Below, in pieces: positions 1-64,000 of a stretch of 64,000 nt of DNA. This DNA is from Alphaproteobacteria bacterium. Its GTDB lineage: Bacteria > Pseudomonadota > Alphaproteobacteria > UBA6615. The DNA lies in assembly GCA_039980135.1 (NCBI GenBank), contig JBDXCV010000011.1, positions 1 through 64,000 of the forward strand, read 5' to 3'. The position numbers were made by a program, and so were the translations under genes. Under the pieces are notes generated by a model. It did not search any database, was not told where the DNA came from, and worked only from the letters and a program-made list of their open reading frames with translations. Each line of letters opens with the position of its first letter. Positions within the stretch are counted from its first letter, which is position 1.

Positions 1-1
1 T

Positions 2-3000
2 CTCGGCGCGGCGGTTTCCCTGTCGGGCACCGACATCACCTACAACCCGGCCGGATTGCTCGACAGCCTGGCCGAAGGCGAGGTCGTTACGGACAGCTTC
101 ACCTACACGGTCAGCGACGAACATGGCGCGACCGACACCGCGACGGTGAGCTTCGAGGTGTCCGGTGTCAACGATGCGCCGGTGATATCTCTCCTGCCGG
201 GCAACGACGCCGGCACGGTGGTCGAGGATGATGCGGCCAACACGGTCACCGGTCAGCTGACCGGCAGTGACGTCGACAATGGCGCGGTGCTGAGCTGGTC
301 GGTCGACGGCGGCGGCGCGGGCACCTATGGCGCCCTGAGCGTGGATTCCACGGGCCAGTGGACCTATACCCTCGACAATTCCACGCCCGCGCTGGAAGAC
401 CTCGACACGGGCGAGACGGCGACCGAGACCTTCGATGTCACGGTGACCGACGAGCATGGCGCCACCGACACCCAGACGGTCACGGTCACCATCGACGGCA
501 ACACGGACAACGTCGCGCCGATGGCCCAGGACGACGCGTTTAGCGTCGGTGAAAGCGGCCTGCTGGTCGATGACCTTCTGGCGAATGACAGTGATGCGGA
601 TCCTTCCGACGTCCTGACAATCACGTCTGCGAACGGCATTGCACCGAACACGGCGTTTACCCTGACGTCGACGGGTGGTCGCGATGGTATGGCGATCGTG
701 GCACCGAATGGCGCACTGAATGTGGCCTTCGATACGGCTGGCGGGTTCGAGGATTTGGCCGCGGGCGAAACAGACACGGTCGCGTTTGATTACACGATTA
801 CGGATGGCAACGGTGCATTCGATACCGCCACGGCGACCATCACGATCCAAGGCGAGAACGATGCGCCGGTGATCGACGCGGGGGCATCGGATCTGTCCTC
901 GAGCCTGCAAGTCGGCTTCTCCTTCTCCGAGATGCTGGATGCGCACGGGATGCTGGACCACTTCACGGCACCGGTGCGTTCGGCGTCGGTGATCGATGTC
1001 GGCGGCACGGATGTGCTGGCCATCGGCACGGGCCTGACCCGCCACGAGATGATCGATATCCCGCTTTGGGGTGCGGGGGATCTGGATCCGAACACCGTTG
1101 TCGATATCAGTATCGATGCAGTGGTGCAGCGCGACGGCAGCGATCAGGACATCATGTTCGGCGTGCGGGATGCAGATTCTTATGTCGGTTTCTGGAGCAC
1201 GAACGGCTTCACCGGCGGGATATTCGCAGATTCCTTTGCAGGCAGCGGACCTTTCGGGGTCGCACATCCCGAGAACCCGCCAATTACCGACCGTACCGTC
1301 CTGTCGGGTCCCCAGCTGGACGATTTCACTCTCGATATCCAACTAGACGGTGCGTCGGATCAGTTGACCATAGCGGGTGTTGCAAGCGGCGATCTTGGCG
1401 ACTGGGTCAGCACCGACGGGGCGGTGTCGATCGTGGTCGGGGGCGGCGCAGGTGCATCGTACTACCGGGTGGAGAGTCTCGACTATGCGGTCGATGTGCA
1501 GCGCCTGAACGACACCGGTTCGATTGTGTTTGACGATGTGGATATTGGCGACACGCACAGTGCGTCGATCACGGGTGTGAACCTGACCGGGAACACCAAC
1601 GGCATCACGAACGCGACCTTCGAGGGTTTCCTCGGCCTGGCGACGACATCGGCCAACGGGGCCGGATCGCCGGGTTCCATTGACTGGACCTTCTCGGCCG
1701 ACGACGGTCTGTTCGAGCACCTGGCCGAAGGTGAGACGCTGGAAATCGCCTACGACGTTACGGTCGATGACGGCAACGGTGGCACTGATTCCGAGACCAT
1801 CACGGTTATCATCAACGGCACGAATGAGGGCCCGGTTGCGAATGCGGATGCCGCGACGATCGGTGAAAGCGGCTTTGTGACCCTCGATCTGCTTGGGAAC
1901 GACACGGACGTGGATGGCGATGCGCTGACCATCGTCGATGTGGATGGTCAGGCGCCCTCGACGGCCTTCTCGGTCACCTCGGCGGGTGGTCGCGCGGGCC
2001 AGGCGATCTTCGAGACGACGGGTGCGCTGAACTTCGCATTCGATACGGCGGGCGGCTTCGAGGACCTGGCGGTCGGCGAGACGGACACGATCACGCTCGA
2101 CTACACGATCTCGGACGGCAATGGCGGGACGGATACCTCGACGGTGACGGTGACGGTCAACGGCGAGAACGACGCGCCGGTGATCACCCCCATCGATACG
2201 GCGGTCAGCCTGTCCAACGGCAGCTTCGAGACAGCTCTGAACGGGGTGACAGACTGGAGCGTGACTTTCGGGGACCTCGATCGGGTCGGGACCTCTGTCT
2301 GGGATCCGTCCGACGGCTCCTTCAGCCTCGACCTGAACGGCTTCAACCCGGCGGGAATTTCGCAATCCTTCGCCACGGAAGCCGGCGTGACCTACACCGT
2401 CACCTTCGACATGGCAGGGAACCCCGGCCAGCAGACCGTCAAGGATCTGCGGGTGTCGGCGGATGGCACGAGCCAGGACTACAGCTTCGACAACGCGGCC
2501 GATGGCGGCACGTCGAACACCAACATGAACTGGACGGAGAAGAGCTTTACGTTCGTGGCCGTTGATGACGATACGCTCCTGGACTTCTCCAGCCTCGTGC
2601 CGTCCGGCGCCTGGGGACCGACCCTCGATAATGTTCGGGTGACCCGCGACGGGTACTTCGTGCAGGAAGACGGGACCCTCAGTGTGTCCGGCGATTTTGA
2701 TGCCACGGATGTGGACAATGTTGCGCCGCTGACCTGGTCCGTCGCCGGCGGCGGTGCGGGCACCTACGGGGACCTGTCGATCGATGCCAACGGCAGCTGG
2801 AGCTACGATTTGCGCAACGGCGATGCGAATGTGCAGGCGCTGGCCGAGGGAGAGTCCCATGACGAGGTATTCACTGTCGTCGTGACCGATGAGCATGGCG
2901 CGACGGACACGGAGAACGTGACGGTGTCGGTGGCCGGTGCCAACGACGCGCCGGTTGCGGATGATGATCTATCGTTCTCATTCGGTAGCGGTTCGAAGAC

Positions 3001-3718
3001 GGTCAACGTGCTCTCCAATGACGTCGACATCGATGGGGATACCCTCTCGATTACCGGTTTCTCGGGTGCACAGAATGGCAGCGTTGTTGATCTCGGAGGC
3101 GGGAACTTCCAATACACGCCGGATTCAGGCTTCTCGGGGCCGGATGCCTTTGGCTATGCCATCGCCGATGGAAACGGCGGCACGGCAACCGGGTATGCGG
3201 GGGTCTATTCCAACCTGGCTGGCGGGATCGTCTCGATTTCGGGTGGCGACTTCAATGACAATATGGGCGGCGGATCCAGTGGTGATATTCTTTATGCCGC
3301 CGGCGGAAACGACTCGCTCGATGGCGGCGATGGCGACGATCTGCTCATGGGCGGCCTCGGCAATGACACCCTATTGGGTGGCCGACACGAGGATGTGCTG
3401 CTCGGCGGCGCCGGCGATGACACCCTGAACGGCGGCAGCCACGAAGATTTCCTGGCGGGCGGGGATGGCGATGATTTGTTCGTGTTCGCGAACGATGAGA
3501 GCGAGGATGATGGCGACATCATTGGCGACTTCGAAGCGGGAGCCGGCACCGAAGACCGGATCGATGTGTCTGCCTTCGGGTTCACCGATCTCGCGGATCT
3601 GCTGGCGTCAACGACGGATGTGGGTGCGGATACCGTGATCGACCTCGACACCGATGACAGCCTGACGCTGATCGGTGTACAGATGGCCGATCTGCACGAG
3701 GATGACTTCATCCTGTAG
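2..3718 (+). CDS. Partial large RTX/VCBS-repeat secreted protein (3' part)
   Basis: The reading frame is open to the left edge, so the N-terminus lies outside the window; 1238 residues are visible. They form tandem beta-sandwich modules of the VCBS/cadherin-like type, with repeated NDAPVI linkers and DEHGATDT and DGNGGTDT strands. A choice-of-anchor-like module sits near nt 2200-2650 (NGSFE start, LDNVRV end). Close to the C-terminus is a block of glycine/aspartate RTX nonapeptides, followed by a short tail ending DDFIL. Family knowledge: RTX proteins with such tails leave the cell by type I secretion and fold on calcium, and VCBS proteins often act in adhesion or biofilm. No transporter genes are visible here. 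The specific ligand or role cannot be told. Confidence 0.85.
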   Translation, partial: LGAAVSLSGTDITYNPAGLLDSLAEGEVVTDSFTYTVSDEHGATDTATVSFEVSGVNDAPVISLLPGNDAGTVVEDDAANTVTGQLTGSDVDNGAVLSWSVDGGGAGTYGALSVDSTGQWTYTLDNSTPALEDLDTGETATETFDVTVTDEHGATDTQTVTVTIDGNTDNVAPMAQDDAFSVGESGLLVDDLLANDSDADPSDVLTITSANGIAPNTAFTLTSTGGRDGMAIVAPNGALNVAFDTAGGFEDLAAGETDTVAFDYTITDGNGAFDTATATITIQGENDAPVIDAGASDLSSSLQVGFSFSEMLDAHGMLDHFTAPVRSASVIDVGGTDVLAIGTGLTRHEMIDIPLWGAGDLDPNTVVDISIDAVVQRDGSDQDIMFGVRDADSYVGFWSTNGFTGGIFADSFAGSGPFGVAHPENPPITDRTVLSGPQLDDFTLDIQLDGASDQLTIAGVASGDLGDWVSTDGAVSIVVGGGAGASYYRVESLDYAVDVQRLNDTGSIVFDDVDIGDTHSASITGVNLTGNTNGITNATFEGFLGLATTSANGAGSPGSIDWTFSADDGLFEHLAEGETLEIAYDVTVDDGNGGTDSETITVIINGTNEGPVANADAATIGESGFVTLDLLGNDTDVDGDALTIVDVDGQAPSTAFSVTSAGGRAGQAIFETTGALNFAFDTAGGFEDLAVGETDTITLDYTISDGNGGTDTSTVTVTVNGENDAPVITPIDTAVSLSNGSFETALNGVTDWSVTFGDLDRVGTSVWDPSDGSFSLDLNGFNPAGISQSFATEAGVTYTVTFDMAGNPGQQTVKDLRVSADGTSQDYSFDNAADGGTSNTNMNWTEKSFTFVAVDDDTLLDFSSLVPSGAWGPTLDNVRVTRDGYFVQEDGTLSVSGDFDATDVDNVAPLTWSVAGGGAGTYGDLSIDANGSWSYDLRNGDANVQALAEGESHDEVFTVVVTDEHGATDTENVTVSVAGANDAPVADDDLSFSFGSGSKTVNVLSNDVDIDGDTLSITGFSGAQNGSVVDLGGGNFQYTPDSGFSGPDAFGYAIADGNGGTATGYAGVYSNLAGGIVSISGGDFNDNMGGGSSGDILYAAGGNDSLDGGDGDDLLMGGLGNDTLLGGRHEDVLLGGAGDDTLNGGSHEDFLAGGDGDDLFVFANDESEDDGDIIGDFEAGAGTEDRIDVSAFGFTDLADLLASTTDVGADTVIDLDTDDSLTLIGVQMADLHEDDFIL
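3302..3472 (+). repeat. RTX nonapeptide repeat block
   Basis: In-frame array coding for repeated GGxGxDxLxGG units (for example GGDGDDLLMGG, GGLGNDTLLGG, GGAGDDTLNGG). These are calcium-binding parallel beta-roll repeats at the C-terminal end of the secreted protein. Two units have RHED/SHED in place of the canonical GND/GDD, so they are slightly degenerate. Confidence 0.85.
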
Positions 3719-3750
3719 AGTGGTACGCTGCTCTTCACGGTCATCTCGCA

Positions 3751-3775
3751 GGTTCGAGTCCCGGCGGGTCCGCCA
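3751..3775 (+). other. tRNA 3'-end-like remnant (T-arm, acceptor, CCA)
   Basis: A stretch reading GGTTCGAGTCC, then a seven-base acceptor-like segment CGGGTCC, a G discriminator and CCA, which is the layout of a tRNA 3' end. Upstream bases (TTCACGG) also resemble an anticodon-loop region. A complete tRNA is not present: no matching 5' acceptor strand (GGACCCG) lies 70-90 nt upstream, where the RTX gene ends, and the T-stem pairs at only three of five positions. Immediately downstream is a terminator-like hairpin, as is common after tRNA genes. I read it as a fragment left by recombination at a tRNA 3' end, perhaps an attachment site. Chance resemblance is possible. Confidence 0.35.
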
Positions 3776-3779
3776 TATT

Positions 3780-3811
3780 CTCCGCGATTTCGCGGCTTCG
3801 GAGTTTTGTTT
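3780..3811 (+). terminator. Terminator-like hairpin after the tRNA-like remnant
   Basis: Arms CTCCG (3780-3784) and CGGAG (3799-3803) enclose a smaller hairpin CCGCGA/TCGCGG and are followed by TTTTGTTT. This fits a rho-independent terminator for the upstream RTX gene or for a former tRNA. Its 3' arm also contains the GGAG that would serve as ribosome binding site for the next gene. Confidence 0.5.
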
Positions 3812-3813
3812 CC

Positions 3814-4587
3814 TTGGAATTTCTGCCTGCGGGCTTTCTTCCTGCCGATATCGATACGACGGCGGCGGTCGCGCTAATTGCCGCGACGTTCATCGGCAAC
3901 ATCATCTCGGCCGCCATGGGCATCGGCGGCGGCATCATATTGCTGGCGGTTATGGCCAACCTGATGCCTGTTGCCGCAATCATCCCGGTTCACGGGGTGG
4001 CGCAGCTGGGGGCCAACATCTTCCGGGGCGGTGTCCAGCGCGCCCATATCGACTGGCTGACCTTCATGTGGTTCGGTCTGGGCAGCATCGTCGGGGTGGC
4101 CGTGGGTGGCAGTGTTGCGGTGGCGCTGCCGGCCAACGTCCTGCGCGGTGCGCTGGGCATATTCATCATCTACACCGTCTGGGGGCCGCAGCTGAAATTC
4201 TTCGGCGAGGGTAACCTGATCTCGGTCGTTGTCGGCGCGGTCTCAAGTGTGCTGACCATGTTCTTCGGCGCGACCGGGCCCTTTGCCGCGGCGCTGCTCA
4301 GGCAACGCGGGTACACGCCACAGGGCCTGATCGGCACCCATTCCGCCTGCATGGGCGCACAGCACGCCCTCAAGATCGTCGCCTTCGGGCTTCTGGGGTT
4401 CGCATTTGCCGAGTGGTTGGGGCTTATCGCGATGCTGCTCCTGGCCTCGCTTGCCGGCACCCTGATTGGCAGTTACGCGCTCCGCCGGATGTCTGCGGAT
4501 GTGTTCTCGACCCTCGTGAAGATGGTGCTGACGATCCTGGCCGCAAACCTGCTGGCCGTGGCCGTGGGCCTCTATTCCATCACCTGA
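3814..4587 (+). CDS. TauE/SafE family membrane permease
   Basis: 257 residues, mostly hydrophobic, predicted inner-membrane protein with about seven or eight helices. The first half carries the TauE/SafE signature (glycine-rich GIGGGIILL after the first helix, then HGVAQLGANIFRG), and the family repeats this fold in the second half. Family members are thought to export sulfite, sulfoacetate or other organosulfonate-related anions; the substrate here is not defined. The start chosen is TTG, ten bases after GGAG (3800-3803), because any later ATG would remove the first helix. No obvious partner gene is adjacent. Confidence 0.75.
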   Translation: MEFLPAGFLPADIDTTAAVALIAATFIGNIISAAMGIGGGIILLAVMANLMPVAAIIPVHGVAQLGANIFRGGVQRAHIDWLTFMWFGLGSIVGVAVGGSVAVALPANVLRGALGIFIIYTVWGPQLKFFGEGNLISVVVGAVSSVLTMFFGATGPFAAALLRQRGYTPQGLIGTHSACMGAQHALKIVAFGLLGFAFAEWLGLIAMLLLASLAGTLIGSYALRRMSADVFSTLVKMVLTILAANLLAVAVGLYSIT

Positions 4588-4726
4588 TAATCGCGTTTTC
4601 GCACAGGTCTATGCACGTGCCGTCACAAGTCATTGATTGCTTGGTCACGGGTGCGTCGCTGGCCGGGGACCGGAATCGCGTGTAGTGTTCGAACTGGTCG
4701 ATTAACGGCCGGAAAGAGGGGTAATC

Positions 4727-5371
4727 ATGAGTTTAGCAGAGAAGCTTGCGGAGATTAGTGCCGCGGGCGCCAAGCGGATGCCGGAAGAGGTGCGCGCGAC
4801 CATGGGCAAAGCGACCCAGGAGTTGCGCGAGTCCGGCATCATGGACAAAACCGTCAAGGTGGGCGACACGTTGCCGCCCTTCAGTCTTCAAAACGCCAAC
4901 GGCGAAATGGTGAATTCCGCCGACCTGCTGTCCAAGGGGGCTGTCGTTCTGACGGTGTTCCGCGGCCACTGGTGACCGTATTGCAATGCAGAGCTGTATG
5001 CTATGCGTGACATTGTAGACGGACTTGACGAAGCCGGCGCCACGTTGGTCGCCATCACCCCTCAGCTCGTCGAGCACAACAAGGCCATGACCGAAAAACA
5101 TGGTCTGAATTTCGAAATGCTTTCCGACCCGGGTAACTCCTACCTCGCGGAACTGGGCCTCAAGTTCGAGATCCCGCCCGAGGTGAAGAAGATCTACCAG
5201 GGTTTCGGGCTCGATATTCCGGGCACCAACGGCGACGACAGCTGGACGCTGCCGATGCCGGGCCGGATTGTCGTCGATTCGAGCGGCGTTGTTCGCGCGA
5301 CCGACATCGACCCGAACTATGCCTCCCGGCCGGAGCCGGAGAAGACGCTGGCGGACGTTCAGGCCCTGTAG
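4727..5371 (+). CDS. Peroxiredoxin-like selenoprotein with in-frame UGA (copy 1)
   Basis: Reads as a 214-residue AhpC/TSA-like thioredoxin-fold protein if the TGA at 4973-4975 is read as selenocysteine (residue 83). The context is FRGHW-U-PYC, a UxxC redox motif exactly where cysteine homologues have CPYC. Translation resumes in the same frame without a gap (NAELYAMRDIV) and continues to a normal C-terminus ending LADVQAL. A hairpin starting two bases after the TGA fits a bacterial SECIS element. Family knowledge: such Prx-like proteins reduce peroxides, with Sec as the peroxidatic residue and Cys86 likely the resolving partner. Good ribosome binding site (AGAGGGG, 5 nt before ATG). An automatic annotation would split it into an 82-residue and a roughly 122-residue fragment. 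Confidence 0.85.
4977..5007 (+). promoter_or_regulatory. Bacterial SECIS-like hairpin, copy 1
   Basis: Starting one base after the UGA codon, a stem of about 12 pairs with one bulge and one T-T mismatch closes a GAGC loop at 4991-4994. The loop begins with G, 16 bases after the UGA. A G at the start of a small apical loop at this distance is what bacterial SECIS elements show, and the GCAG/CUG core resembles the E. coli fdhF element. Such hairpins bind SelB and direct Sec insertion. Confidence 0.7.
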
Positions 5372-5401
5372 CCGAACCGACAGCTTTTCGAAGCGTAACG
5401 G

Positions 5402-5438
5402 AACCCCATCCGCGATCTGCCGCGGGTCGGGTTTTGTT
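5402..5438 (+). terminator. Rho-independent terminator after selenoprotein copy 1
   Basis: AACCC (5402-5406) pairs with GGGTT (5429-5433), followed by TTTTGTTT. It lies 30 bases after the stop codon. The equivalent element after copy 2 is better paired. Confidence 0.7.
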
Positions 5439-5639
5439 TGGGAACTGGTCGTGAATCGGTTGTTGCCCGACCTGTCGTTGATTGGAAACGCGATGGATCA
5501 GAATTTGGATGCTGCGGGCGCTCACTGGTTCGGTCGTCACAAGTCATTGATTGGCCGGTCACGGGCCGTTGCTGGCTGGACCCTGTGATTGCGTGTAGGG
5601 TTCTTGTCGGTCGATTAACGGCCGGAAAGAGGGGTAATC

Positions 5640-6284
5640 ATGAGTTTAGCAGAGAAGCTTGCGGAGATTAGCGCCGCGGGCGCCAAGCGTATTCCCGCGG
5701 AGAAGCTAGCCATCCTTAGCGCCGCGACGAAGGCACAACGCGAATCAGGGGTTCTGGATCACACGATCAAGGTCGGCGACAAGCTGCCGCCCTTCAGTCT
5801 CGAGAACGCCGACGGAGCCATGATCAACTCCCTCGACCTTCTGTCCAGGGGAGCTGTCGTGTTAACGGTGTTCCGCGGCCACTGGTGACCTTATTGCGTT
5901 GCAGAGCTGTATGCTTTGCGCGATATCGTACCGGCCCTTGACGAAGCTGGCGCTTCACTGGTCGCCATCACCCCTCAGCTCGTTAAGCACAACAAGTCCA
6001 TGACCGAAAAGAACGATCTCAATTTCCACATGCTGTCCGATCCGGGCAACACTTACCTGGCGGATCTCGGTCTCAAGTTCGAACTCCAACCGGACGTCAA
6101 GGAAATCTATCAGGCAGTCGGGATCGACGTTCCAGGCACCAACGGCGACGACAGCTGGACGCTGCCGATTCCGTGTCGGATCGTCGTCGATTCGAGCGGC
6201 GTTGTCCGTGCGACAGACATCGACCCGAACTATGCCTCCCGGCCGGAGCCGGAGAAGACGCTGGCGGACGTTCAGGCGCTCTAG
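5640..6284 (+). CDS. Peroxiredoxin-like selenoprotein with in-frame UGA (copy 2)
   Basis: A paralogue of the preceding gene, also 214 residues when the TGA at 5886-5888 is read as selenocysteine 83 (FRGHW-U-PYC, then VAELYALRDIV). The first 17 residues and the C-terminal 27 are identical between copies, while residues 18-60 and the middle differ, showing that both proteins are under selection rather than decaying. That UGA, UxxC spacing and reading frame are all kept in both copies is strong evidence that UGA is decoded. No selA, selB, selC or selD gene lies in the window, so the machinery must be elsewhere. Likely a cytosolic peroxidase with thiol or glutathione-type reductants; the substrate is unknown. 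Confidence 0.85.
5890..5920 (+). promoter_or_regulatory. Bacterial SECIS-like hairpin, copy 2
   Basis: Same position relative to UGA as in copy 1. The apical hairpin TGCA-GAGC-TGTA is unchanged (loop 5904-5907, G first, 16 bases after UGA) and two G-C pairs below a bulge are kept. The lower stem is weaker because of three substitutions. The apical part being the best conserved matches what SelB recognises. Confidence 0.6.
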
Positions 6285-6315
6285 CCGAACCGACAGCATT
6301 TTCGAAGTGTAACGG

Positions 6316-6353
6316 AACCCCATCCGCGATCTGCCCCGGGTGGGGTTTTGTTT
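6316..6353 (+). terminator. Rho-independent terminator after selenoprotein copy 2
   Basis: AACCCCA (6316-6322) pairs perfectly with TGGGGTT (6341-6347) and runs into TTTTGTTT. It ends the duplicated block. Confidence 0.8.
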
Positions 6354-6428
6354 GTCTCGCGCAGGGACGCGCGAGGGCGCAGTTCGAGAATTCGGGCCGC
6401 AGTTCCGACTTCAGACCGTGGTGCCTGT

Positions 6429-6887
6429 TCAAACGACCTTGAGCATCGAACTTTCGGGAAATTCCCGGGCGGATTGTTCCACGTTGTATCGCATCATTAA
6501 ATGGTCAGGCCGCTTACGCAAAGGTTCCTGGACACCGAGGAAATGTGTCAGGTCGCCTTCCGACGAGAAGCTCGGCGCAACGTTGACGCGGAACCAGAAC
6601 GGTTTGCCGTTCGCCGCGTAATTCAGGATATCGACCGTCGCAGGCCGGCCATGGACAATGGCCCGGTGCAGAAACGCGCGCGCCTCGGGCGAAGTATCGG
6701 GGCCCTGCAGCATCCGGCAGTTCTGGCCGATGACTTCGTCACGGGAATAACCCGTATGTTCCAGAAAGCCGTCGGTGACATGTGTAATGGATTGAGCCGG
6801 ATCTTTCATATCGACAATAACGCAGCAACGATCGGCCATTTCGCCATTGATGCGGCGCGTTGCTTCGAGAATGTAGCTGCTTGCCAT
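6429..6887 (-). CDS. Short LOV-domain blue-light photoreceptor
   Basis: 152 residues made almost entirely of one PAS/LOV domain (about 15-122) with short flanks. The LOV signature GxNCRxLQG is present as GQNCRMLQG with the photoactive cysteine at residue 57. The flavin-contacting asparagines (NYAANGKPFW), the GVQ glutamine at 120 and the GYSRDEVIG helix are also present. Family knowledge: LOV domains bind FMN and form a flavin-cysteinyl adduct in blue light. No output domain (kinase, GGDEF, HTH) is attached, so it is a short LOV protein that would signal through dimerisation or a partner. It is transcribed divergently from the acyl-CoA synthetase gene. Partner and physiological output are unknown. 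Confidence 0.8.
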   Translation of the reverse strand: MASSYILEATRRINGEMADRCCVIVDMKDPAQSITHVTDGFLEHTGYSRDEVIGQNCRMLQGPDTSPEARAFLHRAIVHGRPATVDILNYAANGKPFWFRVNVAPSFSSEGDLTHFLGVQEPLRKRPDHLMMRYNVEQSAREFPESSMLKVV

Positions 6888-7044
6888 TTGAGGGGAGCCT
6901 TGGAGATATTGAAATTAACCGAAATCAGCAGACGCCCTTCGCTGAGAGAAAGTACAATTATACCATTTTCGTGCTACCGGCGAATCCTCATCCCCTATGT
7001 TTTGCCGCCGTCGTAGTATGGGAGAAACGGGGGGAGTTAAGGCA

Positions 7045-8736
7045 ATGCCGTATCGCCAAAGCTATGTTCACGGCGCCTCGGATGTGCCGTTGATCGGCGA
7101 CACGATCGGCGCGCATTTCGATGCTGCCGCAGGACAATGGGCGGAGCGGGACGCGCTGGTTGTGCGCCATCAGGACATCACATGGTCATGGGCCGAACTC
7201 AAGGCGCGCGTCGATGATTTCGCCGCCGGGCTGATCGAGCTGGGGCTGGAGCCGGGTTCGCGCATCGGCATCTGGTCGCCCAACAATGCCGAATGGGTGA
7301 TCACCCAGTTCGCCACGGCCAAGGCGGGGCTGATCCTGGTCAACATCAACCCGGCCTACCGGCTGGCCGAGCTGGAATTCGCCCTCAACAAGGTCGAATG
7401 CGGAGCCCTGATTACGGCGGCCCGTTTCAAGACCAGCGACTATGTGGGGATGATCCGCGAGCTCGCACCCGAGATCGACAGCGCGGACGCGGGCGCGCTC
7501 GTGTCGGCGAAGCTGCCCCATCTCAAGACCGTCATCCAGATCGGTGCGGAGGATGTCGCCGGGATGTACGGGTTCAATGACGTGATGGCGATGGGCGCCA
7601 CGGCGGGTCATGACGCGGTGGCGGCGCTGGCGGGGACGCTTCAGTTCGACGACCCGATCAACATCCAGTTCACCTCGGGCACGACGGGCTCTCCAAAGGG
7701 GGCGACGCTCACCCACCACAACATCCTCAACAACGGCTTCTTTATCGGCCGGACGATGGCGCTCACCGAGGTGGACCGAATCTGCATCCCGGTGCCGCTG
7801 TATCATTGTTTCGGCATGGTGCTGGGGAATCTCGCCTGCATGACCCACGGCGCTGCCATGGTCTATCCGTCCGACGCGTTCGACCCGCTGGCGACGCTGG
7901 AGTGTGTGGCGGCCGAGCACTGCACGGGGCTCTACGGCGTGCCGACCATGTTCATCGCCCAACTCGAGCACGCGCAGTTCGCCGAGTTCGACATGTCGCG
8001 CCTGCGCACGGGCATCATGGCCGGCTCACCCTGCCCGGTGGAGGTGATGAAGCAGGTCATCGAGAAGATGCACATGGACCAGGTGACCATCGCCTACGGC
8101 ATGACCGAGACGAGCCCCGTTTCAACCCAGACGGCGGTGGACGACCCGCTCGACCGCCGGGTGGGTACGGTGGGGCGGATCCACCCCCATGTGGAGGTGA
8201 AGATTGTCGATGAGGAAAACCGCATCGTCGTGCCGGGGGAGACCGGCGAGCTGTGTACGCGCGGTTATTCGATCATGCGCGGATACTGGAACGATGCCGA
8301 AAAGACCGCCGAAAGCATCGATGATGCCGGCTGGATGCACACCGGCGACCTCGCGACCATGGATGCGGCCGGCTACTTCAACATCGTCGGGCGCATGAAG
8401 GACATGGTGATCCGCGGCGGGGAGAACCTCTACCCCCGGGAGATCGAGGAGTTTCTGTACCGCCACCCCAAGGTCTCGGATGTGCAGATTTTCGGCGTGC
8501 CCGACGAGAAATACGGCGAGGAACTGTGTGCGTGGATCAAGCTCGCCGAGGGTGAGAGTGCCACCGATGACGACATTCGGGACTTCTGCAAGGGCCAGAT
8601 CGCCCACCTCAAGATCCCGCGCTACATCAAATTCGTCGATGAATTCCCGATGACCGTGACTGGCAAGATCCAGAAATTCGTGATGCGGGATGTGATGGTC
8701 GAAGAGCTGGGGTTGGCGGAATCAGAGACGGCTTAG
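7045..8736 (+). CDS. AMP-binding acyl-CoA synthetase
   Basis: 563 residues of the ANL superfamily, which joins a carboxylic acid to CoA through an acyl-adenylate. The phosphate-binding loop [11 protein letters not shown] is at about 209-219, the YGMTETSP adenylation motif near 352, and the C-terminal [16 protein letters not shown] hinge near 450. The opening [10 protein letters not shown] places it with the fatty-acyl-CoA synthetases of the ACSF2 type; the chain length accepted is unknown. The start at 7045 follows GGGGAG at a good distance; in-frame ATGs at 6997 and 7018 lack this. A palindrome just after the stop may end transcription. Confidence 0.85.
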
Positions 8737-8750
8737 AACCGGAATTCGTC

Positions 8751-8773
8751 ATACCCGGGCTTGGGCCGGGTAT
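8751..8773. repeat. REP-like palindrome 1, possible terminator
   Basis: ATACCCGG and CCGGGTAT form eight perfect pairs around a seven-base loop, followed by CTTTT. It is one of five similar palindromes between 8.75 and 9.88 kb and stands right after the acyl-CoA synthetase stop. Confidence 0.6.
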
Positions 8774-8793
8774 CTTTTCGACTGGAGCATTGA

Positions 8794-8818
8794 GATGCGC
8801 GGATCAAGTCCGCGCATC
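8794..8818. repeat. REP-like palindrome 2
   Basis: Ten-base perfect arms GATGCGCGGA / TCCGCGCATC around TCAAG. It sits between the convergent acyl-CoA synthetase and flavin reductase-like genes. Confidence 0.65.
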
Positions 8819-8833
8819 ACGAAACGGGCAGCC

Positions 8834-9484
8834 TTACTGCACCGGTTCGTTCGGGTGGGCCACATCCGGCTGGATATACGGTGCCTTCATTTCGTAGATG
8901 TCATGGGTCCGGCAGTAGCGCGGGCCGCCGAGACGCCCCACCGGGTGGAGCGTGTGCGGGTTAACGTATTTGTCGTCGAGCATCAGATCCTCTCGGACAT
9001 GCCAGCGCAGGACCCGGCCGATGACCAGGTCGGTGACCCACTCATCGCCGAACTTCAGGACCTGCTCGAAGGTGCATTCCATGGCGACCGGGCAGTCCTT
9101 GATGCGGGGTGCCGGCACCAGGTCGGACGGCACGGTCTCGAGACCAATTTCGGCGAATTCGTCCTGGTTTGCTTCGTAGTTGGCCGAACTGGCGTTCATT
9201 TTTTCAGCAAAGTCGTCGGTGACGGTGTGGACCACGAAGCCCTTGGTGGCCTGGATATTCGCCGAGGTGTGTTTGGGCGCGTGGGTCTTCTCGCTGACGG
9301 CCATCGAGACCAGCGGCGGGTAGTGGGAGACGATGGAGAAGAAAGAGAAGGGTGCGAGGTTGGGCACGCCGTCCTCGTCCACGGAGCTGACCCAGGCGAT
9401 GGGGCGCGGGACGATCGAGCCGATCAGCAGGCGGTAGCATTGCTGGTGGTCGATCTCGTCGGTGTTGAAAATCCTGTAGGCCAT
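8834..9484 (-). CDS. Flavin reductase-like FMN-binding protein
   Basis: 216 residues of the flavin reductase-like (split-barrel) family. Typical features are the N-terminal SIVPRPIAWVSSVDEDG segment, the NLAPFSFF motif that contacts FMN, and a conserved second half (ECTFEQVLKFGDEW). Members reduce flavins with NAD(P)H for partner oxygenases, but many are uncharacterised. The start MAYRIF at 9484 is chosen because GGAGA lies just upstream; the frame stays open to 9592, but that extension encodes repeat-derived residues. It stands alone between REP-like repeats, so its partner is not indicated. Confidence 0.8.
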   Translation of the reverse strand: MAYRIFNTDEIDHQQCYRLLIGSIVPRPIAWVSSVDEDGVPNLAPFSFFSIVSHYPPLVSMAVSEKTHAPKHTSANIQATKGFVVHTVTDDFAEKMNASSANYEANQDEFAEIGLETVPSDLVPAPRIKDCPVAMECTFEQVLKFGDEWVTDLVIGRVLRWHVREDLMLDDKYVNPHTLHPVGRLGGPRYCRTHDIYEMKAPYIQPDVAHPNEPVQ

Positions 9485-9613
9485 AAAGCGTCTCCATCTG
9501 GAAATTCCTCCCCATGCTGCGCATGTCGAAGCATGAAGGCCGAAATGTCGCTCCTTCGACAGGCTCAGGATGGGGCATTCAGGCCGGGACATTGTACCGG
9601 TTGAGGGACGGGG

Positions 9614-9636
9614 ATGCCCGCATCAAGTGCGGGCAT
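9614..9636. repeat. REP-like palindrome 3
   Basis: ATGCCCGCA and TGCGGGCAT around TCAAG, nine perfect pairs, followed by GACG. Near-identical to the unit at 9852. Confidence 0.7.
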
Positions 9637-9794
9637 GACGGGAAATTCGGGCGGGTTTGAAATCAGACCCTACGGCAGTTTAGCAATGCCCGTGTAGGGG
9701 CGGGTCCATGACTCGCCCGCGACAGCGGGCTTCTCCTTGACCGCATGGCGCCGGTGCCGGGGATCGGGTAGGGGGTGGCCTTGTTCTGGTTGTC

Positions 9795-9817
9795 ATGGCC
9801 GGACTTGATCCGGCCAT
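9795..9817. repeat. REP-like palindrome 4
   Basis: ATGGCCGGA and TCCGGCCAT around CTTGA, nine perfect pairs. The loop is the reverse complement of the TCAAG loop, so this unit lies in the opposite orientation. Confidence 0.7.
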
Positions 9818-9851
9818 CCACGTGGTGATGTCACGTAACCAGGAGACGTGA

Positions 9852-9874
9852 ATGCCCGCAACAAGTGCGGGCAT
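9852..9874. repeat. REP-like palindrome 5
   Basis: ATGCCCGCA and TGCGGGCAT around ACAAG, nine perfect pairs, followed by GACGTCGTTTTC. It lies downstream of the minus-strand sthA gene and could help end its transcript. Confidence 0.7.
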
Positions 9875-9923
9875 GACGTCGTTTTCTTGAGGCGTGCGGG
9901 CCTGTCCGCGCGGTGGTGCCGGG

Positions 9924-11372
9924 CTATTCCAGCCGGTTGAGGCCGTCGAAGGCGGCGGTCTTGTAGCATTCGGCCAGGGTCGGATAGTTGAAGACCGTGT
10001 CCACGAAATAGTCGAGCGTGCCGCTATGGGCCATCACCGCCTGTCCGATATGGATGAGCTCGGCGGCGCCTTCGCCCAGGATACTGACCCCGAGAATCTC
10101 CCGGGTTTCGACGTGAAACAGGAGCTTCAGCATGCCCGTGGCGTCCCCGATGATCTGGCCGCGGGAGATTTCCTTGTAGAACGCCTTGCCGACTTCGTAG
10201 GGGACGCCATTGGCGGTGAGTTCCTCTTCATTGGCGCCGACCACCGAGATTTCCGGGATCGTGTAGATGCCGTAGGGGAACAGCTGGGCGACACCCGACA
10301 CCGACGCGTCGAACGCGTGGCAGGCGGCGAGGCGGCCCTGTTCCATGGAGGTCGAGGCGAGGCTCGGGAAGCCGATGACGTCTCCTGCCGCGTAGATGTT
10401 GGGCACATTGGTCCGGTAATTCGCATCGACCGTCAGCCGGCCGCGTTCGTCGGCATCGAGGCCGGCGGCGTCGAGATTGAGTTCTCCGGTGGCACCCGTG
10501 CGGCCGACACTGTACAGCGCCTTGGACGCAACGACCTGTTTGCCGCTCTCCAGCACCACACGCACATGGGGGCCGCGCTTGCCCGCTTCCACGGCTATGG
10601 ATTCCACACCTTCACCCAGGCGCAGTGTCACCCGGTTCTGGCGCATGAGATAGGCCAGCGCATCGGTGATCTCGCCGTCGACGAAGTCGAGCAGGCGGGG
10701 TCGCTTGTCGATCAGGGTCACGCGGACGCCCAGGGTGGCAAAAATGGTCGCGTATTCGAGGCCGATGACCCCGGCACCGATCACCACCAGCGTGCGCGGC
10801 AGTTCCTCGAGGTCGAGAATGTCGTCGCTGGTGAATACGGATTGCCCGTCGAAGGGAATATCGGGCGATCTGGTCGTCTCGGTCCCCACCGCGATGACAA
10901 TCCTGTCAGCTGTGACCGCGCGCTGGCCGCGGCCATCGAAATAGTCGAGGCGGACCGTGTTGGCGTCGGCGAATGTGGCCGTTGCCTCGATCACGACAAC
11001 GCCGTTGCGGCGCAGCTGGTGATGGGTGACGTCGATCTCGTTGCGGATCACATGATCAGCGCGGAACAGGAGATCCGACATGGCGATGTCGTGCTTCACC
11101 ACATAGGACGCGCCGTACACGTTGCGTTCGCGGAAACCCGATAGGTGTAGAGCCGCCTCGCGCAGGGTCTTCGACGGGATGGTGCCGGTGTTGATGCATA
11201 CCCCACCGACGACGGTACGCCGCTCGATGATGGCGGCCTTTTTGCCGAGCTTTGCGGCCTGGATTGCGGCGCGCTGGCCGGCAGGCCCCGACCCCATGAC
11301 AATCAGGTCGAAGTCATGGCCATCGCCGTTCGTGGCCTGGCCGGCGATGTCCGGTATGGTCTGGTCAAGCAT
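9924..11372 (-). CDS. sthA: Soluble pyridine nucleotide transhydrogenase
   Basis: 482 residues of the FAD-dependent pyridine nucleotide-disulfide oxidoreductase fold: FAD-binding GSGPAG near 27-32, NAD-binding GAGVIGLEYA in the middle, and the C-terminal dimerisation domain. Lipoamide dehydrogenases have CxxxxC; here the segment is GVCINTGTIPSK, with Thr64 at the second cysteine. E. coli SthA also keeps only one cysteine and has GTIPSK, which favours the transhydrogenase that balances NADPH and NADH in the cytosol. The start at 11372 follows GGGGA; ATGs at 11390 and 11426 are alternatives in the same frame. Confidence 0.85.
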   Translation of the reverse strand: MLDQTIPDIAGQATNGDGHDFDLIVMGSGPAGQRAAIQAAKLGKKAAIIERRTVVGGVCINTGTIPSKTLREAALHLSGFRERNVYGASYVVKHDIAMSDLLFRADHVIRNEIDVTHHQLRRNGVVVIEATATFADANTVRLDYFDGRGQRAVTADRIVIAVGTETTRSPDIPFDGQSVFTSDDILDLEELPRTLVVIGAGVIGLEYATIFATLGVRVTLIDKRPRLLDFVDGEITDALAYLMRQNRVTLRLGEGVESIAVEAGKRGPHVRVVLESGKQVVASKALYSVGRTGATGELNLDAAGLDADERGRLTVDANYRTNVPNIYAAGDVIGFPSLASTSMEQGRLAACHAFDASVSGVAQLFPYGIYTIPEISVVGANEEELTANGVPYEVGKAFYKEISRGQIIGDATGMLKLLFHVETREILGVSILGEGAAELIHIGQAVMAHSGTLDYFVDTVFNYPTLAECYKTAAFDGLNRLE

Positions 11373-11475
11373 GTGTGGTCCCCGCTTCATACGGCGTTCA
11401 TACGCCGGGCAGGAGATCACCATCACCGGGTTTGGTTAACAAACCCTTGGTCGGTACGGGTGTTTTCGTGGCGCG

Positions 11476-12681
11476 CTAGTCGAGCGCGTTGGCGGCCCGC
11501 AAACCCGCAATCATCGACGACCCCATCATGAAGCCGTAACTTTTCTGCGGGTCTTCCGCGATGGCGCGCATGGCGTCGTGAGCCTTCTGACGCTCGGCGG
11601 GATCTTTCTCGGCGATGAACTTGGTGTTCCGGATCGTCTGCTGTCGCACATCCTCCAGCGCGACGTGACGGCGCTGGCGGGTGTAGCGGTCGAGCAGGCT
11701 TTCGTCGGCCGCACCGCGCCATATCTGCCCCATCTTGTCGGCGAAGCTCACCGCGTCATGGACGCCGGAGTTCATGCCCATGCCGCCCATGGGGGAATTG
11801 ATGTGGGCGGCATCGCCGCCGATGATGATCCGACCCTTGCGGAAATCCTCGGCGACCCGCTGGTGGATGGCCCAGATGTTCCGATGGAGCTCGACGACGG
11901 CGCCGGGCTTGCCGAAGAAGGCTGCCATGCGGGCTTCGGCCACGTCGTCGCGCACCGCCACATCGTCGGGCTCGCCGTCGCGTGACGAGAAGGCCACCCG
12001 CCAGTATTCGGGCAGGTGCAGGATCACGCACCATTCGTCGGGGTCGGAGATGTAGGCGACCCCGGCGATATCGGGCATTGCCTCGCTCACGTCGAACGTT
12101 GTGCCGTACTGCACCACCTTCTCGTCATAGGTAAACCCGTCGAAGCCGACGTCGAGGGATTTCCGGATGCTGGAGCGGGAGCCATCGGCGCCAAACACAT
12201 AACGGCCGGTGAAGTGCTCTTCGCCGCCGGGTGTTCTGGCGCTCACCGTTACGCTGTCGGCGTCCTGCGTCGCGCCCAGAACTTCATGGGAGAATCTGAT
12301 TTCGACATTGGGGTGGTCGGCAAGCGTGGCGTAGAGCGCCCGGTTCAGTTCCATCTGTTCGCATTGCACACGATAGGGATATTTCGTCTCGTCCTTGAGG
12401 GCGTCCAGATCGAACTCGGCGACGACGCCCGCGCGCCGGTCGCGGAACTGCCAGACGGGGGTGACCCGACCGTCATTCAGGACCGCGTCCACCATGCCGA
12501 GTTCGTCGAGATATTCGAGGGTCGGCGGGTGGAAGGTGGTGGCACGGCGATGATCCTGCGGGGCGTCCTGTTGTTCCAGGAGCAGAACCGGAATGTCCTG
12601 TTTGGCCAGCGAAAGCGCCGCGATCAGCCCGGTCGGGCCGCCGCCGGCGACAATGATCCGGTCGGTGGGATTGGATGACAT
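11476..12681 (-). CDS. FAD-dependent aromatic-ring monooxygenase-like protein
   Basis: 401 residues of the class A flavoprotein hydroxylase family (PHBH/MhpA type). The N-terminal GGGPTGLIAALSLA binds the ADP part of FAD, RATTFHPPTLE follows the strand that holds the flavin, VFGADGSRSSIRK is the conserved DG motif and GDAAHINSPMGGMGMN the second FAD motif. Family members hydroxylate phenolic or similar rings with NAD(P)H and O2. It diverges from an iclR regulator followed by a ThDP decarboxylase pair and a dehydrogenase, so it may belong to that catabolic group. Substrate unknown. Confidence 0.8.
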   Translation of the reverse strand: MSSNPTDRIIVAGGGPTGLIAALSLAKQDIPVLLLEQQDAPQDHRRATTFHPPTLEYLDELGMVDAVLNDGRVTPVWQFRDRRAGVVAEFDLDALKDETKYPYRVQCEQMELNRALYATLADHPNVEIRFSHEVLGATQDADSVTVSARTPGGEEHFTGRYVFGADGSRSSIRKSLDVGFDGFTYDEKVVQYGTTFDVSEAMPDIAGVAYISDPDEWCVILHLPEYWRVAFSSRDGEPDDVAVRDDVAEARMAAFFGKPGAVVELHRNIWAIHQRVAEDFRKGRIIIGGDAAHINSPMGGMGMNSGVHDAVSFADKMGQIWRGAADESLLDRYTRQRRHVALEDVRQQTIRNTKFIAEKDPAERQKAHDAMRAIAEDPQKSYGFMMGSSMIAGLRAANALD

Positions 12682-12794
12682 GCCTAGGCACCGCGATTGG
12701 ATGAACGGGATACCCGTTTCTACGCCATTGCCGGGACCGGGAAAAGCCGGGTCGGACGCGCTTGACCGTGTAGTTTCACACAGCCAAACTCAAT

Positions 12795-12808
12795 TTCATG
12801 AACATGAA
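12795..12808. promoter_or_regulatory. Palindrome at the iclR start, possible autoregulatory operator
   Basis: TTCATG-AA-CATGAA, a perfect six-base inverted repeat that overlaps the ATG of the iclR gene. IclR proteins bind short palindromes near divergent promoters. Position suits self-repression, but a single short palindrome is weak evidence. Confidence 0.25.
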
Positions 12809-13553
12809 TGACGGTGTGAAGACAGCGGTTCGTACCGTAAACCTTTTCGAGGCATTCTCGCGTCGCAAGGGCCCCATGACACTGACCCAGATCGCGGAGG
12901 CCCTGTCGGCGCCAATCAGCAGCTGTCACGGGCTGGTCCGGACGCTCAGCGCCAAGGGATATCTCTATACATCCGAGCGAAATCGGACGATCTATCCAAC
13001 CAAGCGATTGCTGGAAATCGCCGACATCATTGCCGCCCATGATCCGGTTCTCGAGAGCATCGTCCCGGTGTTGGATGCGCTGCGCGACGAGACCAACGAG
13101 ACGATTCTGCTCGGCCGCCGCCAGGGCGAGATGATCCTCTATCTCGACGTGATCGAGGGGGGACAGACATTGCGCTATTCCGCCGGGGCCGGCGATATCA
13201 AGCCCCTGCATTCGAGCGCCATCGGCAAGGCGTTTCTCGGCCGGCTCGACGATGGAGAACGCGCGGCCCTGGTGGCCCGGCTTCCGCTCGACCAGCGGAC
13301 GCCGAACACGATCACCGAGCGCGCGCGCCTGGAGGCCGATCTCGCCGACGGCATCGCCAAGGGCTATTTCGTGACGCGGGGGGAGAACGTCGTCGATGTG
13401 ATGGGGCTGGCAACGACGGCAGATGTGTTTGGGGAAATCATGGGAATTGCGATCGCTGGACCTCTGGTCCGGATGGAAGCCGGCGAGACCAAGCTCGCAG
13501 CACAGCTTCTGTCCGCGAAGGAGCGGCTCGAGAAGCTTGGGGGAAGTACGTGA
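12798..13553 (+). CDS. IclR family transcriptional regulator
   Basis: 251 residues: winged helix-turn-helix at about 8-70 (TLTQIAEALSAPISSCHGLVRTL) and an IclR effector domain (HSSAIGKAFLG near 138, GYFVTRGENVVDVMGLA near 200). Such regulators sense small carboxylic acids or aromatics and usually control adjacent catabolic genes. It is the first gene of a likely operon: its stop overlaps the GTG of the next gene by four bases. It also diverges from the flavin monooxygenase gene, so it could control both directions. Ribosome binding site is weak; ATG at 12804 is an alternative. Confidence 0.85.
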   Translation: MNMNDGVKTAVRTVNLFEAFSRRKGPMTLTQIAEALSAPISSCHGLVRTLSAKGYLYTSERNRTIYPTKRLLEIADIIAAHDPVLESIVPVLDALRDETNETILLGRRQGEMILYLDVIEGGQTLRYSAGAGDIKPLHSSAIGKAFLGRLDDGERAALVARLPLDQRTPNTITERARLEADLADGIAKGYFVTRGENVVDVMGLATTADVFGEIMGIAIAGPLVRMEAGETKLAAQLLSAKERLEKLGGST

Positions 13554-14083
13554 GTGATACGGACAATCAAGACTGGGCCGATGCATTGTATGGCGTTCTG
13601 GTGCAGCAGAATATTCGCCAGGTCGCCTATGTGCCCGATGCAGGGCATGCGCGGCTGATCGAACGCTGCGAGGCCAATCCGGATATGCAAGCCACTGTGT
13701 TGACCACCGAAGAAGACGGTGTCGCGCTGCTGGCGGGCGCCTGGCTGGGTGGCGACCGCGGGGTATTGCTGATGCAATCGAGCGGCGTGGGCAACTGCGT
13801 GAACATGTTCACCCTGATCGAGAATTGCCGGCTGCCGCTGGTGACGCTCATCACGATGCGCGGTGAATGGGGCGAGTTCAATCCGTGGCAGGCCCAGATG
13901 GGGCAGGCGGCGCCGGACGTGCTGACCCGGATGGGTGTGCAAGCTCACCGGGTCGATGATCCCGATGACGCCGCGCCGACCCTCGATGCGGCGATCCGGC
14001 AATCCTTTGACGGGATGCTTGCCTCGGCGGTGCTCCTGTCCCAGCGTCTGATCGGCCGCAAGGCCTTCACGGAAGGAGGCTGA
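13550..14083 (+). CDS. ThDP-dependent decarboxylase, alpha (PYR-type) subunit
   Basis: 177 residues forming only the pyrimidine-binding domain of a ThDP enzyme: the conserved glutamate segment TTEEDGVALLAGAWLGG near 52-68 and the QSSGVGNCVNMFTL stretch. It resembles the alpha subunits of two-chain sulfopyruvate decarboxylases (ComD) and phosphonopyruvate decarboxylases. The GTG start overlaps the iclR stop and the next subunit starts one base after its stop, so the chains should be made together. The 2-oxo acid used is not certain. Confidence 0.8.
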   Translation: MSDTDNQDWADALYGVLVQQNIRQVAYVPDAGHARLIERCEANPDMQATVLTTEEDGVALLAGAWLGGDRGVLLMQSSGVGNCVNMFTLIENCRLPLVTLITMRGEWGEFNPWQAQMGQAAPDVLTRMGVQAHRVDDPDDAAPTLDAAIRQSFDGMLASAVLLSQRLIGRKAFTEGG

Positions 14084-14084
14084 C

Positions 14085-14675
14085 ATGGCCAACCTCCAAC
14101 CACGCCTGGACCGGCGCGAAGCTGTCGCGCGGCTGCTGCAGGACCGCGGCGAGTTGCTTGTGGTTACCGGTCTCGGCTCGGCGACCTATGATTGCGCGGC
14201 CGCCGGTGACGATCCTCGCAATTTCTATCTCTGGGGCGCCATGGGTGGCACGGCGGCTTTGGCGCTCGGTCTGGCGCAGGCCCAACCGGGCCGCCCGGTC
14301 GCCGCGATCACCGGCGATGGGGAAATGCTCATGGGCCTCGGCAGCCTGGCGACGATCGGTGCCGCCGCACCGGCGAACCTCTCGGTCATCGTGCTCGACA
14401 ACGAGGTTTACGGCGAGACAGGCGCCCAGCCCACGGCGACCGCGCACGGGGTCAGCCTCGTGGAAGTGGCGCGCGGCTGCGGGATCGAAGCGCTAGAGGA
14501 TATTCGCGACATGAACGCGCTTGGCACATTGGCGACACGCATGCAGTGCTGCGAGGGCACGTTGTTCGCCAACATCAAGATCGAGGCCGGCGAGCAAGAA
14601 CGGGTTTTGCCGGCGCGGGACGGGGCTTATTTGCGCTCGCGGTTCCGGGAATCTGTATTGGGCACCGGCCCCTGA
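14085..14675 (+). CDS. ThDP-dependent decarboxylase, beta (PP-type) subunit
   Basis: 196 residues forming the pyrophosphate-binding domain. The ThDP/Mg motif begins GDGEMLMGLG (near 78) and ends with the asparagine in LDNEVYGETG, about 27 residues later, as in all ThDP enzymes. It pairs with the preceding alpha subunit and resembles ComE, the sulfopyruvate decarboxylase beta subunit. Together they should decarboxylate a 2-oxo acid to an aldehyde. The dehydrogenase directly downstream could then reduce or oxidise that product. Confidence 0.8.
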   Translation: MANLQPRLDRREAVARLLQDRGELLVVTGLGSATYDCAAAGDDPRNFYLWGAMGGTAALALGLAQAQPGRPVAAITGDGEMLMGLGSLATIGAAAPANLSVIVLDNEVYGETGAQPTATAHGVSLVEVARGCGIEALEDIRDMNALGTLATRMQCCEGTLFANIKIEAGEQERVLPARDGAYLRSRFRESVLGTGP

Positions 14676-14714
14676 GGCCGGGAGATGCGAGATTGATACT
14701 GGAGGGAGCACATC

Positions 14715-15593
14715 ATGGCTGAAAAGGTTGGAATTCTGGGACTTGGATTGATCGGCAGCCTTGCGGCCGAAATCCTGATGCCGGAAGGCTACGAATGCGC
14801 CGCGGTGCGCCGTCCGAGTACCAAGAGCTTCCCCGACACCGGCGGCGAACTGTTCGATACGGCGCGGGAGCTTGCTGCGTGGGCCGATGTGGTGATTTCG
14901 GCTCTCCCGAGCACCGATGCCTCCCGGACAGCTCTGGAGGGCCCTGACGGCCTGTTGGCCGGGGCCCACGAGGGTCTGACGATCATCGAGATGAACACCT
15001 TCCCGGTGGTCGAAAAGGAACGCATCAAGGCCCAGGTCGATGATACTGCGGCGAAGATCATCGACTGTCCGGTCAGCGGAACACAGCCGATCATCCGCGC
15101 CGGCAACGGTGTCATCATGATGAGCGGCGATGCGGCGTTATGTGACGCGGTGAAACCGATGCTCGAGAAGATTTGCCCCAAGACGTTCTTCGTCGGCGAA
15201 TACGGCACCGGCATCAAGCTCAAACTGATGATCAATTTCATGGTTGGTGCGAATACGGTGGCGCTGGCCGAGGGCATGCTGTTCGGCGCCGAGATGGGCC
15301 TCGATCCGCAACTGATTATCGATATCGTCGGCCCGAGTGCTGCCGGTTCGACGGTCTTCAACATGCGCTCGGGAATCATCAAGGACCGGGCTTGGCAACC
15401 CTGTGCGGGTCCCAGCAAATTGTTGTGGAAAGACCTCGATATCGTCGAGGAACAGGCCGATGCGCTGGGCCTGTCGGCACCGCTGCTGCGGACCTGCAAC
15501 GATTATTACAAGAAAATCGAGAAGGCCGGTCGCCTTGAGGACGAGTGCGCGGTCGTCTACGAGATCCTCGAGAGCGAGATCAACAAGGCCTGA
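14715..15593 (+). CDS. 3-hydroxyisobutyrate dehydrogenase family oxidoreductase
   Basis: 292 residues: N-terminal Rossmann domain (GILGLGLIGSLAAE), substrate motif DCPVSGTQPIIRAGNG near 118, and the catalytic lysine in YGTGIKLKLMIN. The family interconverts beta-hydroxy acids and aldehydes with NAD(P); members include tartronate semialdehyde and sulfolactaldehyde reductases. A GGAGGGAG ribosome binding site precedes the start. As the last gene of the iclR-decarboxylase group it may reduce the aldehyde released by the ThDP enzyme. That link is inference. Confidence 0.8.
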   Translation: MAEKVGILGLGLIGSLAAEILMPEGYECAAVRRPSTKSFPDTGGELFDTARELAAWADVVISALPSTDASRTALEGPDGLLAGAHEGLTIIEMNTFPVVEKERIKAQVDDTAAKIIDCPVSGTQPIIRAGNGVIMMSGDAALCDAVKPMLEKICPKTFFVGEYGTGIKLKLMINFMVGANTVALAEGMLFGAEMGLDPQLIIDIVGPSAAGSTVFNMRSGIIKDRAWQPCAGPSKLLWKDLDIVEEQADALGLSAPLLRTCNDYYKKIEKAGRLEDECAVVYEILESEINKA

Positions 15594-15618
15594 GCCGCCG
15601 CGGACCGGAACGAACGGG

Positions 15619-16506
15619 CTAGCGACCCAGCCGGGCAATAATTGCGTCGAGTATTTCGCCGGGATCTTGGTCAAGGAAGTTCTCGTCGACCGCCTCGAGC
15701 ACCTCTTCAATGCGCCGTGAGATGAGCGCCTGTACCTGATAGCGCGCGCGGGCGCGTCGCGCGCTTGTCGCGTCGCCATGTTCGCTTCGCCATGCCTCGT
15801 GGGCGTTGATGGCCTCGTCGAGGACGGCAAAGCCGTCCGGGTCGTCGCGGGACGTCATGATGACGGGCGGCGTCCAGCCATTGGTGCTTTGATGGTCGGC
15901 CACCTGTTTGATCTCGGCGGCCATCAGGTCGGCACCCGGAAGGTCGGCCTTGTTCACCACATAGACATCCGCCATTTCGAGAATGCCCGCCTTCATGGCC
16001 TGGATGGCGTCGCCGGAATGGGGGACCAGGATGAGGACCACCGTGTCGACCAAAGTGCGGATGGAGTATTCGGCCTGTCCGACGCCCACCGTCTCGACGA
16101 TGATCTCGTCGAACCCATGCCCTTCCATGGCGTTCAGCAGATCGGCAGTGTTGTTCGCGAGGCCGTCATGGGCGCGGCGCGAGGGGATCGAACGTATGAA
16201 AATATCCGGGTCGTCGGCGATGGCATCCATGCGGATCCGGTCGCCGAGAATCGAGCCTTGGGTGACGGGGCTTGACGGGTCGACCGCCAGCACCGCGATC
16301 TTCCGGTCAGAACGCTTGCGGAGCTGGGCAAGTCTGGCGATCAGCGAGCTCTTGCCGGCACCCGGCGCGCCGGTGATGCCGATCCGGGGCAGGTTCCCGG
16401 CGGATTGCTCGCTCTGTTGTGCCAGGGTTTCGGCGACATCCGCATTGGCGATGCGCGAAAGCGCGCGACTGAGGTTTCGCCGCGGATTGCCTGATGCGCC
16501 GCTCAT
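15619..16506 (-). CDS. meaB: MeaB/ArgK-type G-protein chaperone of B12-dependent mutase
   Basis: 295 residues of the G3E GTPase family: P-loop GAPGAGKS at 46-53, VDPSSPVTQGSILGDRIRM switch region, ETVGVGQAE and NKAD guanine-binding motif. Members load and protect the adenosylcobalamin of acyl-CoA mutases. Its ATG overlaps the end of the CoA transferase gene by four bases, and the mutase subunits lie two genes upstream, so it is most likely the dedicated chaperone of that enzyme. Last gene of the operon. Confidence 0.9.
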   Translation of the reverse strand: MSGASGNPRRNLSRALSRIANADVAETLAQQSEQSAGNLPRIGITGAPGAGKSSLIARLAQLRKRSDRKIAVLAVDPSSPVTQGSILGDRIRMDAIADDPDIFIRSIPSRRAHDGLANNTADLLNAMEGHGFDEIIVETVGVGQAEYSIRTLVDTVVLILVPHSGDAIQAMKAGILEMADVYVVNKADLPGADLMAAEIKQVADHQSTNGWTPPVIMTSRDDPDGFAVLDEAINAHEAWRSEHGDATSARRARARYQVQALISRRIEEVLEAVDENFLDQDPGEILDAIIARLGR

Positions 16507-17645
16507 TTGGCTGCGGTGGCGGGCGACATGCCCAGAATTTCGTCCGTATGCTCCCCGAGCAGCGGCGGTAAGCCGTATCGGGGCGGGTGATCGGCCATCT
16601 TGATCGGGTTGCCGACCACCCGCAGCGCACCGTCTGGTGTGGGGATCACAGCAATCATCTCACGTGATGCGGCCATGTTGCCGTCGAGCGCGCGGTCGAG
16701 GGTCTCAACGCCCGAGACAACGAGGCCCTCGGTACCGAGGGTCTCGACCCAGTGTGCGGTGGTTTCTGACTTCAAGAGTTCGCCGACGACGCCGATCACG
16801 GCGTCGCGGTTTTCCGAGCGCGCGCTCATGGTTGCAAGGGTCGGGTCGCTTGCCTGGTCGGCCCAGCCGACGACCTCGCAGAATTTCCGCCAGAACTTGT
16901 CGGTCGAGATGAACAGCATCAGGTACCCATCGCTGGTCTCGAAGACCTGGGCCGGCACCATGTAGGGATGGGCGCTCTGCGCTGTTCGCTGCGGGACGAT
17001 GCCGTGGTTGAGGTAACCCGAGGCCAGATAGTTGAGCTGGGCCAGCATGGTATCGAAGAGGGAGACATCGACCTGGCCGCCCTTGCCTTCGATGATTTTC
17101 GCCAGCAGGCCGATCGCACCCATCATGCCGGTTGAATTGTCAACGGCGGAGTACCCCGCCTTGGTCGGGGCGGTGCCCGGGTCGCCGGTCAGGGTCATCA
17201 CGCCGGTGAGCGCCTGCACGATATAATCGTAGGCAGGCTTGTCGGCGTAGGGTCCGTCGAGTCCGAATCCGGTCAGCGCGAGGCAGACGAGGTTGGGGTT
17301 GTGGCGCTTCAGATCGTCGTAGGTCAGACCGAAACGCCGGATGGTGGCCGGGCGCAGATTGGTGATCACGCCCCGGGCGCCGGTGGCGAGGTTGCCCAGT
17401 TCGGCCTGACCGGCGGGCGTGTTCAGGTCGAGGACGATGGACCGCTTGTTGCGGTTGAGGCTTGCGAAATAATCGTTGTAAGGCCCCGTGAATTGCTTGG
17501 TGATGTTGCGGGCCATGTCCCCGCCCGGCGGCTCGACCTTGATGACGTCGGCGCCCAGATCACCCAGAATCATGCTGCAGAACGGGCCCGCGAGGACATG
17601 GGCGACCTCGATGATCCGGACGCCTGCGAGGGGGCCGCCCGTCAT
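16503..17645 (-). CDS. Class III CoA transferase (CaiB/BaiF family)
   Basis: 380 residues with the family's N-terminal LAGVRIIEVAHVLAGP, GADVIKVEPPGGD, the NKRSIVLDL strand and, at residue 169, the aspartate that formyl-CoA transferase uses to form the acyl-enzyme (GYSAVDNSTG). These enzymes move CoA between carboxylic acids. It overlaps both neighbours by four bases (mutase small subunit upstream, meaB downstream), so it is translationally coupled to them and probably activates the acid that the mutase later rearranges, or releases the product. Substrate not predictable. Confidence 0.85.
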   Translation of the reverse strand: MTGGPLAGVRIIEVAHVLAGPFCSMILGDLGADVIKVEPPGGDMARNITKQFTGPYNDYFASLNRNKRSIVLDLNTPAGQAELGNLATGARGVITNLRPATIRRFGLTYDDLKRHNPNLVCLALTGFGLDGPYADKPAYDYIVQALTGVMTLTGDPGTAPTKAGYSAVDNSTGMMGAIGLLAKIIEGKGGQVDVSLFDTMLAQLNYLASGYLNHGIVPQRTAQSAHPYMVPAQVFETSDGYLMLFISTDKFWRKFCEVVGWADQASDPTLATMSARSENRDAVIGVVGELLKSETTAHWVETLGTEGLVVSGVETLDRALDGNMAASREMIAVIPTPDGALRVVGNPIKMADHPPRYGLPPLLGEHTDEILGMSPATAAK

Positions 17646-18040
17646 GTGCCCAGATCCGCTTCGATGGCCGCCACCACCGCATCCACGGTCATCTCGGCAG
17701 TGAAAATGCCGCGCGCACCGGCGCTGCGCAAATCGTCATGGTCCTCACCGGGGATGGTCCCGCCGACGAACAGGTGAATGTCGCCGGCGTCGAGTTCCGC
17801 CAGGCAGCGCAATGTCTCCTCGACAAGTTCCCGGTGGCTGCCCGAAAGGATCGACAGACCAACCGCGTCCACATCCTCGTCCACGGCGACCCGCGCGATA
17901 TAGTCGGGGCTGCGCCGCAGGCCCGTGTAGATCACGTCGGCGCCGGCGTCCCGCAAGGCCAGGGCGATGATTTTCGCGCCCACGTCGTGCCCGTCGAGAC
18001 CCGGTTTCGCGATCAGGATACGTTTTCCGTTCAGGCTCAT
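17642..18040 (-). CDS. B12-binding small subunit of acyl-CoA mutase
   Basis: 132 residues forming a stand-alone cobalamin-binding domain: DxHxxG as D16-G-H18-D-V-G21, with His18 as lower axial ligand, followed by SILSGSH and VGGTIP loops. Start MSLNGKR at 18040 is used because the longer frame only adds a low-complexity arginine-rich leader. It lies 11 bases after the large-subunit stop. Separate large and small subunits are also found in archaeal methylmalonyl-CoA mutase, isobutyryl-CoA mutase and 2-hydroxyisobutyryl-CoA mutase. Confidence 0.9.
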   Translation of the reverse strand: MSLNGKRILIAKPGLDGHDVGAKIIALALRDAGADVIYTGLRRSPDYIARVAVDEDVDAVGLSILSGSHRELVEETLRCLAELDAGDIHLFVGGTIPGEDHDDLRSAGARGIFTAEMTVDAVVAAIEADLGT

Positions 18041-18051
18041 TGTCGTCGGTC

Positions 18052-19692
18052 CTAAAGCCGTACCGGCTCTTCGAATTCGCCCCATTGCGTCTTCAGGGTC
18101 GCCACCAATTCGCCGACCGTCGCGTAGGCGTGGCAGCAATCGATCAGATAGGGCATGAGATTCTCATCATCCTTGGTAGCAGCGGCTTCCAGGGCGGACA
18201 GAGAGGCCGCGACGGCGCCATTGTCGCGACTGTCACGAACCTTCTCGAATTTGTCGACGACGCGCGCCGAAGCCTGCGGGTCGAGCTTGAACAATTCAGC
18301 GACGCCGTCCTTCTGGTTTTCGCGGCGGAAGTAGTTCTGCCCCACGATGACCGTCTCGCCACTGTCCACCTTGCGTTTCCGATCGGCTGCGCGCTGCGCG
18401 ATCTTGAGCTGCAGCCAGCCATCCTCGACGGCCTTGGTGACACCGCCATAGGCCTCGATCTCGTTGATCACCTTCATGACTTCATCCTCCATCCGGTCGG
18501 TCAGCCATTCGACGTAGTGGCTGCCGCCGAGTGGATCGACTGTGCGGGCAATCCCGGATTCGTGTGCGACGATCTGCTGGGTTCGGACGGCAATCTCGGC
18601 AGAGTGTTCGGTCGGGATCTGGTAGGCCTCGTCGAAGGCGGCGGTGAAGATCGACTGGGCACCGCCCATGACGGCGGCCATATTCTCGATGCCGACCCGG
18701 ACCACATTGTTGTCGGGTTGGGCGCCGACCAGGGAAGAGCCGCCGCACACGACGCCGAACCGAAACATGAGCGCCTTGGGGTCCTTCACACCATAGCGTT
18801 CGGTCAGCAATTTCGCCCAGAGCCGCCGGCCCGCGCGGAACTTGCAGACCTCCTCGAAGAAATCCATGTGCACGTAGAAGAAGAAGCTGAGGCGGCGCGC
18901 GAATTTCTCGACATCGCCGCCGCGTCTGATCAACTCGTCGATATAGGCCAGCCCGTTGGCCAGGGTGTAGCCCATCTCCTCGACCGCCGTGCAGCCCGCG
19001 TCCCGCACATGGGCACCGGCGATGCTGATCGCGTTGAAGCGGGGCGTTTGTTCGTAGGAGAACAGGATCGTGTCGGCGATCAGGCGCATCGACGGGCGGA
19101 CCGGGAAGATCCAGGTGCCGCGCGCCACATACTCCTTGAGGATGTCGTTCTGGATCGTACCAGTCAGCTTTTCGCGCGGGACGCCCTGCTTGTCGGCCAC
19201 GGCGCAGTACATCGCATAGATGATCGAGGCGGTACCGTTAATGGTGAACGAGGTCGAGATACCGGCAAGATCGATGCCGTCGAACAGAATTTCGGCTTCC
19301 GCGAGGTTCGACAGGGAAACGCCGACCTTGCCGACTTCGGATTTGGCGATGGGGTCGGTCGGGTCATAGCCGCACTGGGTGGGCAGATCGAGTGCCACGG
19401 AGAGACCCGTCTGGCCCTGGTCCAGCAGGAAGCGGTAGCGTTCGTTGGATTCCTCGGCGGTACCGAAGCCCGAATACTGGCGGATAGTCCACATCCGGCC
19501 GCGAAAGCCGTCAGGGAAAATGCCGCGGGTGAACGGATACTCGCCCGGCATCTCGGTTTCGCGGTCCGCCACCATATCCGGGGTGACGACCAACGGTACT
19601 TCGATTCCGGAGGGTGTTGCGGTCGAGGGTTTGTCGGGCGGGTCGCGGTGCGTGTCCGGGTGGTCCCCGCCGGCGCTTTTGGGCTCGTTCAT
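18052..19692 (-). CDS. B12-dependent acyl-CoA mutase, large catalytic subunit
   Basis: 546 residues of the methylmalonyl-CoA mutase TIM-barrel domain without the C-terminal B12 domain, which is the next gene. Specificity residues can be placed: RQYSGFGTAEESN gives Tyr73 and KEYVARGTW gives Arg191, 118 residues apart, exactly as Tyr89 and Arg207 in the Propionibacterium mutase. 2-Hydroxyisobutyryl- and isobutyryl-CoA mutases change one or both positions. A free carboxylate on the substrate (methylmalonyl-, ethylmalonyl- or similar dicarboxyl-CoA) is therefore favoured. The start MNEPKS has AGGCGG just before it. The preceding crotonase-like gene ends four bases upstream. Confidence 0.9.
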   Translation of the reverse strand: MNEPKSAGGDHPDTHRDPPDKPSTATPSGIEVPLVVTPDMVADRETEMPGEYPFTRGIFPDGFRGRMWTIRQYSGFGTAEESNERYRFLLDQGQTGLSVALDLPTQCGYDPTDPIAKSEVGKVGVSLSNLAEAEILFDGIDLAGISTSFTINGTASIIYAMYCAVADKQGVPREKLTGTIQNDILKEYVARGTWIFPVRPSMRLIADTILFSYEQTPRFNAISIAGAHVRDAGCTAVEEMGYTLANGLAYIDELIRRGGDVEKFARRLSFFFYVHMDFFEEVCKFRAGRRLWAKLLTERYGVKDPKALMFRFGVVCGGSSLVGAQPDNNVVRVGIENMAAVMGGAQSIFTAAFDEAYQIPTEHSAEIAVRTQQIVAHESGIARTVDPLGGSHYVEWLTDRMEDEVMKVINEIEAYGGVTKAVEDGWLQLKIAQRAADRKRKVDSGETVIVGQNYFRRENQKDGVAELFKLDPQASARVVDKFEKVRDSRDNGAVAASLSALEAAATKDDENLMPYLIDCCHAYATVGELVATLKTQWGEFEEPVRL

Positions 19693-19696
19693 CCGC

Positions 19697-20476
19697 CTAT
19701 CCCTTCGACGGGAGGACTTTTTCGGCGGCCTCCCAATGATCGTCATGGACCCAGGTCTGCACGAACATGCCGGTCTCGATCGCGTGCATTTCCGCGCGCG
19801 ACTCTCCGCGCCGATGGGAGATGCTGACGGCCTTGAAGGCGCGCATCGATTGCGGCTTTTGTTTGCGGATCGGAGAGAGGAAAGTCTCGATTGTGTCGTC
19901 GATATTCTCGTCGTCGGCGCCGATCGCGTCATACAGCCCGATATTGAGCGCCGTTGTTGGTTCGAGCATCTCGCCTGTGCTCACCAGCCTGAGGCCGCGC
20001 GCGCGGCCGACCAGGTCGAACAGGTCGGGGCCGCCACCCCAGGCCGTGGCGAGCGCGAGGCGGCCCTGGACGAAGCCGATGCGGGCATGGTTTGCCGCGA
20101 CTCGAAAATCGCAAGACACCGCGAGTTCTGCGCCGCCGCCGAACGCATTGCCGTTCAGGCCGGCGATCACGGGGACCGGGAAGTCACGGATTGCGTTGAA
20201 CGCGGTCTTGGCGTCGACTGCCATCTTCTCGGCTTCGGCTTCGGTGCGCAGCCCCGCCAGTTCGCGCAGGTCGCCGCCCGCGGCGAAGGTTTTGTCGCCC
20301 GCACCCCGCAAAACAGCGGCCACCAGTGTTTCGTCCCGGGCCGCCGCGCGAAATGTCTCGCCGATCGCATCGATGATCGAAAGTGCGAGCGCGTTGTGTT
20401 TTTCCGCGCGATTGATGGTGACATAAAGCACGCGGTCACGCGTTTTTGTCAGGATCTGTACGTTGCTCATGTCCAT
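19697..20476 (-). CDS. Crotonase-like protein, possibly an acyl-CoA decarboxylase
   Basis: 259 residues with the crotonase oxyanion-hole loops AAGGDLREL (near 65-73) and GNAFGGGAEL (109-118). Glu117 matches the first catalytic glutamate of enoyl-CoA hydratase, but the second (20 residues on) is Gln137, and a WGGG segment follows at 146-149. That combination is unlike classical hydratases and recalls ethylmalonyl/methylmalonyl-CoA decarboxylases of the ECHDC1 type, which also have WGG there. Four bases from the mutase gene, it may remove or process the mutase's malonyl-type CoA substrates. Hydratase/isomerase activity remains possible. Confidence 0.75.
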   Translation of the reverse strand: MDMSNVQILTKTRDRVLYVTINRAEKHNALALSIIDAIGETFRAAARDETLVAAVLRGAGDKTFAAGGDLRELAGLRTEAEAEKMAVDAKTAFNAIRDFPVPVIAGLNGNAFGGGAELAVSCDFRVAANHARIGFVQGRLALATAWGGGPDLFDLVGRARGLRLVSTGEMLEPTTALNIGLYDAIGADDENIDDTIETFLSPIRKQKPQSMRAFKAVSISHRRGESRAEMHAIETGMFVQTWVHDDHWEAAEKVLPSKG

Positions 20477-20517
20477 GCCTTCGTCACGCAGTACTCGGGT
20501 GTGAATGGAGAGGAATG

Positions 20518-21549
20518 CTAGTCCTCGTCCATTTCTGCCGTGCGGTAGATGTAGTTCCCATCCATGTAGGTGATGAAGAAGTCGTGGAACGACATCGGCT
20601 CGTATTTCGGTTCCTCGCCCGGTTGGATGCAGGTCGGGAACGGGTCGGCCACGGTCTCATCGTTGCAGTTGTAGAAAAACGTGAGCGCATACCGGTCCTT
20701 CAACGGCGGGACGACGCGATGCGGGGTGGCGATGAAGCGGCCATTCGTCCAGCGGTTGAAGAACTCGCCGGTATTCACGACGATCGCGCCACGGAGGGGC
20801 TTGATCTCCATCCATTTGCCCGATGGAGACATGACCTGCAGGCCCGGCACGTCCATCAGCGGCAGATAGGTCATCGAGCTGTGATCAGAATGCGGCGACA
20901 GTGAAAACTGTCCCTCTTCGGCCTCGACAGGCGGATACCAGGCGCAGCGGTTGTAATATTCTGGCTTGGAGAATTTGTCGGTGAAATAGTCGTCCGGCAA
21001 TTCCAGCGCGCGGGCATAGGCCGGCAGCATTCGGGTCGCCAAACTGGCCATGGTCTCCTGATATTCCAGCAGCACCGTACGGAATTCCGGCAGTTCTTCC
21101 GGCCACTGGTTCAGGTTCCGGTGCCGGGTGTTGGCTTTCACCTTGGGGTCGTCGGCGGTGCGTTCGCGCATGAACGCCCATGCCTCGTTGAGGTCCTTCT
21201 TCTCGTTCTTGGCGATCTTCGACCAGCGCAGGATCAGTGACTTGTTGGGGATGAAGCCCTGATGATGGAAATCAACCCGGTACTTCATTTTGATGTCGTC
21301 CGACAGGGCGAACAAATCCGCGATCAGCTCGAAACTGCGGTCGATCAACGCCTGATCGATCCCGTGATTGATGATGCAGTAGAAACCGAGGCTTTCCTGG
21401 ATCGCGCGCAGGTCTGTCGCAAATTGTTTCACGGCGTCCAGGTCCCCGGACAGATAGCCGCTGACATCGATGACCGGAATGCGCTCCTCGGCGATGCATT
21501 CCGCGACGTCGGGAGAAACGGCGCGTTCGGATTCAGCGGCAACGGACAT
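20518..21549 (-). CDS. 2-oxoglutarate/Fe(II)-dependent oxygenase (isopenicillin N synthase-like)
   Basis: 343 residues: N-terminal DIOX_N-like half (IPVIDVSGYLSG, FYCIINHGI) and C-terminal jelly roll with the iron ligands H220-x-D222 (SPHSDHSS) and H277 (TPHRVV), and Arg286 (RYALTFF) to hold 2-oxoglutarate. Such enzymes hydroxylate or desaturate small molecules. Start MSVAAE at 21549 follows GGAGG; the frame stays open upstream, but that part is unlike the family. It sits 41 bases before the crotonase-like gene in the mutase operon, so it may prepare the substrate by hydroxylation. Substrate unknown. Confidence 0.85.
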   Translation of the reverse strand: MSVAAESERAVSPDVAECIAEERIPVIDVSGYLSGDLDAVKQFATDLRAIQESLGFYCIINHGIDQALIDRSFELIADLFALSDDIKMKYRVDFHHQGFIPNKSLILRWSKIAKNEKKDLNEAWAFMRERTADDPKVKANTRHRNLNQWPEELPEFRTVLLEYQETMASLATRMLPAYARALELPDDYFTDKFSKPEYYNRCAWYPPVEAEEGQFSLSPHSDHSSMTYLPLMDVPGLQVMSPSGKWMEIKPLRGAIVVNTGEFFNRWTNGRFIATPHRVVPPLKDRYALTFFYNCNDETVADPFPTCIQPGEEPKYEPMSFHDFFITYMDGNYIYRTAEMDED

Positions 21550-21631
21550 GTGAGCCTCCGTAATACTTATGCCCGGCCACCCCGCACCGTGTTTGGGGTG
21601 CAGGGCGGACCGAACATGTCCATGAGACGGT

Positions 21632-22744
21632 CTATTGTGCGGCGGCGGCAGCCTCGTCTTCGGGAACCAGATCCGCGAGGTTCGGCATGACCTCCTTGGC
21701 GAACAACGACATGTTGTCGAGCCAATCCTGGAAGGGTTCGTAGACATACTGAACCTGCAGCACCGTGCCGAATCCGCCGGTGTCGTCATAGAGTTTGCGG
21801 AGCTTTTCGGTGACCGTGTCCGGGCTGCCGACGACCCAGATGTTGTCGCAGATGTATTCCGCCGTCAGGTCCTCGTCCTTGATATCTTCGTTCTCCTTGT
21901 AGAGATCGACGACACCCAGTGACTTGAGAACGTTGTACATGTAGTCGTTATAGGCCTTCGCCATGCCGCCGTTCAGCACATGATCGCGCGCCTCCGCGTC
22001 GGTCTTGGCGACGTAGATTTCGCGCGCGACCCGCCAGTCCTTGCGGCTCGGCGTACGCCCGGTTTCCTTGGCGCCCTGCAGGACCGCTTCCCAGTGGGTG
22101 TTGAGGTTGGCGGCCGGCAAATAGTTGACGCTCATCGGCATCCAGCCTTCACGCCCGGCAGTCACTAGCGATTCCGAGTATTTGTGAAGCCCGGCGACCG
22201 CGATCGGCGGATGGGGGTCCTGATACGGACGGATGTGATGGTATAGCGGAATTTGCGGCATCGGCTCGGGCACCTTGAACTGCCAGAACTTGCCGTTGTG
22301 CTCGAAGGGATCTTCCTCGGTCCACAGGCGGGTGATGGCGTCGATCGCCTCACGCATCCGTTCGCGATGCTCACCTTCCTGATAGTCGATATCGAAAAAG
22401 TGGAAATCGGTGGGGGCGCCGCCCGCGCCGATACCGAAATTCAGGCGTCCCTTCGACAGGTGGTCCAGATAGGCGATACGCAACGCCACAAGACGCGGAT
22501 CATGCATCGGGAGAAGCACGACACCGGTGCCGACCCTGATCTGCTCGGTCTGGGCGAAGACGGTTGCGGCAAACAGATCCGTCGCGGGAATAGGCTCCCA
22601 CGGGATCGTGTAATGTTCGCCCATCCAACCTTCGCTGTAGCCGAGCTTGTCGGCGTGGATATACGTCTCGATGTCGCGGTGATAGTTCCCGTTGACGTCT
22701 CCGCCGGGTGGGCGGAGTGGCATGCTGAACATTCCGTATTTCAT
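21632..22744 (-). CDS. Luciferase-like (LLM class) flavin-dependent oxidoreductase
   Basis: 370 residues of the bacterial luciferase-like monooxygenase fold (TIM barrel): MKYGMFSMPL start, SEGWMGEHYTIPWEPIPATDL, VGTGVVLLPMHDPRLVALRIAYLDHLSKGR, and GGAPTDFHFF. Members use reduced FMN (or F420) to oxygenate substrates. It is the first gene of the mutase operon, 82 bases ahead of the 2OG oxygenase, and its promoter region is shared with the divergent citryl-CoA-lyase-like gene. The flavin reductase-like gene at 8.8 kb is a possible but unproven partner. Confidence 0.85.
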   Translation of the reverse strand: MKYGMFSMPLRPPGGDVNGNYHRDIETYIHADKLGYSEGWMGEHYTIPWEPIPATDLFAATVFAQTEQIRVGTGVVLLPMHDPRLVALRIAYLDHLSKGRLNFGIGAGGAPTDFHFFDIDYQEGEHRERMREAIDAITRLWTEEDPFEHNGKFWQFKVPEPMPQIPLYHHIRPYQDPHPPIAVAGLHKYSESLVTAGREGWMPMSVNYLPAANLNTHWEAVLQGAKETGRTPSRKDWRVAREIYVAKTDAEARDHVLNGGMAKAYNDYMYNVLKSLGVVDLYKENEDIKDEDLTAEYICDNIWVVGSPDTVTEKLRKLYDDTGGFGTVLQVQYVYEPFQDWLDNMSLFAKEVMPNLADLVPEDEAAAAAQ

Positions 22745-22937
22745 GGTTTCAGTCTCCCTAGGACCCGGGCCGTGGGCGGCATGGCGCCGCTCTCATTTGT
22801 GGCTGGGTCCATTCTAGGGGCAGGGCGTTGGCGGGAGTCAATGATGTTCCAGCAACAGAATAGTAATTCGTATATGTGAATAGTTGTGGCCGCTTGGGTT
22901 AGACCCTATCGTCGCGCAGGACTTGAGGGGGACGACC

Positions 22938-23717
22938 ATGTTGATTGGCAAGAAGGGCGAGGCCAAAACCGCTATCGAAACGGCGGATGTGAGCTCGATC
23001 ACAGTGCGCGGGAAGGATCTGTGCAACGAGGTGATGGGGCATGCCTCGATCGCGGAGTTTTTCTTTTTCCATCTCACAGGTCGCGAGCCGAGCGCTGATC
23101 AGGCATTTTTCATGGATGTCCTCGTGGTGGGGCTGGCCGAGCATGGCCTGACACCGAGCGTACAAGCCGCCCGCATGACCTTGGCAGCCGCACCGGAGGC
23201 GATGCAGGGGGCGGTCGCGGCCGGCCTCCTCGGGGTCGGCTCCGTCATTCTGGGTAGTGCGGATATCTGTGGCGATATGCTCGACGATGCCGCGACCCGG
23301 ATCGAAGGCGGGGAGACCCCCGAAGCCGCCGCGCTGGCGATCGCGCAAGCATACAAGGACGCCGGCAAATTCATTCCCGGGTTCGGTCATCCCATTCACC
23401 ACCCGGTCGACCCCCGTGCGGTACGAATTCTCGAACTGGCCGATGAACGTGGCGTGTCGGGGCGCCATGTGGGGGCGCTGCGGGCTTTTCCGGGCGCCGT
23501 GGCTGCGGTTTGGGGCAAACCGTTGCCGATGAACCTTCAAGGGCCGATGGCGGCAGTGCTCCTTGATCTCGATTTCCCCAAGGCCGCAATCCGGGGCATC
23601 CCCATTCTGGCCCGCACGGTCGGCCTGATCGGCCATCTGAACGAGGAAATGGAACGCCCGATCGGGTTCCTGCTGGCCCATCATGGGGAAGAAGCCATCT
23701 CCTATGACGGGGAGTAG
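22938..23717 (+). CDS. Citryl-CoA lyase-like (small citrate synthase-fold) protein
   Basis: 259 residues, much shorter than citrate synthase (about 430), but with its active-site signature PGFGHPIHHPVDPR near 147-160 (His151) and the ITVRGKDLCNEVMG segment. Proteins of this size are named citryl-CoA lyase, which splits citryl-CoA to acetyl-CoA and oxaloacetate; other substrates are likely in catabolic clusters. Start at 22938 has GAGGGGG upstream. The phenylacetate-CoA-ligase-like gene starts five bases after its stop, so ligase and lyase probably act in sequence. Confidence 0.75.
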   Translation: MLIGKKGEAKTAIETADVSSITVRGKDLCNEVMGHASIAEFFFFHLTGREPSADQAFFMDVLVVGLAEHGLTPSVQAARMTLAAAPEAMQGAVAAGLLGVGSVILGSADICGDMLDDAATRIEGGETPEAAALAIAQAYKDAGKFIPGFGHPIHHPVDPRAVRILELADERGVSGRHVGALRAFPGAVAAVWGKPLPMNLQGPMAAVLLDLDFPKAAIRGIPILARTVGLIGHLNEEMERPIGFLLAHHGEEAISYDGE

Positions 23718-23722
23718 AACGG

Positions 23723-25054
23723 ATGCCGGCCGGCGCGCTCTTTGATCCCGAGGCCGAGACCCGGGACCCCGCAGACCAGAAACGGAAAGACGAACCGGTC
23801 TATCGCCGGCAGATCGAGTATCTCTTTGCGCGGTCGGAATTTTATCAGGCAAAGTTCAAGGAAGCGGGCTTCAGGACGCCTGAATCGATTGGCGGTCTGG
23901 ACGAGCTGCGCCATCTGCCGCTCACGGTGAAAGATGAGCTCCGCGCGAGCCAGGCCGAGCATCTGCCATTGGGCAAGCAGCTTGCGGCACCGCTCGATGA
24001 TGTGGTTCGGATCTATTCGACCAGCGGCACCTCAGGCACCCCGCTCTATATTCCTGTCACGCTGGGCGACCTCAAACGCTGGATTCACACCTCGAACCGA
24101 AGCTATTTCGCCGCCGGCATCCGGCCCCACCACCGGGTCGTCACCACGTATAATTCCGGCCCGTTTGCGGCGGGTGCGGTGCATGAATCCATGATCGCGT
24201 TGGGTGTTCGCATGGTGCCGGTGGGGAGCGGGAACACCGAGCGGCTCCTGACCGCGTTGGAACGGTTTCAGGTGCAGGCCATGCCCGGCACACCATCCTA
24301 TTTCCTGTATATCGCCGAAGCCGCGCGCGCGCGCGGGATCGATCCGGCAGCCTGCGGGCTCGAAACACTGGTGGCCGGTGGGGAGCCCGGTGGCGGTGAA
24401 CCCGAGGTTCGCGCCCAGATCGAGGGGGCCTTCAACGCGAAGGTGCATGAGGTGCTGGGGCTCGGTGAGCTTTCGATCTCGATGTTCGGCGAAGGCCCCG
24501 AGCAGGATGGGATGAACTTCCTGGCCCGCGACTATATCCATATGGAGCTGATCGATCCGAAAACGGAAGAGATTCTGCCGTTCGAAGACGGGGTCCAGGG
24601 CGAGCCGGTCTACACCCATTTACAACAGGAAGCCGCACCCCTGCTGCGCTATCGCTCACGTGATCATGTCACCGTGAGCATGGGCCCGGTCGCCAGCGGC
24701 CGCACGGGTCCGCGAATACGTTGCATCGGGCGGACCGACGACATGCTCATCGTGCGTGGCGTGAATGTCTTTCCCAGCGCCATCCGGGAGGTGGTGAGCC
24801 TGTTTCGTCCGGAGGTGAGCGGCATCATGCTGGTACGCCCGAAGAAGAAAGGCGTCCAGCAACTGCCACCGTTGCCGATCCATGTAGAGGCAGCCGACGG
24901 CAGCACACCGGGAGCGGGCCTCGGGGCGGCCATCGAAAAGACGATCCGCGAGAAGCTGGTGGTCACGACAAAGGTCGAGATCGTGCCTTTCGGCAGCCTG
25001 CCGCGCACCGACTACAAGACAAAGCTCGTGGATGACACCGACGCGGCGACCTGA
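23723..25054 (+). CDS. Phenylacetate-CoA ligase-like AMP-dependent ligase
   Basis: 443 residues of the PaaK branch of the ANL superfamily: YSTSGTSGTPL phosphate loop near 97-107, GGEPGGGEPEVR, VLGLGELS in the place of the usual YGxTE motif, RYRSRDHVTV and C-terminal GRTDDMLIVRGVNVFPS. These enzymes activate (aryl)acetic or related acids with ATP and CoA. Coupled to the citryl-CoA-lyase-like gene, it could form the acyl-CoA that is then cleaved. Substrate unknown. Confidence 0.8.
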   Translation: MPAGALFDPEAETRDPADQKRKDEPVYRRQIEYLFARSEFYQAKFKEAGFRTPESIGGLDELRHLPLTVKDELRASQAEHLPLGKQLAAPLDDVVRIYSTSGTSGTPLYIPVTLGDLKRWIHTSNRSYFAAGIRPHHRVVTTYNSGPFAAGAVHESMIALGVRMVPVGSGNTERLLTALERFQVQAMPGTPSYFLYIAEAARARGIDPAACGLETLVAGGEPGGGEPEVRAQIEGAFNAKVHEVLGLGELSISMFGEGPEQDGMNFLARDYIHMELIDPKTEEILPFEDGVQGEPVYTHLQQEAAPLLRYRSRDHVTVSMGPVASGRTGPRIRCIGRTDDMLIVRGVNVFPSAIREVVSLFRPEVSGIMLVRPKKKGVQQLPPLPIHVEAADGSTPGAGLGAAIEKTIREKLVVTTKVEIVPFGSLPRTDYKTKLVDDTDAAT

Positions 25055-25061
25055 TTGCCGG

Positions 25062-25694
25062 TCAGGCGATCGCCGGGTTCAGCGTGTATTCGCCCACAAC
25101 CTGCCCGCTGGCGAGGATGTGCCCCTCCATGGCCGCCAGCGCGTCGCCGCCGCTGAAGATCCCGCCTAGGCCGAGCGTCTCGACATCGAGCGCATACACC
25201 GTGAACACATACTCATGCATGATTTCGTCGTTCCAGGGCGGGGCGGGGCCGTCATATCCGCCATAATCGCCCGCCATGTCCGGGTTCGAGGCCATGAACA
25301 TGCCGAAATCGTTGGCGCCGCGTACGCCATGCGCCGCAGGTCCTGTCGCCTTGCCCTTGGGCACGACCGCGTCGGATTCGGCGCCCTTCGGCACGCTGGT
25401 TGTGGACGCGGGAATATCGACGAGGACCCAGTGCATGAAGTCCATGCGCGGCAGGTCCGCGGAGATCGTTTTGCCGTCCTGATTGGCATCATCGAACACC
25501 GTCGGGACACTGCGATCATGCATGATGATCGCGTAGGATTTGGTCCCGTCGGGGCCGGCACTCCAGCTGATGGCCGGGCTGATATTCGCACCGAAGGTGA
25601 AGGGTTCGCTTTCGGTGCGGACGCCGAAGGCGAATGCCTCGGGTATCCGTTGACCTTCGGTGATGCCGTCGATGCTGAGGCTGAGAGCCGTCAT
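25062..25694 (-). CDS. YbhB/YbcL (PEBP) family protein
   Basis: 210 residues of the phosphatidylethanolamine-binding protein family: FTFGANISPAISWS, SYAIIMHDRSV, HWVLVDIPAS, and the GYDGPAPPWNDEIMHEYVFTVYAL segment that forms the anion pocket. Bacterial members (YbhB, YbcL) are cytosolic or periplasmic with poorly known roles. No signal peptide is seen. Convergent with the ligase gene; no functional link to neighbours is evident. Confidence 0.85.
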   Translation of the reverse strand: MTALSLSIDGITEGQRIPEAFAFGVRTESEPFTFGANISPAISWSAGPDGTKSYAIIMHDRSVPTVFDDANQDGKTISADLPRMDFMHWVLVDIPASTTSVPKGAESDAVVPKGKATGPAAHGVRGANDFGMFMASNPDMAGDYGGYDGPAPPWNDEIMHEYVFTVYALDVETLGLGGIFSGGDALAAMEGHILASGQVVGEYTLNPAIA

Positions 25695-25814
25695 GATTCA
25701 TCCCCCGTGATGGTTGCTGTGAGCCTGATCCTTCAGGGCCCGGGAGCTTAGCATGCGGGGATGGCCTGAAAAGACCGGCTCGGCACAGGCGCGGCACCGG
25801 CGCGGCGGCTGTGC

Positions 25815-26855
25815 CTAGAAATTCGCCGACAGGCTGATCGCACCGAACCGGTCAGCCTGGCGCTGTCCCTCGAATTCCCGGGTCCGGAGTATCTGGGTCA
25901 CGGCCAGGCGCACGCCGCGATAGATGAAGGCGAGGCCGACCTGCGCATCCCCGACCAGATGTCGTTTGTCGACACTGTGGCTTCTGGCAAACGTGTTTCC
26001 GTCGAGGAAGATGTCATGGGCGACGCCGCGTACCTGGATGCCGGCAAAGGCGTACCAGGCGAGGCCGGATTGCTTGTCCACTGCCGCGAGACCGCTGAGC
26101 GATGGGCGGATGAGCGGCGGGCCATAATCGACGTCGAGATTCTGTCCGACCCGAAGTATGGCGCCAGCGCTGGCGAAGGTCATCACGTTGCCGACGCTGC
26201 CGCCGATATGGGGGATGGCACCGACCTCGACGCCGAACAGATTCCATGGGTCAGGGCGCCAGCGGCGTTCACCGATCAGCATCACGCCGGGCTCGTTGTC
26301 GAGTTGGTGGCCCCAACCGTTCGAACGGCCGACATTTATCAGGTCATGTACGCCGTTCTGTACCTGTCGGCCCAGGGCCAGGGGGCCGACGATACCGAGA
26401 TTGAGTTCCACCGTGTCGAGCCTGTTGGTCGAAGACGACGCCGGGTCGCGTCTGGTTTCGGCGTGGACGGATATGGCGCCGTACAGCCAGCCGGCATAGG
26501 GGCGGTCATCGGTCACCAGGCCGGAGGTGGTCGTGTTTTCCGGGGTAAAGATGCTCTGTCCGAATGCCGCGCCGACCCGGCCCTGACGCAGGCTTGCAAA
26601 AGGATAAAGCGTCTCGAGTACATCCTTGACCCAGATCGGGTCGTCGTCACGCGCACCGGAAACCCAGGACAGGCGGAATCCGTTGGTGTAATGCCGGTCG
26701 GTGTTGGCGATCCGGTCATTCTCCCACTGGACGCTGTAGGTATCTTTCGTCGTCTGCGCGTTCGCCTGTACTGTTGCCGCCACATTGGATGCGGCAAGAC
26801 AAGCGCCGACCAGGGCGAAAATGCTAAAAACAGGCGGGGACAATCCGGGCACCAT
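25815..26855 (-). CDS. LpxR-like outer-membrane lipid A deacylase
   Basis: 346 residues with a signal peptide (cleavage probably after ANA, residue 33) and a C-terminal phenylalanine typical of outer-membrane barrels. Family residues of LpxR (DUF2219) are present: Asn46-Asp47 (QWENDRIANTDRHYTNG) and His183 in GWGHQL, which take part in calcium binding and catalysis. LpxR removes the 3'-acyloxyacyl chain of lipid A in the outer membrane. Activity is likely given the conserved residues, but the lipid A type of this organism is unknown. Divergent from queA. Confidence 0.8.
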   Translation of the reverse strand: MVPGLSPPVFSIFALVGACLAASNVAATVQANAQTTKDTYSVQWENDRIANTDRHYTNGFRLSWVSGARDDDPIWVKDVLETLYPFASLRQGRVGAAFGQSIFTPENTTTSGLVTDDRPYAGWLYGAISVHAETRRDPASSSTNRLDTVELNLGIVGPLALGRQVQNGVHDLINVGRSNGWGHQLDNEPGVMLIGERRWRPDPWNLFGVEVGAIPHIGGSVGNVMTFASAGAILRVGQNLDVDYGPPLIRPSLSGLAAVDKQSGLAWYAFAGIQVRGVAHDIFLDGNTFARSHSVDKRHLVGDAQVGLAFIYRGVRLAVTQILRTREFEGQRQADRFGAISLSANF

Positions 26856-26923
26856 GGGGACGCATCTTTGTTGAAACGAATTGCTTGCAAGCTAATGGCA
26901 GCCACGCGGACATGGAGTCAATC

Positions 26924-27979
26924 ATGCGCCTGGATCCAGATGCGACAACGATGAGAACATCCGAATTCGATTTCGAGCTCCCGGCGGCACGGATCGCGCA
27001 ACGACCGGCGGAGCCGCGCGAATCCGCGCGCCTGCTCGATCTGCGCGACGGCATGTCAGACCGTGTCGTTCGGGACCTGCCGGGTCTGCTCGATCCCGAC
27101 AGTCTGCTGGTGGTGAACGATACCCGGGTGATTCCCGCGCAACTCGAGGGCCGTCGTGGCGAGGGGCGGATGTCGGTGACCTTGCACAAGCGCCTGAGCG
27201 ATACCGAATGGCTTGCCTTTGCGCGACCCGCTAAACGGCTGAGGCCCGGAGATCGCATTGATTTTGCCGAAGGCTTTGCCGCGGAGATGATCGGGCGACG
27301 GGATGGCGGCGAAGTGCATCTGCGCTTCGATATGGACGCAGCGGCGTTTCGCGATGCGTTGGCGAACCATGGCCGGACCCCGCTCCCGCCCTATATCAAG
27401 CGCTCCGATGGCCCCGACGGGCAAGACGCCCATGATTATCAGACGATGTTTGCCGCTCGCGAGGGTGCCGTGGCGGCCCCGACCGCCGGCCTGCATTTCA
27501 CCCCCGCGCTGATGACCGCGCTCGCGTCTGCCGGCATGGAGATCGCATCGGTGACCCTGCATGTGGGGGCGGGGACGTTCCTGCCCGTGACGGCCGAGGA
27601 TGTGCACGAACACAAGATGCATGCCGAATATGGCGAAGTGGACGCCGATGTCGCTGCGCGGGTCAACGCGGCGCGGGCGGCCGGGAGGCCGGTCGTGTCG
27701 ATCGGCACGACCGCGCTCCGGATTCTCGAAACCGCCGTTGATGCAGAGGGTTTGGTTTCGGCGTTTCGCGGCGACACAAGGCTCTTCTGTGTGCCCGGAT
27801 ACGAGTTTCGGGCCGTCGATCAACTTTTCACGAATTTCCATCTGCCGCGCTCGACGTTGTTCATGCTGGTCTGCGCATTTGCGGGAACGGAACATATGCG
27901 TGAGGCTTACCGCCACGCCGTCGATGCGGGATACCGTTTCTTCTCCTATGGGGATGCGACATTGCTGCGGCGGGCCTGA
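26924..27979 (+). CDS. queA: S-adenosylmethionine:tRNA ribosyltransferase-isomerase
   Basis: 351 residues matching QueA along its length: MRTSEFDFELP near the start, LLVVNDTRVIPAQL, PPYIKR, AAPTAGLHF and the C-terminal NFHLPRSTLFMLVCAFAG. QueA transfers the ribosyl part of SAM to preQ1 in tRNA anticodons, giving epoxyqueuosine. The ATG at 26924 has GGAG six bases upstream; the ATG at 26951 matches the usual family start and is the alternative. queF and queG follow. The usual neighbour tgt is not in the window. Confidence 0.92.
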   Translation: MRLDPDATTMRTSEFDFELPAARIAQRPAEPRESARLLDLRDGMSDRVVRDLPGLLDPDSLLVVNDTRVIPAQLEGRRGEGRMSVTLHKRLSDTEWLAFARPAKRLRPGDRIDFAEGFAAEMIGRRDGGEVHLRFDMDAAAFRDALANHGRTPLPPYIKRSDGPDGQDAHDYQTMFAAREGAVAAPTAGLHFTPALMTALASAGMEIASVTLHVGAGTFLPVTAEDVHEHKMHAEYGEVDADVAARVNAARAAGRPVVSIGTTALRILETAVDAEGLVSAFRGDTRLFCVPGYEFRAVDQLFTNFHLPRSTLFMLVCAFAGTEHMREAYRHAVDAGYRFFSYGDATLLRRA

Positions 27980-28045
27980 CCCTATAGATGCCTCGGCAAG
28001 TATGAGATGATTGCCCCAAAGGGCCTTGCACAAGGGTGCGGTGAC

Positions 28046-28510
28046 ATGAATGACGAAGTCTATGACGGGCTGACGCAACTCGGCAGTCCGTCGAAATTGC
28101 CGGCGTCGCCGGAAGAAGCCAGTCTGGAGCGGGTGCCTAACCCGAAGCCGGGGACCACCTACCTGGTGCGGTTCGCCTGCCCGGAATTCACGTCCCTGTG
28201 TCCGATCACAGGCCAGCCCGATTTTGCCCATCTCGTGATCGACTATGTGCCCGACGGCTGGCTGGTCGAGAGCAAGTCCCTGAAGCTGTTTCTCGGTTCC
28301 TACCGCAACCATGGCGGATTTCACGAGGCGTGCACTGTGGATATCGCCCAGCGGATCGAAACATTGCTGGATCCGGCCTGGCTCCGGATCGGCGGTTACT
28401 GGTATCCGCGTGGCGGCATCCCCATCGATGTGTTCTATCAATCCGGCGAGCCCCCCGAGGGGTTGTGGTTGCCCGATCAGGGGGTCGCGCCCTATCGCGG
28501 GCGCGGCTAG
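28046..28510 (+). CDS. queF: NADPH-dependent 7-cyano-7-deazaguanine reductase
   Basis: 154 residues of the short (unimodular) QueF type. The catalytic cysteine is Cys52 in [13 protein letters not shown] with Asp59 beside it; [20 protein letters not shown] carries the NADPH-binding and substrate glutamate residues. It reduces preQ0 to preQ1, the base that Tgt inserts into tRNA. Lies between queA and queG in the same direction, so this is a queuosine operon. Confidence 0.92.
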
Positions 28511-28516
28511 GCCTGA

Positions 28517-29659
28517 ATGTCGGATGCGGCGGCCGCTTTGCGCATTCGCGAGAAGGCGACGGCGCTCGGCTTCGATGCGGTTGGTTTTGCGCCTGTCCGT
28601 CTCGCGCCCGAAGTTCGCGAGAATCTGGCAACGTTCCTGGCCGAAGGCCGGCACGGCGACATGGACTGGTTGCCGGCCAAGTCCGAGCGACGGCGCGAAC
28701 CGGCGGCGCTCTGGCCCGAGGCACGCTCCGTGATCGCACTGGGAATGGCCTACACCCCCGGTCCCGGTGCCTTCGAGAGCCTGAATCAAACCGGTATCGG
28801 CCACCTGTCGGTGTATGCGCGCGGGCGTGACTATCACGACGTGATCAAGAAGCGCCTCAAGGCGTTGGGCCGATGGATTTGCGAAGAGTTTCCGGGCGAC
28901 GTGAAGGTATTTGTCGATACCGCACCGGTCATGGAAAAACCCGTGGCGCAGGCCGCGGGTCTGGGCTGGCAGGGGAAGCACACCAATCTGGTGTCGCGCG
29001 ACCATGGGTCATGGTTGTTCCTGGGGGAGGTGTTCACTACCCTCGACCTGCCTGACGACATGGCCGCCGACGATCATTGCGGGTCGTGCCGCCAATGTCT
29101 CGATGCGTGTCCGACAGATGCGCTGCCAGCGCCCTATCAGATTGATGCGCGTCGATGCATTTCATATCTCACAATCGAACATAAAGGACCCATCGACCGC
29201 GAGTTGCGTCCGCTGATCGGCAATCGGATTTACGGTTGCGACGATTGTCTTGCCGCCTGTCCGTGGAACAAGTTCGCCGCTGCGGCACCCGTGACCGAGT
29301 TGCGCGGGCGCGAAGAATTCGCTGCGCCGCGATTGACGGATCTTGTCCGGTTGGATGATGGGGCATTCCGCGCCTTCTTCTCGAAAACTGCGATCAAGCG
29401 TGTGGGGCGGGACCGGTTCGTCCGAAATGTATTGACCGCGCTGGGCAATGTGGGCGGCGAGGGCGCTGCCGACGCGGCCCGCGAACGGCTGAAGGATTCA
29501 TCCCCGCTGGTGCGCGGTGCGGCCGTGTGGGCGTTGTCGCGTCTTTTGTCTGAGAGCGAGTTCGCGGACTTCCGTGCGCAGCATATGCCTGGAGAGGCCG
29601 ACAGCCATGTGCTCTCGGAGTGGGCGACAGAGGAGACTTCCAACGACGGGCTGCGCTAG
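28517..29659 (+). CDS. queG: tRNA epoxyqueuosine(34) reductase
   Basis: 380 residues: N-terminal cobalamin-binding part (VDTAPVMEKPVAQAAGLGWQGKHTN), two [4Fe-4S] ferredoxin motifs (CGSCRQCLDACP and CDDCLAACPWN, with CISYLTIEH between) and a C-terminal HEAT-like tail (RDRFVRNVLTALGN) that reads tRNA. It reduces the epoxide of oQ to queuosine, the last step after QueA. Starts six bases after the queF stop. Confidence 0.92.
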   Translation: MSDAAAALRIREKATALGFDAVGFAPVRLAPEVRENLATFLAEGRHGDMDWLPAKSERRREPAALWPEARSVIALGMAYTPGPGAFESLNQTGIGHLSVYARGRDYHDVIKKRLKALGRWICEEFPGDVKVFVDTAPVMEKPVAQAAGLGWQGKHTNLVSRDHGSWLFLGEVFTTLDLPDDMAADDHCGSCRQCLDACPTDALPAPYQIDARRCISYLTIEHKGPIDRELRPLIGNRIYGCDDCLAACPWNKFAAAAPVTELRGREEFAAPRLTDLVRLDDGAFRAFFSKTAIKRVGRDRFVRNVLTALGNVGGEGAADAARERLKDSSPLVRGAAVWALSRLLSESEFADFRAQHMPGEADSHVLSEWATEETSNDGLR

Positions 29660-29690
29660 TCTCGGCGAAACCATATCAGGGAGAAGACAG

Positions 29691-30191
29691 ATGAGCGTTT
29701 CGGTATCGGATTTTGTCCACGAGTTCGTCGCGTTGCATGACGATGAAGTGGAGTGGCAGGCGGGTGAGGGCGCGAACGAGATTTTGGCTTTACCCGCAGG
29801 CGTGGAGGTCAAGATATTCAACTATGATGCGGCGATGGGTCGGGTCGATATGAAAGTCCGCTTCCCGCCGGGCTATGTCGAACCCGAGCACAGCCACAAG
29901 AGCTGGCACTCCATTGTGGTGCTGGCCGGCCGGATGTGCGTGGCAGGAAAGGATTTGCGCCCGGGCGACTATGTGTTCGGCGGCAATACCCCGCACGGTC
30001 CCTATGAGTATCCCGACGGCTGCGAGGTGTTCATCGTGTTCATGGGCGAGGGCACCCAGCATGAATGGGATGAGGAAAAGCATCTGGCCCATGAGAACAG
30101 CTGGGATGCCGAGACCGACACCGGCAAGGACGGAGTCGCCAAGCAGGCAGCCGCGCGGTCGAGCGGCAAAGTCAGCGCGGATTCGGAGTAG
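29691..30191 (+). CDS. Cupin domain protein
   Basis: 166 residues with one cupin barrel at about 40-125: metal-ligand motif PGYVEPEHSHKSWHSIVVLAGRM split by the usual spacing from PGDYVFGGNTPHGPYEY. The two histidine clusters suggest a bound metal. No fused domain, no signal peptide. AGGGAGAAG precedes the ATG. It is followed nine bases later by a double-YCII protein, so the two may form a pair. Reaction unknown; cupins include dioxygenases, isomerases and sensors. Confidence 0.75.
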   Translation: MSVSVSDFVHEFVALHDDEVEWQAGEGANEILALPAGVEVKIFNYDAAMGRVDMKVRFPPGYVEPEHSHKSWHSIVVLAGRMCVAGKDLRPGDYVFGGNTPHGPYEYPDGCEVFIVFMGEGTQHEWDEEKHLAHENSWDAETDTGKDGVAKQAAARSSGKVSADSE

Positions 30192-30200
30192 GGCACAGTC

Positions 30201-30806
30201 ATGCCGACATATTTTTTCTACTGCCGTGACAAGCCGGATACCCGTGAAACCCGGAAAGCGATCGTCGAGGCGCATTGGGCGTTCATGGATACCTATGCCG
30301 ACCGGATGGTCGCGCGTGGACCGACCCTGGCAGATGACGGCGAGACCCCGACCGGCAGCATGCATATCGTCGAACTCCCGGACGCCGAGGCGGCGCGGGT
30401 GTTCGCCTATGACGAGCCCTATGCGAAGGCCGGCGTGTTCGAAGACATCATCGTTCGTCGCTGGCGTAACGCGCTCGGGCAAACCATGTGGGACTTCGAA
30501 GGCGATCCGGAAAACAATCAGCGGTTTCTGCTGATCGGCCACGGGCGTCCGGACAGGACCGCAGAACGCGATGGTCTTCTCGAAGCCCATCGTGAGTATT
30601 TTATCGACGGCGGTTACCTGCCGCGGTTTATCGAGCGTGGGCCCCTCTACAATGACGATGAAAGCGAATGGGTCGGGAGCGCCATGCTGATTGAGTTCCC
30701 CGATCGTGCAGCGGTCGAGGAAATGCTGGCGGACGAGCCCTATTGCAAGGCGGGCCTCTACACGAGTGTCGATATTCATCCCTGGCGGTTCGGCGGGCGC
30801 CACTAA
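30201..30806 (+). CDS. Protein with two fused YCII-like domains
   Basis: 201 residues made of two similar YCII (dimeric alpha-beta barrel) halves, about 1-95 and 105-200. Each has an EAHW/EAHR helix start, a DPGETP- or DDES-type turn, and the paired segments ARVFAYDEPYAKAGVFED and EEMLADEPYCKAGLYTS. Single YCII proteins normally dimerise; here the dimer is fused in one chain. Proposed roles for the family include small-molecule hydrolysis or dehydrochlorination, but most are unknown. Follows the cupin gene closely. Confidence 0.75.
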   Translation: MPTYFFYCRDKPDTRETRKAIVEAHWAFMDTYADRMVARGPTLADDGETPTGSMHIVELPDAEAARVFAYDEPYAKAGVFEDIIVRRWRNALGQTMWDFEGDPENNQRFLLIGHGRPDRTAERDGLLEAHREYFIDGGYLPRFIERGPLYNDDESEWVGSAMLIEFPDRAAVEEMLADEPYCKAGLYTSVDIHPWRFGGRH

Positions 30807-30897
30807 CGCGCCACCACAGGGTGATTGACGAACCGTTGCGCCGCGCGCGCGGGCGGCTTACATAGACGCCCGTCAGCCAACCCAACCTGTTGAGAGT

Positions 30898-32583
30898 GTG
30901 CCCGTGAACACCCCCCAGTATGTCTATGTCATGAAGGGCCTGACCAAGGTCTTCCCTGGCGGCCGCAAGGTCGTCGAAGATGTCTGGTTGAGCTTCATGC
31001 CCGGCGCCAAGATCGGCGTCCTGGGGCTGAACGGCTCCGGCAAATCGACCCTGCTCAAAATCATGGCGGGCCTTGATGGCGAGTATCAGGGTGAAGCCTG
31101 GGCGGCGGACGGCCTGAAGGTGGGATTCCTGCCGCAGGAACCCGATCTCGACCCTGACAAGGATGTCATGGGCAATGTCATGGATGGCGTGGCCGAGACC
31201 AAGGCGCTACTCGATCGTTTCAACGAAGTGAGCATGCGCTTCGGCGAGGATATTACGCCCGAGGAGATGGATGCACTGATTGCGGAGCAGGCCGAACTCC
31301 AGAACGAAATCGATGCCAGCGACGCATGGGAGCTGGACCGACAGATCGAGATCGCCATGGATGCTCTGCGATGCCCACCAGGTGATGCCGATGTCTCGAA
31401 CCTCTCGGGTGGCGAACGGCGCCGGGTCGCGCTCTGCCGGCTGTTGCTGTCCCGCCCCGATATGCTTTTGCTCGACGAGCCGACCAACCATCTCGATGCG
31501 GAATCCGTCGCCTGGCTCGAGCGTTTTCTGGAAGATTATCCGGGCACAGTGGTTGCGGTGACCCATGACCGATACTTTCTCGACAATGTCGCCGGCTGGA
31601 TCCTCGAACTGGATCGTGGCAAGGGGCTTCCCTTCGAAGGCAATTACAGCGCCTGGCTGGAAGCGAAAGAGAAACGCCTGGCCCAGGAAGAGCGTGAAGA
31701 ATCATCACGCCAGCGCACGATAAAACAGGAGCTGGAGTGGGTGCGTCAGAGCCCGCGTGCACGCCAGGCCAAGAGCAAGGCGCGCGTTGATGCCTATGAG
31801 AAACTCGTCGCGGCCAGCCAGGACAAGGCGCCCGAGGGTCAGCAGATCACCATTCCGCCGGGACCGCGCCTGGGTGACCTGGTGATTGAGGCAGACAACA
31901 TCCGCAAGGGTTTCGGCAATCACCTGCTGATCGACGATCTCAGCTTCAAGATGCCGCCAGGGGCCATCGTCGGGGTGATTGGGCCGAACGGCGCGGGTAA
32001 AACCACGTTCTGCCGCATGGTGACGTCGCAGGAGACACCCGATTCCGGCGACTTCCGGATCGGCGATACCGTGGTGATGGGGTATGTGGACCAAAGCCGC
32101 GACGCGCTGTCCGCGGAGAAGACGGTGTGGGAGGAGATATCCGAGGGGATCGATGTGATCGAGCTCGGCAAGCGGAACGTACAGAGCCGGGCCTACGTCG
32201 CTGGGTTCAATTTCAAGGGATCGGATCAGCAAAAACCCGTCGGGCAGCTATCGGGCGGTGAACGCAACCGCGTACATCTGGCGAAAGTTCTGAAATCCGG
32301 GTCTAACTTCCTGATGTTGGACGAACCGACCAACGATCTGGATGTCGACACATTGCGCGCGCTCGAAGAAGCGCTGCTGGAATTCCCCGGATGCGCGATC
32401 GTGGTCAGCCATGACCGCTGGTTCCTCGATCGGATCGCGACCCATATCCTCGCTTTCGAGGGTAACAGCGAAGTCGTCTGGTTCGAGGGAAACTACGAGG
32501 CCTATACCGAGGACCTCAAGCGCCGTCGCGGCGCAGACGCGGACCAGCCGCACCGGATCAAGTACAAGCCGCTACAGCGCTGA
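30898..32583 (+). CDS. ettA: Energy-dependent translational throttle protein
   Basis: 561 residues, an ABC-F protein with two ATP-binding cassettes: Walker [10 protein letters not shown] and GPNGAGKTT, signature LSGGE twice, Walker [12 protein letters not shown] and [11 protein letters not shown]. An inter-domain linker follows [20 protein letters not shown]. Length and the early [13 protein letters not shown] match EttA, which binds the ribosomal E site and senses ADP/ATP. Start is GTG at 30898 or 30904; both lack a clear ribosome binding site. Confidence 0.92.
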
Positions 32584-32620
32584 ATTCGGAGGCGTACTGG
32601 CGAGGCGGGGGAGACGGCGC

Positions 32621-33238
32621 CTAGCTGTCCCGCATCTTGCGCAACTGCTCAAGCAGTGACGACAATTTGCGGCCATTATTGAGAATGACCGAGTTGAACT
32701 CGTCGCGTTGCGTGTTCGCCATGCTGAAGCCCGCGACCTTCACATCCACGATCTTGATGACGTCGCCCTGGCTGGCAACGCGCCATTCGATCTGGACGGG
32801 CGAGGTGGGGCTCGTGAAGAACTGGCTGGAGACCAACGCTACCTTTTCCGGACCGTTGCTCGGCTCGTTGGTCGCGCCGCGGACCTCGAACGACTGTCCG
32901 GAATAGAGAGAGAAGCGGTCTGCCCAGGTGCTGACGATCACGTCCTCAAAGAGCACGAGATATTCCTCGCGTTCTTCTTTGGAGGCATTGCGCCAGTAAC
33001 GGCCCAGCGCAAAGCGGGCGATGGCGTCCACGGCGAAGCCTTCACGGAACAGGCTCCTGAACTGCGCGCGCCGGTCCTCGCTGGTGATCTCGGCGTCTGT
33101 CAGGGTCGTGATGGCACGATCGGACAGGGACTTGATGAATGAAACGGATTTGTCCAGATGATCGTCGGCCTGCGCGGCGGGCGCGACGAAGAGCAATGCG
33201 AGGACAATGACGAACGCCGGGTTGACACGGGCGATCAT
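32621..33238 (-). CDS. mlaC: MlaC-type phospholipid-binding periplasmic protein
   Basis: 205 residues with a signal peptide (hydrophobic VIVLALLFVAPAAQA, cleavage near 24) and the MlaC/Ttg2D fold: RRAQFRSLFREGFAVDAIARFALGRYWRNAS and YLVLFEDVIVSTWADRF. MlaC ferries phospholipids between the outer-membrane lipoprotein MlaA and the inner-membrane Mla ABC transporter to keep outer-membrane asymmetry. It follows mlaA after 12 bases; the transporter genes mlaFED are not in the window. Confidence 0.88.
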   Translation of the reverse strand: MIARVNPAFVIVLALLFVAPAAQADDHLDKSVSFIKSLSDRAITTLTDAEITSEDRRAQFRSLFREGFAVDAIARFALGRYWRNASKEEREEYLVLFEDVIVSTWADRFSLYSGQSFEVRGATNEPSNGPEKVALVSSQFFTSPTSPVQIEWRVASQGDVIKIVDVKVAGFSMANTQRDEFNSVILNNGRKLSSLLEQLRKMRDS

Positions 33239-33250
33239 GGGAGCGGGCCC

Positions 33251-34048
33251 CTACTTGCCTGACGCGGTTTCTTTGGTGTCCGATTTCTCTTCCAGGTCCA
33301 ACCCAAGCGTTGGAGCTGGCTGAACCGGCGCGGTTTCGCCGTTGCGGACCTGCGCTTCACGCTGCTGACGATACAGACTGCGCACGGCCGCGTAGTAGTC
33401 CACCGAGTTAAGCTGCAAATCCCGAACCTGGTTTACGTTGTTCGAACGCCGCACCACCGCATTGCCGGCGGCACGACCGATCGTGACCGGGGTGTCGGTG
33501 ATCCAGCCGACCGGATCGAAGAAGAAATCGCCGACCGTGCCGAACGTATCCCGCACCGAGGACGGTCCGATCAGCGGCAGCATGACGTATGGGCCCTGTT
33601 CGAAGCCCCACACGGCGAGTGTCTGGCCGGCGTCTTCAAAGACGGGCTCCTGGTCCGGCATCGTGTTGCCGAGAAGAAATGTCGGAAGCGCCGTGAAGAA
33701 GCGCGTTGCCGCAAGATTTGCCCGCTCCATATCGCCCTGCAGGAGTGAATGCAGGAAGCTCAGGGGCATGAACAGATTTGTGATGAAGTTCTCGACCGGC
33801 GGCTTCAGCTCATCGGGAAACAAGTCCCGGTAGGTGACGGCCGTCGGCTGCAGGACCAACTGGTCTACCGCCACGTTGGCCGAGAAGACCAGGCGGTTTG
33901 CCGGCTCGAACGGGTCGTTCGCTTTCTCGAACTCGGCAAGTGCTTCCTTGTCGTCACTTGGCGGAATCGCGCAAGCCGTCAGCGTGCCCATCAGCAGCGC
34001 GGCAAACAAGATACGAGAAGGCTTAAGATCAATTAGTGTTTTCAACAT
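33251..34048 (-). CDS. mlaA: MlaA family outer-membrane lipoprotein
   Basis: 265 residues: lipoprotein signal peptide with lipobox LTAC (Cys25), then the MlaA (VacJ) core with NDPFEPANRLVFSAN, PPVENFITNLFMPLSFLHSLLQGD, FGFEQ-like WGFEQGPYVMLPLIGPSSVRD and DPVGWI. MlaA removes misplaced phospholipids from the outer leaflet and hands them to MlaC, encoded next. Start MLKTLID at 34048 is used because it opens a proper signal peptide; the upstream 23 codons do not. Confidence 0.88.
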   Translation of the reverse strand: MLKTLIDLKPSRILFAALLMGTLTACAIPPSDDKEALAEFEKANDPFEPANRLVFSANVAVDQLVLQPTAVTYRDLFPDELKPPVENFITNLFMPLSFLHSLLQGDMERANLAATRFFTALPTFLLGNTMPDQEPVFEDAGQTLAVWGFEQGPYVMLPLIGPSSVRDTFGTVGDFFFDPVGWITDTPVTIGRAAGNAVVRRSNNVNQVRDLQLNSVDYYAAVRSLYRQQREAQVRNGETAPVQPAPTLGLDLEEKSDTKETASGK

Positions 34049-34460
34049 TATCTCTATTCCACATCGCAAGTCCGGCTCCCTTACCCAGAAAAAAAGCCAG
34101 TTGTGCGACCTGCACACAAAACCACCGCCTCATCATGCCCCGATGCCCTTGCGGGAACCTTAACGAGTCGCCCCCGCGACAGGTCTTGATCAGATCGTGT
34201 GATGAATTTGCTACCACAGCCCTTGAAGCAGCGCCACACGACAAGCAAGCAATCAGGCTGGTGTCCGAGTTATTGTTGCAAAATAGATACAGTTTGCGGC
34301 GACGAATCGGACACAACCACGAGATTACACTAGAAAACATAAATATATAAATATATGTTTATGTCAATGGTCGTGCGAATCGATGGGTGTCGCGCCGATT
34401 CGCCGCCGTTCCGATCAAACCATTCCGGCAACCAGTTTTCGAAAGAGTAATCGCATCTCC
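34049..34460. other. Divergent intergenic region between mlaA and sahR
   Basis: 412 bases, clearly lower in GC than the surroundings, holding the promoters for both directions. It contains a long A/T palindrome (34337-34364) and a wider inverted repeat GTGTCCGA (34261-34268) / TCGGACAC (34307-34314) with a 38-base spacer. I found no conserved SAM or SAH riboswitch core. The frame at 34036-34350 has no family features and looks fortuitous. Confidence 0.6.
34337..34364. promoter_or_regulatory. Putative SahR operator (A/T-rich palindrome)
   Basis: A 28-base dyad with arms ACATAAA (34337-34343) and TTTATGT (34358-34364); 12 of 14 position pairs are complementary. It lies about 97 bases before the sahR start, in a GC-rich genome where such an A/T block stands out. 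ArsR-type repressors bind this kind of palindrome, and SahR is known to repress methionine-cycle genes until S-adenosylhomocysteine releases it. Binding is inferred from position and symmetry. Confidence 0.55.
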
Positions 34461-35429
34461 ATGGACCAGGTCCTTGCAATTCTGCGTGCGGCTGGAGAGC
34501 CAAACCGCCTGCGTATCCTGGCCCTGTGTGCCCAGGGTGACTTGACCGTCAGTGAATTGACGAGAATTCTCGGGCAGAGCCAGCCGAGTATATCCCGTCA
34601 CCTGAAGCTCCTGTGTGATGCCGGACTGCTGGAGCGGCTGCAAGAAGGGAGTTGGGCGTTCTTCCATCTCGCTTCGGGTACCCCCAGTGCCGACATTCTT
34701 CGTTTGCTGATTGACGAAATCGAAGATTCCGACGGCCTTGTCGCACGGGACCGGCAGCGCCTTGGCGAAATCAAGGACGCCCGGGCCAGGCTTGCGGAGG
34801 CCTATTTCCGGGAAGCCGCCGGCTCCTGGGATCAGATTCGCGCGCTACATGTCGATGAGGGCGTGGTCGAGGGGGCGATACAGGATCTGTTGACCGACGA
34901 GGTCCATGACACTTTGCTGGATATCGGCACCGGGACCGGTCGGATGCTGCAGTTGCTGGCGGGGCGTGTGCGCGAAGCCGTGGGCGTTGACCAGTCGCGT
35001 GACATGCTTGCCGTGGCGCGGACCAATCTCTCGGAACCCGAATACCGGAATTGCAATGTGCGTCAGGCGGACATGTATCAGCTGCCTTTCAATGATCAAT
35101 CTTTCGATCTGGTGATCCTGCACATGGTCCTGCATTTCGCCGATGAGCCCGGCCACGCCATCAAGGAAGCCGCACGCGTCCTCAAGTCGGGCGGTACTTT
35201 CGTGGTGGTGGATTTCGCTCCGCACGAGATGGAGGCATTGCGTGACGACCACGCCCATCGGCGCCTTGGCTTCCGGACGGAAGAGGTCGGTCGCTGGGCG
35301 GCGGAACAGGGTTTGCAGGTCACCGACGTCCGCACCCTGCCGGGGACCTCGCTCAACGTCACACTTTGGAAAACCCGGCGGCCCGCAGATGTGCAGTCTA
35401 TCGATATCCGCCCACGCGCCTCCGCCTAG
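34461..35429 (+). CDS. sahR: ArsR-type regulator fused to SAM-methyltransferase-like domain (SahR)
   Basis: 322 residues: winged helix domain of the ArsR family at about 1-75 (GEPNRLRILALC, SQPSISRHLKLL), linker helix, then a class I methyltransferase fold from about 145 with motif I LLDIGTGTGRML. The family SahR has exactly this architecture; its methyltransferase-like domain senses S-adenosylhomocysteine and controls metF, metH, ahcY and metK. Here metF follows nine bases later and the two metH genes after it, which fits autoregulation of the whole operon. Start at 34461 is chosen because MDQVLAILRAAGEP opens the family domain. Confidence 0.85.
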   Translation: MDQVLAILRAAGEPNRLRILALCAQGDLTVSELTRILGQSQPSISRHLKLLCDAGLLERLQEGSWAFFHLASGTPSADILRLLIDEIEDSDGLVARDRQRLGEIKDARARLAEAYFREAAGSWDQIRALHVDEGVVEGAIQDLLTDEVHDTLLDIGTGTGRMLQLLAGRVREAVGVDQSRDMLAVARTNLSEPEYRNCNVRQADMYQLPFNDQSFDLVILHMVLHFADEPGHAIKEAARVLKSGGTFVVVDFAPHEMEALRDDHAHRRLGFRTEEVGRWAAEQGLQVTDVRTLPGTSLNVTLWKTRRPADVQSIDIRPRASA

Positions 35430-35437
35430 GAACAGAA

Positions 35438-36346
35438 ATGGCATCCTCGACAAGCAACATTGAACAGGTCGCTACAGACCGCCGTATTTCCGTCAGTTTC
35501 GAGTTTTTCCCGCCGAAAACCGCGGCGATGGAAAAAACCCTCTGGGACACGGTCTGCGATCTTGCGCCGATCAACCCGTCGTTTGTTTCGGTGACCTACG
35601 GCGCGGGCGGTTCGACGCGCGAGCGAACCCATGCGACCGTTTCCCGAATCGTCACGGAGGCAGGGCTGACGGCCGCCGCGCATTTGACATGTGTCGCCGC
35701 CACGCGCGCGGAGATCGAGAGCGTCGCGCGCGACTATTGGGCCGCAGGCGTCCGACATATTGTCGCCCTGCGCGGCGACCCCCCGGAAGGCGCGACGGGC
35801 TACTCCCCCCATCCCGATGGATATGCGTATGCGGCGGACCTGGTCGAGGGCCTCCACTCGGTTGCACCTTTCGAGATTTCGGTGGCGGCTTACCCTGAAA
35901 CCCATCCGGAGGCGCCAAGCGCGGATTTCGATATCGATATTCTGAAGCGCAAGGCCGATGCGGGTGCCGCCCGCGCAATCACCCAATTCTTCTTCGACAA
36001 TGGTGCGTTTTTGCGTTTTCGCGACAAGGTCGCGGCGTCGGGGATTGATATCCCCGTGGTGCCGGGGATCATGCCGGTCGGTAACTTCAAGAGCATGACC
36101 CGGTTTGCCGCCATGTGCGGCGCCAGCGTGCCGGATTGGCTGGCGGAGGCATTCGAGGGGCTGGACGATGACCCGGCCGGCCGGGTCGAGGTCGGCGAAC
36201 GTGTCGCGAGTGAACAATGCCACGAGCTGCAGTCCCACGGGATCACCAATTTTCATTTCTACACATTGAACCGCGCGGACATGACCCATGCGATCTGTCG
36301 CAATCTGGGCGTGGCGGACGGCGGTTCGGAGACCAAGGCAACATGA
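35438..36346 (+). CDS. metF: 5,10-methylenetetrahydrofolate reductase
   Basis: 302 residues of the MTHFR TIM barrel: SFEFFPPKT near 19-27 (catalytic glutamate), [27 protein letters not shown] and the C-terminal [16 protein letters not shown]. It makes 5-methyl-THF with FAD and NADH, the methyl donor for MetH. AGGAA precedes the ATG; its stop overlaps the start of the following metH part (ATGA). Confidence 0.93.
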
Positions 36347-37431
36347 TCCAGATGCGAAGCAAGAAGGCGCTTGCCGACGAACTCGCCGAACGTATCGTCG
36401 TCCTGGATGGGGCAATGGGAACGGAGATTCAGGCCCTGAAGCTGGTCTCCGCAGATTATCACGGCAAGCATTTCGAAGGTCTCGGGAATGACCTGACCGG
36501 CAACAACGATATCCTCAACCTGACAGCCCCGGACGCCATCCGGGATGTTCACCTGAGCTATCTGGCGGCGGGCGCGGACATTGTGGCCACCAACACATTC
36601 AACGCCACCACGGTCTCTCAGGCGGATTACGCCATGGAAGAGTATGTGGTGGAGATCAATGCCGAGGGCGCGCGCCTGGCCCACGAGGCCTGCGATCAGG
36701 TGATGGAGAACGAACCGGGCCGGAACTGCTGGGTGGCCGGTGCGATCGGCCCGACCAACAAGACCACGTCGATCTCGCCGGACGTTAATGATCCGGGATT
36801 TCGTGCGATCGACTTCGACACGCTCAAGGACTCCTACAAGCAGGCGGCACGCGCGCTGCTGGTGGGCGGTGTCGATCTGTTCCTGATAGAGACCATCTTC
36901 GACACATTGAACGCGAAGGCCTGCATATTCGGGCTCGAGGAACTGTTCGAGGAAACCGAAGAGCGGCGCCCAATTCTTATTTCCGGCACGATCACGGACC
37001 TGTCGGGCCGGACCCTCACCGGCCAGACGCCGGAAGCATTCTGGAACTCGGTCCGCCATGCCCGCCCGCTGACCATCGGGCTCAACTGTTCGATGGGCGC
37101 CGAGGGTATGCGTCCTTATCTGGTTGAGCTGTCCCGGATCGCGGACACGTTTATCTGTGCCTACCCCAACGCCGGGCTGCCGAACGAATTCGGCGAGTAT
37201 GACGAACAGGCCGATGAGACCGCCGGCTTTGTGCGCGAGTGGGCCCAGGAAGGGCTGTTGAACATTGTCGGCGGCTGTTGTGGCACCACGCCGGCGCATA
37301 TTGCGGCCATTCGAAAGGCCGTCGACGGGCTCGCCCCGCGTACCGTTCCCGAACGTCCGGCGGCGATGCGCCTGTCCGGGCTCGAACCCTTCACGGTTTC
37401 GACGGATGCGCGCGAAGAGGTGTCGGCATGA
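36343..37431 (+). CDS. metH: Methionine synthase, N-terminal homocysteine-methyltransferase module
   Basis: 362 residues matching the homocysteine-binding TIM barrel of B12-dependent methionine synthase. Zinc ligands are in [11 protein letters not shown] and the [14 protein letters not shown] pair of cysteines near the end; [10 protein letters not shown] opens the barrel. In E. coli this is the first part of one 1227-residue chain; here it is a separate gene whose stop overlaps the next start (ATGA), so the halves are translationally coupled. Split MetH is known in alphaproteobacteria. Confidence 0.92.
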
Positions 37432-40109
37432 GTGCGAGCGGCAGCCAGTTCGTCAACATCGGCGAACGGACGAACGTCACCGGATCGGCGCGGTTCCGCG
37501 AGCTGATCACCGCCGATGACTACGATACGGCGCTCGAGGTTGCGCGCCAGCAGGTCGAGAACGGCGCCCAGATCATCGATGTGAACATGGATGAGGGCAT
37601 GCTCGATTCCGAGGCGGCGATGGTGCGTTTTCTCAACCTGATTGCCGCCGAGCCCGACATTTCGCGCGTACCGGTGATGATCGATTCCTCGAAATGGTCG
37701 GTGATCGAGGCCGGGCTAAAATGCGTACAGGGCAAGGCGATCGTGAATTCGATCAGCCTCAAGGAAGGCGAGGCGCCATTCCTCGATCAGGCACGAAAGA
37801 TCCGCCGCTACGGTGCCGCGACGGTGGTCATGGCGTTCGACGAGGATGGCCAGGCAGATACCGCAGAGCGCAAGTTCGACATTTGCGCACGTTCCTACAA
37901 GCTGCTCACGGAAGAAATCGGATTCCTGCCGGAGGACATCATCTTCGATCCCAATATTTTCGCCGTCGCGACGGGTATTGAAGAGCATAACGAGTACGCC
38001 ATTGCGTTCATCGAGGCGACGAAGCGTATTCGCGCCGAACTGCCCCACGCCCATGTCTCGGGTGGTGTGTCGAACCTGTCTTTCTCGTTCCGCGGCAACA
38101 ATGCGGTGCGCGAGGCGATGCATGCCGCGTTCCTTTACCACGCCATTCGTGCGGGCATGGATATGGGAATCGTCAACGCTGGTCAGATCATGGTCTATGA
38201 CGATATCCCGGCCGACCTTCTGGAGCGGATCGAGGATGTGCTCTTCAATCGCCGCGACGATGCCACCGACCGGCTGCTTGAAGTCGCGGACGAACATCGC
38301 GAAAGCGGTGCGGCGGCGGCGGAAAAGAACCTCGAATGGCGCGAGAGTAACGTCACCGAACGCCTTGAGTATGCGCTGGTGCACGGCATTGCCGATTTCG
38401 TGGTGGAGGATACCGAGGAGGCCCGCCTGGCCGCCGAGCGTCCCCTGCATGTGATCGAGGGCCCGCTGATGGACGGCATGAATGTGGTTGGTGACCTGTT
38501 CGGTGCGGGCAAGATGTTCCTGCCCCAGGTGGTGAAGAGCGCCCGGGTGATGAAGCAGGCCGTCGCCCATCTGACACCATTCATGGAGGAAGAGCGTGTG
38601 GCCTCGGGTGCTGCGTTCGAGGCGAACGGGAAGATTCTCCTCGCGACGGTGAAGGGCGATGTCCACGATATCGGCAAGAACATCGTCGGCGTGGTCCTCC
38701 AGTGCAACAGCTACGATGTGGTGGACCTCGGGGTGATGGTGCCGGCGGAGAAAATTCTTGCCACGGCCCGGGACGAGAAGGTCGATATCATCGGCGTGTC
38801 CGGTCTGATCACCCCAAGCCTCGACGAGATGGTGAGCCTGGCGCGCGAGATGAAGCGCCAGAATTTCGAGTTGCCGCTACTCATCGGCGGGGCCACCACA
38901 AGCCGGTTGCACACGGCGGTGAAGATCGACCCCGGGTACGACCACCCCGTCGTCCACGTGAACGACGCCTCCAAGGCGGTCGGCGTGATGAGCAATCTGC
39001 TGTCGAAGACCGCGCGTGACGGGTTTGTCGATCAGATCAAATCCGAATACGAAACCGCGCGTGAGAAACATGCCGGCAGCGGTCGGGAATCGAAGCGTCA
39101 GACCATCGAGGGTGCGCGCGCCAACCGGGCACCGATCGACTGGTCCGGCTATCAGGCGCCGGTGCCCTCGTTCCTCGGCACACGCGTGTTCGAAACTTAC
39201 GATCTGGCCGAGTTGCGCGAATGCATCGACTGGACGCCGTTTTTCCGGACCTGGGAGCTGGCGGGAAAATTCCCGGATATCCTGCAGGATGACATCGTCG
39301 GTGAGGCGGCGCGCGATCTGTATGACGATGCGCAGGAGATGCTCGACCGGATGGTCAATGAGGCGTGGTTGAAACCGCGTGCGGTCGTCGGCTTCTGGCC
39401 CGCCAACGCCGACGGTGACGACATCACCCTGTATCGCGACGGCGCGCGGGCGGAGCCGCTCGCCGAGATTCATACGCTGCGCCAGCAAATGATGCGCGGC
39501 AACAATGCGCGGCCCAATTTCGCACTTTCGGATTTCGTGGCACCGGCCGACACGGGCGCGACCGACTATTTCGGTGGTTTCGTGGTGACGGCGGGGGCGG
39601 AGATCGACGGGATCGCGGCGCGCTTCGAGAAGGATAATGACGACTACAATTCGATTCTCGCCAAGGCGCTGGCGGACCGGCTGGCCGAAGCCTTCGCGGA
39701 ACGCATGCACCAGCGGGTGCGAACGGAGCTATGGGGCTACGCGCCCGATGAGGGCCTTTCGAATGCCGAGCTGATTTCCGAGGAGTATCAGGGAATTCGT
39801 CCCGCGCCCGGTTATCCGGCTTGTCCCGATCACACGGAGAAGCGCACCCTGTTCGATATACTGGATGCCGAGGCGGCAACGGGTGTGTCGCTGACCGAAA
39901 GCTTCGCCATGTGGCCGCCATCGACGGTGGCCGGGTTCTATTTGTCCCATCCCGACGCACGATATTTCGGGGTCGGGCGGATCGAGCGTGACCAGGTTGA
40001 GGACTACGCCCGGCGCAAGGGCATGGATGTCGAGACGGTGGAACGCTGGCTGGCGCCAAACCTCAACTATAATCCGGACGACCATGCGGACCGCGACGCG
40101 GCGGCTTAG
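37428..40109 (+). CDS. metH: Methionine synthase, folate/B12/AdoMet modules
   Basis: 893 residues: pterin-binding methyl-THF domain first ([13 protein letters not shown], near 8-20), then the helical cap, the B12 domain with D411-V-H413-D-I-G416 (His413 is the cobalt ligand), and the C-terminal reactivation domain with the AdoMet motif [15 protein letters not shown] near 797-811. It works with the preceding module to remethylate homocysteine. A long minus-strand frame opposite it is a shadow. Confidence 0.93.
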
Positions 40110-40130
40110 GCAGCCGGGGCGTCGCGAGCA

Positions 40131-41363
40131 TTAATCGTCAGCAATCATTCGCCGTGTTTCTGTTTCCGCCACGACCCGGCCTGTTCGGATGACGTAGCGG
40201 CGATCCGGTTTCTGCACGATGGCTTCAAGGGGCGTTCGAGCATCCAGGATCACGAGGTCGCCCACGCAACCCGGCGTCGTTCCATAGTCCTTGAGGCCCA
40301 GGACCTTCGAAGCGCTGCCCGTCGTCATGGCGAACACCGCCTCGATTTCGTCGGGCTGGCTCATATGCGCGGCGTGGGCCAGCAGGAAGCCCAGTTCCAG
40401 CGGGTCGTCATGCCCGAACGGGTAGAACATGTCGCGCAGATTGTCCTGCCCGAACGCCACGTTGACTCCGCGGTCCAGCAATTCCTTCACGCGCGTGATG
40501 CCACGGCGCTTGGGGTGAGAATCCCCGCGGCCCTGGAGCATCAGGTTGGTGGCCGGGTTGGTGATCATGTGGATGCCCGCCTCGGCGACCATGTCCATTA
40601 CACGGTCCGCATAGTCGTCGGGATAGGCGGCCAGCGCGCAGGTGTGCCCGGCCACGACCCGGCCCTGCCATCCATGGGCGATCGTGGCCTCGCAGAGCAT
40701 CTCGAGCGTACGTGCGTTGGGGTCGTCTGTCTCGTCGATATGCATGTCGACGTCGCAGTCATGGTCGCGGGCGATCGCGAACGCAATTTCGATATGCTCG
40801 CGGCTCTCTTCGGGCCCGGCCTCGTTGAAGGGCATGCCGCCGATCTGATCCGCACCGCGGTCCATGGCCTCACGCAGCAGCGCCTCGGCGCCGGGATCCC
40901 CGACAATGCCTTTCTGCGGAAACGCGACGATCTGCAACTCGACGAGGTTCGAGAAACGTCTGCGTGTTTCCAGGAGGGCATCGAAGGCGATCAGCCCACA
41001 GCTCGTGTCGATGTCGATATGGGTACGCATCCGGGTCACGCCGTTGGCAACGGCGGCCCGGATGATCTGTCCGGCCCGGGTGACAATGTCTTCGGTCGAG
41101 TAGCTTTCCTTGCGGGCACCAAGGATTTCGATGGCCTCGTCGAGGGAGCCGCTGACATTCACCGGGATGCTGTCAGCGAGCATCACCTTGTCCAGGTGGA
41201 TATGCGGCTCGATGAAACCCGGCACGCAGAGGCGGCCTTCCGCGTCGATGGTCTGGGCGCCGGTCGGGTCGACGCCACCGAAATCCACATACTGACCATG
41301 GGAAATGGCCAGGTCGGTGGGGCCGGGCTGGCCCCAAACCGCTGCGTTTCGGATGATCAACAT
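40131..41363 (-). CDS. Cytosine deaminase-like amidohydrolase
   Basis: 410 residues of the amidohydrolase superfamily. Metal ligands and partners line up with E. coli CodA: H54-x-H56 in EPHIHLDK, HIDETDDPNAR, VAGHTC and GQDNLRDMFYPFGHDDPLE. Members deaminate cytosine, isocytosine, creatinine or N-substituted triazines. It is the last gene of the N-heterocycle operon and starts four bases after the monooxygenase stop, so it is coupled to it. The 41363 start avoids overlap; ATGs at 41390 and 41396 are alternatives. Substrate is probably the amino-substituted ring that feeds the ring-opening enzymes. Confidence 0.82.
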   Translation of the reverse strand: MLIIRNAAVWGQPGPTDLAISHGQYVDFGGVDPTGAQTIDAEGRLCVPGFIEPHIHLDKVMLADSIPVNVSGSLDEAIEILGARKESYSTEDIVTRAGQIIRAAVANGVTRMRTHIDIDTSCGLIAFDALLETRRRFSNLVELQIVAFPQKGIVGDPGAEALLREAMDRGADQIGGMPFNEAGPEESREHIEIAFAIARDHDCDVDMHIDETDDPNARTLEMLCEATIAHGWQGRVVAGHTCALAAYPDDYADRVMDMVAEAGIHMITNPATNLMLQGRGDSHPKRRGITRVKELLDRGVNVAFGQDNLRDMFYPFGHDDPLELGFLLAHAAHMSQPDEIEAVFAMTTGSASKVLGLKDYGTTPGCVGDLVILDARTPLEAIVQKPDRRYVIRTGRVVAETETRRMIADD

Positions 41364-41367
41364 GGGA

Positions 41368-42588
41368 CTAGAGATCCTGTTCGATGACATGTTCAACGGG
41401 CCGACCGCTGACCCGGATGATGCGCTCCAGGGGCAGGTTCAGGGACGGGTCGTCAGTCGGGCTATCGAGCCCGCGCCGGATGAAGGCGCCGAGGTTGCGC
41501 GCATGGTTGAGTGCAAGTTTTCCGGCAGGTAGCCGTTCGGCCTCGTAACGCGCCATGGCTTCGGGAATGCTGTGGCACTCGGCCAGGGCGTCGGCGAGCG
41601 CCAGGGCATCCTGACCGGCCTTGAGCACGCCGACGCCGACATGCGGGCGGGCGACGAATGCCGCATCCCCGATCAGGGCCACATTGCCGAATGCCAGATG
41701 ATCGTTGTCCACATCGTAGATCGGTTGCACGGTCGTTGTTTCCGCGCGCATCACCGCCTCATGGAAATTCTCCGGCATCTCGCGGCGCGCACTCTCGCGT
41801 ACCGTCTCCACATGCTCGGGTCGCATGCGGTGCGGGGGTATGCCGTATTCATATGTCTTGCCCGAGGCGTCGGTCAGGATATCGGCGAGTTTTTCGACCG
41901 AAGCCGGGTGATACCAGAGATAGGTGTAGCGGCGTTTACCCGGTTCCTGGGAGCCGTCCGGCCCGTCGATGGGGTAGCCGATCAGTTGGCTGCCGGACAT
42001 GAACAGGAACGCGTAATGGCTGAAGATATCGGCGCGGAATGTTCCGGACAGGTCGGATTCCGGGGTGGTCCCGCGCCAGGCGACATAGCCCGCATATTCC
42101 GGCTGAATCTCCGGTGCGACGATTTGACGTACGGTCGAACGGAACCCGTCGGCGCCAATCACGACATCGGCGTCGAATGTGCGGCCTTTGGTGGTGCGGA
42201 CTGTCGTCCTGCCACCTGTTGTCGCCATCTCCGCAAAGATGTTTCCGCCGTGATACTGCGCAGGAGGAAAACGCTCCAACAGGGAGAGATAGACCTGGTT
42301 CCAGGCGCAAAGCTGCTGGTCGAGTTCGAACTGCGAAATAATCGCGCCGGTGCGGTCAAACGCCGTGCGCCCGGAGACATCGATGCCCCCCGACATCCCG
42401 CGTGGCACGTCGAGAAGATCGAGCAAATCCTCCAGTTCCGCGTGGCGCGCGATCCCCTGGCCCCGTGAAGCCAGACTCTCGGGCGCGGTCTCCAGAATGT
42501 CGACGTCCCAGCCGCGGCGGATCAGGTAATTGCCGGCGAACAGACCGCCGACCGAACCACCGACAATGACAGCGCGTTTGTTTTGCAT
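41368..42588 (-). CDS. FAD-dependent heterocycle hydroxylase-like monooxygenase
   Basis: 406 residues, class A flavoprotein: VIVGGSVGGLFAGNYL at the start, DADVVIGADGFRSTVRQ, and GNVALIGDAAFVARPHVGVGVLKAGQDALALADAL. The last motif (ARPHVGxGVxKAxxDA) is typical of 2,6-dihydroxypyridine 3-hydroxylase and related enzymes that act on N-heterocycles. In this operon it could insert the ring oxygen that makes a barbiturate- or similar ring for the next enzyme. That placement is inference. Confidence 0.82.
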   Translation of the reverse strand: MQNKRAVIVGGSVGGLFAGNYLIRRGWDVDILETAPESLASRGQGIARHAELEDLLDLLDVPRGMSGGIDVSGRTAFDRTGAIISQFELDQQLCAWNQVYLSLLERFPPAQYHGGNIFAEMATTGGRTTVRTTKGRTFDADVVIGADGFRSTVRQIVAPEIQPEYAGYVAWRGTTPESDLSGTFRADIFSHYAFLFMSGSQLIGYPIDGPDGSQEPGKRRYTYLWYHPASVEKLADILTDASGKTYEYGIPPHRMRPEHVETVRESARREMPENFHEAVMRAETTTVQPIYDVDNDHLAFGNVALIGDAAFVARPHVGVGVLKAGQDALALADALAECHSIPEAMARYEAERLPAGKLALNHARNLGAFIRRGLDSPTDDPSLNLPLERIIRVSGRPVEHVIEQDL

Positions 42589-42626
42589 GGCTTCTCAATA
42601 CAAAGAAAAACGCACGCGCGGAACCG

Positions 42627-43721
42627 CTATTCCCCGAGATCAACGATGGCGACGACCGGACCACCACCCTGGGGGCCCTGATGCATCGCGTCCACCGACA
42701 CGAAAACGGCCGGGTCGCCGATAGCGGTCGCCGCGACCCCGCCGACCGCGGCCTTGGAATGGCGGTGATGATGCACATCTGAGTCATCGAGCATAATCTG
42801 GCGGCGGCCACGCAGGCGCGCGCTCGGGTCGGCCTCGCATTTCATGAAGCAGTTGACGACCCTGCCACCCAGATCTTCGGACCGGGGCCGGTCGGGGAGT
42901 TCGAGGCCGGCATCGCGGATGGCGTCATAGATGCCGTCGATATCCAACGCGTCCTTCATCACCGAATGGCCGATCCGATAGCGTCCGCCCGCGCCGGCCT
43001 TGTTGCCGAACAGGACGATTTGCGCGCGGTCGAGTTCGACCCCCGAGGAGCAGGACGCCACCGCAGAATACAGGTCCATGTTCTTGCAGATGTCCTCGGG
43101 CTTCGGCATCTCGATTTCACCCAGCGCCACCGCGATGCCCAACCCCGTGGTGCCGTTGGACACACCCATGGAATCATGAACCTCGCAGGCAACCGTCTCG
43201 CCGCGCGCGTGCGCATCCTGCACGCCCTCGACCGTCAAAAGCGGTGTTTTGGTCTGGACGTAGTGCACGTCCTTCGGGTCGGAAATGCCGGCATCCGCCA
43301 TCGCGTCGCGCACGGCATCGGCAACCTTCTCGACCATCGCAAGGCGGCCGATATCCTCGGGGAAAAGTTCCGCGCTCATGGCGGTGCCCATGACAATGCG
43401 GTCCTTGTCGGCGGGGCCGGTGGTGCTATTGCGGGCGAACGCCACGGCATGCGGCGTGATCACGCCGTCGCAACCGCCCGACCAGACCATGGGGATTTCC
43501 TTTATCTCGTCCTCGGACCGGCTGCCGTGGTTCATCAGCACGGCACGGTATGCCTGGTCGGAGAGAATGCGGGTGAAGTCGTTAACCCCGCCATTTCCCT
43601 CGGTCTTGCCGATGACGGCGACGATGTCGTCGGCGGCGATCTCGCCGGAGGCGATCCACTCGTCGAGGCCGGACGCGTCGGAAACCGACTTTATCTCAAT
43701 TTTTCGTACCTCTATGGCCAT
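42627..43721 (-). CDS. Ring-opening amidohydrolase (barbiturase/cyanuric acid hydrolase family)
   Basis: 364 residues of the small AtzD/barbiturase family, found only in N-heterocycle degradation. Three internal repeats each carry a Ser-Lys pair; visible family stretches are [38 protein letters not shown] and the C-terminal [15 protein letters not shown]. The family opens cyanuric acid (to carboxybiuret) or barbituric acid (to ureidomalonate). The cytosine-deaminase-like, hydroxylase and amidase neighbours favour a pyrimidine ring such as barbiturate over cyanuric acid. Confidence 0.9.
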
Positions 43722-43777
43722 TTTACTTCTCCTTGTTCAAACCTGTTTCTCGACCCGACCGGCGCGCCGGCGGGTGC

Positions 43778-45202
43778 TCAAATCGTTGCCGGCGGCCAGC
43801 CCACCGGACGCGTAAGTTGTAGCAGTTTCGCGACGGCGAGAATGGTCGGCTCACCCAATCGTGGTCCGATGATCTGGAGGCCGACCGGGAGGCCCGATCC
43901 GCTCAAACCCGCGGGTGCAGACCCGGCGGGAAATCCCGTTAATGTGATCAGGAAGGCTTGGGCGATCCAGTCGATGTAGTTCTCCAGCCGCACACCGCCG
44001 ATCTCTTCGGGATAATTCTGTTCAACCGGGAAAGGCAGAACCGGTGCGGTCGGCGTCAGGATCACATCGTAGCGTGAGAGATACTCGCGGACATTGTGCC
44101 AGACTTGCGCCCGAACCTGTTCCGCTTGTGCGGTCGCGCGTACGTCCCGTGTCAGCCCGTCGCGGATGTTTCCGGCCAGGTTGTCGCCAAAGCGGTCGAG
44201 ATGCTCGAGACGCCCGAGTTGCTGGCCGACCATCCACGCGCCGCGCAGGACCTTGAAGGCTTCGCGCCCCGCCGACAGATCGAGCGATATCTCATCGACC
44301 GAAGCCCCGGTCTGGCGCAGGGCGTCGACGGCTGATTCGCAGATCGCGGCAACCTCGGGGTCAATACCGATCCCGGCGATGTCAGGCGCGTAGGCGATCC
44401 GCAGACCGGACGGGTTTTCGTGGGTCTGCATCTCGGCCAGGCAGCTGGACCAGGGCGGTGCCACAGAGATCGGTGACATGGGGCTGAAGCCGGCCATGCC
44501 GTCGAGCATCAATGCCGCGTCTTCCGCTGTTCTGGCCAGAGGCCCGTGCACCTGCCCGGGATCGAAGGGCAGCGGCATCGGATGATTCGGAATCAGCCCC
44601 GGTGTGGTTCGCAATCCCACGATGCCGCAGAACGCCGCGGGAACGCGCAGGGAGCCGCCGAAATCCGTGCCATGCGCCAACGGCACCATGCCCGTGGCGA
44701 CGGCGGCGGCGGAACCGCCCGATGAGCCGGCGGGGCTGAGATCCGTGTTCCAGGGATTGCGGGAGGCACCGAACACGTCGTTGACCGTGTTGGCACCGGT
44801 CGCAAATTCAGGTGTATTGGATTTGCCGAGGATTATCGCACCGGCCGCTCGAAGCTGTGCGACGACCGTGGCATCCTCGGTCGGTACGTTGTCGGCGTAA
44901 ACCGTGCAGCCATAGGTGGTGCGCATGCCAGCGGTCGGCGTCACGTCCTTGATGACGACCGGCAGTCCGTGCAGCGGCCCCAGTGCCGCGCCCGAAAGAA
45001 TATTCGCTTCGGCCGCTTTCGCCGCCGCGCGTGCCGCCTCGACGCCAAGCGTCACGATGGCATTGAGTGCGGGGTTTCGCCTCTCGATCGCGTCCAGATG
45101 TGCGTCGAGTATTTCGACCGGGCTGACGCTGCCGTTGGCGATGAGATCACGAAGGGTGCACGCGGTCTCCCGCGTGAGATCAGCGCCCGGACCAGTGGAC
45201 AT
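43778..45202 (-). CDS. Amidase signature family hydrolase, possible ureidomalonase
   Basis: 474 residues with the complete amidase triad: Lys85 (PVVIKDV), cis-Ser160 (AGSSGGSAA) and nucleophile Ser184 (DFGGSLRVP), 24 residues apart as in FAAH. Family members include ureidomalonase and the AtzE 1-carboxybiuret hydrolase. Directly downstream is the ring-opening hydrolase, so it may cut the linear product. The AtzG small subunit that AtzE needs is not seen nearby, which speaks for a ureidomalonase-like role. Its start overlaps the permease gene by 23 bases. Confidence 0.85.
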   Translation of the reverse strand: MSTGPGADLTRETACTLRDLIANGSVSPVEILDAHLDAIERRNPALNAIVTLGVEAARAAAKAAEANILSGAALGPLHGLPVVIKDVTPTAGMRTTYGCTVYADNVPTEDATVVAQLRAAGAIILGKSNTPEFATGANTVNDVFGASRNPWNTDLSPAGSSGGSAAAVATGMVPLAHGTDFGGSLRVPAAFCGIVGLRTTPGLIPNHPMPLPFDPGQVHGPLARTAEDAALMLDGMAGFSPMSPISVAPPWSSCLAEMQTHENPSGLRIAYAPDIAGIGIDPEVAAICESAVDALRQTGASVDEISLDLSAGREAFKVLRGAWMVGQQLGRLEHLDRFGDNLAGNIRDGLTRDVRATAQAEQVRAQVWHNVREYLSRYDVILTPTAPVLPFPVEQNYPEEIGGVRLENYIDWIAQAFLITLTGFPAGSAPAGLSGSGLPVGLQIIGPRLGEPTILAVAKLLQLTRPVGWPPATI

Positions 45203-45947
45203 AACGCCGCTCGATCAGCAGGAACAGGAGATTGAAACTATAGCCGAGCGCGCCCGCGACGAAGATCGCCGCATACATGCGCGGCATTTCAAACAGCATC
45301 TGGTTGTCGAGGACGTTGTGGCCGAGCCCGTCGACGGAACCGATGAACATCTCCGCGACAATGACAATGATCAGCGCAAGCGAAACGCCGTTGCGCAAGC
45401 CAACGAATGTCTGCGGCAGAGACTCAAACAGCATGACATCGGTCAGCACCCTGAATCTGGGTGCGCCCATCACCTTGGCCGCCTGGAGCCGGGTCTTGCG
45501 CGCGTTCATCACGCCATAGGCCACGTTGAACAGTATCACCAGGGCGGCACCGAAGGTCGCGACCTGGATCTTGGTGGCGTCGCCCGGGCCAGAAATCGCG
45601 AGGAACAGGGGAAAAACAGCGCTAGCCGGGGTAGAGCGAAAGAAGTCCACGACGAACTCGACCGAACGGTAGAGCCCGATTGAGGAGCCGAAGATGATAC
45701 CAAGCGGTATGCCGATAATTCCGGCGTAGAGAATCGACAACGCGGTTCGTTCGATCGTGCGGAAGAAGTCGAAGAGCAGTTGTCCGCCGGTCATGCCCTG
45801 CCAGACGGCGACGAACATGGATGCGGGTGAGGGCAACAGGACATGGTCCACCACTTCCACCCAGAAGGCGATCTGCCAGACCAGCAGCAGGATGGCGACG
45901 CCGACCAGCGGTGTGAGGGGGCCGAGAAATTTGCTCAGGGTTTTCAT
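45180..45947 (-). CDS. NitT/TauT-type ABC transporter permease
   Basis: 255 residues with about six transmembrane helices and the permease coupling loop (MGAPRFRVLTDVMLFESLPQTFVGLRNGVSLALI region, EAA-like). Closest in layout to SsuC/TauC/ThiX permeases. Overlaps the ATPase gene by four bases and belongs to a complete importer with the ATPase and binding protein. Likely brings the heterocycle in. Confidence 0.88.
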   Translation of the reverse strand: MKTLSKFLGPLTPLVGVAILLLVWQIAFWVEVVDHVLLPSPASMFVAVWQGMTGGQLLFDFFRTIERTALSILYAGIIGIPLGIIFGSSIGLYRSVEFVVDFFRSTPASAVFPLFLAISGPGDATKIQVATFGAALVILFNVAYGVMNARKTRLQAAKVMGAPRFRVLTDVMLFESLPQTFVGLRNGVSLALIIVIVAEMFIGSVDGLGHNVLDNQMLFEMPRMYAAIFVAGALGYSFNLLFLLIERRYVHWSGR

Positions 45948-46798
45948 GTGCCGCGCACCAGCTTCTGGAAGACCTCAAGGCAATGGGCCTTCACGCGGAC
46001 AAACTCGTCTTCGGATATCGTGGCGGCGGAGCGCGGCCGAGGGATGCCGACATTCACATAGTCTGCGACCTCGGCCGGGCCGCGCGAGAGCAACATCACG
46101 TCGTCGGCCAGATACACGGCTTCCTCGAGATCGTGAGAGACGAACACCATGGTCGTCTTCGTGTCCATGAACAGCGCCTGGAGCTGGTCACGCATAAACA
46201 GGGTCATTTCGTAGTCGAGCGCCGAGAAGGGCTCGTCGAGGAAAAGCACCTCGGGCTCGATGACCAGCGAGCGCATGATCGAGACGAGCTGCTGCTGGCC
46301 GCCGGACATCTGATAGGGGTATTTGTTCAAATCGATGGTAACGCCGAGGCGTTCGACGAGGCGTTCCACGCGCTGCTTCTGTTCCGCGCGCGGAATATTC
46401 CGGAACTTTAGCGGGTAGCGGATGTTGTCGATCGACCGCATCCATGGAAACAGCGCCTCCCGGTAGTTCTGGAAGACATAGCCGAAGTTTGTATCCCGTA
46501 GCCGCTTGCCATCGAAGCGGATCGTGCCCGTGTCGGGCTCGGTCAATCCGGAGATCAGGTTGATCAGGGTCGACTTGCCGCAGCCGTTCGGTCCGAACAC
46601 GGACACGAAGCGGCCACGGGGTATGTCGAGGTCGAAATTGTCGTAAATCACGGCATCGCCAAAGGTCTTCGACAGGCCGCGGATCGTGATATGTGCGTCA
46701 CCCGACCCGCCAGCGGCAGACAGCGGCGAAGACACCCCCGCTCGGGAGGAGTGAGCGGTTTTGTCTTCGGCCATCTGGTCTGTCTCGCTGGCGTTCAT
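45944..46798 (-). CDS. NitT/TauT-type ABC transporter ATP-binding protein
   Basis: 284 residues with one ATPase cassette: Walker A GPNGCGKST near 69-77, Q-loop VFQNYREALFPW, signature MSGGQQQ, Walker B VLFLDEPFSALD and H-loop VSHDLEEAVYLADDV. The first 35 residues are a low-complexity serine/alanine tail not found in relatives. It is the energy unit of the importer in the heterocycle operon. Confidence 0.9.
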   Translation of the reverse strand: MNASETDQMAEDKTAHSSRAGVSSPLSAAGGSGDAHITIRGLSKTFGDAVIYDNFDLDIPRGRFVSVFGPNGCGKSTLINLISGLTEPDTGTIRFDGKRLRDTNFGYVFQNYREALFPWMRSIDNIRYPLKFRNIPRAEQKQRVERLVERLGVTIDLNKYPYQMSGGQQQLVSIMRSLVIEPEVLFLDEPFSALDYEMTLFMRDQLQALFMDTKTTMVFVSHDLEEAVYLADDVMLLSRGPAEVADYVNVGIPRPRSAATISEDEFVRVKAHCLEVFQKLVRGT

Positions 46799-46826
46799 AT
46801 CCGGTCGGTTCTCGGTCGCGTCGCGA

Positions 46827-47813
46827 CTAGAACGTCTTCAGATACTTTGTGACATCGACCTTTTCGGACAGCACGCCGCTGTCGGCAACGAAGTCGATGA
46901 ATTGCTGATATTCGGCCTTGTCCCCGTCGGACAGGTCGCTGGCCATGACGAAATTCACCAGCGGTACCGTCGGCGCGACGGCCTCGGGCGTGAAGGTGTT
47001 CTTGACCAGATGCGCGCGTACCGTGTTGTCCTTCGCGATATCGGCCAGTGCACGGGCCCAGGCTGCCGTGAAACGCTTTGCCACGTCGGGCCGGTCCTTG
47101 AGGAACTCACCCGTCAGTGCCGTGCCCGCGACCCAGGCGTCGGCGTCATCCTTCCCGAGGACGTAGGTGGCGATCAGGCCGGACTCGAGAGCCTTCGCGG
47201 AACCCTGATTTTCCATCAGCGTGACGGCAGGCTCGAGCGTATAGCCGGCGTCATAGGTGCCGGCCTGCATCGCCGTGACATGCTGCGGCATGGCGAGCTG
47301 GTCAAGCTGGTAGTCGCCTTCTTTCAGGCCGTTCGCGGCGAGAACCGCCTTGGCCATCATGATATTGGCTGGTCCGGGGGCGGACATGATCTTGGCACCC
47401 TTCAGGTCCGCGATGCTGGCGGCATCAAAGCCCTTTCGGACGACGAATGTTTCCATCTTGAATTGCTTGTTCTGGCTGTTGATGGAGACATAGTTCACCA
47501 GACCCGGCTTCTTCAGGTTGGCATTCATCCCCTCGATCGTGACCAGATTGGCTGCGACATCGATGTCATTGGTGATCATCGCAGCAACGAGCGCGGGACC
47601 ACCGATCAAGCGGACCATCTCGGCGTCGATATCGACGTCCTTGAAGTAACCGCGTTCAAGCGCCACGAAATAGGGCAGTGCCGACGTGACCGGGAACACG
47701 CCCACTTTTACTTTGTCCGCGGCGCTCGCGCCGACGATCCCCGTCAGCGACAGTGCCGCGACCGCGGTCAATGTCAGTGCGGTGCGTCGTGTCAAATTTC
47801 TGAAACTTATCAT
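46827..47813 (-). CDS. ABC transporter substrate-binding protein (NMT1/THI5-like, TauA type)
   Basis: 328 residues: signal peptide with NLTRRTALTLTAVAALSL and cleavage near ASA (residue 31), then the NMT1-type type II periplasmic fold (VKVGVFPVTSALPYFVALERGYF, VNFVMASDL, TYDAGYTLEPAV). Relatives bind taurine, sulfonates, pyrimidine precursors (HMP) or riboflavin. In this operon a pyrimidine-like ligand is likely. Gap of 28 bases to the ATPase gene. Confidence 0.85.
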   Translation of the reverse strand: MISFRNLTRRTALTLTAVAALSLTGIVGASAADKVKVGVFPVTSALPYFVALERGYFKDVDIDAEMVRLIGGPALVAAMITNDIDVAANLVTIEGMNANLKKPGLVNYVSINSQNKQFKMETFVVRKGFDAASIADLKGAKIMSAPGPANIMMAKAVLAANGLKEGDYQLDQLAMPQHVTAMQAGTYDAGYTLEPAVTLMENQGSAKALESGLIATYVLGKDDADAWVAGTALTGEFLKDRPDVAKRFTAAWARALADIAKDNTVRAHLVKNTFTPEAVAPTVPLVNFVMASDLSDGDKAEYQQFIDFVADSGVLSEKVDVTKYLKTF

Positions 47814-47894
47814 GGTACCGTCCTCCTGTTCCTGTTGGTTCTCATTGGATGGTTCAAATCGCGTTTTCCGCGGTTCGGTCTCTTCTCGTGCTCG

Positions 47895-49751
47895 TCAGGA
47901 CCGTTTCTCAAACATCTGCATGCCCGGCCCGCGATTGATCATCTCCAGCGGTTCCGTGCGGGATGCGCGTATTTCGGCGCGCAGGTTATGCGTTGCGTCA
48001 TCGTCGATCTGCGGCTCCGTCGGACCGTCGGTGACGATGACGCCGTAGTCGTTCTTCGCGCCGTCCCGGGTGACCTTGCCCTGGATGACGTCATGCAGCA
48101 CGGCCGCGGTGTCGCGATCGAGAGGATCGCCCCAGCCGCCACCGCCGGTGGTGCGCACGCGCAGGATTTCGCCGGCCTTGATAGGCTCGTTGTCGACCAG
48201 GCCGCCGAGTTTCTCATTGCGGCCCTCGGCGTCGACATAGGCCCCGAACGGCTGGCCGGCCTGGCCGCCATTCACGCCATAGCAACCCAGACGCACGCGA
48301 TCTGCGGTGACGATGGTGCTGCAGTCCAACAGCATCCGGTATTCCTTCTCGTAACCGAGACCGCCACGATATGTTCCCGCACCGCCGGAATCCGCCCACA
48401 GGCCCAGTTTCTCGACCAGGATCGGGAAACGGGTCTCGGTGAACTCGGCAGGCTGATTGCGGGAATTTGGCACGATGTGGATCGCGTCACTACCGTCGGC
48501 GTAGTAGCGCCCCCCGCTGCCGCCGCCGAGAACTTCGCGCGACAGGAAAGGTTCGCCATCCAGATCGTCGCCATAGAAACCGGTGTAACGAATGGTTTCC
48601 TGATCCGCCGGCATGCGGCCCTGCTCGACCGCCTGGGCGACACAACCGGCCAGCAGGCCGATCGAGCGCAGCAGCGGGAACGAACGGGCGTTCGTGGCGG
48701 CGGGCCGAATTGGAGTGATCAGGGTGCCCTTGGGCGGGAAAATCACCTCGATGATCTGGCACACACCTTCGTTGCAGTGAATTTCACCCGCGCGTTCAGG
48801 TGTGTCGGCCAGATTGCGCAAGACCGGCGCGATCCATTTGATGAGGAACTTGCCGTCCGCATAGTCGGCGGGCCAGTTGATGGGGCCGAGCGCCTGCGGG
48901 TCGGTGCCGTTGAAATCCAGGACGATCTTGTCGTCTGTCTTGGTCATGGTCAGGGCGAGCTTGTGCAGGCTCGGGTCGGTCAGGCCGTCATGCTCCACAT
49001 AGTCTTCCCATGAATATGTGCCGTTCCTGATCTTTGGAAGTAGTTCGTCGCGAAACACATTCGCGCAATTGTCCAGGATGGCCTGGAAACACGCCTCGAC
49101 GGTTTCGCGGCCGAATCGGTTGAACAGCTCGGCCATGCGTTCGGCGCCCATGATGCAGGCCTGGATCTCGGAATCGACGTCGGCTGCCAGCATCTCCGGA
49201 ACGCGGGTGTTGCGGCGGATGATCTTGAGGGCTTCCTCGTTGCGCACGCCCGCATCGACGATCTTGATCGGTGGGATCATCAGGCCTTCCTCGAAGACCG
49301 AGACGGCCGTGCCCGGCATCGAACCCGGGACCTTGCCGCCGATATCGTCGTGGTGGCCGAAGGCCTGGATGTAGGCGACGACCGCGCCATCGTGAAACAC
49401 CGGTACCGTCGAACACATGTCGGGCAGGTGGCCGATTGAGCCTTCGGTGTCGTAGGTGTCGTTCATGAAGAACACGTCACCGGGCTGCATCGTCTCTGGC
49501 GGGTAGTCGCGCACCACGGCGTCGGGCATCGCCGAATAGGAGCGCCCCGTCAGCTTTCGGCAATGTTGATCGAACAGTCCGACCCGGTAGTCATGGGCCT
49601 CGCGGATCATCGGGCTGCGCGCGGTCCGCTCGATCGCATACTCGATCTCGGCCTCGATCGAGTTGAGGGTGCCCTCGACGATCTGCAGGATGATGGGATC
49701 GACGGCGGTTCGGCTTGCATCTTTAGGCTGTTGTTCGGCGGCGTTGGTCAT
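47895..49751 (-). CDS. Hydantoinase B / oxoprolinase-type subunit
   Basis: 618 residues of the HyuB family: DPIILQIVEGTLNSIEAEIEYAIERTARSP opening, PGDVFFMNDTYDTEGSIGHLPDM, GHHDDIGGKVPGSMPG, GGGSGGRYYADG and the C-terminal TTGGGGWGDPLDRD. It works with HyuA as an ATP-dependent cyclic amide hydrolase (N-methylhydantoinase, 5-oxoprolinase, acetone carboxylase relatives). Its ATG overlaps the HyuA stop by four bases, which indicates a complex. The ring opened is unknown. Confidence 0.9.
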   Translation of the reverse strand: MTNAAEQQPKDASRTAVDPIILQIVEGTLNSIEAEIEYAIERTARSPMIREAHDYRVGLFDQHCRKLTGRSYSAMPDAVVRDYPPETMQPGDVFFMNDTYDTEGSIGHLPDMCSTVPVFHDGAVVAYIQAFGHHDDIGGKVPGSMPGTAVSVFEEGLMIPPIKIVDAGVRNEEALKIIRRNTRVPEMLAADVDSEIQACIMGAERMAELFNRFGRETVEACFQAILDNCANVFRDELLPKIRNGTYSWEDYVEHDGLTDPSLHKLALTMTKTDDKIVLDFNGTDPQALGPINWPADYADGKFLIKWIAPVLRNLADTPERAGEIHCNEGVCQIIEVIFPPKGTLITPIRPAATNARSFPLLRSIGLLAGCVAQAVEQGRMPADQETIRYTGFYGDDLDGEPFLSREVLGGGSGGRYYADGSDAIHIVPNSRNQPAEFTETRFPILVEKLGLWADSGGAGTYRGGLGYEKEYRMLLDCSTIVTADRVRLGCYGVNGGQAGQPFGAYVDAEGRNEKLGGLVDNEPIKAGEILRVRTTGGGGWGDPLDRDTAAVLHDVIQGKVTRDGAKNDYGVIVTDGPTEPQIDDDATHNLRAEIRASRTEPLEMINRGPGMQMFEKRS

Positions 49752-51850
49752 TGGATGCGCCCGATCTCGTCACGGGTTCTGCGGACGACGATGATGCCGT
49801 GCGCGTCGATGGTTGCGTGTTGGCCGGGGAAAATGACGGTGGTGGAACCGAATTCCTCGACGACTGATGGCCCCTCGATCCGGGTGCCGGCGGGCAGGCA
49901 GGTGCGGTCATACACGGGTGTGTCCCGGTAGCCGCCGTCGAAATAGACCTGGCGCGTGGTTTTGCGGGCGGTCTCCGCGTTATCGTCGCCCGTCTGCAGC
50001 TTAGGCAGGCTGGGCCGCTCGATCGTGCCGAAACCGGACAGGCAGAAGTTGACGATCTCGATCTTCTGTTCGCCGCGATAGGCATAGCCGAACGTGCGTT
50101 CGTGCGAAGCGTGGAAGGCCTCGGCCAGCTGTTGCGCCGCGCCTGCGTCAAATTCACCCGCCGGCGCGGTGACCCGAACTTCCATCGACTGCCCCACATA
50201 ACGGACATCGGCCTCGCGGACATAGCGATGGCTCGACGGGTCGAGCCCGTCGCGGATCAGGGTCTCGCAGGCCTCTGCCTCGAGCTGACTGTAGATTTCG
50301 GCGACCGCGGCCGGGTCGATATCGTCTTCCTGGACCACCCGCGTGACGATGTGGTCGGAGCGCCAGTCGACAGCAAGCAGGCCGAATGCCGACAGGTTGC
50401 CGGGGTTCGGCGGGACGATGCAGGCGTCCATATCCAGAAGATCCATGACGGCGGGTGACTGGGCCGGGCCGGAGCCGCCGAAAGAGAGCAGGGCGAATGT
50501 CCGCGGGTCGATGCCGCGCTGGATCGTCATCTGCCGGATCATGTTCGCCTGGTTCCAGTTGGCAATCTCGATGATTCCGGCCGCAAGTTCCTCGACGCTC
50601 ATGTCCTGGCCGAGCCGTGCGGCGAGGTCGGCGATACCGCTGCGGGCGCGGTCGGCATCGAGCATGATCCCGCCACCGATCAGCTCGGCTGGCAGGCGTC
50701 CCAACGCAAGGTTGGCATCTGTGATGGTCGGCTCGTCACCGCCGTTCGGGTAGCACATCGGGCCGGGCACGGCCCCCGCACTGATGGGGCCGACATTCAG
50801 ATTGCCCTCGCGCGTGATCCACGCGATCGAGCCGCCGCCGGTCCCGACCGTTCGGATGTCAATCATCGGCAGGCGCACGGGGAAGGGGCCAACCGAGGCG
50901 TCCGTTGTAATGTGGGGGTCTCCACCTTCGATCAGACAGATATCGGTGGATGTGCCGCCCGCATCGAGCGTGACGACATCCGAAAACCCTGCAACCTTCG
51001 AAACAACGGCCGCGCCCAGCGCGCCTGCCGCCGGCCCGGACAACGCCGTTGTGATGGGTTTCTCGACCACCTGTTCGGCGCTGATCACACCGCCGGACGA
51101 TTGCATCACCAGGAATGGCGGTTCGCGCAGGGTCGGGCCCAGTTCTTCGGAAACGTTGCCCAGATAGCGCGCCATGTAGGGTTTCACGAAGGCGTCGACG
51201 AGGGTCGTGACGGCGCGTTCATACTCTCGATACTCCGGGAGCACGTCGCACGACAGCGAGACGATTGCTTCGGGGTATTCGTCAGCAATGATTGCGCCGA
51301 CCCGTCGTTCGTGGGCCGGGTTTGCATAGGAATGCATCAGGCAGACGCCGATGGCGCGCAGACCCTGTTGCCGCATGGCGCGGGCGGCGTCGCGGACAGA
51401 ATCTTCGTCGAGGGCCTCCAGTTCGGCGCCCTTGAAATTCAGCCGGCCGGTAACTTCGCCGACATGATGCAGCGGCACGAGGCGGTCCGGTTTCACCCAG
51501 AAATATGAGTTGCCGTAGCCGTCGGGAACTGCCTGGCGCGCGATCTCCAGGATGTGGCGGAACCCCTTGGTGACGATCAGACCAAGGCCTTCGATCTGCC
51601 CTTGAAGGAGCGCGTTGGTTGCAACGGTCGTACCGTGGCAAATGACGCCGACGTCGGTCGGGTCTCCGCCTGAAATACCGAGCACGTCGTGAATTCCCTG
51701 GACCAGTCCGACTGCCGGGTTGGCCGGTGTGCTCGATACCTTTGTGACATACATGTCACCGGTCTTCGCATCGATCGAAACGATATCGGTAAAGGTTCCA
51801 CCAGTATCGATCCCAACTCTCAAACTGCCCTTGCTCGCCCCACCGTCCAT
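49748..51850 (-). CDS. Hydantoinase A / oxoprolinase-type ATP-binding subunit
   Basis: 700 residues of the HyuA family: phosphate-binding GIDTGGTFTDIVS at 13-25, HGTTVATNALLQ, SGPAAGALGA, LDAGGTSTDICLI and VGTGGGSIAW. First gene of the nine-gene operon, 144 bases after the LysR stop. With HyuB it hydrolyses cyclic amides at the cost of ATP, which suits an N-heterocycle or hydantoin substrate. Confidence 0.9.
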   Translation of the reverse strand: MDGGASKGSLRVGIDTGGTFTDIVSIDAKTGDMYVTKVSSTPANPAVGLVQGIHDVLGISGGDPTDVGVICHGTTVATNALLQGQIEGLGLIVTKGFRHILEIARQAVPDGYGNSYFWVKPDRLVPLHHVGEVTGRLNFKGAELEALDEDSVRDAARAMRQQGLRAIGVCLMHSYANPAHERRVGAIIADEYPEAIVSLSCDVLPEYREYERAVTTLVDAFVKPYMARYLGNVSEELGPTLREPPFLVMQSSGGVISAEQVVEKPITTALSGPAAGALGAAVVSKVAGFSDVVTLDAGGTSTDICLIEGGDPHITTDASVGPFPVRLPMIDIRTVGTGGGSIAWITREGNLNVGPISAGAVPGPMCYPNGGDEPTITDANLALGRLPAELIGGGIMLDADRARSGIADLAARLGQDMSVEELAAGIIEIANWNQANMIRQMTIQRGIDPRTFALLSFGGSGPAQSPAVMDLLDMDACIVPPNPGNLSAFGLLAVDWRSDHIVTRVVQEDDIDPAAVAEIYSQLEAEACETLIRDGLDPSSHRYVREADVRYVGQSMEVRVTAPAGEFDAGAAQQLAEAFHASHERTFGYAYRGEQKIEIVNFCLSGFGTIERPSLPKLQTGDDNAETARKTTRQVYFDGGYRDTPVYDRTCLPAGTRIEGPSVVEEFGSTTVIFPGQHATIDAHGIIVVRRTRDEIGRIQ

Positions 51851-51963
51851 TGGAAAATCCGATTACATGTGTGTTTTCAAAAGAATAGGACAATTTATCC
51901 GATTCCTTTTGCAAGCGTATCGTTCAGGGGACGGGCGAGTCCAAGAGAGTCTCCCGATACACT

Positions 51964-51980
51964 TATCGGTAAAACCGATA
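51964..51980. promoter_or_regulatory. Palindrome in hyuA promoter, candidate LysR box
   Basis: TATCGGT-AAA-ACCGATA, a perfect seven-base inverted repeat that fits the T-N11-A core of LysR-type sites. It lies between the lysR stop region and the hyuA start; the related half-site ATCCGAT occurs twice more at about 51858 and 51897. Position suits control of the hydantoinase operon by the LysR gene just upstream. Confidence 0.45.
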
Positions 51981-51994
51981 ACAGATCGTGTCCG

Positions 51995-52897
51995 TCACTG
52001 TTCTGCGTTGGCCAAAGCGTCGCTGAGAAACGCGAAGTAGCTTTCACGGCTGCGCGACATCGCCTGCCGGCGCCGAACGATGCAGAACCCGATTTGTCGA
52101 TCCGGCGTGATGGCGCGGACGCCAAGGGTTGGGCTGTTGCCGCTTTGCAGCAGGGCGGATCGGGGGATGATCGCCACACCCATGCCGGCGGCCACCATTT
52201 CCCGCAGCGTATCGATATTGTCAGCGACCGCCCGGATATTCGGGTGGGCGCCGATATCCGCGAACATCGTCGTGACGATCCGGCCGTAACCGATGGTGAG
52301 TTCGTTGGTGATCAACGGCTCTTCGATCAGGTGGCCAAGGTCGATCGGCCCATCTTCTGCCAGGAGCGGGTGCGCGGCATGACCGATCAGTACCATCTGG
52401 ATTTTGGCGATTGGTAGGGACATCAGTCCGGTCGGGAGTTCGTCCGTCGGTAGCTCGATGGCGACACCGGCATCGAGTTGATCGGTATGGAGTTGGTCGT
52501 AAATCCGGCGTGTGGGTGCCGTGACGATCCGCAACTGCACGTTGGGGAAGATGTCGCAGAAATGACTCAATGCATTCGGGACGACCAGCCCGGCCATGCC
52601 CGAGCCCATCCCCAGCGTGAAGGTTTCGAACCCCGCGCCGTTCAGTCTGCGGGCGGTATCGGACAGGCCCAGGAATTCCTGTGCGACCCGTTCCGCTTCC
52701 GCCAGAAAGCTGCGCCCGCGCTCGGTGGTTTCGACGCCGCGACCGGTGCGGTGAAAAATACGGAAGCCGATGTCGTCCTCGAGCGCGGCCACTTGTTCGC
52801 TGACGGAGGATTGGGAGATGTGCAGGCGTTGTGCAGCACCCGTGAAGCTGTGTTCCCGGGCTACCGCAAGCGCGTATCTGATCTGGCGAATATCCAC
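51995..52897 (-). CDS. LysR family regulator of the heterocycle operon
   Basis: 300 residues: winged HTH at 1-60 (HSFTGAAQRLHISQSSVSEQVAALE), then a two-lobed effector domain. Same strand as the nine-gene operon and directly upstream, so it is either its first gene or a separate unit controlling it. The palindrome at 51964 is a candidate target. CbnR/CynR-like regulators act as co-inducer-dependent activators; the inducer here would be a pathway intermediate. Confidence 0.85.
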   Translation of the reverse strand: MDIRQIRYALAVAREHSFTGAAQRLHISQSSVSEQVAALEDDIGFRIFHRTGRGVETTERGRSFLAEAERVAQEFLGLSDTARRLNGAGFETFTLGMGSGMAGLVVPNALSHFCDIFPNVQLRIVTAPTRRIYDQLHTDQLDAGVAIELPTDELPTGLMSLPIAKIQMVLIGHAAHPLLAEDGPIDLGHLIEEPLITNELTIGYGRIVTTMFADIGAHPNIRAVADNIDTLREMVAAGMGVAIIPRSALLQSGNSPTLGVRAITPDRQIGFCIVRRRQAMSRSRESYFAFLSDALANAEQ

Positions 52898-52966
52898 GGG
52901 TGACGTCCAGGGTGCTGTCGAAGCGCGAACCTAAGCATTAACGGTCGTTGTGCCCGGGCTCAACCA

Positions 52967-53218
52967 TTAGGCCCGCCAGGCCGGTTTCGCACTTTCCCGC
53001 TGTGCTGCGTTGCGCGTCACGCCGATATCCGCGAGCAGCCTTTGGTCGAGCTTGGAAAGCCGGTGTCGTTGGGCCGCGCGTTCGCGTATGGCGGGAAGCG
53101 TTCTTGATATCCGCGCCAGTCGAAATCCGATGCCGCGAGATAGTGCGACACAGACGGCGCGGCACGACGAACCAAGGCTTACATTAGTAAAAATAATAAT
53201 AGGTGCAGTTTTTCTCAT
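52967..53218 (-). CDS. Small DUF1127 protein
   Basis: 83 residues, very basic. The last 30 carry the DUF1127 signature LSKLDQRLLADIGVTRNAAQRES and a KPAW end. Small DUF1127 proteins are common in alphaproteobacteria, some linked to RNA turnover or phosphate/sulfur responses; the function of this one is unknown. It starts in an A/T-rich region shared with the divergent GcvA-like gene. Confidence 0.65.
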   Translation of the reverse strand: MRKTAPIIIFTNVSLGSSCRAVCVALSRGIGFRLARISRTLPAIRERAAQRHRLSKLDQRLLADIGVTRNAAQRESAKPAWRA

Positions 53219-53357
53219 TTGTCACTCGCGATCCGGTCCGATACGATAAAATCCAATAAAAGTGGTATTAAGGAAGAATTATGGATGTGTTTATGGATGC
53301 CGGACAAAGCATCAAATTTCACATATTCATTAGAAAAATTGATGAAATCGGCCTGAA

Positions 53358-54266
53358 ATGAGAGATTTGCCTTCGACGATGGCACTGCGCGCCTTCGAGG
53401 TTTCAGCGCGCACCCTGAGCTTTACCGAAGCGGCGCGGGAACTGAATCTGACCCAGGGTGCGATCAGCCATCAGGTGAAAAATCTCGAAGAGCAGCTTGG
53501 GGTAAAGCTGTTCCACCGCGATCGGCAACGCCTGCGATTGAGCGATGACGGCACGGCCTATCTGCCCTTCGTGCGCGAAGCCGTGGACCGGTTGCGTGCG
53601 GGTGCGGAATTCCTGTCGGCGCGTGAAGACAGCGGCGTTCTCACCGTCAGCGTGTCACCCAACTTCGCCGCCAAGTGGCTGGTCCATCGCCTCGGCGATT
53701 TTATCGCCGGCCATCGTGAGATCGATTTGCGGATCAGCGCATCGATGGAGCATGTCGATTTCGCGCGGAACGATGTCGACATGGCGGTTCGCCACGGCAC
53801 CGGCGACTGGCCCGACCTGCATGTCACGCCACTCGCCCGGGAGGAAATTTTCCCGGTCTGCAGTCCCGAACTATTGCGATCGGCTCCGCCGCTCGAGCAC
53901 CCGCGAGACCTTGCAAACCATGTGCTGCTACACGACCTCAGTCGAAACGACTGGCCGCTATGGTTTACCGCGGCGGGAGTGGAACCGATCGACGTGTCGC
54001 GCGGTCCCCAGTTCGATCAGACGAGTATGGTCATCGACGCGGCAGTCGAAGGCCAGGGTGTGGCGCTCGCGCGCCGGGTCCTGGCAGCGCGTGATCTGAT
54101 CGCCGGTCGACTGGTGCGGCCCTTCGACATCACGTTGCCCGCGCCGTACGGCTATTACATTGCGTGCCCGAAATCGGTTGCGGACCGGGCGAAAATCGTC
54201 CTGTTCCGGGACTGGCTCGTCGCCGAGGCGGCATCGGACACGCGGATCCTCTCAAACGTCGCCTGA
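53358..54266 (+). CDS. GcvA-like LysR family regulator
   Basis: 302 residues: HTH with LPSTMALRAFEVSARTLSF, EAARELNLTQGAISHQVKNLEEQLG, which is the GcvA subtype, and an effector domain with FAAKWLVHRLGDF and DVDMAVRHGTGDW. GcvA itself activates glycine cleavage; relatives control many systems. Co-oriented with metY 150 bases downstream and divergent from the DUF1127 gene, either of which it may control. Confidence 0.85.
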   Translation: MRDLPSTMALRAFEVSARTLSFTEAARELNLTQGAISHQVKNLEEQLGVKLFHRDRQRLRLSDDGTAYLPFVREAVDRLRAGAEFLSAREDSGVLTVSVSPNFAAKWLVHRLGDFIAGHREIDLRISASMEHVDFARNDVDMAVRHGTGDWPDLHVTPLAREEIFPVCSPELLRSAPPLEHPRDLANHVLLHDLSRNDWPLWFTAAGVEPIDVSRGPQFDQTSMVIDAAVEGQGVALARRVLAARDLIAGRLVRPFDITLPAPYGYYIACPKSVADRAKIVLFRDWLVAEAASDTRILSNVA

Positions 54267-54318
54267 CGGCGTGCTTTCGCTGCAGAGTTCTGCATGCTAT
54301 GAGCGCGCAGATTTTGTG

Positions 54319-54350
54319 TATAAAGCGTTATAACACATAATAAATATGTG
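54319..54350. promoter_or_regulatory. Two adjacent A/T palindromes before metY
   Basis: TATAAAGCGTTATA (54319-54332, six of seven pairs) and CACATA-ATAAA-TATGTG (54334-54350, perfect arms) lie about 70-100 bases before metY. The ACATA/TATGT arms recall the putative SahR site before sahR, though the spacing differs. They are candidate operators for a methionine-related or LysR-type regulator. Confidence 0.35.
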
Positions 54351-54418
54351 AAAAAACAGGTCTGCGTTCGGTCCCGTCTGGCCTGTCCGCGGCGTCCTTC
54401 CAGCATTCGGAGATCATG

Positions 54419-55708
54419 ATGACAACGTCCAAGAACCCAGAAACGCTCGCGTTGCATGCGGGGCACCGGGCGGACCCGACGACCGGTTCGGTTGCGGTCC
54501 CCATCCACCAGACCACGAGCTATCAGTTCCGAGATACCGAGCATGCGGGAAACCTTTTTGCGCTCAAGGAACTCGGCAACATCTACACGCGGATCATGAA
54601 CCCGACGGTCGATGTTCTCGAACAGCGCCTGGCGGCGATCGAGGGCGGTGTCGCCGGTCTTGGCCTTTCCTCGGGTCAGTCCGCATCGATGTTCTCTGTG
54701 ATGAATATCGCGCGCGCCGGTGACAACTTCGTGTGCTCGACCGACATCTATGGCGGCACGTGGAACCTGTTCAAGAACACCATGCGGGACATGGGCGTGG
54801 AGGCGCGCTTCGTCGATCCGGCGGATCCCGAAGCGTTTCGCGCGGCGACGGACGACAAGACCCGCGCCTACTATGCCGAGACCCTGCCGAATCCGAAACT
54901 CGAAGTGTTCCCGATCGCGGAAGTCGCGGCGATCGGCCGGGAGCTGGGTGTGCCATTGATCGTGGACAACACGGCAGCGCCGCTCCTGTGTCGCCCGTTC
55001 GATCACGGCGCCGCCATCGTCATGTATTCGACCACCAAGTATATCGGCGGACATGGAACCTCGATTGGCGGCATCCTGATCGATGGCGGCAACTTCGACT
55101 GGGAGGCCCATGCCGACCGATTCCCGCTGCTCAATGAGCCCGACCCCAGCTATCACGGCGCGGTCTGGACCGAGGCGGTGAAGCCATTGGGGCCGATCGC
55201 CTACATCATCAAGGCGCGGGTGACCTTGCTGCGCGATATCGGCGCGGCGATGTCGCCGCAGAATGCGTTCCAGTTCATCCAGGGCCTCGAGACCCTGGCG
55301 CTGCGCATGGAGCGACATTGCGAGAATGCGATCAAGGTGACGGACTATCTCAAGGCCCATGACAAGGTCGAGAAAGTGATATTCCCCGGACAGATGGACG
55401 GTGTGGCACGTGAGCGTGCCGACAAGTATCTGAATGGCGGATATGGTGGGTTGGCGGGTATCGTCCTCAAGGGCGGTGACGAGGCCGGGCGCAAATTTAT
55501 CGATTCCCTCGAGATGCTCTATCACGTTGCCAATATCGGTGACGCACGCTCACTGGCGATCCATCCGGCATCGACGACCCACAGTCAGCTCGATGCCGAT
55601 GAGTTGCTGCAGTCCGGCGTGGTCCCCGGTTATGTTCGGCTGTCGGTCGGCATCGAGCATGCCGACGACATCATCGCCGATATCGATCAGGCGCTGGCGA
55701 AAGCCTGA
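54419..55708 (+). CDS. metY: O-acetylhomocysteine sulfhydrylase-type enzyme
   Basis: 429 residues of the Cys/Met-metabolism PLP family with the long form typical of MetY (cystathionine synthases are about 380-400). Features: TLALHAGHRADPTTGSVAVPIHQTTSYQF, SGQSASMFSVMNIARAGDNFV, DNTAAPLLCRPFDHGAAIVMYSTTKYIGGHG with the PLP lysine, and AIHPASTTHSQL. It makes homocysteine from O-acetylhomocysteine and sulfide. ATG at 54416 is three bases earlier; GGAG spacing favours 54419. Confidence 0.88.
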   Translation: MTTSKNPETLALHAGHRADPTTGSVAVPIHQTTSYQFRDTEHAGNLFALKELGNIYTRIMNPTVDVLEQRLAAIEGGVAGLGLSSGQSASMFSVMNIARAGDNFVCSTDIYGGTWNLFKNTMRDMGVEARFVDPADPEAFRAATDDKTRAYYAETLPNPKLEVFPIAEVAAIGRELGVPLIVDNTAAPLLCRPFDHGAAIVMYSTTKYIGGHGTSIGGILIDGGNFDWEAHADRFPLLNEPDPSYHGAVWTEAVKPLGPIAYIIKARVTLLRDIGAAMSPQNAFQFIQGLETLALRMERHCENAIKVTDYLKAHDKVEKVIFPGQMDGVARERADKYLNGGYGGLAGIVLKGGDEAGRKFIDSLEMLYHVANIGDARSLAIHPASTTHSQLDADELLQSGVVPGYVRLSVGIEHADDIIADIDQALAKA

Positions 55709-55901
55709 TCACCGCACGATAACGAGATATGGGGTGGCGCCTGGATAAGGGGCCGCCCCGATTCCGTTTGCGCCCGGCCTTGGCCCGAGTTGCCCGGGAT
55801 TTTCACCCGGACTTCCGCCAATCCTCGTGCCGTTCGCAAGAATTTCTTAACCTCTGGCCGGCTATCCTATGCCTTCCACCGTATGAGTTTGGGAGGCGTT
55901 G

Positions 55902-56987
55902 GTGCCGAATACCGATGTTGCTGAGAGTCCGGCCAAGCTGGCGAATACCGCCATCGTGCGCATGGCGAAGCTCAAAATTCCGCCCACGCCCGAAAATTTC
56001 ACCGTCTGGTACAGCTATCTGCGCGGCGATGACCCTGACGTCGTGCACATGATCGACCGCTATTTGGATTCCGGTGAGCCCTTTACCGAAGAACGCTGCA
56101 ATGCGCTTCATTTGCGTTGTTCGGCCTTTGCGGCAAAATTGATTGAGGAAGAAGGCGAGGCGACTCTGCTCAATGCCGGTTCGAGCCTCGGAAAATCTGT
56201 CGAAACGGTCATGTCCCTGTTGGACGAAGCCGGCGCTGGCGCCGCGCGTTATGGCGAAGCCCTGGCGGGTGTCGATGGGGCGCTCGAAGGGGTCGAGGGT
56301 GGCGACCGGGTGCGGCAGATCGTGTCCGACCTCGTGGCGGAAACACATCTTGTCGTGCAGCAAAATCAGAATGTGAACGAGCGGCTCGAGCAGTCGAACC
56401 AGGAAATCGCGGAGCTTCAGAAGCGCATTTCGGATGCGCGGCGGGAGGCGATGAGTGATTCGCTGACCGGGTTGAACAATCGCCGCGCTTTCGATGAGCA
56501 TCTGCGCAAGGGGGTTGCCGACGCCGAAGCGAACAACACGCCTTTGTCTCTCCTGATGCTCGATATCGACCATTTCAAAGCCTTCAACGACACCCATGGA
56601 CATCAACTTGGCGACGAAGTGCTGCGCCTCGTCGCGCGATGTCTCGTCGATTGCACCAAGGGGCGTGATACCGCCGCGCGCTACGGGGGCGAGGAATTTG
56701 CGATCATCCTGCCCGATACGGATATGGAGGGCGCGATCGCCCTGGCAGAGCAGGTGCGCGAGACGGTCAACAGCAAGAAAATCGTCCGCAAATCGACAGG
56801 TGAATCCCTGGGGGGCGTTACTTTGTCCGGCGGTGCAGCGGTCTATATGGACGGAGATCTGCTCGAGGACTTCATCGAGCGTGCGGACGCCGGCCTGTAC
56901 AAGGCCAAGGGCGAGGGGCGCAATCGCATCGCGGTCATAGAAGCGCTACAGGGATTGCGCGTCGTCGGTGGCCAAGACCTCGCATAG
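55902..56987 (+). CDS. Diguanylate cyclase (GGDEF domain)
   Basis: 361 residues. The C-terminal GGDEF domain (about 185-345) has the active-site GGEEF at 262-266 and DSLTGLNNRRAF, LMLDIDHFKAFNDTHGHQLGDEVLR. The product inhibition site RxxD is not kept (KGRD before TAARYGG), so feedback may be weak. The N-terminal half, with PTPENFTVWYSYLRGDDPDV, is a conserved alphaproteobacterial helical region of unknown ligand, followed by a coiled coil. GTG start after GGAGG; no membrane segment. Makes c-di-GMP. Confidence 0.88.
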   Translation: MPNTDVAESPAKLANTAIVRMAKLKIPPTPENFTVWYSYLRGDDPDVVHMIDRYLDSGEPFTEERCNALHLRCSAFAAKLIEEEGEATLLNAGSSLGKSVETVMSLLDEAGAGAARYGEALAGVDGALEGVEGGDRVRQIVSDLVAETHLVVQQNQNVNERLEQSNQEIAELQKRISDARREAMSDSLTGLNNRRAFDEHLRKGVADAEANNTPLSLLMLDIDHFKAFNDTHGHQLGDEVLRLVARCLVDCTKGRDTAARYGGEEFAIILPDTDMEGAIALAEQVRETVNSKKIVRKSTGESLGGVTLSGGAAVYMDGDLLEDFIERADAGLYKAKGEGRNRIAVIEALQGLRVVGGQDLA

Positions 56988-57070
56988 CTGCGATGTGTTA
57001 AGTCTTTGTGACGCCACCGGAATCCCCATGCTACAAGTCAAACGTCGGGTAGCCGTCTGGAGGGGAACCC

Positions 57071-58840
57071 GTGCGTCCACCAATCATCGTGCGAGCGCGG
57101 CTGAGCATTCGCCGGGTCCTGCGTAACGAACATCTGCTTTTAGCGGTCATGGCTCTCGTCGTGGGCGTGGCGGCGGCCTATGGGGCGTTGTTCTTTCGCC
57201 TTGCGATCGATCTCGTTCAGGAAATCGCATTCGGATTTCCCCTCGACGAAATGATGCCGTCCACCGATGCGCTGGCCTGGTGGCACATCATGCTGGTGCC
57301 ATCTCTCGGTGGTCTGCTGATCGGAATTTTCCTGCATTTTGCTCACGGCGGGAATCGACCTCACGCGATCGCGCACGTGATCGAGGCGTCCGCATTGCGA
57401 GGCGGCAAGATGTCGTTGCGCGATGGCCTGGTGTCAGCTGTTGGCAATGCCGCATCACTCGGCGCAGGCGCGTCGACCGGACGAGAGGGTCCGCTCGTGC
57501 ATCTGGGCGCAACGCTCGCGGCCTGGATGTCCGATCGACTGCATCTCGACAGGTCTCAATCGCGCACATTGTTGGGATGCGGTGTCGCGGCAGCGATAGG
57601 CTCGCTCTTCAATGCGCCAGTCGCGGGTGCCGTGTTCGCGATCGAACTGGTTGTCGGTAATCTGTCGCTCAAGGCCGGCGCGCCGATTTTTATCGCGGCC
57701 GTGACCGGGACCGCGATCGGACGGTTCTACTTCGGATCCGAACCTTCGTTTTCCGTCCCGGCGCATGAACTGATTTCACTGTGGGAGTTTCCGGCCTTCA
57801 TCCTGTTGGGTGTCGCCTGTGCGATCGTCGCCATCGGGTTCATGCGCGGGATTTTCCTGATGGACGGGTTCGTGGCGCGCACACCCATTCCGCGATGGCT
57901 GCAACCGGCGTTTGGCGGGATCATCCTTGGCCTGATTGCGTTGCAGGTGCCCGAGGTTCTTGGTGTCGGCTTTTTGACGGCGGACGCCGCGTTGCATGGC
58001 TCGATTGCACTCGAACTCCTGCTGGTTCTGATTATCGCGAAAATGGCGGCCGTCGCGATAAGTATCGGGTTCGGTTTCGGCGGTGGTGTTTTCTCGCCGT
58101 CGCTCATCCTGGGGGCGTTGGTGGGTGCCGCGTTCGGACTGGTCGCCGGAAGCGTGTTTCCGGACCAGTTCTCCGGCGTTCCGGCCTATGCGCTGATCGG
58201 GACGGGGGCATTGGCCGGTGCGGTCATGGGGGCGCCGCTGTCGACGATTTTTATTATTTTCGAGCTGACGGGCTCATCCGAGATGACCGTCGCCGTGATG
58301 ATTGCAACCGCTGCCGCGTCTGTTCTTACCCATCAATTCTATGGCCGTTCCTTCTTTCACGTTCAGCTGAAACGCCGGGGCCTGAACGTCTCGAGTGGCC
58401 ACGATCAGGCGTTGTTGCAGGGAATGTCAGTCGGTCGGGTGATGCACACGAACATGGTGTCGGTCGACGCCGACATGATGCTGGATGCGTTGCACGGCGA
58501 GCTGCGTGAATCTCCAAACGGGGAGGTCTATGTGGTCGATGACAGTGGCGCGCTACTGGGCATTATCAACTATGCTGATCTGAACAACGCGATTCTCGCG
58601 CGCGGCAACGAGGACGCGCCCGAGCGTGCCGGCGATATCGCACATGCCATGGGCAAAGTGTTGACCGTGTCGGACAGTCTGGAAGATGCCCAGCGTCTGC
58701 TGTCGGGTTCCGACCATGAGAATGTCGCGGTCGTGTCGAACCGTGACGACATGATCCTGCGCGGCACGCTGACGACCCTGGATGTCTCGCGTGCCCATAA
58801 CGACGCGTTGCTGAGTGTGCGCGCGGAAGAGCACGCCTGA
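57071..58840 (+). CDS. ClC-type chloride channel/transporter with CBS domains
   Basis: 589 residues: a ClC membrane core of about ten or more helices with GREGPLVHLG (gating glutamate kept) and GGGVFSPSL, then two C-terminal CBS domains (about 455-580) that in other proteins bind adenine nucleotides. The usual GSGIP motif at the first helix pair is changed to HGGNRP. Could be an H+/Cl- antiporter or a channel. GTG start with GGAGGGG upstream. Confidence 0.88.
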   Translation: MRPPIIVRARLSIRRVLRNEHLLLAVMALVVGVAAAYGALFFRLAIDLVQEIAFGFPLDEMMPSTDALAWWHIMLVPSLGGLLIGIFLHFAHGGNRPHAIAHVIEASALRGGKMSLRDGLVSAVGNAASLGAGASTGREGPLVHLGATLAAWMSDRLHLDRSQSRTLLGCGVAAAIGSLFNAPVAGAVFAIELVVGNLSLKAGAPIFIAAVTGTAIGRFYFGSEPSFSVPAHELISLWEFPAFILLGVACAIVAIGFMRGIFLMDGFVARTPIPRWLQPAFGGIILGLIALQVPEVLGVGFLTADAALHGSIALELLLVLIIAKMAAVAISIGFGFGGGVFSPSLILGALVGAAFGLVAGSVFPDQFSGVPAYALIGTGALAGAVMGAPLSTIFIIFELTGSSEMTVAVMIATAAASVLTHQFYGRSFFHVQLKRRGLNVSSGHDQALLQGMSVGRVMHTNMVSVDADMMLDALHGELRESPNGEVYVVDDSGALLGIINYADLNNAILARGNEDAPERAGDIAHAMGKVLTVSDSLEDAQRLLSGSDHENVAVVSNRDDMILRGTLTTLDVSRAHNDALLSVRAEEHA

Positions 58841-58861
58841 CGGCGTGATTTGGTCTTATTA

Positions 58862-59908
58862 CTAGAGACTGGGGTCGAGGCGCAGCCAGTTGTTGCGATC
58901 CATCGATTCGATCTCGATATCGCGTAACGCGCCCTCGGGCGTGAGGACACGAACCGTCACCGTGTCGCCGGCTGCCCGGTCACGCCAGACCGCCCGGAAA
59001 TACCCGGCCATGCTGCCCACTGGTGCCGCGTCAACCGCGACAATCAGGTCGCCCGCGCGGACACCGGCGCGTGCCGCCGGACTGTCGTTGGAGACCCCGT
59101 CCACGAACAGGCGGTCGCGAATCTCGGACGTTCGGATGCCGAGCCAGGGCCGCGGCGCTGCGGCCCGGCGACCGTGATCGACCATCTCGTCGAGGATCGG
59201 CTTGAGGTCGTCGATTGGCACGAACATGTTGCCGGCAACCGGCCTCTGAAAGAACGCGGCGTTGCCCACGAAAAGGGACCCGATGCCGATCAGCTTGCCG
59301 TCCACGTCGAACAGGCCGGCACCGCTGAAGTTCGGGTTCGGGGGGGCGGTAAAGATTGCACTGTCGAGCAGATATTCCCACGCGCCGACGAATTCGCGCC
59401 GGTCGACGACAAACACGCCCTGCGCCGACCCCGGACCAAGCCTGTTGGCGATGAGGACCTGGGTGCTCACGCCCATATCTCCCGATGCGCCAAAATCGAC
59501 GGGCGCCAAACCCAGTTCGGTAGCGGCACGGACCAGCCCGAAGCCGCTCTCATGGTCATAGGCGACGAAAGAGGCGGGGACGCGCCGGCCATCGGCGAGC
59601 GTGATATCGATCTCAATGGCCTCCAGAATGAGGTAACCGATCGTCAGCACCAGCCCATCGTCGGATATCACCACGCCGCTGCCTTCGCGCTGGGTACCCA
59701 AAGTGCGGGCGGTGCGCGCCGTGCCGGGGATGCGGGTATCGATCCCGACGACGGCCTTGAGAACTTCCTGCGGCCCGGGTGTCGCGCCGGACTGGGCATT
59801 TGCGGCCGGGCTGGAAACAAACAACGCTGTCATCAGCGCCGCGAATAATGCGATCCGGCCGATTGCTGTCATTGATTTCTGGAAACGATGCTTGGCGTAG
59901 TTGGTCAT
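58862..59908 (-). CDS. DegP/HtrA-like PDZ protein with lost catalytic residues
   Basis: 348 residues: signal peptide (cleavage after ANA, about residue 38), trypsin-like domain and one PDZ domain (WLGIRTSEIRDRLFVDGVSNDSPAARAGVRAGDLIVAVDA). In HtrA proteases the motifs are TNNHVV, SDIAL and GNSGGPL. Here they read TIGYLI (Tyr92 for His), SGFGL (Gly122 for Asp) and PNFSGAGL (Ser195 kept). Two of the three triad residues are gone, so it should not be a protease but could be a periplasmic chaperone or peptide-binding scaffold. The TTG at 59920 is an alternative start. Confidence 0.8.
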   Translation of the reverse strand: MTNYAKHRFQKSMTAIGRIALFAALMTALFVSSPAANAQSGATPGPQEVLKAVVGIDTRIPGTARTARTLGTQREGSGVVISDDGLVLTIGYLILEAIEIDITLADGRRVPASFVAYDHESGFGLVRAATELGLAPVDFGASGDMGVSTQVLIANRLGPGSAQGVFVVDRREFVGAWEYLLDSAIFTAPPNPNFSGAGLFDVDGKLIGIGSLFVGNAAFFQRPVAGNMFVPIDDLKPILDEMVDHGRRAAAPRPWLGIRTSEIRDRLFVDGVSNDSPAARAGVRAGDLIVAVDAAPVGSMAGYFRAVWRDRAAGDTVTVRVLTPEGALRDIEIESMDRNNWLRLDPSL

Positions 59909-60034
59909 GTTGCGTTCCAATCGAGCCAGGATCTTGTCGGGGCGAGAATGTTAGCACCGGATTCTGTCTCTGCGGACCGGATCACGTGAAATTCAACGGG
60001 CAGTCGTGCACCACGACTCAACGTTTGCGCATGA

Positions 60035-60040
60035 TATAAT
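60035..60040 (+). promoter_or_regulatory. TATAAT -10 element close to uvrD start
   Basis: A perfect TATAAT lies 11 bases before the uvrD ATG, with no ribosome binding site between them. If used, the transcript would begin within a few bases of the start codon, making a leaderless mRNA. No good -35 box is visible at the usual spacing. Confidence 0.3.
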
Positions 60041-60051
60041 CATTGGCTCAA

Positions 60052-62346
60052 ATGTCTGATCCATTCCACATCGAAGAGCCGCAGAATTCTGGGGTTTCCG
60101 ACGCCTCTGCGGTGGCAGAAGCGGCGCCTGCGCCGTATTTGACGCAGCTCAACAGCCCGCAACGCGAGGCCGTCGAGGCGCTCGACGGACCGGTGCTTGT
60201 GCTCGCGGGTGCGGGAACCGGCAAAACTCGCGTTTTGACGACGCGTCTCGCTCACCTGCTGCGCCGGGGTCATGCCCGGCCTTATCAGGTGCTCTCCGTT
60301 ACCTTCACCAACAGGGCGGCCCGCGAGATGCGTGAGCGGGTCGCAGGCCTGGTCGGCGGTCCCGCGGAGGCAATCTGGCTGGGGACGTTCCATGCGCTCG
60401 GGGCACGGATTGTTCGCCGCCATGCCGAACTCGTCGGCCTGCAGAGCAATTTCACGATCCTCGATGCCGACGATCAGGTGCGTCTGCTCAAGCAGCTCCT
60501 GGCGGCCGAGAATATCGATGACAAGCGCTGGCCCGCCCGCGTTCTGATGGGGGTGATCCAGCGCTGGAAGGACAGGGCGTTGACCCCTGACAAGGTCTCG
60601 GCCGCGGATGCCGGCGACCTGGCAGGCGGGCGTCTGGTCGATCTGTATCGGGATTATCAGGACCGGTTGAAGACCCTTAACGCGGCGGATTTCGGTGATT
60701 TGCTGCTGCACAACCTGACGATCTTCGCCGAACATCCCGAGGTGTTGGCCGAGTATCAGGAACGATTCCGGTACATTCTGGTGGACGAGTATCAGGACAC
60801 CAATGTCGCCCAGTATCTGTGGCTTCGGTTGCTGGCCCAGAAGCATCGGAACATCGCCTGCGTGGGCGACGACGATCAGTCGATCTACGCCTGGCGGGGG
60901 GCCGAGGTCGGCAACATCCTGCGTTTCGAGGAAGATTTCCCGGGCGCCAAGATTGTCCGTCTGGAACAGAATTACCGCTCGACCGGGCCCATTCTCGGTG
61001 CGGCGTCGGGCTTGATCTCCCGCAACGAAGGACGCCTTGGAAAGACGCTCTGGACCGAGGCAAACGGGGGTGACAAGGTCCGCGTTCGCGGAGTCTGGGA
61101 CGGCGAGGAAGAGGCACGGACGGTCTCGGACCGCATCGAGAGCATTCAGCGCAACGGCCTGGACGGGAAACCCGTTGCCCTCAACGAGATCGCGATCCTC
61201 GTCCGCGCAGGTTTCCAGACCCGCGAGTTCGAGGAGCGGTTCCTGACATTGGGACTGCCTTATCGTGTGGTCGGTGGACCGCGCTTCTACGAGCGCCAGG
61301 AGTTACGCGACGCCCTGGCCTATTTACGGGTCATCCATCAGCCCGAAGACGATCTGGCGTTCGAACGCATCGTCAACCGGCCGAAGCGCGGCATCGGGGA
61401 CGCAACGGTGCAGGCATTGCATGTGGCGGCGCGGGCGACGGGCAAAAGCCTCTATCGCGCAGCGGGCGAGCTTGTGACCACCGACGAACTGCGGCCCAAT
61501 ATTCGCAGTTCATTGGGAAAGCTGATCGCCGATTTCGAACGCTGGCGGGCCCTTTCGGGAGACGGCCGCGACGGGCTGCCCCATTCGGAGTTGGCCGAGA
61601 TGATGCTCGATGAGAGCGGCTATACCGAGATGCTGATGAACGACAAGGCGCCCGAGGCACCCGGCCGGCTCGAAAACCTCAAGGAACTGGTGGTCGCGAT
61701 GGAGGAGTTCGAGAATCTCACCGGATTCCTTGAACATGTCTCGCTGGTGATGGAGAACACCGAGGCGGCCGGCAGCGACCTCGTCAATATCATGACGCTT
61801 CACGCTGCCAAGGGGCTCGAATTCGACACGGTCTTTCTGCCGGGCTGGGAGGAGGGACTGTTCCCCCATCAGCGCAACATGGATGAAAACGGCCTCGCGG
61901 GCCTGGAAGAGGAACGCCGGCTCGCCTATGTGGGCCTGACCCGCGCCAAACACGACGCCACGATCCTGTTCGCGGCAAACCGCCGGGTGCATGGCCAGTG
62001 GCAGTCGGCGATCCCGTCACGCTTCGTCGATGAACTGCCGCCGGAATATGTCGATGTCGACAGTGAACCCGGGGTCTATGCGGGTGACCGGGGTGCCGGC
62101 GGGTTCGGTCGTGGCCGCGCGCTCGGTTATGGCGGTGGGCAAAACCGGGCGCCAAAGCGCGACATGGAAGCGAGTTTGATTCACGCTGACCCGCAGGGGT
62201 TCGATATCGGCGAACGGGTGTTTCATCAGAAGTTCGGCTACGGCAGGATCACCGCGATCGACGCCAACAAGCTCGCCATTGCCTTCGAGAAGGCGGGGGA
62301 CAAGAAGGTGCTCGACAGCTTCGTCGTGCCTGCCGACGCGGTCTAG
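60052..62346 (+). CDS. uvrD: UvrD/PcrA-type ATP-dependent DNA helicase
   Basis: 764 residues of superfamily 1A: Q-motif LNSPQREAVEA, Walker A GAGTGKT near 58-64, TFTNRAAREMRER, VDEYQDTN (motif II), GDDDQSIYAWRGA (motif III), QNYRST (IV), TLHAAKGLEFDTVFLPG (V) and VGLTRAKHDA (VI), and a C-terminal Tudor-like tail (GERVFHQKFGYGRI). Acts in nucleotide excision and mismatch repair. The 3' end overlaps the prmA GTG by one base. Confidence 0.9.
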   Translation: MSDPFHIEEPQNSGVSDASAVAEAAPAPYLTQLNSPQREAVEALDGPVLVLAGAGTGKTRVLTTRLAHLLRRGHARPYQVLSVTFTNRAAREMRERVAGLVGGPAEAIWLGTFHALGARIVRRHAELVGLQSNFTILDADDQVRLLKQLLAAENIDDKRWPARVLMGVIQRWKDRALTPDKVSAADAGDLAGGRLVDLYRDYQDRLKTLNAADFGDLLLHNLTIFAEHPEVLAEYQERFRYILVDEYQDTNVAQYLWLRLLAQKHRNIACVGDDDQSIYAWRGAEVGNILRFEEDFPGAKIVRLEQNYRSTGPILGAASGLISRNEGRLGKTLWTEANGGDKVRVRGVWDGEEEARTVSDRIESIQRNGLDGKPVALNEIAILVRAGFQTREFEERFLTLGLPYRVVGGPRFYERQELRDALAYLRVIHQPEDDLAFERIVNRPKRGIGDATVQALHVAARATGKSLYRAAGELVTTDELRPNIRSSLGKLIADFERWRALSGDGRDGLPHSELAEMMLDESGYTEMLMNDKAPEAPGRLENLKELVVAMEEFENLTGFLEHVSLVMENTEAAGSDLVNIMTLHAAKGLEFDTVFLPGWEEGLFPHQRNMDENGLAGLEEERRLAYVGLTRAKHDATILFAANRRVHGQWQSAIPSRFVDELPPEYVDVDSEPGVYAGDRGAGGFGRGRALGYGGGQNRAPKRDMEASLIHADPQGFDIGERVFHQKFGYGRITAIDANKLAIAFEKAGDKKVLDSFVVPADAV

Positions 62347-63221
62347 TGTCAGCCAGCGCGGCCTGGAAGATCGAACTCTTTGTGCCGTCGGCGGCGCATG
62401 ATGCGTTTTCCGATGGCCTGGATCTCTTCGCGGACGTCATCAGCCTGTTTCCCATCGAGGGCACAGGCGAGACCCGGATCACGGGTTATGGCGCCGATGC
62501 ACCCGATGAGGCGGGCCTTGCGGCGGCGCTGGCGGATGTGGCCGGCCATGCCGGTGTGCCGTCCCCCGCGGTACATGTTGTCTGGCTGCCGAATGTGGAT
62601 TGGGTGGCGGAGAACCAGGCGAGCTTTGCACCGGTCCGGGCCGGGCGTTTCTACATTCATGATTCGGACCACATGGATCCCCCGCCTGCCGGTGCGGTGC
62701 CGATCCGGGTGGATGCCGCGACCGCCTTTGGCACCGGCCATCACGGTACGACCCGGGGCTGCCTTGAGGCGCTCGACCGGTTGATTTGGGCCGGGCTGCC
62801 GTCCGCGCCGATCCTCGATCTCGGTTGCGGGACCGGAATATTGGGCATCGGCGCCGCCAAGGCCATGCGGGTTCGGGTGATCGCATCGGACATCGATCCC
62901 ATTGCCGTAGCCAAGGCGCGCGAGAATGTGCGTCTGAATGGTGTTGCGGCCTTTGTGCGGGCCTATGAAAGCCGGGGTCTCGATGCGGTTGCGGTGCGCC
63001 GGCACGGGCCGTTCGGGCTGGTCCTGGCAAATATTCTCGCGCGACCGCTGGAGCGCCTTGCGCCATTGATTGCCGCCCATCGCGCACCTGGCGCACCGGT
63101 GATTTTGTCCGGCCTGCTCCGCGAACAGGAGCCACAGGTCATCGCCGCCTACCGGCGCGCGGGACTGTTCTTGCGTGCGCGCATTCATCACGACGAATGG
63201 TCGACGCTGATCTGCCGCTAG
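62346..63221 (+). CDS. prmA: Ribosomal protein L11 methyltransferase
   Basis: 291 residues: N-terminal substrate-recognition domain (NVDWVAENQASFAPVRAGRFYIHDS) and class I methyltransferase domain with AFGTGHHGTTRGCLEAL, ILDLGCGTGILGIGAAK and the NILARPL motif. Trimethylates L11 with SAM. GTG start overlapping uvrD; convergent, with a four-base overlap, with the GMC oxidoreductase gene. Confidence 0.88.
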   Translation: MSASAAWKIELFVPSAAHDAFSDGLDLFADVISLFPIEGTGETRITGYGADAPDEAGLAAALADVAGHAGVPSPAVHVVWLPNVDWVAENQASFAPVRAGRFYIHDSDHMDPPPAGAVPIRVDAATAFGTGHHGTTRGCLEALDRLIWAGLPSAPILDLGCGTGILGIGAAKAMRVRVIASDIDPIAVAKARENVRLNGVAAFVRAYESRGLDAVAVRRHGPFGLVLANILARPLERLAPLIAAHRAPGAPVILSGLLREQEPQVIAAYRRAGLFLRARIHHDEWSTLICR

Positions 63222-64000
63222 GCGGCCCGTTCTTTCGCTTTTTGCCCGCCGCGCCGATCCTCGCGGATCATGTCCGCTGCCTTCTCTGCGATCATGATCA
63301 CGGGCGAATTCGTGTTGCCGCTGGTGATGGTCGGCATGACCGACGCGTCAACGATACGAAGGCCTCCAATGCCGTGGACACGCAGCCGCTCGTCCACGAC
63401 GGCACCCGGGTCATCACCCATCCTAGCGGTCCCGACCGGGTGGAAGATGGTCGTCGCGATGTCCCCCGCCGCCTTGGCCAGCTCGGTGTCGCTCTGGATT
63501 TCAGGGCCGGGCTTGAACTCCTCGGGTGCATATCTGGCCATGGCCGGCTGGGCGATGATGTTGCGGGTTAGCCGGATCGCATCGACGGCAACCCGGCGGT
63601 CGGCCCCGGTCGAGAGATAGTTGGGCCGGATCGACGGTTTCTCGCCGGCCTTCTCGCTTTTGATATGCACGGAACCCCGGCTCTCGGGGCGCAGGTTGCA
63701 CACGCTCGCGGTGAAGGCGGGGAAGGGGTGCAGCGGCTCGCCGAATTTTTCCAGGGTCAGGGGCTGCACGTGATATTGCAGATTCGGGAACTCGAGGGAC
63801 GGATCCGACTTGGCGAACGCCCCGAGCTGCGAGGGTGCCATCGACATGGGTCCGGAGCGTTTGAACAGATACTCCAGTGCGATACCCATCTTGCCGAGAA
63901 GCTTGTTCGCCCGTTCGTTCAGAGTTTCGACGCCGGTGACCTTGTAGGCACAGCGGACCTGCAGATGGTCCTGCAAATTCTCGCCGACCCCGGGCAATGC
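63218..64000 (-). CDS. GMC family FAD oxidoreductase (choline/alcohol dehydrogenase type), partial
   Basis: The C-terminal 260 residues are visible; the frame runs off the right edge, so the FAD-binding N-terminus is outside. Family marks: PGVGENLQDHL, the active-site His in FHPVGTARMG with the Asn in GNTNSPVIMIAEKAAD, and RIVDASVMPTITSGNTN. Members oxidise choline, glucose or long-chain alcohols. The exact substrate cannot be told. Confidence 0.85.
   Translation of the reverse strand, partial: ALPGVGENLQDHLQVRCAYKVTGVETLNERANKLLGKMGIALEYLFKRSGPMSMAPSQLGAFAKSDPSLEFPNLQYHVQPLTLEKFGEPLHPFPAFTASVCNLRPESRGSVHIKSEKAGEKPSIRPNYLSTGADRRVAVDAIRLTRNIIAQPAMARYAPEEFKPGPEIQSDTELAKAAGDIATTIFHPVGTARMGDDPGAVVDERLRVHGIGGLRIVDASVMPTITSGNTNSPVIMIAEKAADMIREDRRGGQKAKERAA

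Follow-up and report, generated by a model that had tools for sequence, protein, structure and literature searches.

Layout of the gene pair

The window, by which we mean the whole stretch of DNA analysed (64 000 nucleotides, positions 1–64 000 of contig C11 in the 3.76 Mb assembly G000), carries two adjacent genes with exactly one internal TGA each, at codon 83 in the motif VFRGHW*PYC (Table 1). Both ORFs read through to the full 214 codons, in agreement with an earlier note on this DNA, which had placed them at these positions with TGA at codon 83 in FRGHW-U-PYC. The copies share 79% protein identity and 81.6% DNA identity; of the 119 DNA differences, 70 fall at third codon positions. No signal peptide is apparent in either. 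Both copies are flanked by an upstream block and a terminator-like hairpin of their own. The block, GTCACAAGTCATTGATT-N4-GGTCACG, occurs four times in seven congeneric genomes, each time preceding one of these genes; considered as a possible regulon motif, it had no other site in those seven genomes. The nearest named relatives are the Rhodospirillaceae MAGs SI072_bin63 and SI074_bin10, from which the source appears to be a marine alphaproteobacterium. Elsewhere in the window, a large ORF (56–3718) encodes repeated VCBS/cadherin-like domains and ends, as read from its translation, in glycine-rich repeats of the calcium-binding type; it is probably a secreted RTX-type surface protein.

Table 1. 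Features of the gene pair (window coordinates)
Feature	Position	Strand	Remarks
Upstream block GTCACAAGTCATTGATT-N4-GGTCACG before copy 1, probable promoter/operator or leader	4622..4649	+	Conserved motif
AGAGGGG, probable ribosome-binding site of copy 1	4715..4721	+	Read from sequence
Copy 1, Prx-like UxxC selenoprotein gene (predicted)	4727..5371	+	214 sense codons including Sec83, stop TAG; AhpC-TSA E 4e-23
In-frame UGA (predicted Sec), codon 83 of copy 1	4973..4975	+	Kept in 23 aligned genes
SECIS-like hairpin of copy 1, GCAGAGC-UGUAU-GCUAUGC	4988..5006	+	19 nt between UGA and apical loop; synonymous constraint
Terminator-like hairpin and T-run 3' of copy 1	5408..5427	+	Consensus scan only
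The same GTCACAAGTCATTGATT-N4-GGTCACG block before copy 2	5536..5563	+	Conserved motif
AGAGGGG, probable ribosome-binding site of copy 2	5628..5634	+	Read from sequence
Copy 2, fast-evolving tandem paralogue	5640..6284	+	214 sense codons including Sec83 (predicted), stop TAG
In-frame UGA (predicted Sec), codon 83 of copy 2	5886..5888	+	Read from sequence
SECIS-like hairpin of copy 2, GCAGAGC-UGUAU-GCUUUGC	5901..5919	+	7 contiguous pairs; fold z −3.0
Terminator-like hairpin and T-run 3' of copy 2	6333..6346	+	Consensus scan only

Reading of the in-frame UGA codon

Orthologues with TGA at the identical codon are present in nine other relatives of a 60-relative set, from the same genus (G002 and G006), the same family (G011, G013, which has two, G014, G021 and G022) and the same class (G030 and G050), and in a further eleven Alphaproteobacteria (G079, G089, G090, G103, G114, G145, G209, G217, G248, G302 and G378). 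This recurrence excludes chance or sequencing error. In one congener the orthologue of copy 1 is 94% identical, with the same TGA and the same synteny. Cysteine homologues carry CPYC or CPFC where the TGA form has UPYC, which bears out the view that CPYC is normal in the family; one such homologue, more distant from the pair, lies in the same genome (G000:C9:636210). In a tree of 47 proteins all 23 UGA forms constitute one clade (support 99/96), which fits a single Cys/Sec change in this sample, and the UGA form is found in several alphaproteobacterial families among the sampled genomes. Two homologues with an in-frame TAG were considered as candidates for UAG-encoded selenocysteine and rejected: the TAG of L100 occupies codon 78, with Cys83 normal, and the motif Cys is present in L053.

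The earlier note had argued for selenocysteine from two diverged copies keeping the same stop codon, and would have abandoned it had selB or selC been missing from the genome. The conclusion stands, but for duplicated genes this argument has little weight by itself; the case rests instead on the orthologues and on the synonymous-site constraint described below. The genome contains all of the genes for which that note had proposed a search, selA, selB, selC and selD: selB (C3:840844-842715; 467 bits, E 5e-140), an adjoining selA (L017:16713-18119; E 3e-175), a tRNA-Sec (C3:829190-829281; 71 bits against a gathering threshold of 47), confirmed by ARAGORN with anticodon tca, and selD as an Ndh-SelD fusion (TIGR03169 and TIGR00476; L017:901-3123, minus strand), a form noted in the GOS selenoproteome (PMC2398784). 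All 21 genomes with the full-length TGA form, this one included, possess selB. Within the 60-relative set it accompanies the TGA form in 10 of 10 cases, compared with 14 of 50 genomes lacking the form (Fisher p 2.6e-5, for rows that are related by descent), and it is present in 11 of 11 further class members with the form.

Downstream of the TGA, dN/dS is 0.18 between the two copies and 0.06–0.12 when copy 1 or the G002 gene is compared with single-copy orthologues in congeners; such low values indicate that the sequence beyond the TGA is protein. The congener G003 retains only a remnant at the syntenic place (L075:5339-5723), which has lost its start and middle, is frameshifted and has no TGA, reading TTT TGG in place of TGG TGA. 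No match to selB or tRNA-Sec was found in the G003 assembly. We rejected this as proof of a joint loss of gene and machinery, since the assembly, at 87% completeness, still contains another intact UGA gene, so that the sel genes may merely be absent from it.

Immediately 3' of the TGA, the 12 nearest UGA genes share the sequence CCN TAY TGY (AAT/GTT) GCA GAG CTG TAY GCT (A/T)TG, the RNA of which gives GCAGAGC-UGUAY-GCUWUGC with 19 nt from the UGA to the loop. GCA, GAG, CTG and GCT do not vary in these genes, and the synonymous sites of codons 88–90 and 92 are invariant; in neighbouring genes of the window, GCA and GCT are a minority of the Ala codons (25/178). Eight-codon windows starting at codons 85–88 form the gene-wide peak of synonymous codon identity (0.84–0.89 versus 0.50 overall). 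The 11 distant UGA genes keep the core GAGC-UGGAN-GCUC (GAGC...GCUY), with a weakly conserved lower stem. On the 3' strand of the hairpin, 22 of 23 Sec genes use GCT for the Ala at +9, compared with two of 24 Cys genes (p 4e-10, with related rows), and the hairpin signature is absent from the Cys homologues. This natural comparison of 12 near UGA genes, 11 distant ones and two dozen Cys genes thus reveals SECIS constraint at synonymous sites. As drawn, the hairpin is paired at 88%, compared with at most 51% in slid controls (related sequences, not independent). Two-sided compensatory base changes were sought across the aligned UGA genes and none was found, the pairs being invariant or varying on one side, and the fold z-scores lie between −0.45 (copy 1, not unusually stable) and −4.7. 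Because the helix is largely invariant and its stability variable, the case for the hairpin rests on the synonymous constraint and the Sec/Cys contrast. Bacterial SECIS elements are described as having a small, G-containing apical loop directly downstream of the UGA (PMC1088965), and the present hairpin follows the UGA directly with the small loop UGUAU.

With the decoding machinery, the SECIS-like hairpins, the Cys homologues and the purifying selection seen 3' of the TGA all in agreement, selenocysteine is favoured over a pseudogene or sequencing error, as the earlier note had held, and we regard Sec insertion at UGA83 of both genes as nearly certain from these comparisons. The alternatives, that an altered code or a suppressor inserts Trp or another residue, or that translation terminates to leave an 82-residue protein, have a negligible probability. 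The only positive point for a Trp reading is the TGG at the place of the TGA in the decayed G003 remnant; intact homologues have Cys and never Trp, the UGA form always occurs together with selB, conservation and selection persist beyond the codon, and ordinary TGA stops are used elsewhere, for example by the TauE gene ending at 4587. In the favoured reading, the SelB/tRNA-Sec pathway would decode UGA83 in both genes, with Sec insertion directed by the hairpin inside the coding sequence, which starts 12 nt beyond the UGA. With conventional gene calling such genes could end at codon 82, and the distribution of the family may therefore be under-reported.

Fold, active site and place among selenoproteins

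Both proteins match AhpC-TSA (PF00578) well above the cut-off of 26 bits (82.1 bits for copy 1 and 77.6 for copy 2) and also match Redoxin (PF08534), with only sub-threshold NCBIfam matches (PRK09437, ResA and the SelL-related NF040769). The AlphaFold model has a pLDDT of 96, and its top PDB matches are Bcp/PrxQ and AhpE. In a profile alignment with PrxQ structures, Cys86 takes the place of the peroxidatic Cys, residue 83 that of the Ser in PxxxSxxC and Arg79 that of the Pro in the same motif; Pro178 falls on an Arg of 2ywn that we take to be the Prx catalytic Arg and may itself be a thioredoxin-type cis-Pro. The earlier description of the pair as peroxiredoxins or peroxidases is thus borne out for the fold (PF00578; Bcp/PrxQ, AhpE) and not for the active site, in which Sec occupies the Prx Thr/Ser position and other residues replace the catalytic Pro and Arg.

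Since the Prx triad is absent and a thioredoxin-like UxxC is present, we prefer a Prx-like thiol:disulfide oxidoreductase to a dedicated selenoperoxidase and consider this role, judged from sequence and alignment, to be the probable one. The product would be a 214-residue AhpC/TSA-fold selenoprotein with the active site Sec83-Pro-Tyr-Cys86, in which the Sec83 selenolate would attack a disulfide (or peroxide) substrate, Cys86 would resolve the intermediate by forming a Sec83-Cys86 selenenylsulfide, and the enzyme would be recycled by a reductant of the thioredoxin or glutaredoxin type. Such chemistry would be that of a Prx-like oxidoreductase and not of a canonical peroxidatic-Cys peroxiredoxin. 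Selenols react quickly with peroxides, the proteins have the Prx fold and belong to PF00578, and Cys86 could act as the resolving residue, all of which would suit a true selenoperoxidase that uses Sec83 as its peroxidatic residue and has the reduction of H2O2 or organic hydroperoxides as its main task. We nevertheless find that assignment rather unlikely, as residue 83 aligns with Ser/Thr and not with the peroxidatic Cys, Arg79 and Pro178 stand where a Prx has its Pro and Arg, neither protein matches the Sec-peroxiredoxin model PrxU (NF040737) and the literature, in the family lists concerned, separates UxxC Prx-like proteins from TxxU peroxiredoxins (PMC1088965, PMC13188914).

By domain and motif, with PF00578 above gathering and UPYC at the CxxC of the Cys homologues, the pair is assigned to the known Prx-like UxxC selenoprotein family (PF00578). 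Published family lists enter this family apart from the TxxU peroxiredoxin (PMC1088965, PMC2398784, PMC13188914, PMC9312934), as 'Prx-like' in the Sargasso Sea survey of 2005 (PMC1088965) and as 'Prx-like 1' in the GOS survey of 2008 (PMC2398784). Likened by description (a published representative is WP_010940744.1), the pair has in common with that family the PF00578 domain, a UxxC Sec, a SECIS just downstream, many Cys homologues and an occurrence in marine bacteria; it differs in being a tandem pair, which the family descriptions in those sources do not include. Three other groups are comparable. The Sec-containing peroxiredoxin (TxxU; PrxU, NF040737) is likewise a selenoprotein of Prx fold, but its Sec stands at the peroxidatic position together with the Prx Pro, Thr/Ser and Arg, whereas in the pair Sec lies three residues before that position and this set of residues is not found. 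PRX_like2/AhpC-TSA_2 selenoproteins (cd02970, PF13911; UxxS in Olavius symbionts), with which we presume the eukaryotic SelU/PRXL2 proteins to belong, also carry their Sec within a thioredoxin-type motif on a Prx-like fold; the pair differs from them in having PF00578 and PF08534 as its best Pfam matches, no PF13911 and UPYC in place of UxxS. To the SelL-related redox proteins (NF040769) there is a weak profile similarity of 29.9 bits, far under the 120-bit cut-off, and the pair has no second Sec.

The GOS survey (PMC2398784) describes selenoprotein genes lying next to those of another family (Prx/SelW and further combinations). A literature search, which was not exhaustive, turned up no description of one Prx-like selenoprotein encoded by a tandem pair. 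Work on Planctomycetes, considered as a precedent for tandem selenoprotein genes, was rejected, the tandem duplications that it describes being of sulfatases. The selenoprotein family is already known, and the unusual part is the lineage-specific tandem duplication, found in this genome only among the sampled relatives.

Tandem duplication and other UGA genes

Congeners keep the gene order TauE – gene – AMP-ligase – flavin protein – SthA-like with a single gene copy. The tandem pair that the earlier note had pointed out is real, yet it is confined to this genome: sampled relatives have one copy at the same syntenic place, and the congener G003 has only the decayed remnant without TGA. Both copies fall within the genus clade of the tree (100/99), where the branch of copy 2 (0.21) is about tenfold longer than that of copy 1 (0.017); the position of copy 2 inside the genus is not settled by the tree. 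DNA identity between the copies is 94% over the first 54 bases of the coding sequence and 97% over the last 60, compared with 62% over codons 19–50, and ends so much more alike than this segment suggest gene conversion at the ends. A whole transcription unit was duplicated in tandem within this genus, leaving copy 1 as the conserved orthologue and copy 2 as a faster-evolving paralogue with ends still nearly identical to those of copy 1. The explanation as a whole, SelB-decoded UGA83, a SECIS in the coding sequence, UxxC Prx-like oxidoreductases and a tandem duplication in the genus, is in our judgement very probable, and the locus offers a well-supported example of Sec kept through tandem duplication.

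For copy 2 itself we tentatively suggest, as a possibility with less than even prospects, a recent, retained and functionally diverging selenoenzyme, the complete unit (upstream block, SECIS and terminator) having been duplicated, its catalytic core evolving faster and its ends homogenized by gene conversion. The long branch, the greater amino-acid change in codons 19–50 and the decay of the single gene in G003 could also belong to a decaying duplicate or young pseudogene whose reading frame has survived by chance or through gene conversion from copy 1. This we think improbable, since the frame is full-length, the UxxC motif and the SECIS hairpin are intact (7/7 pairs) and dN/dS against copy 1 is 0.18–0.21 on both sides of the TGA. 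Position 179 (window 6174–6176), right after the invariant Pro178, is Cys in copy 2 (IPCRIVV) and Gly in copy 1; of the two G013 paralogues, one likewise carries Cys there.

If copy 2 is indeed a diverging selenoenzyme, it would, together with a second adjacent Prx-like UGA pair in this genome, point to growth of the selenoproteome by local duplication in Alphaproteobacteria. The second pair (G000:C9:98927-99301 and 99635-100030; L078 about 3750–5200) encodes proteins with apparent signal peptides; its motifs are SLAW-U-PTC and SLSW-U-PYC, and a CCAGGCGGTCGYCTGG hairpin follows the UGA in each gene. The two genes are also found in G006, about 2.7 kb apart. Another PF00578 gene, with FYRGHW-U-PYC (G000:C3:836329-836694; L017 about 10264–10911, minus strand), sits between tRNA-Sec and selA-selB, and relatives such as G002, G006, G011 and G021 likewise have UGA-containing matches near selB.
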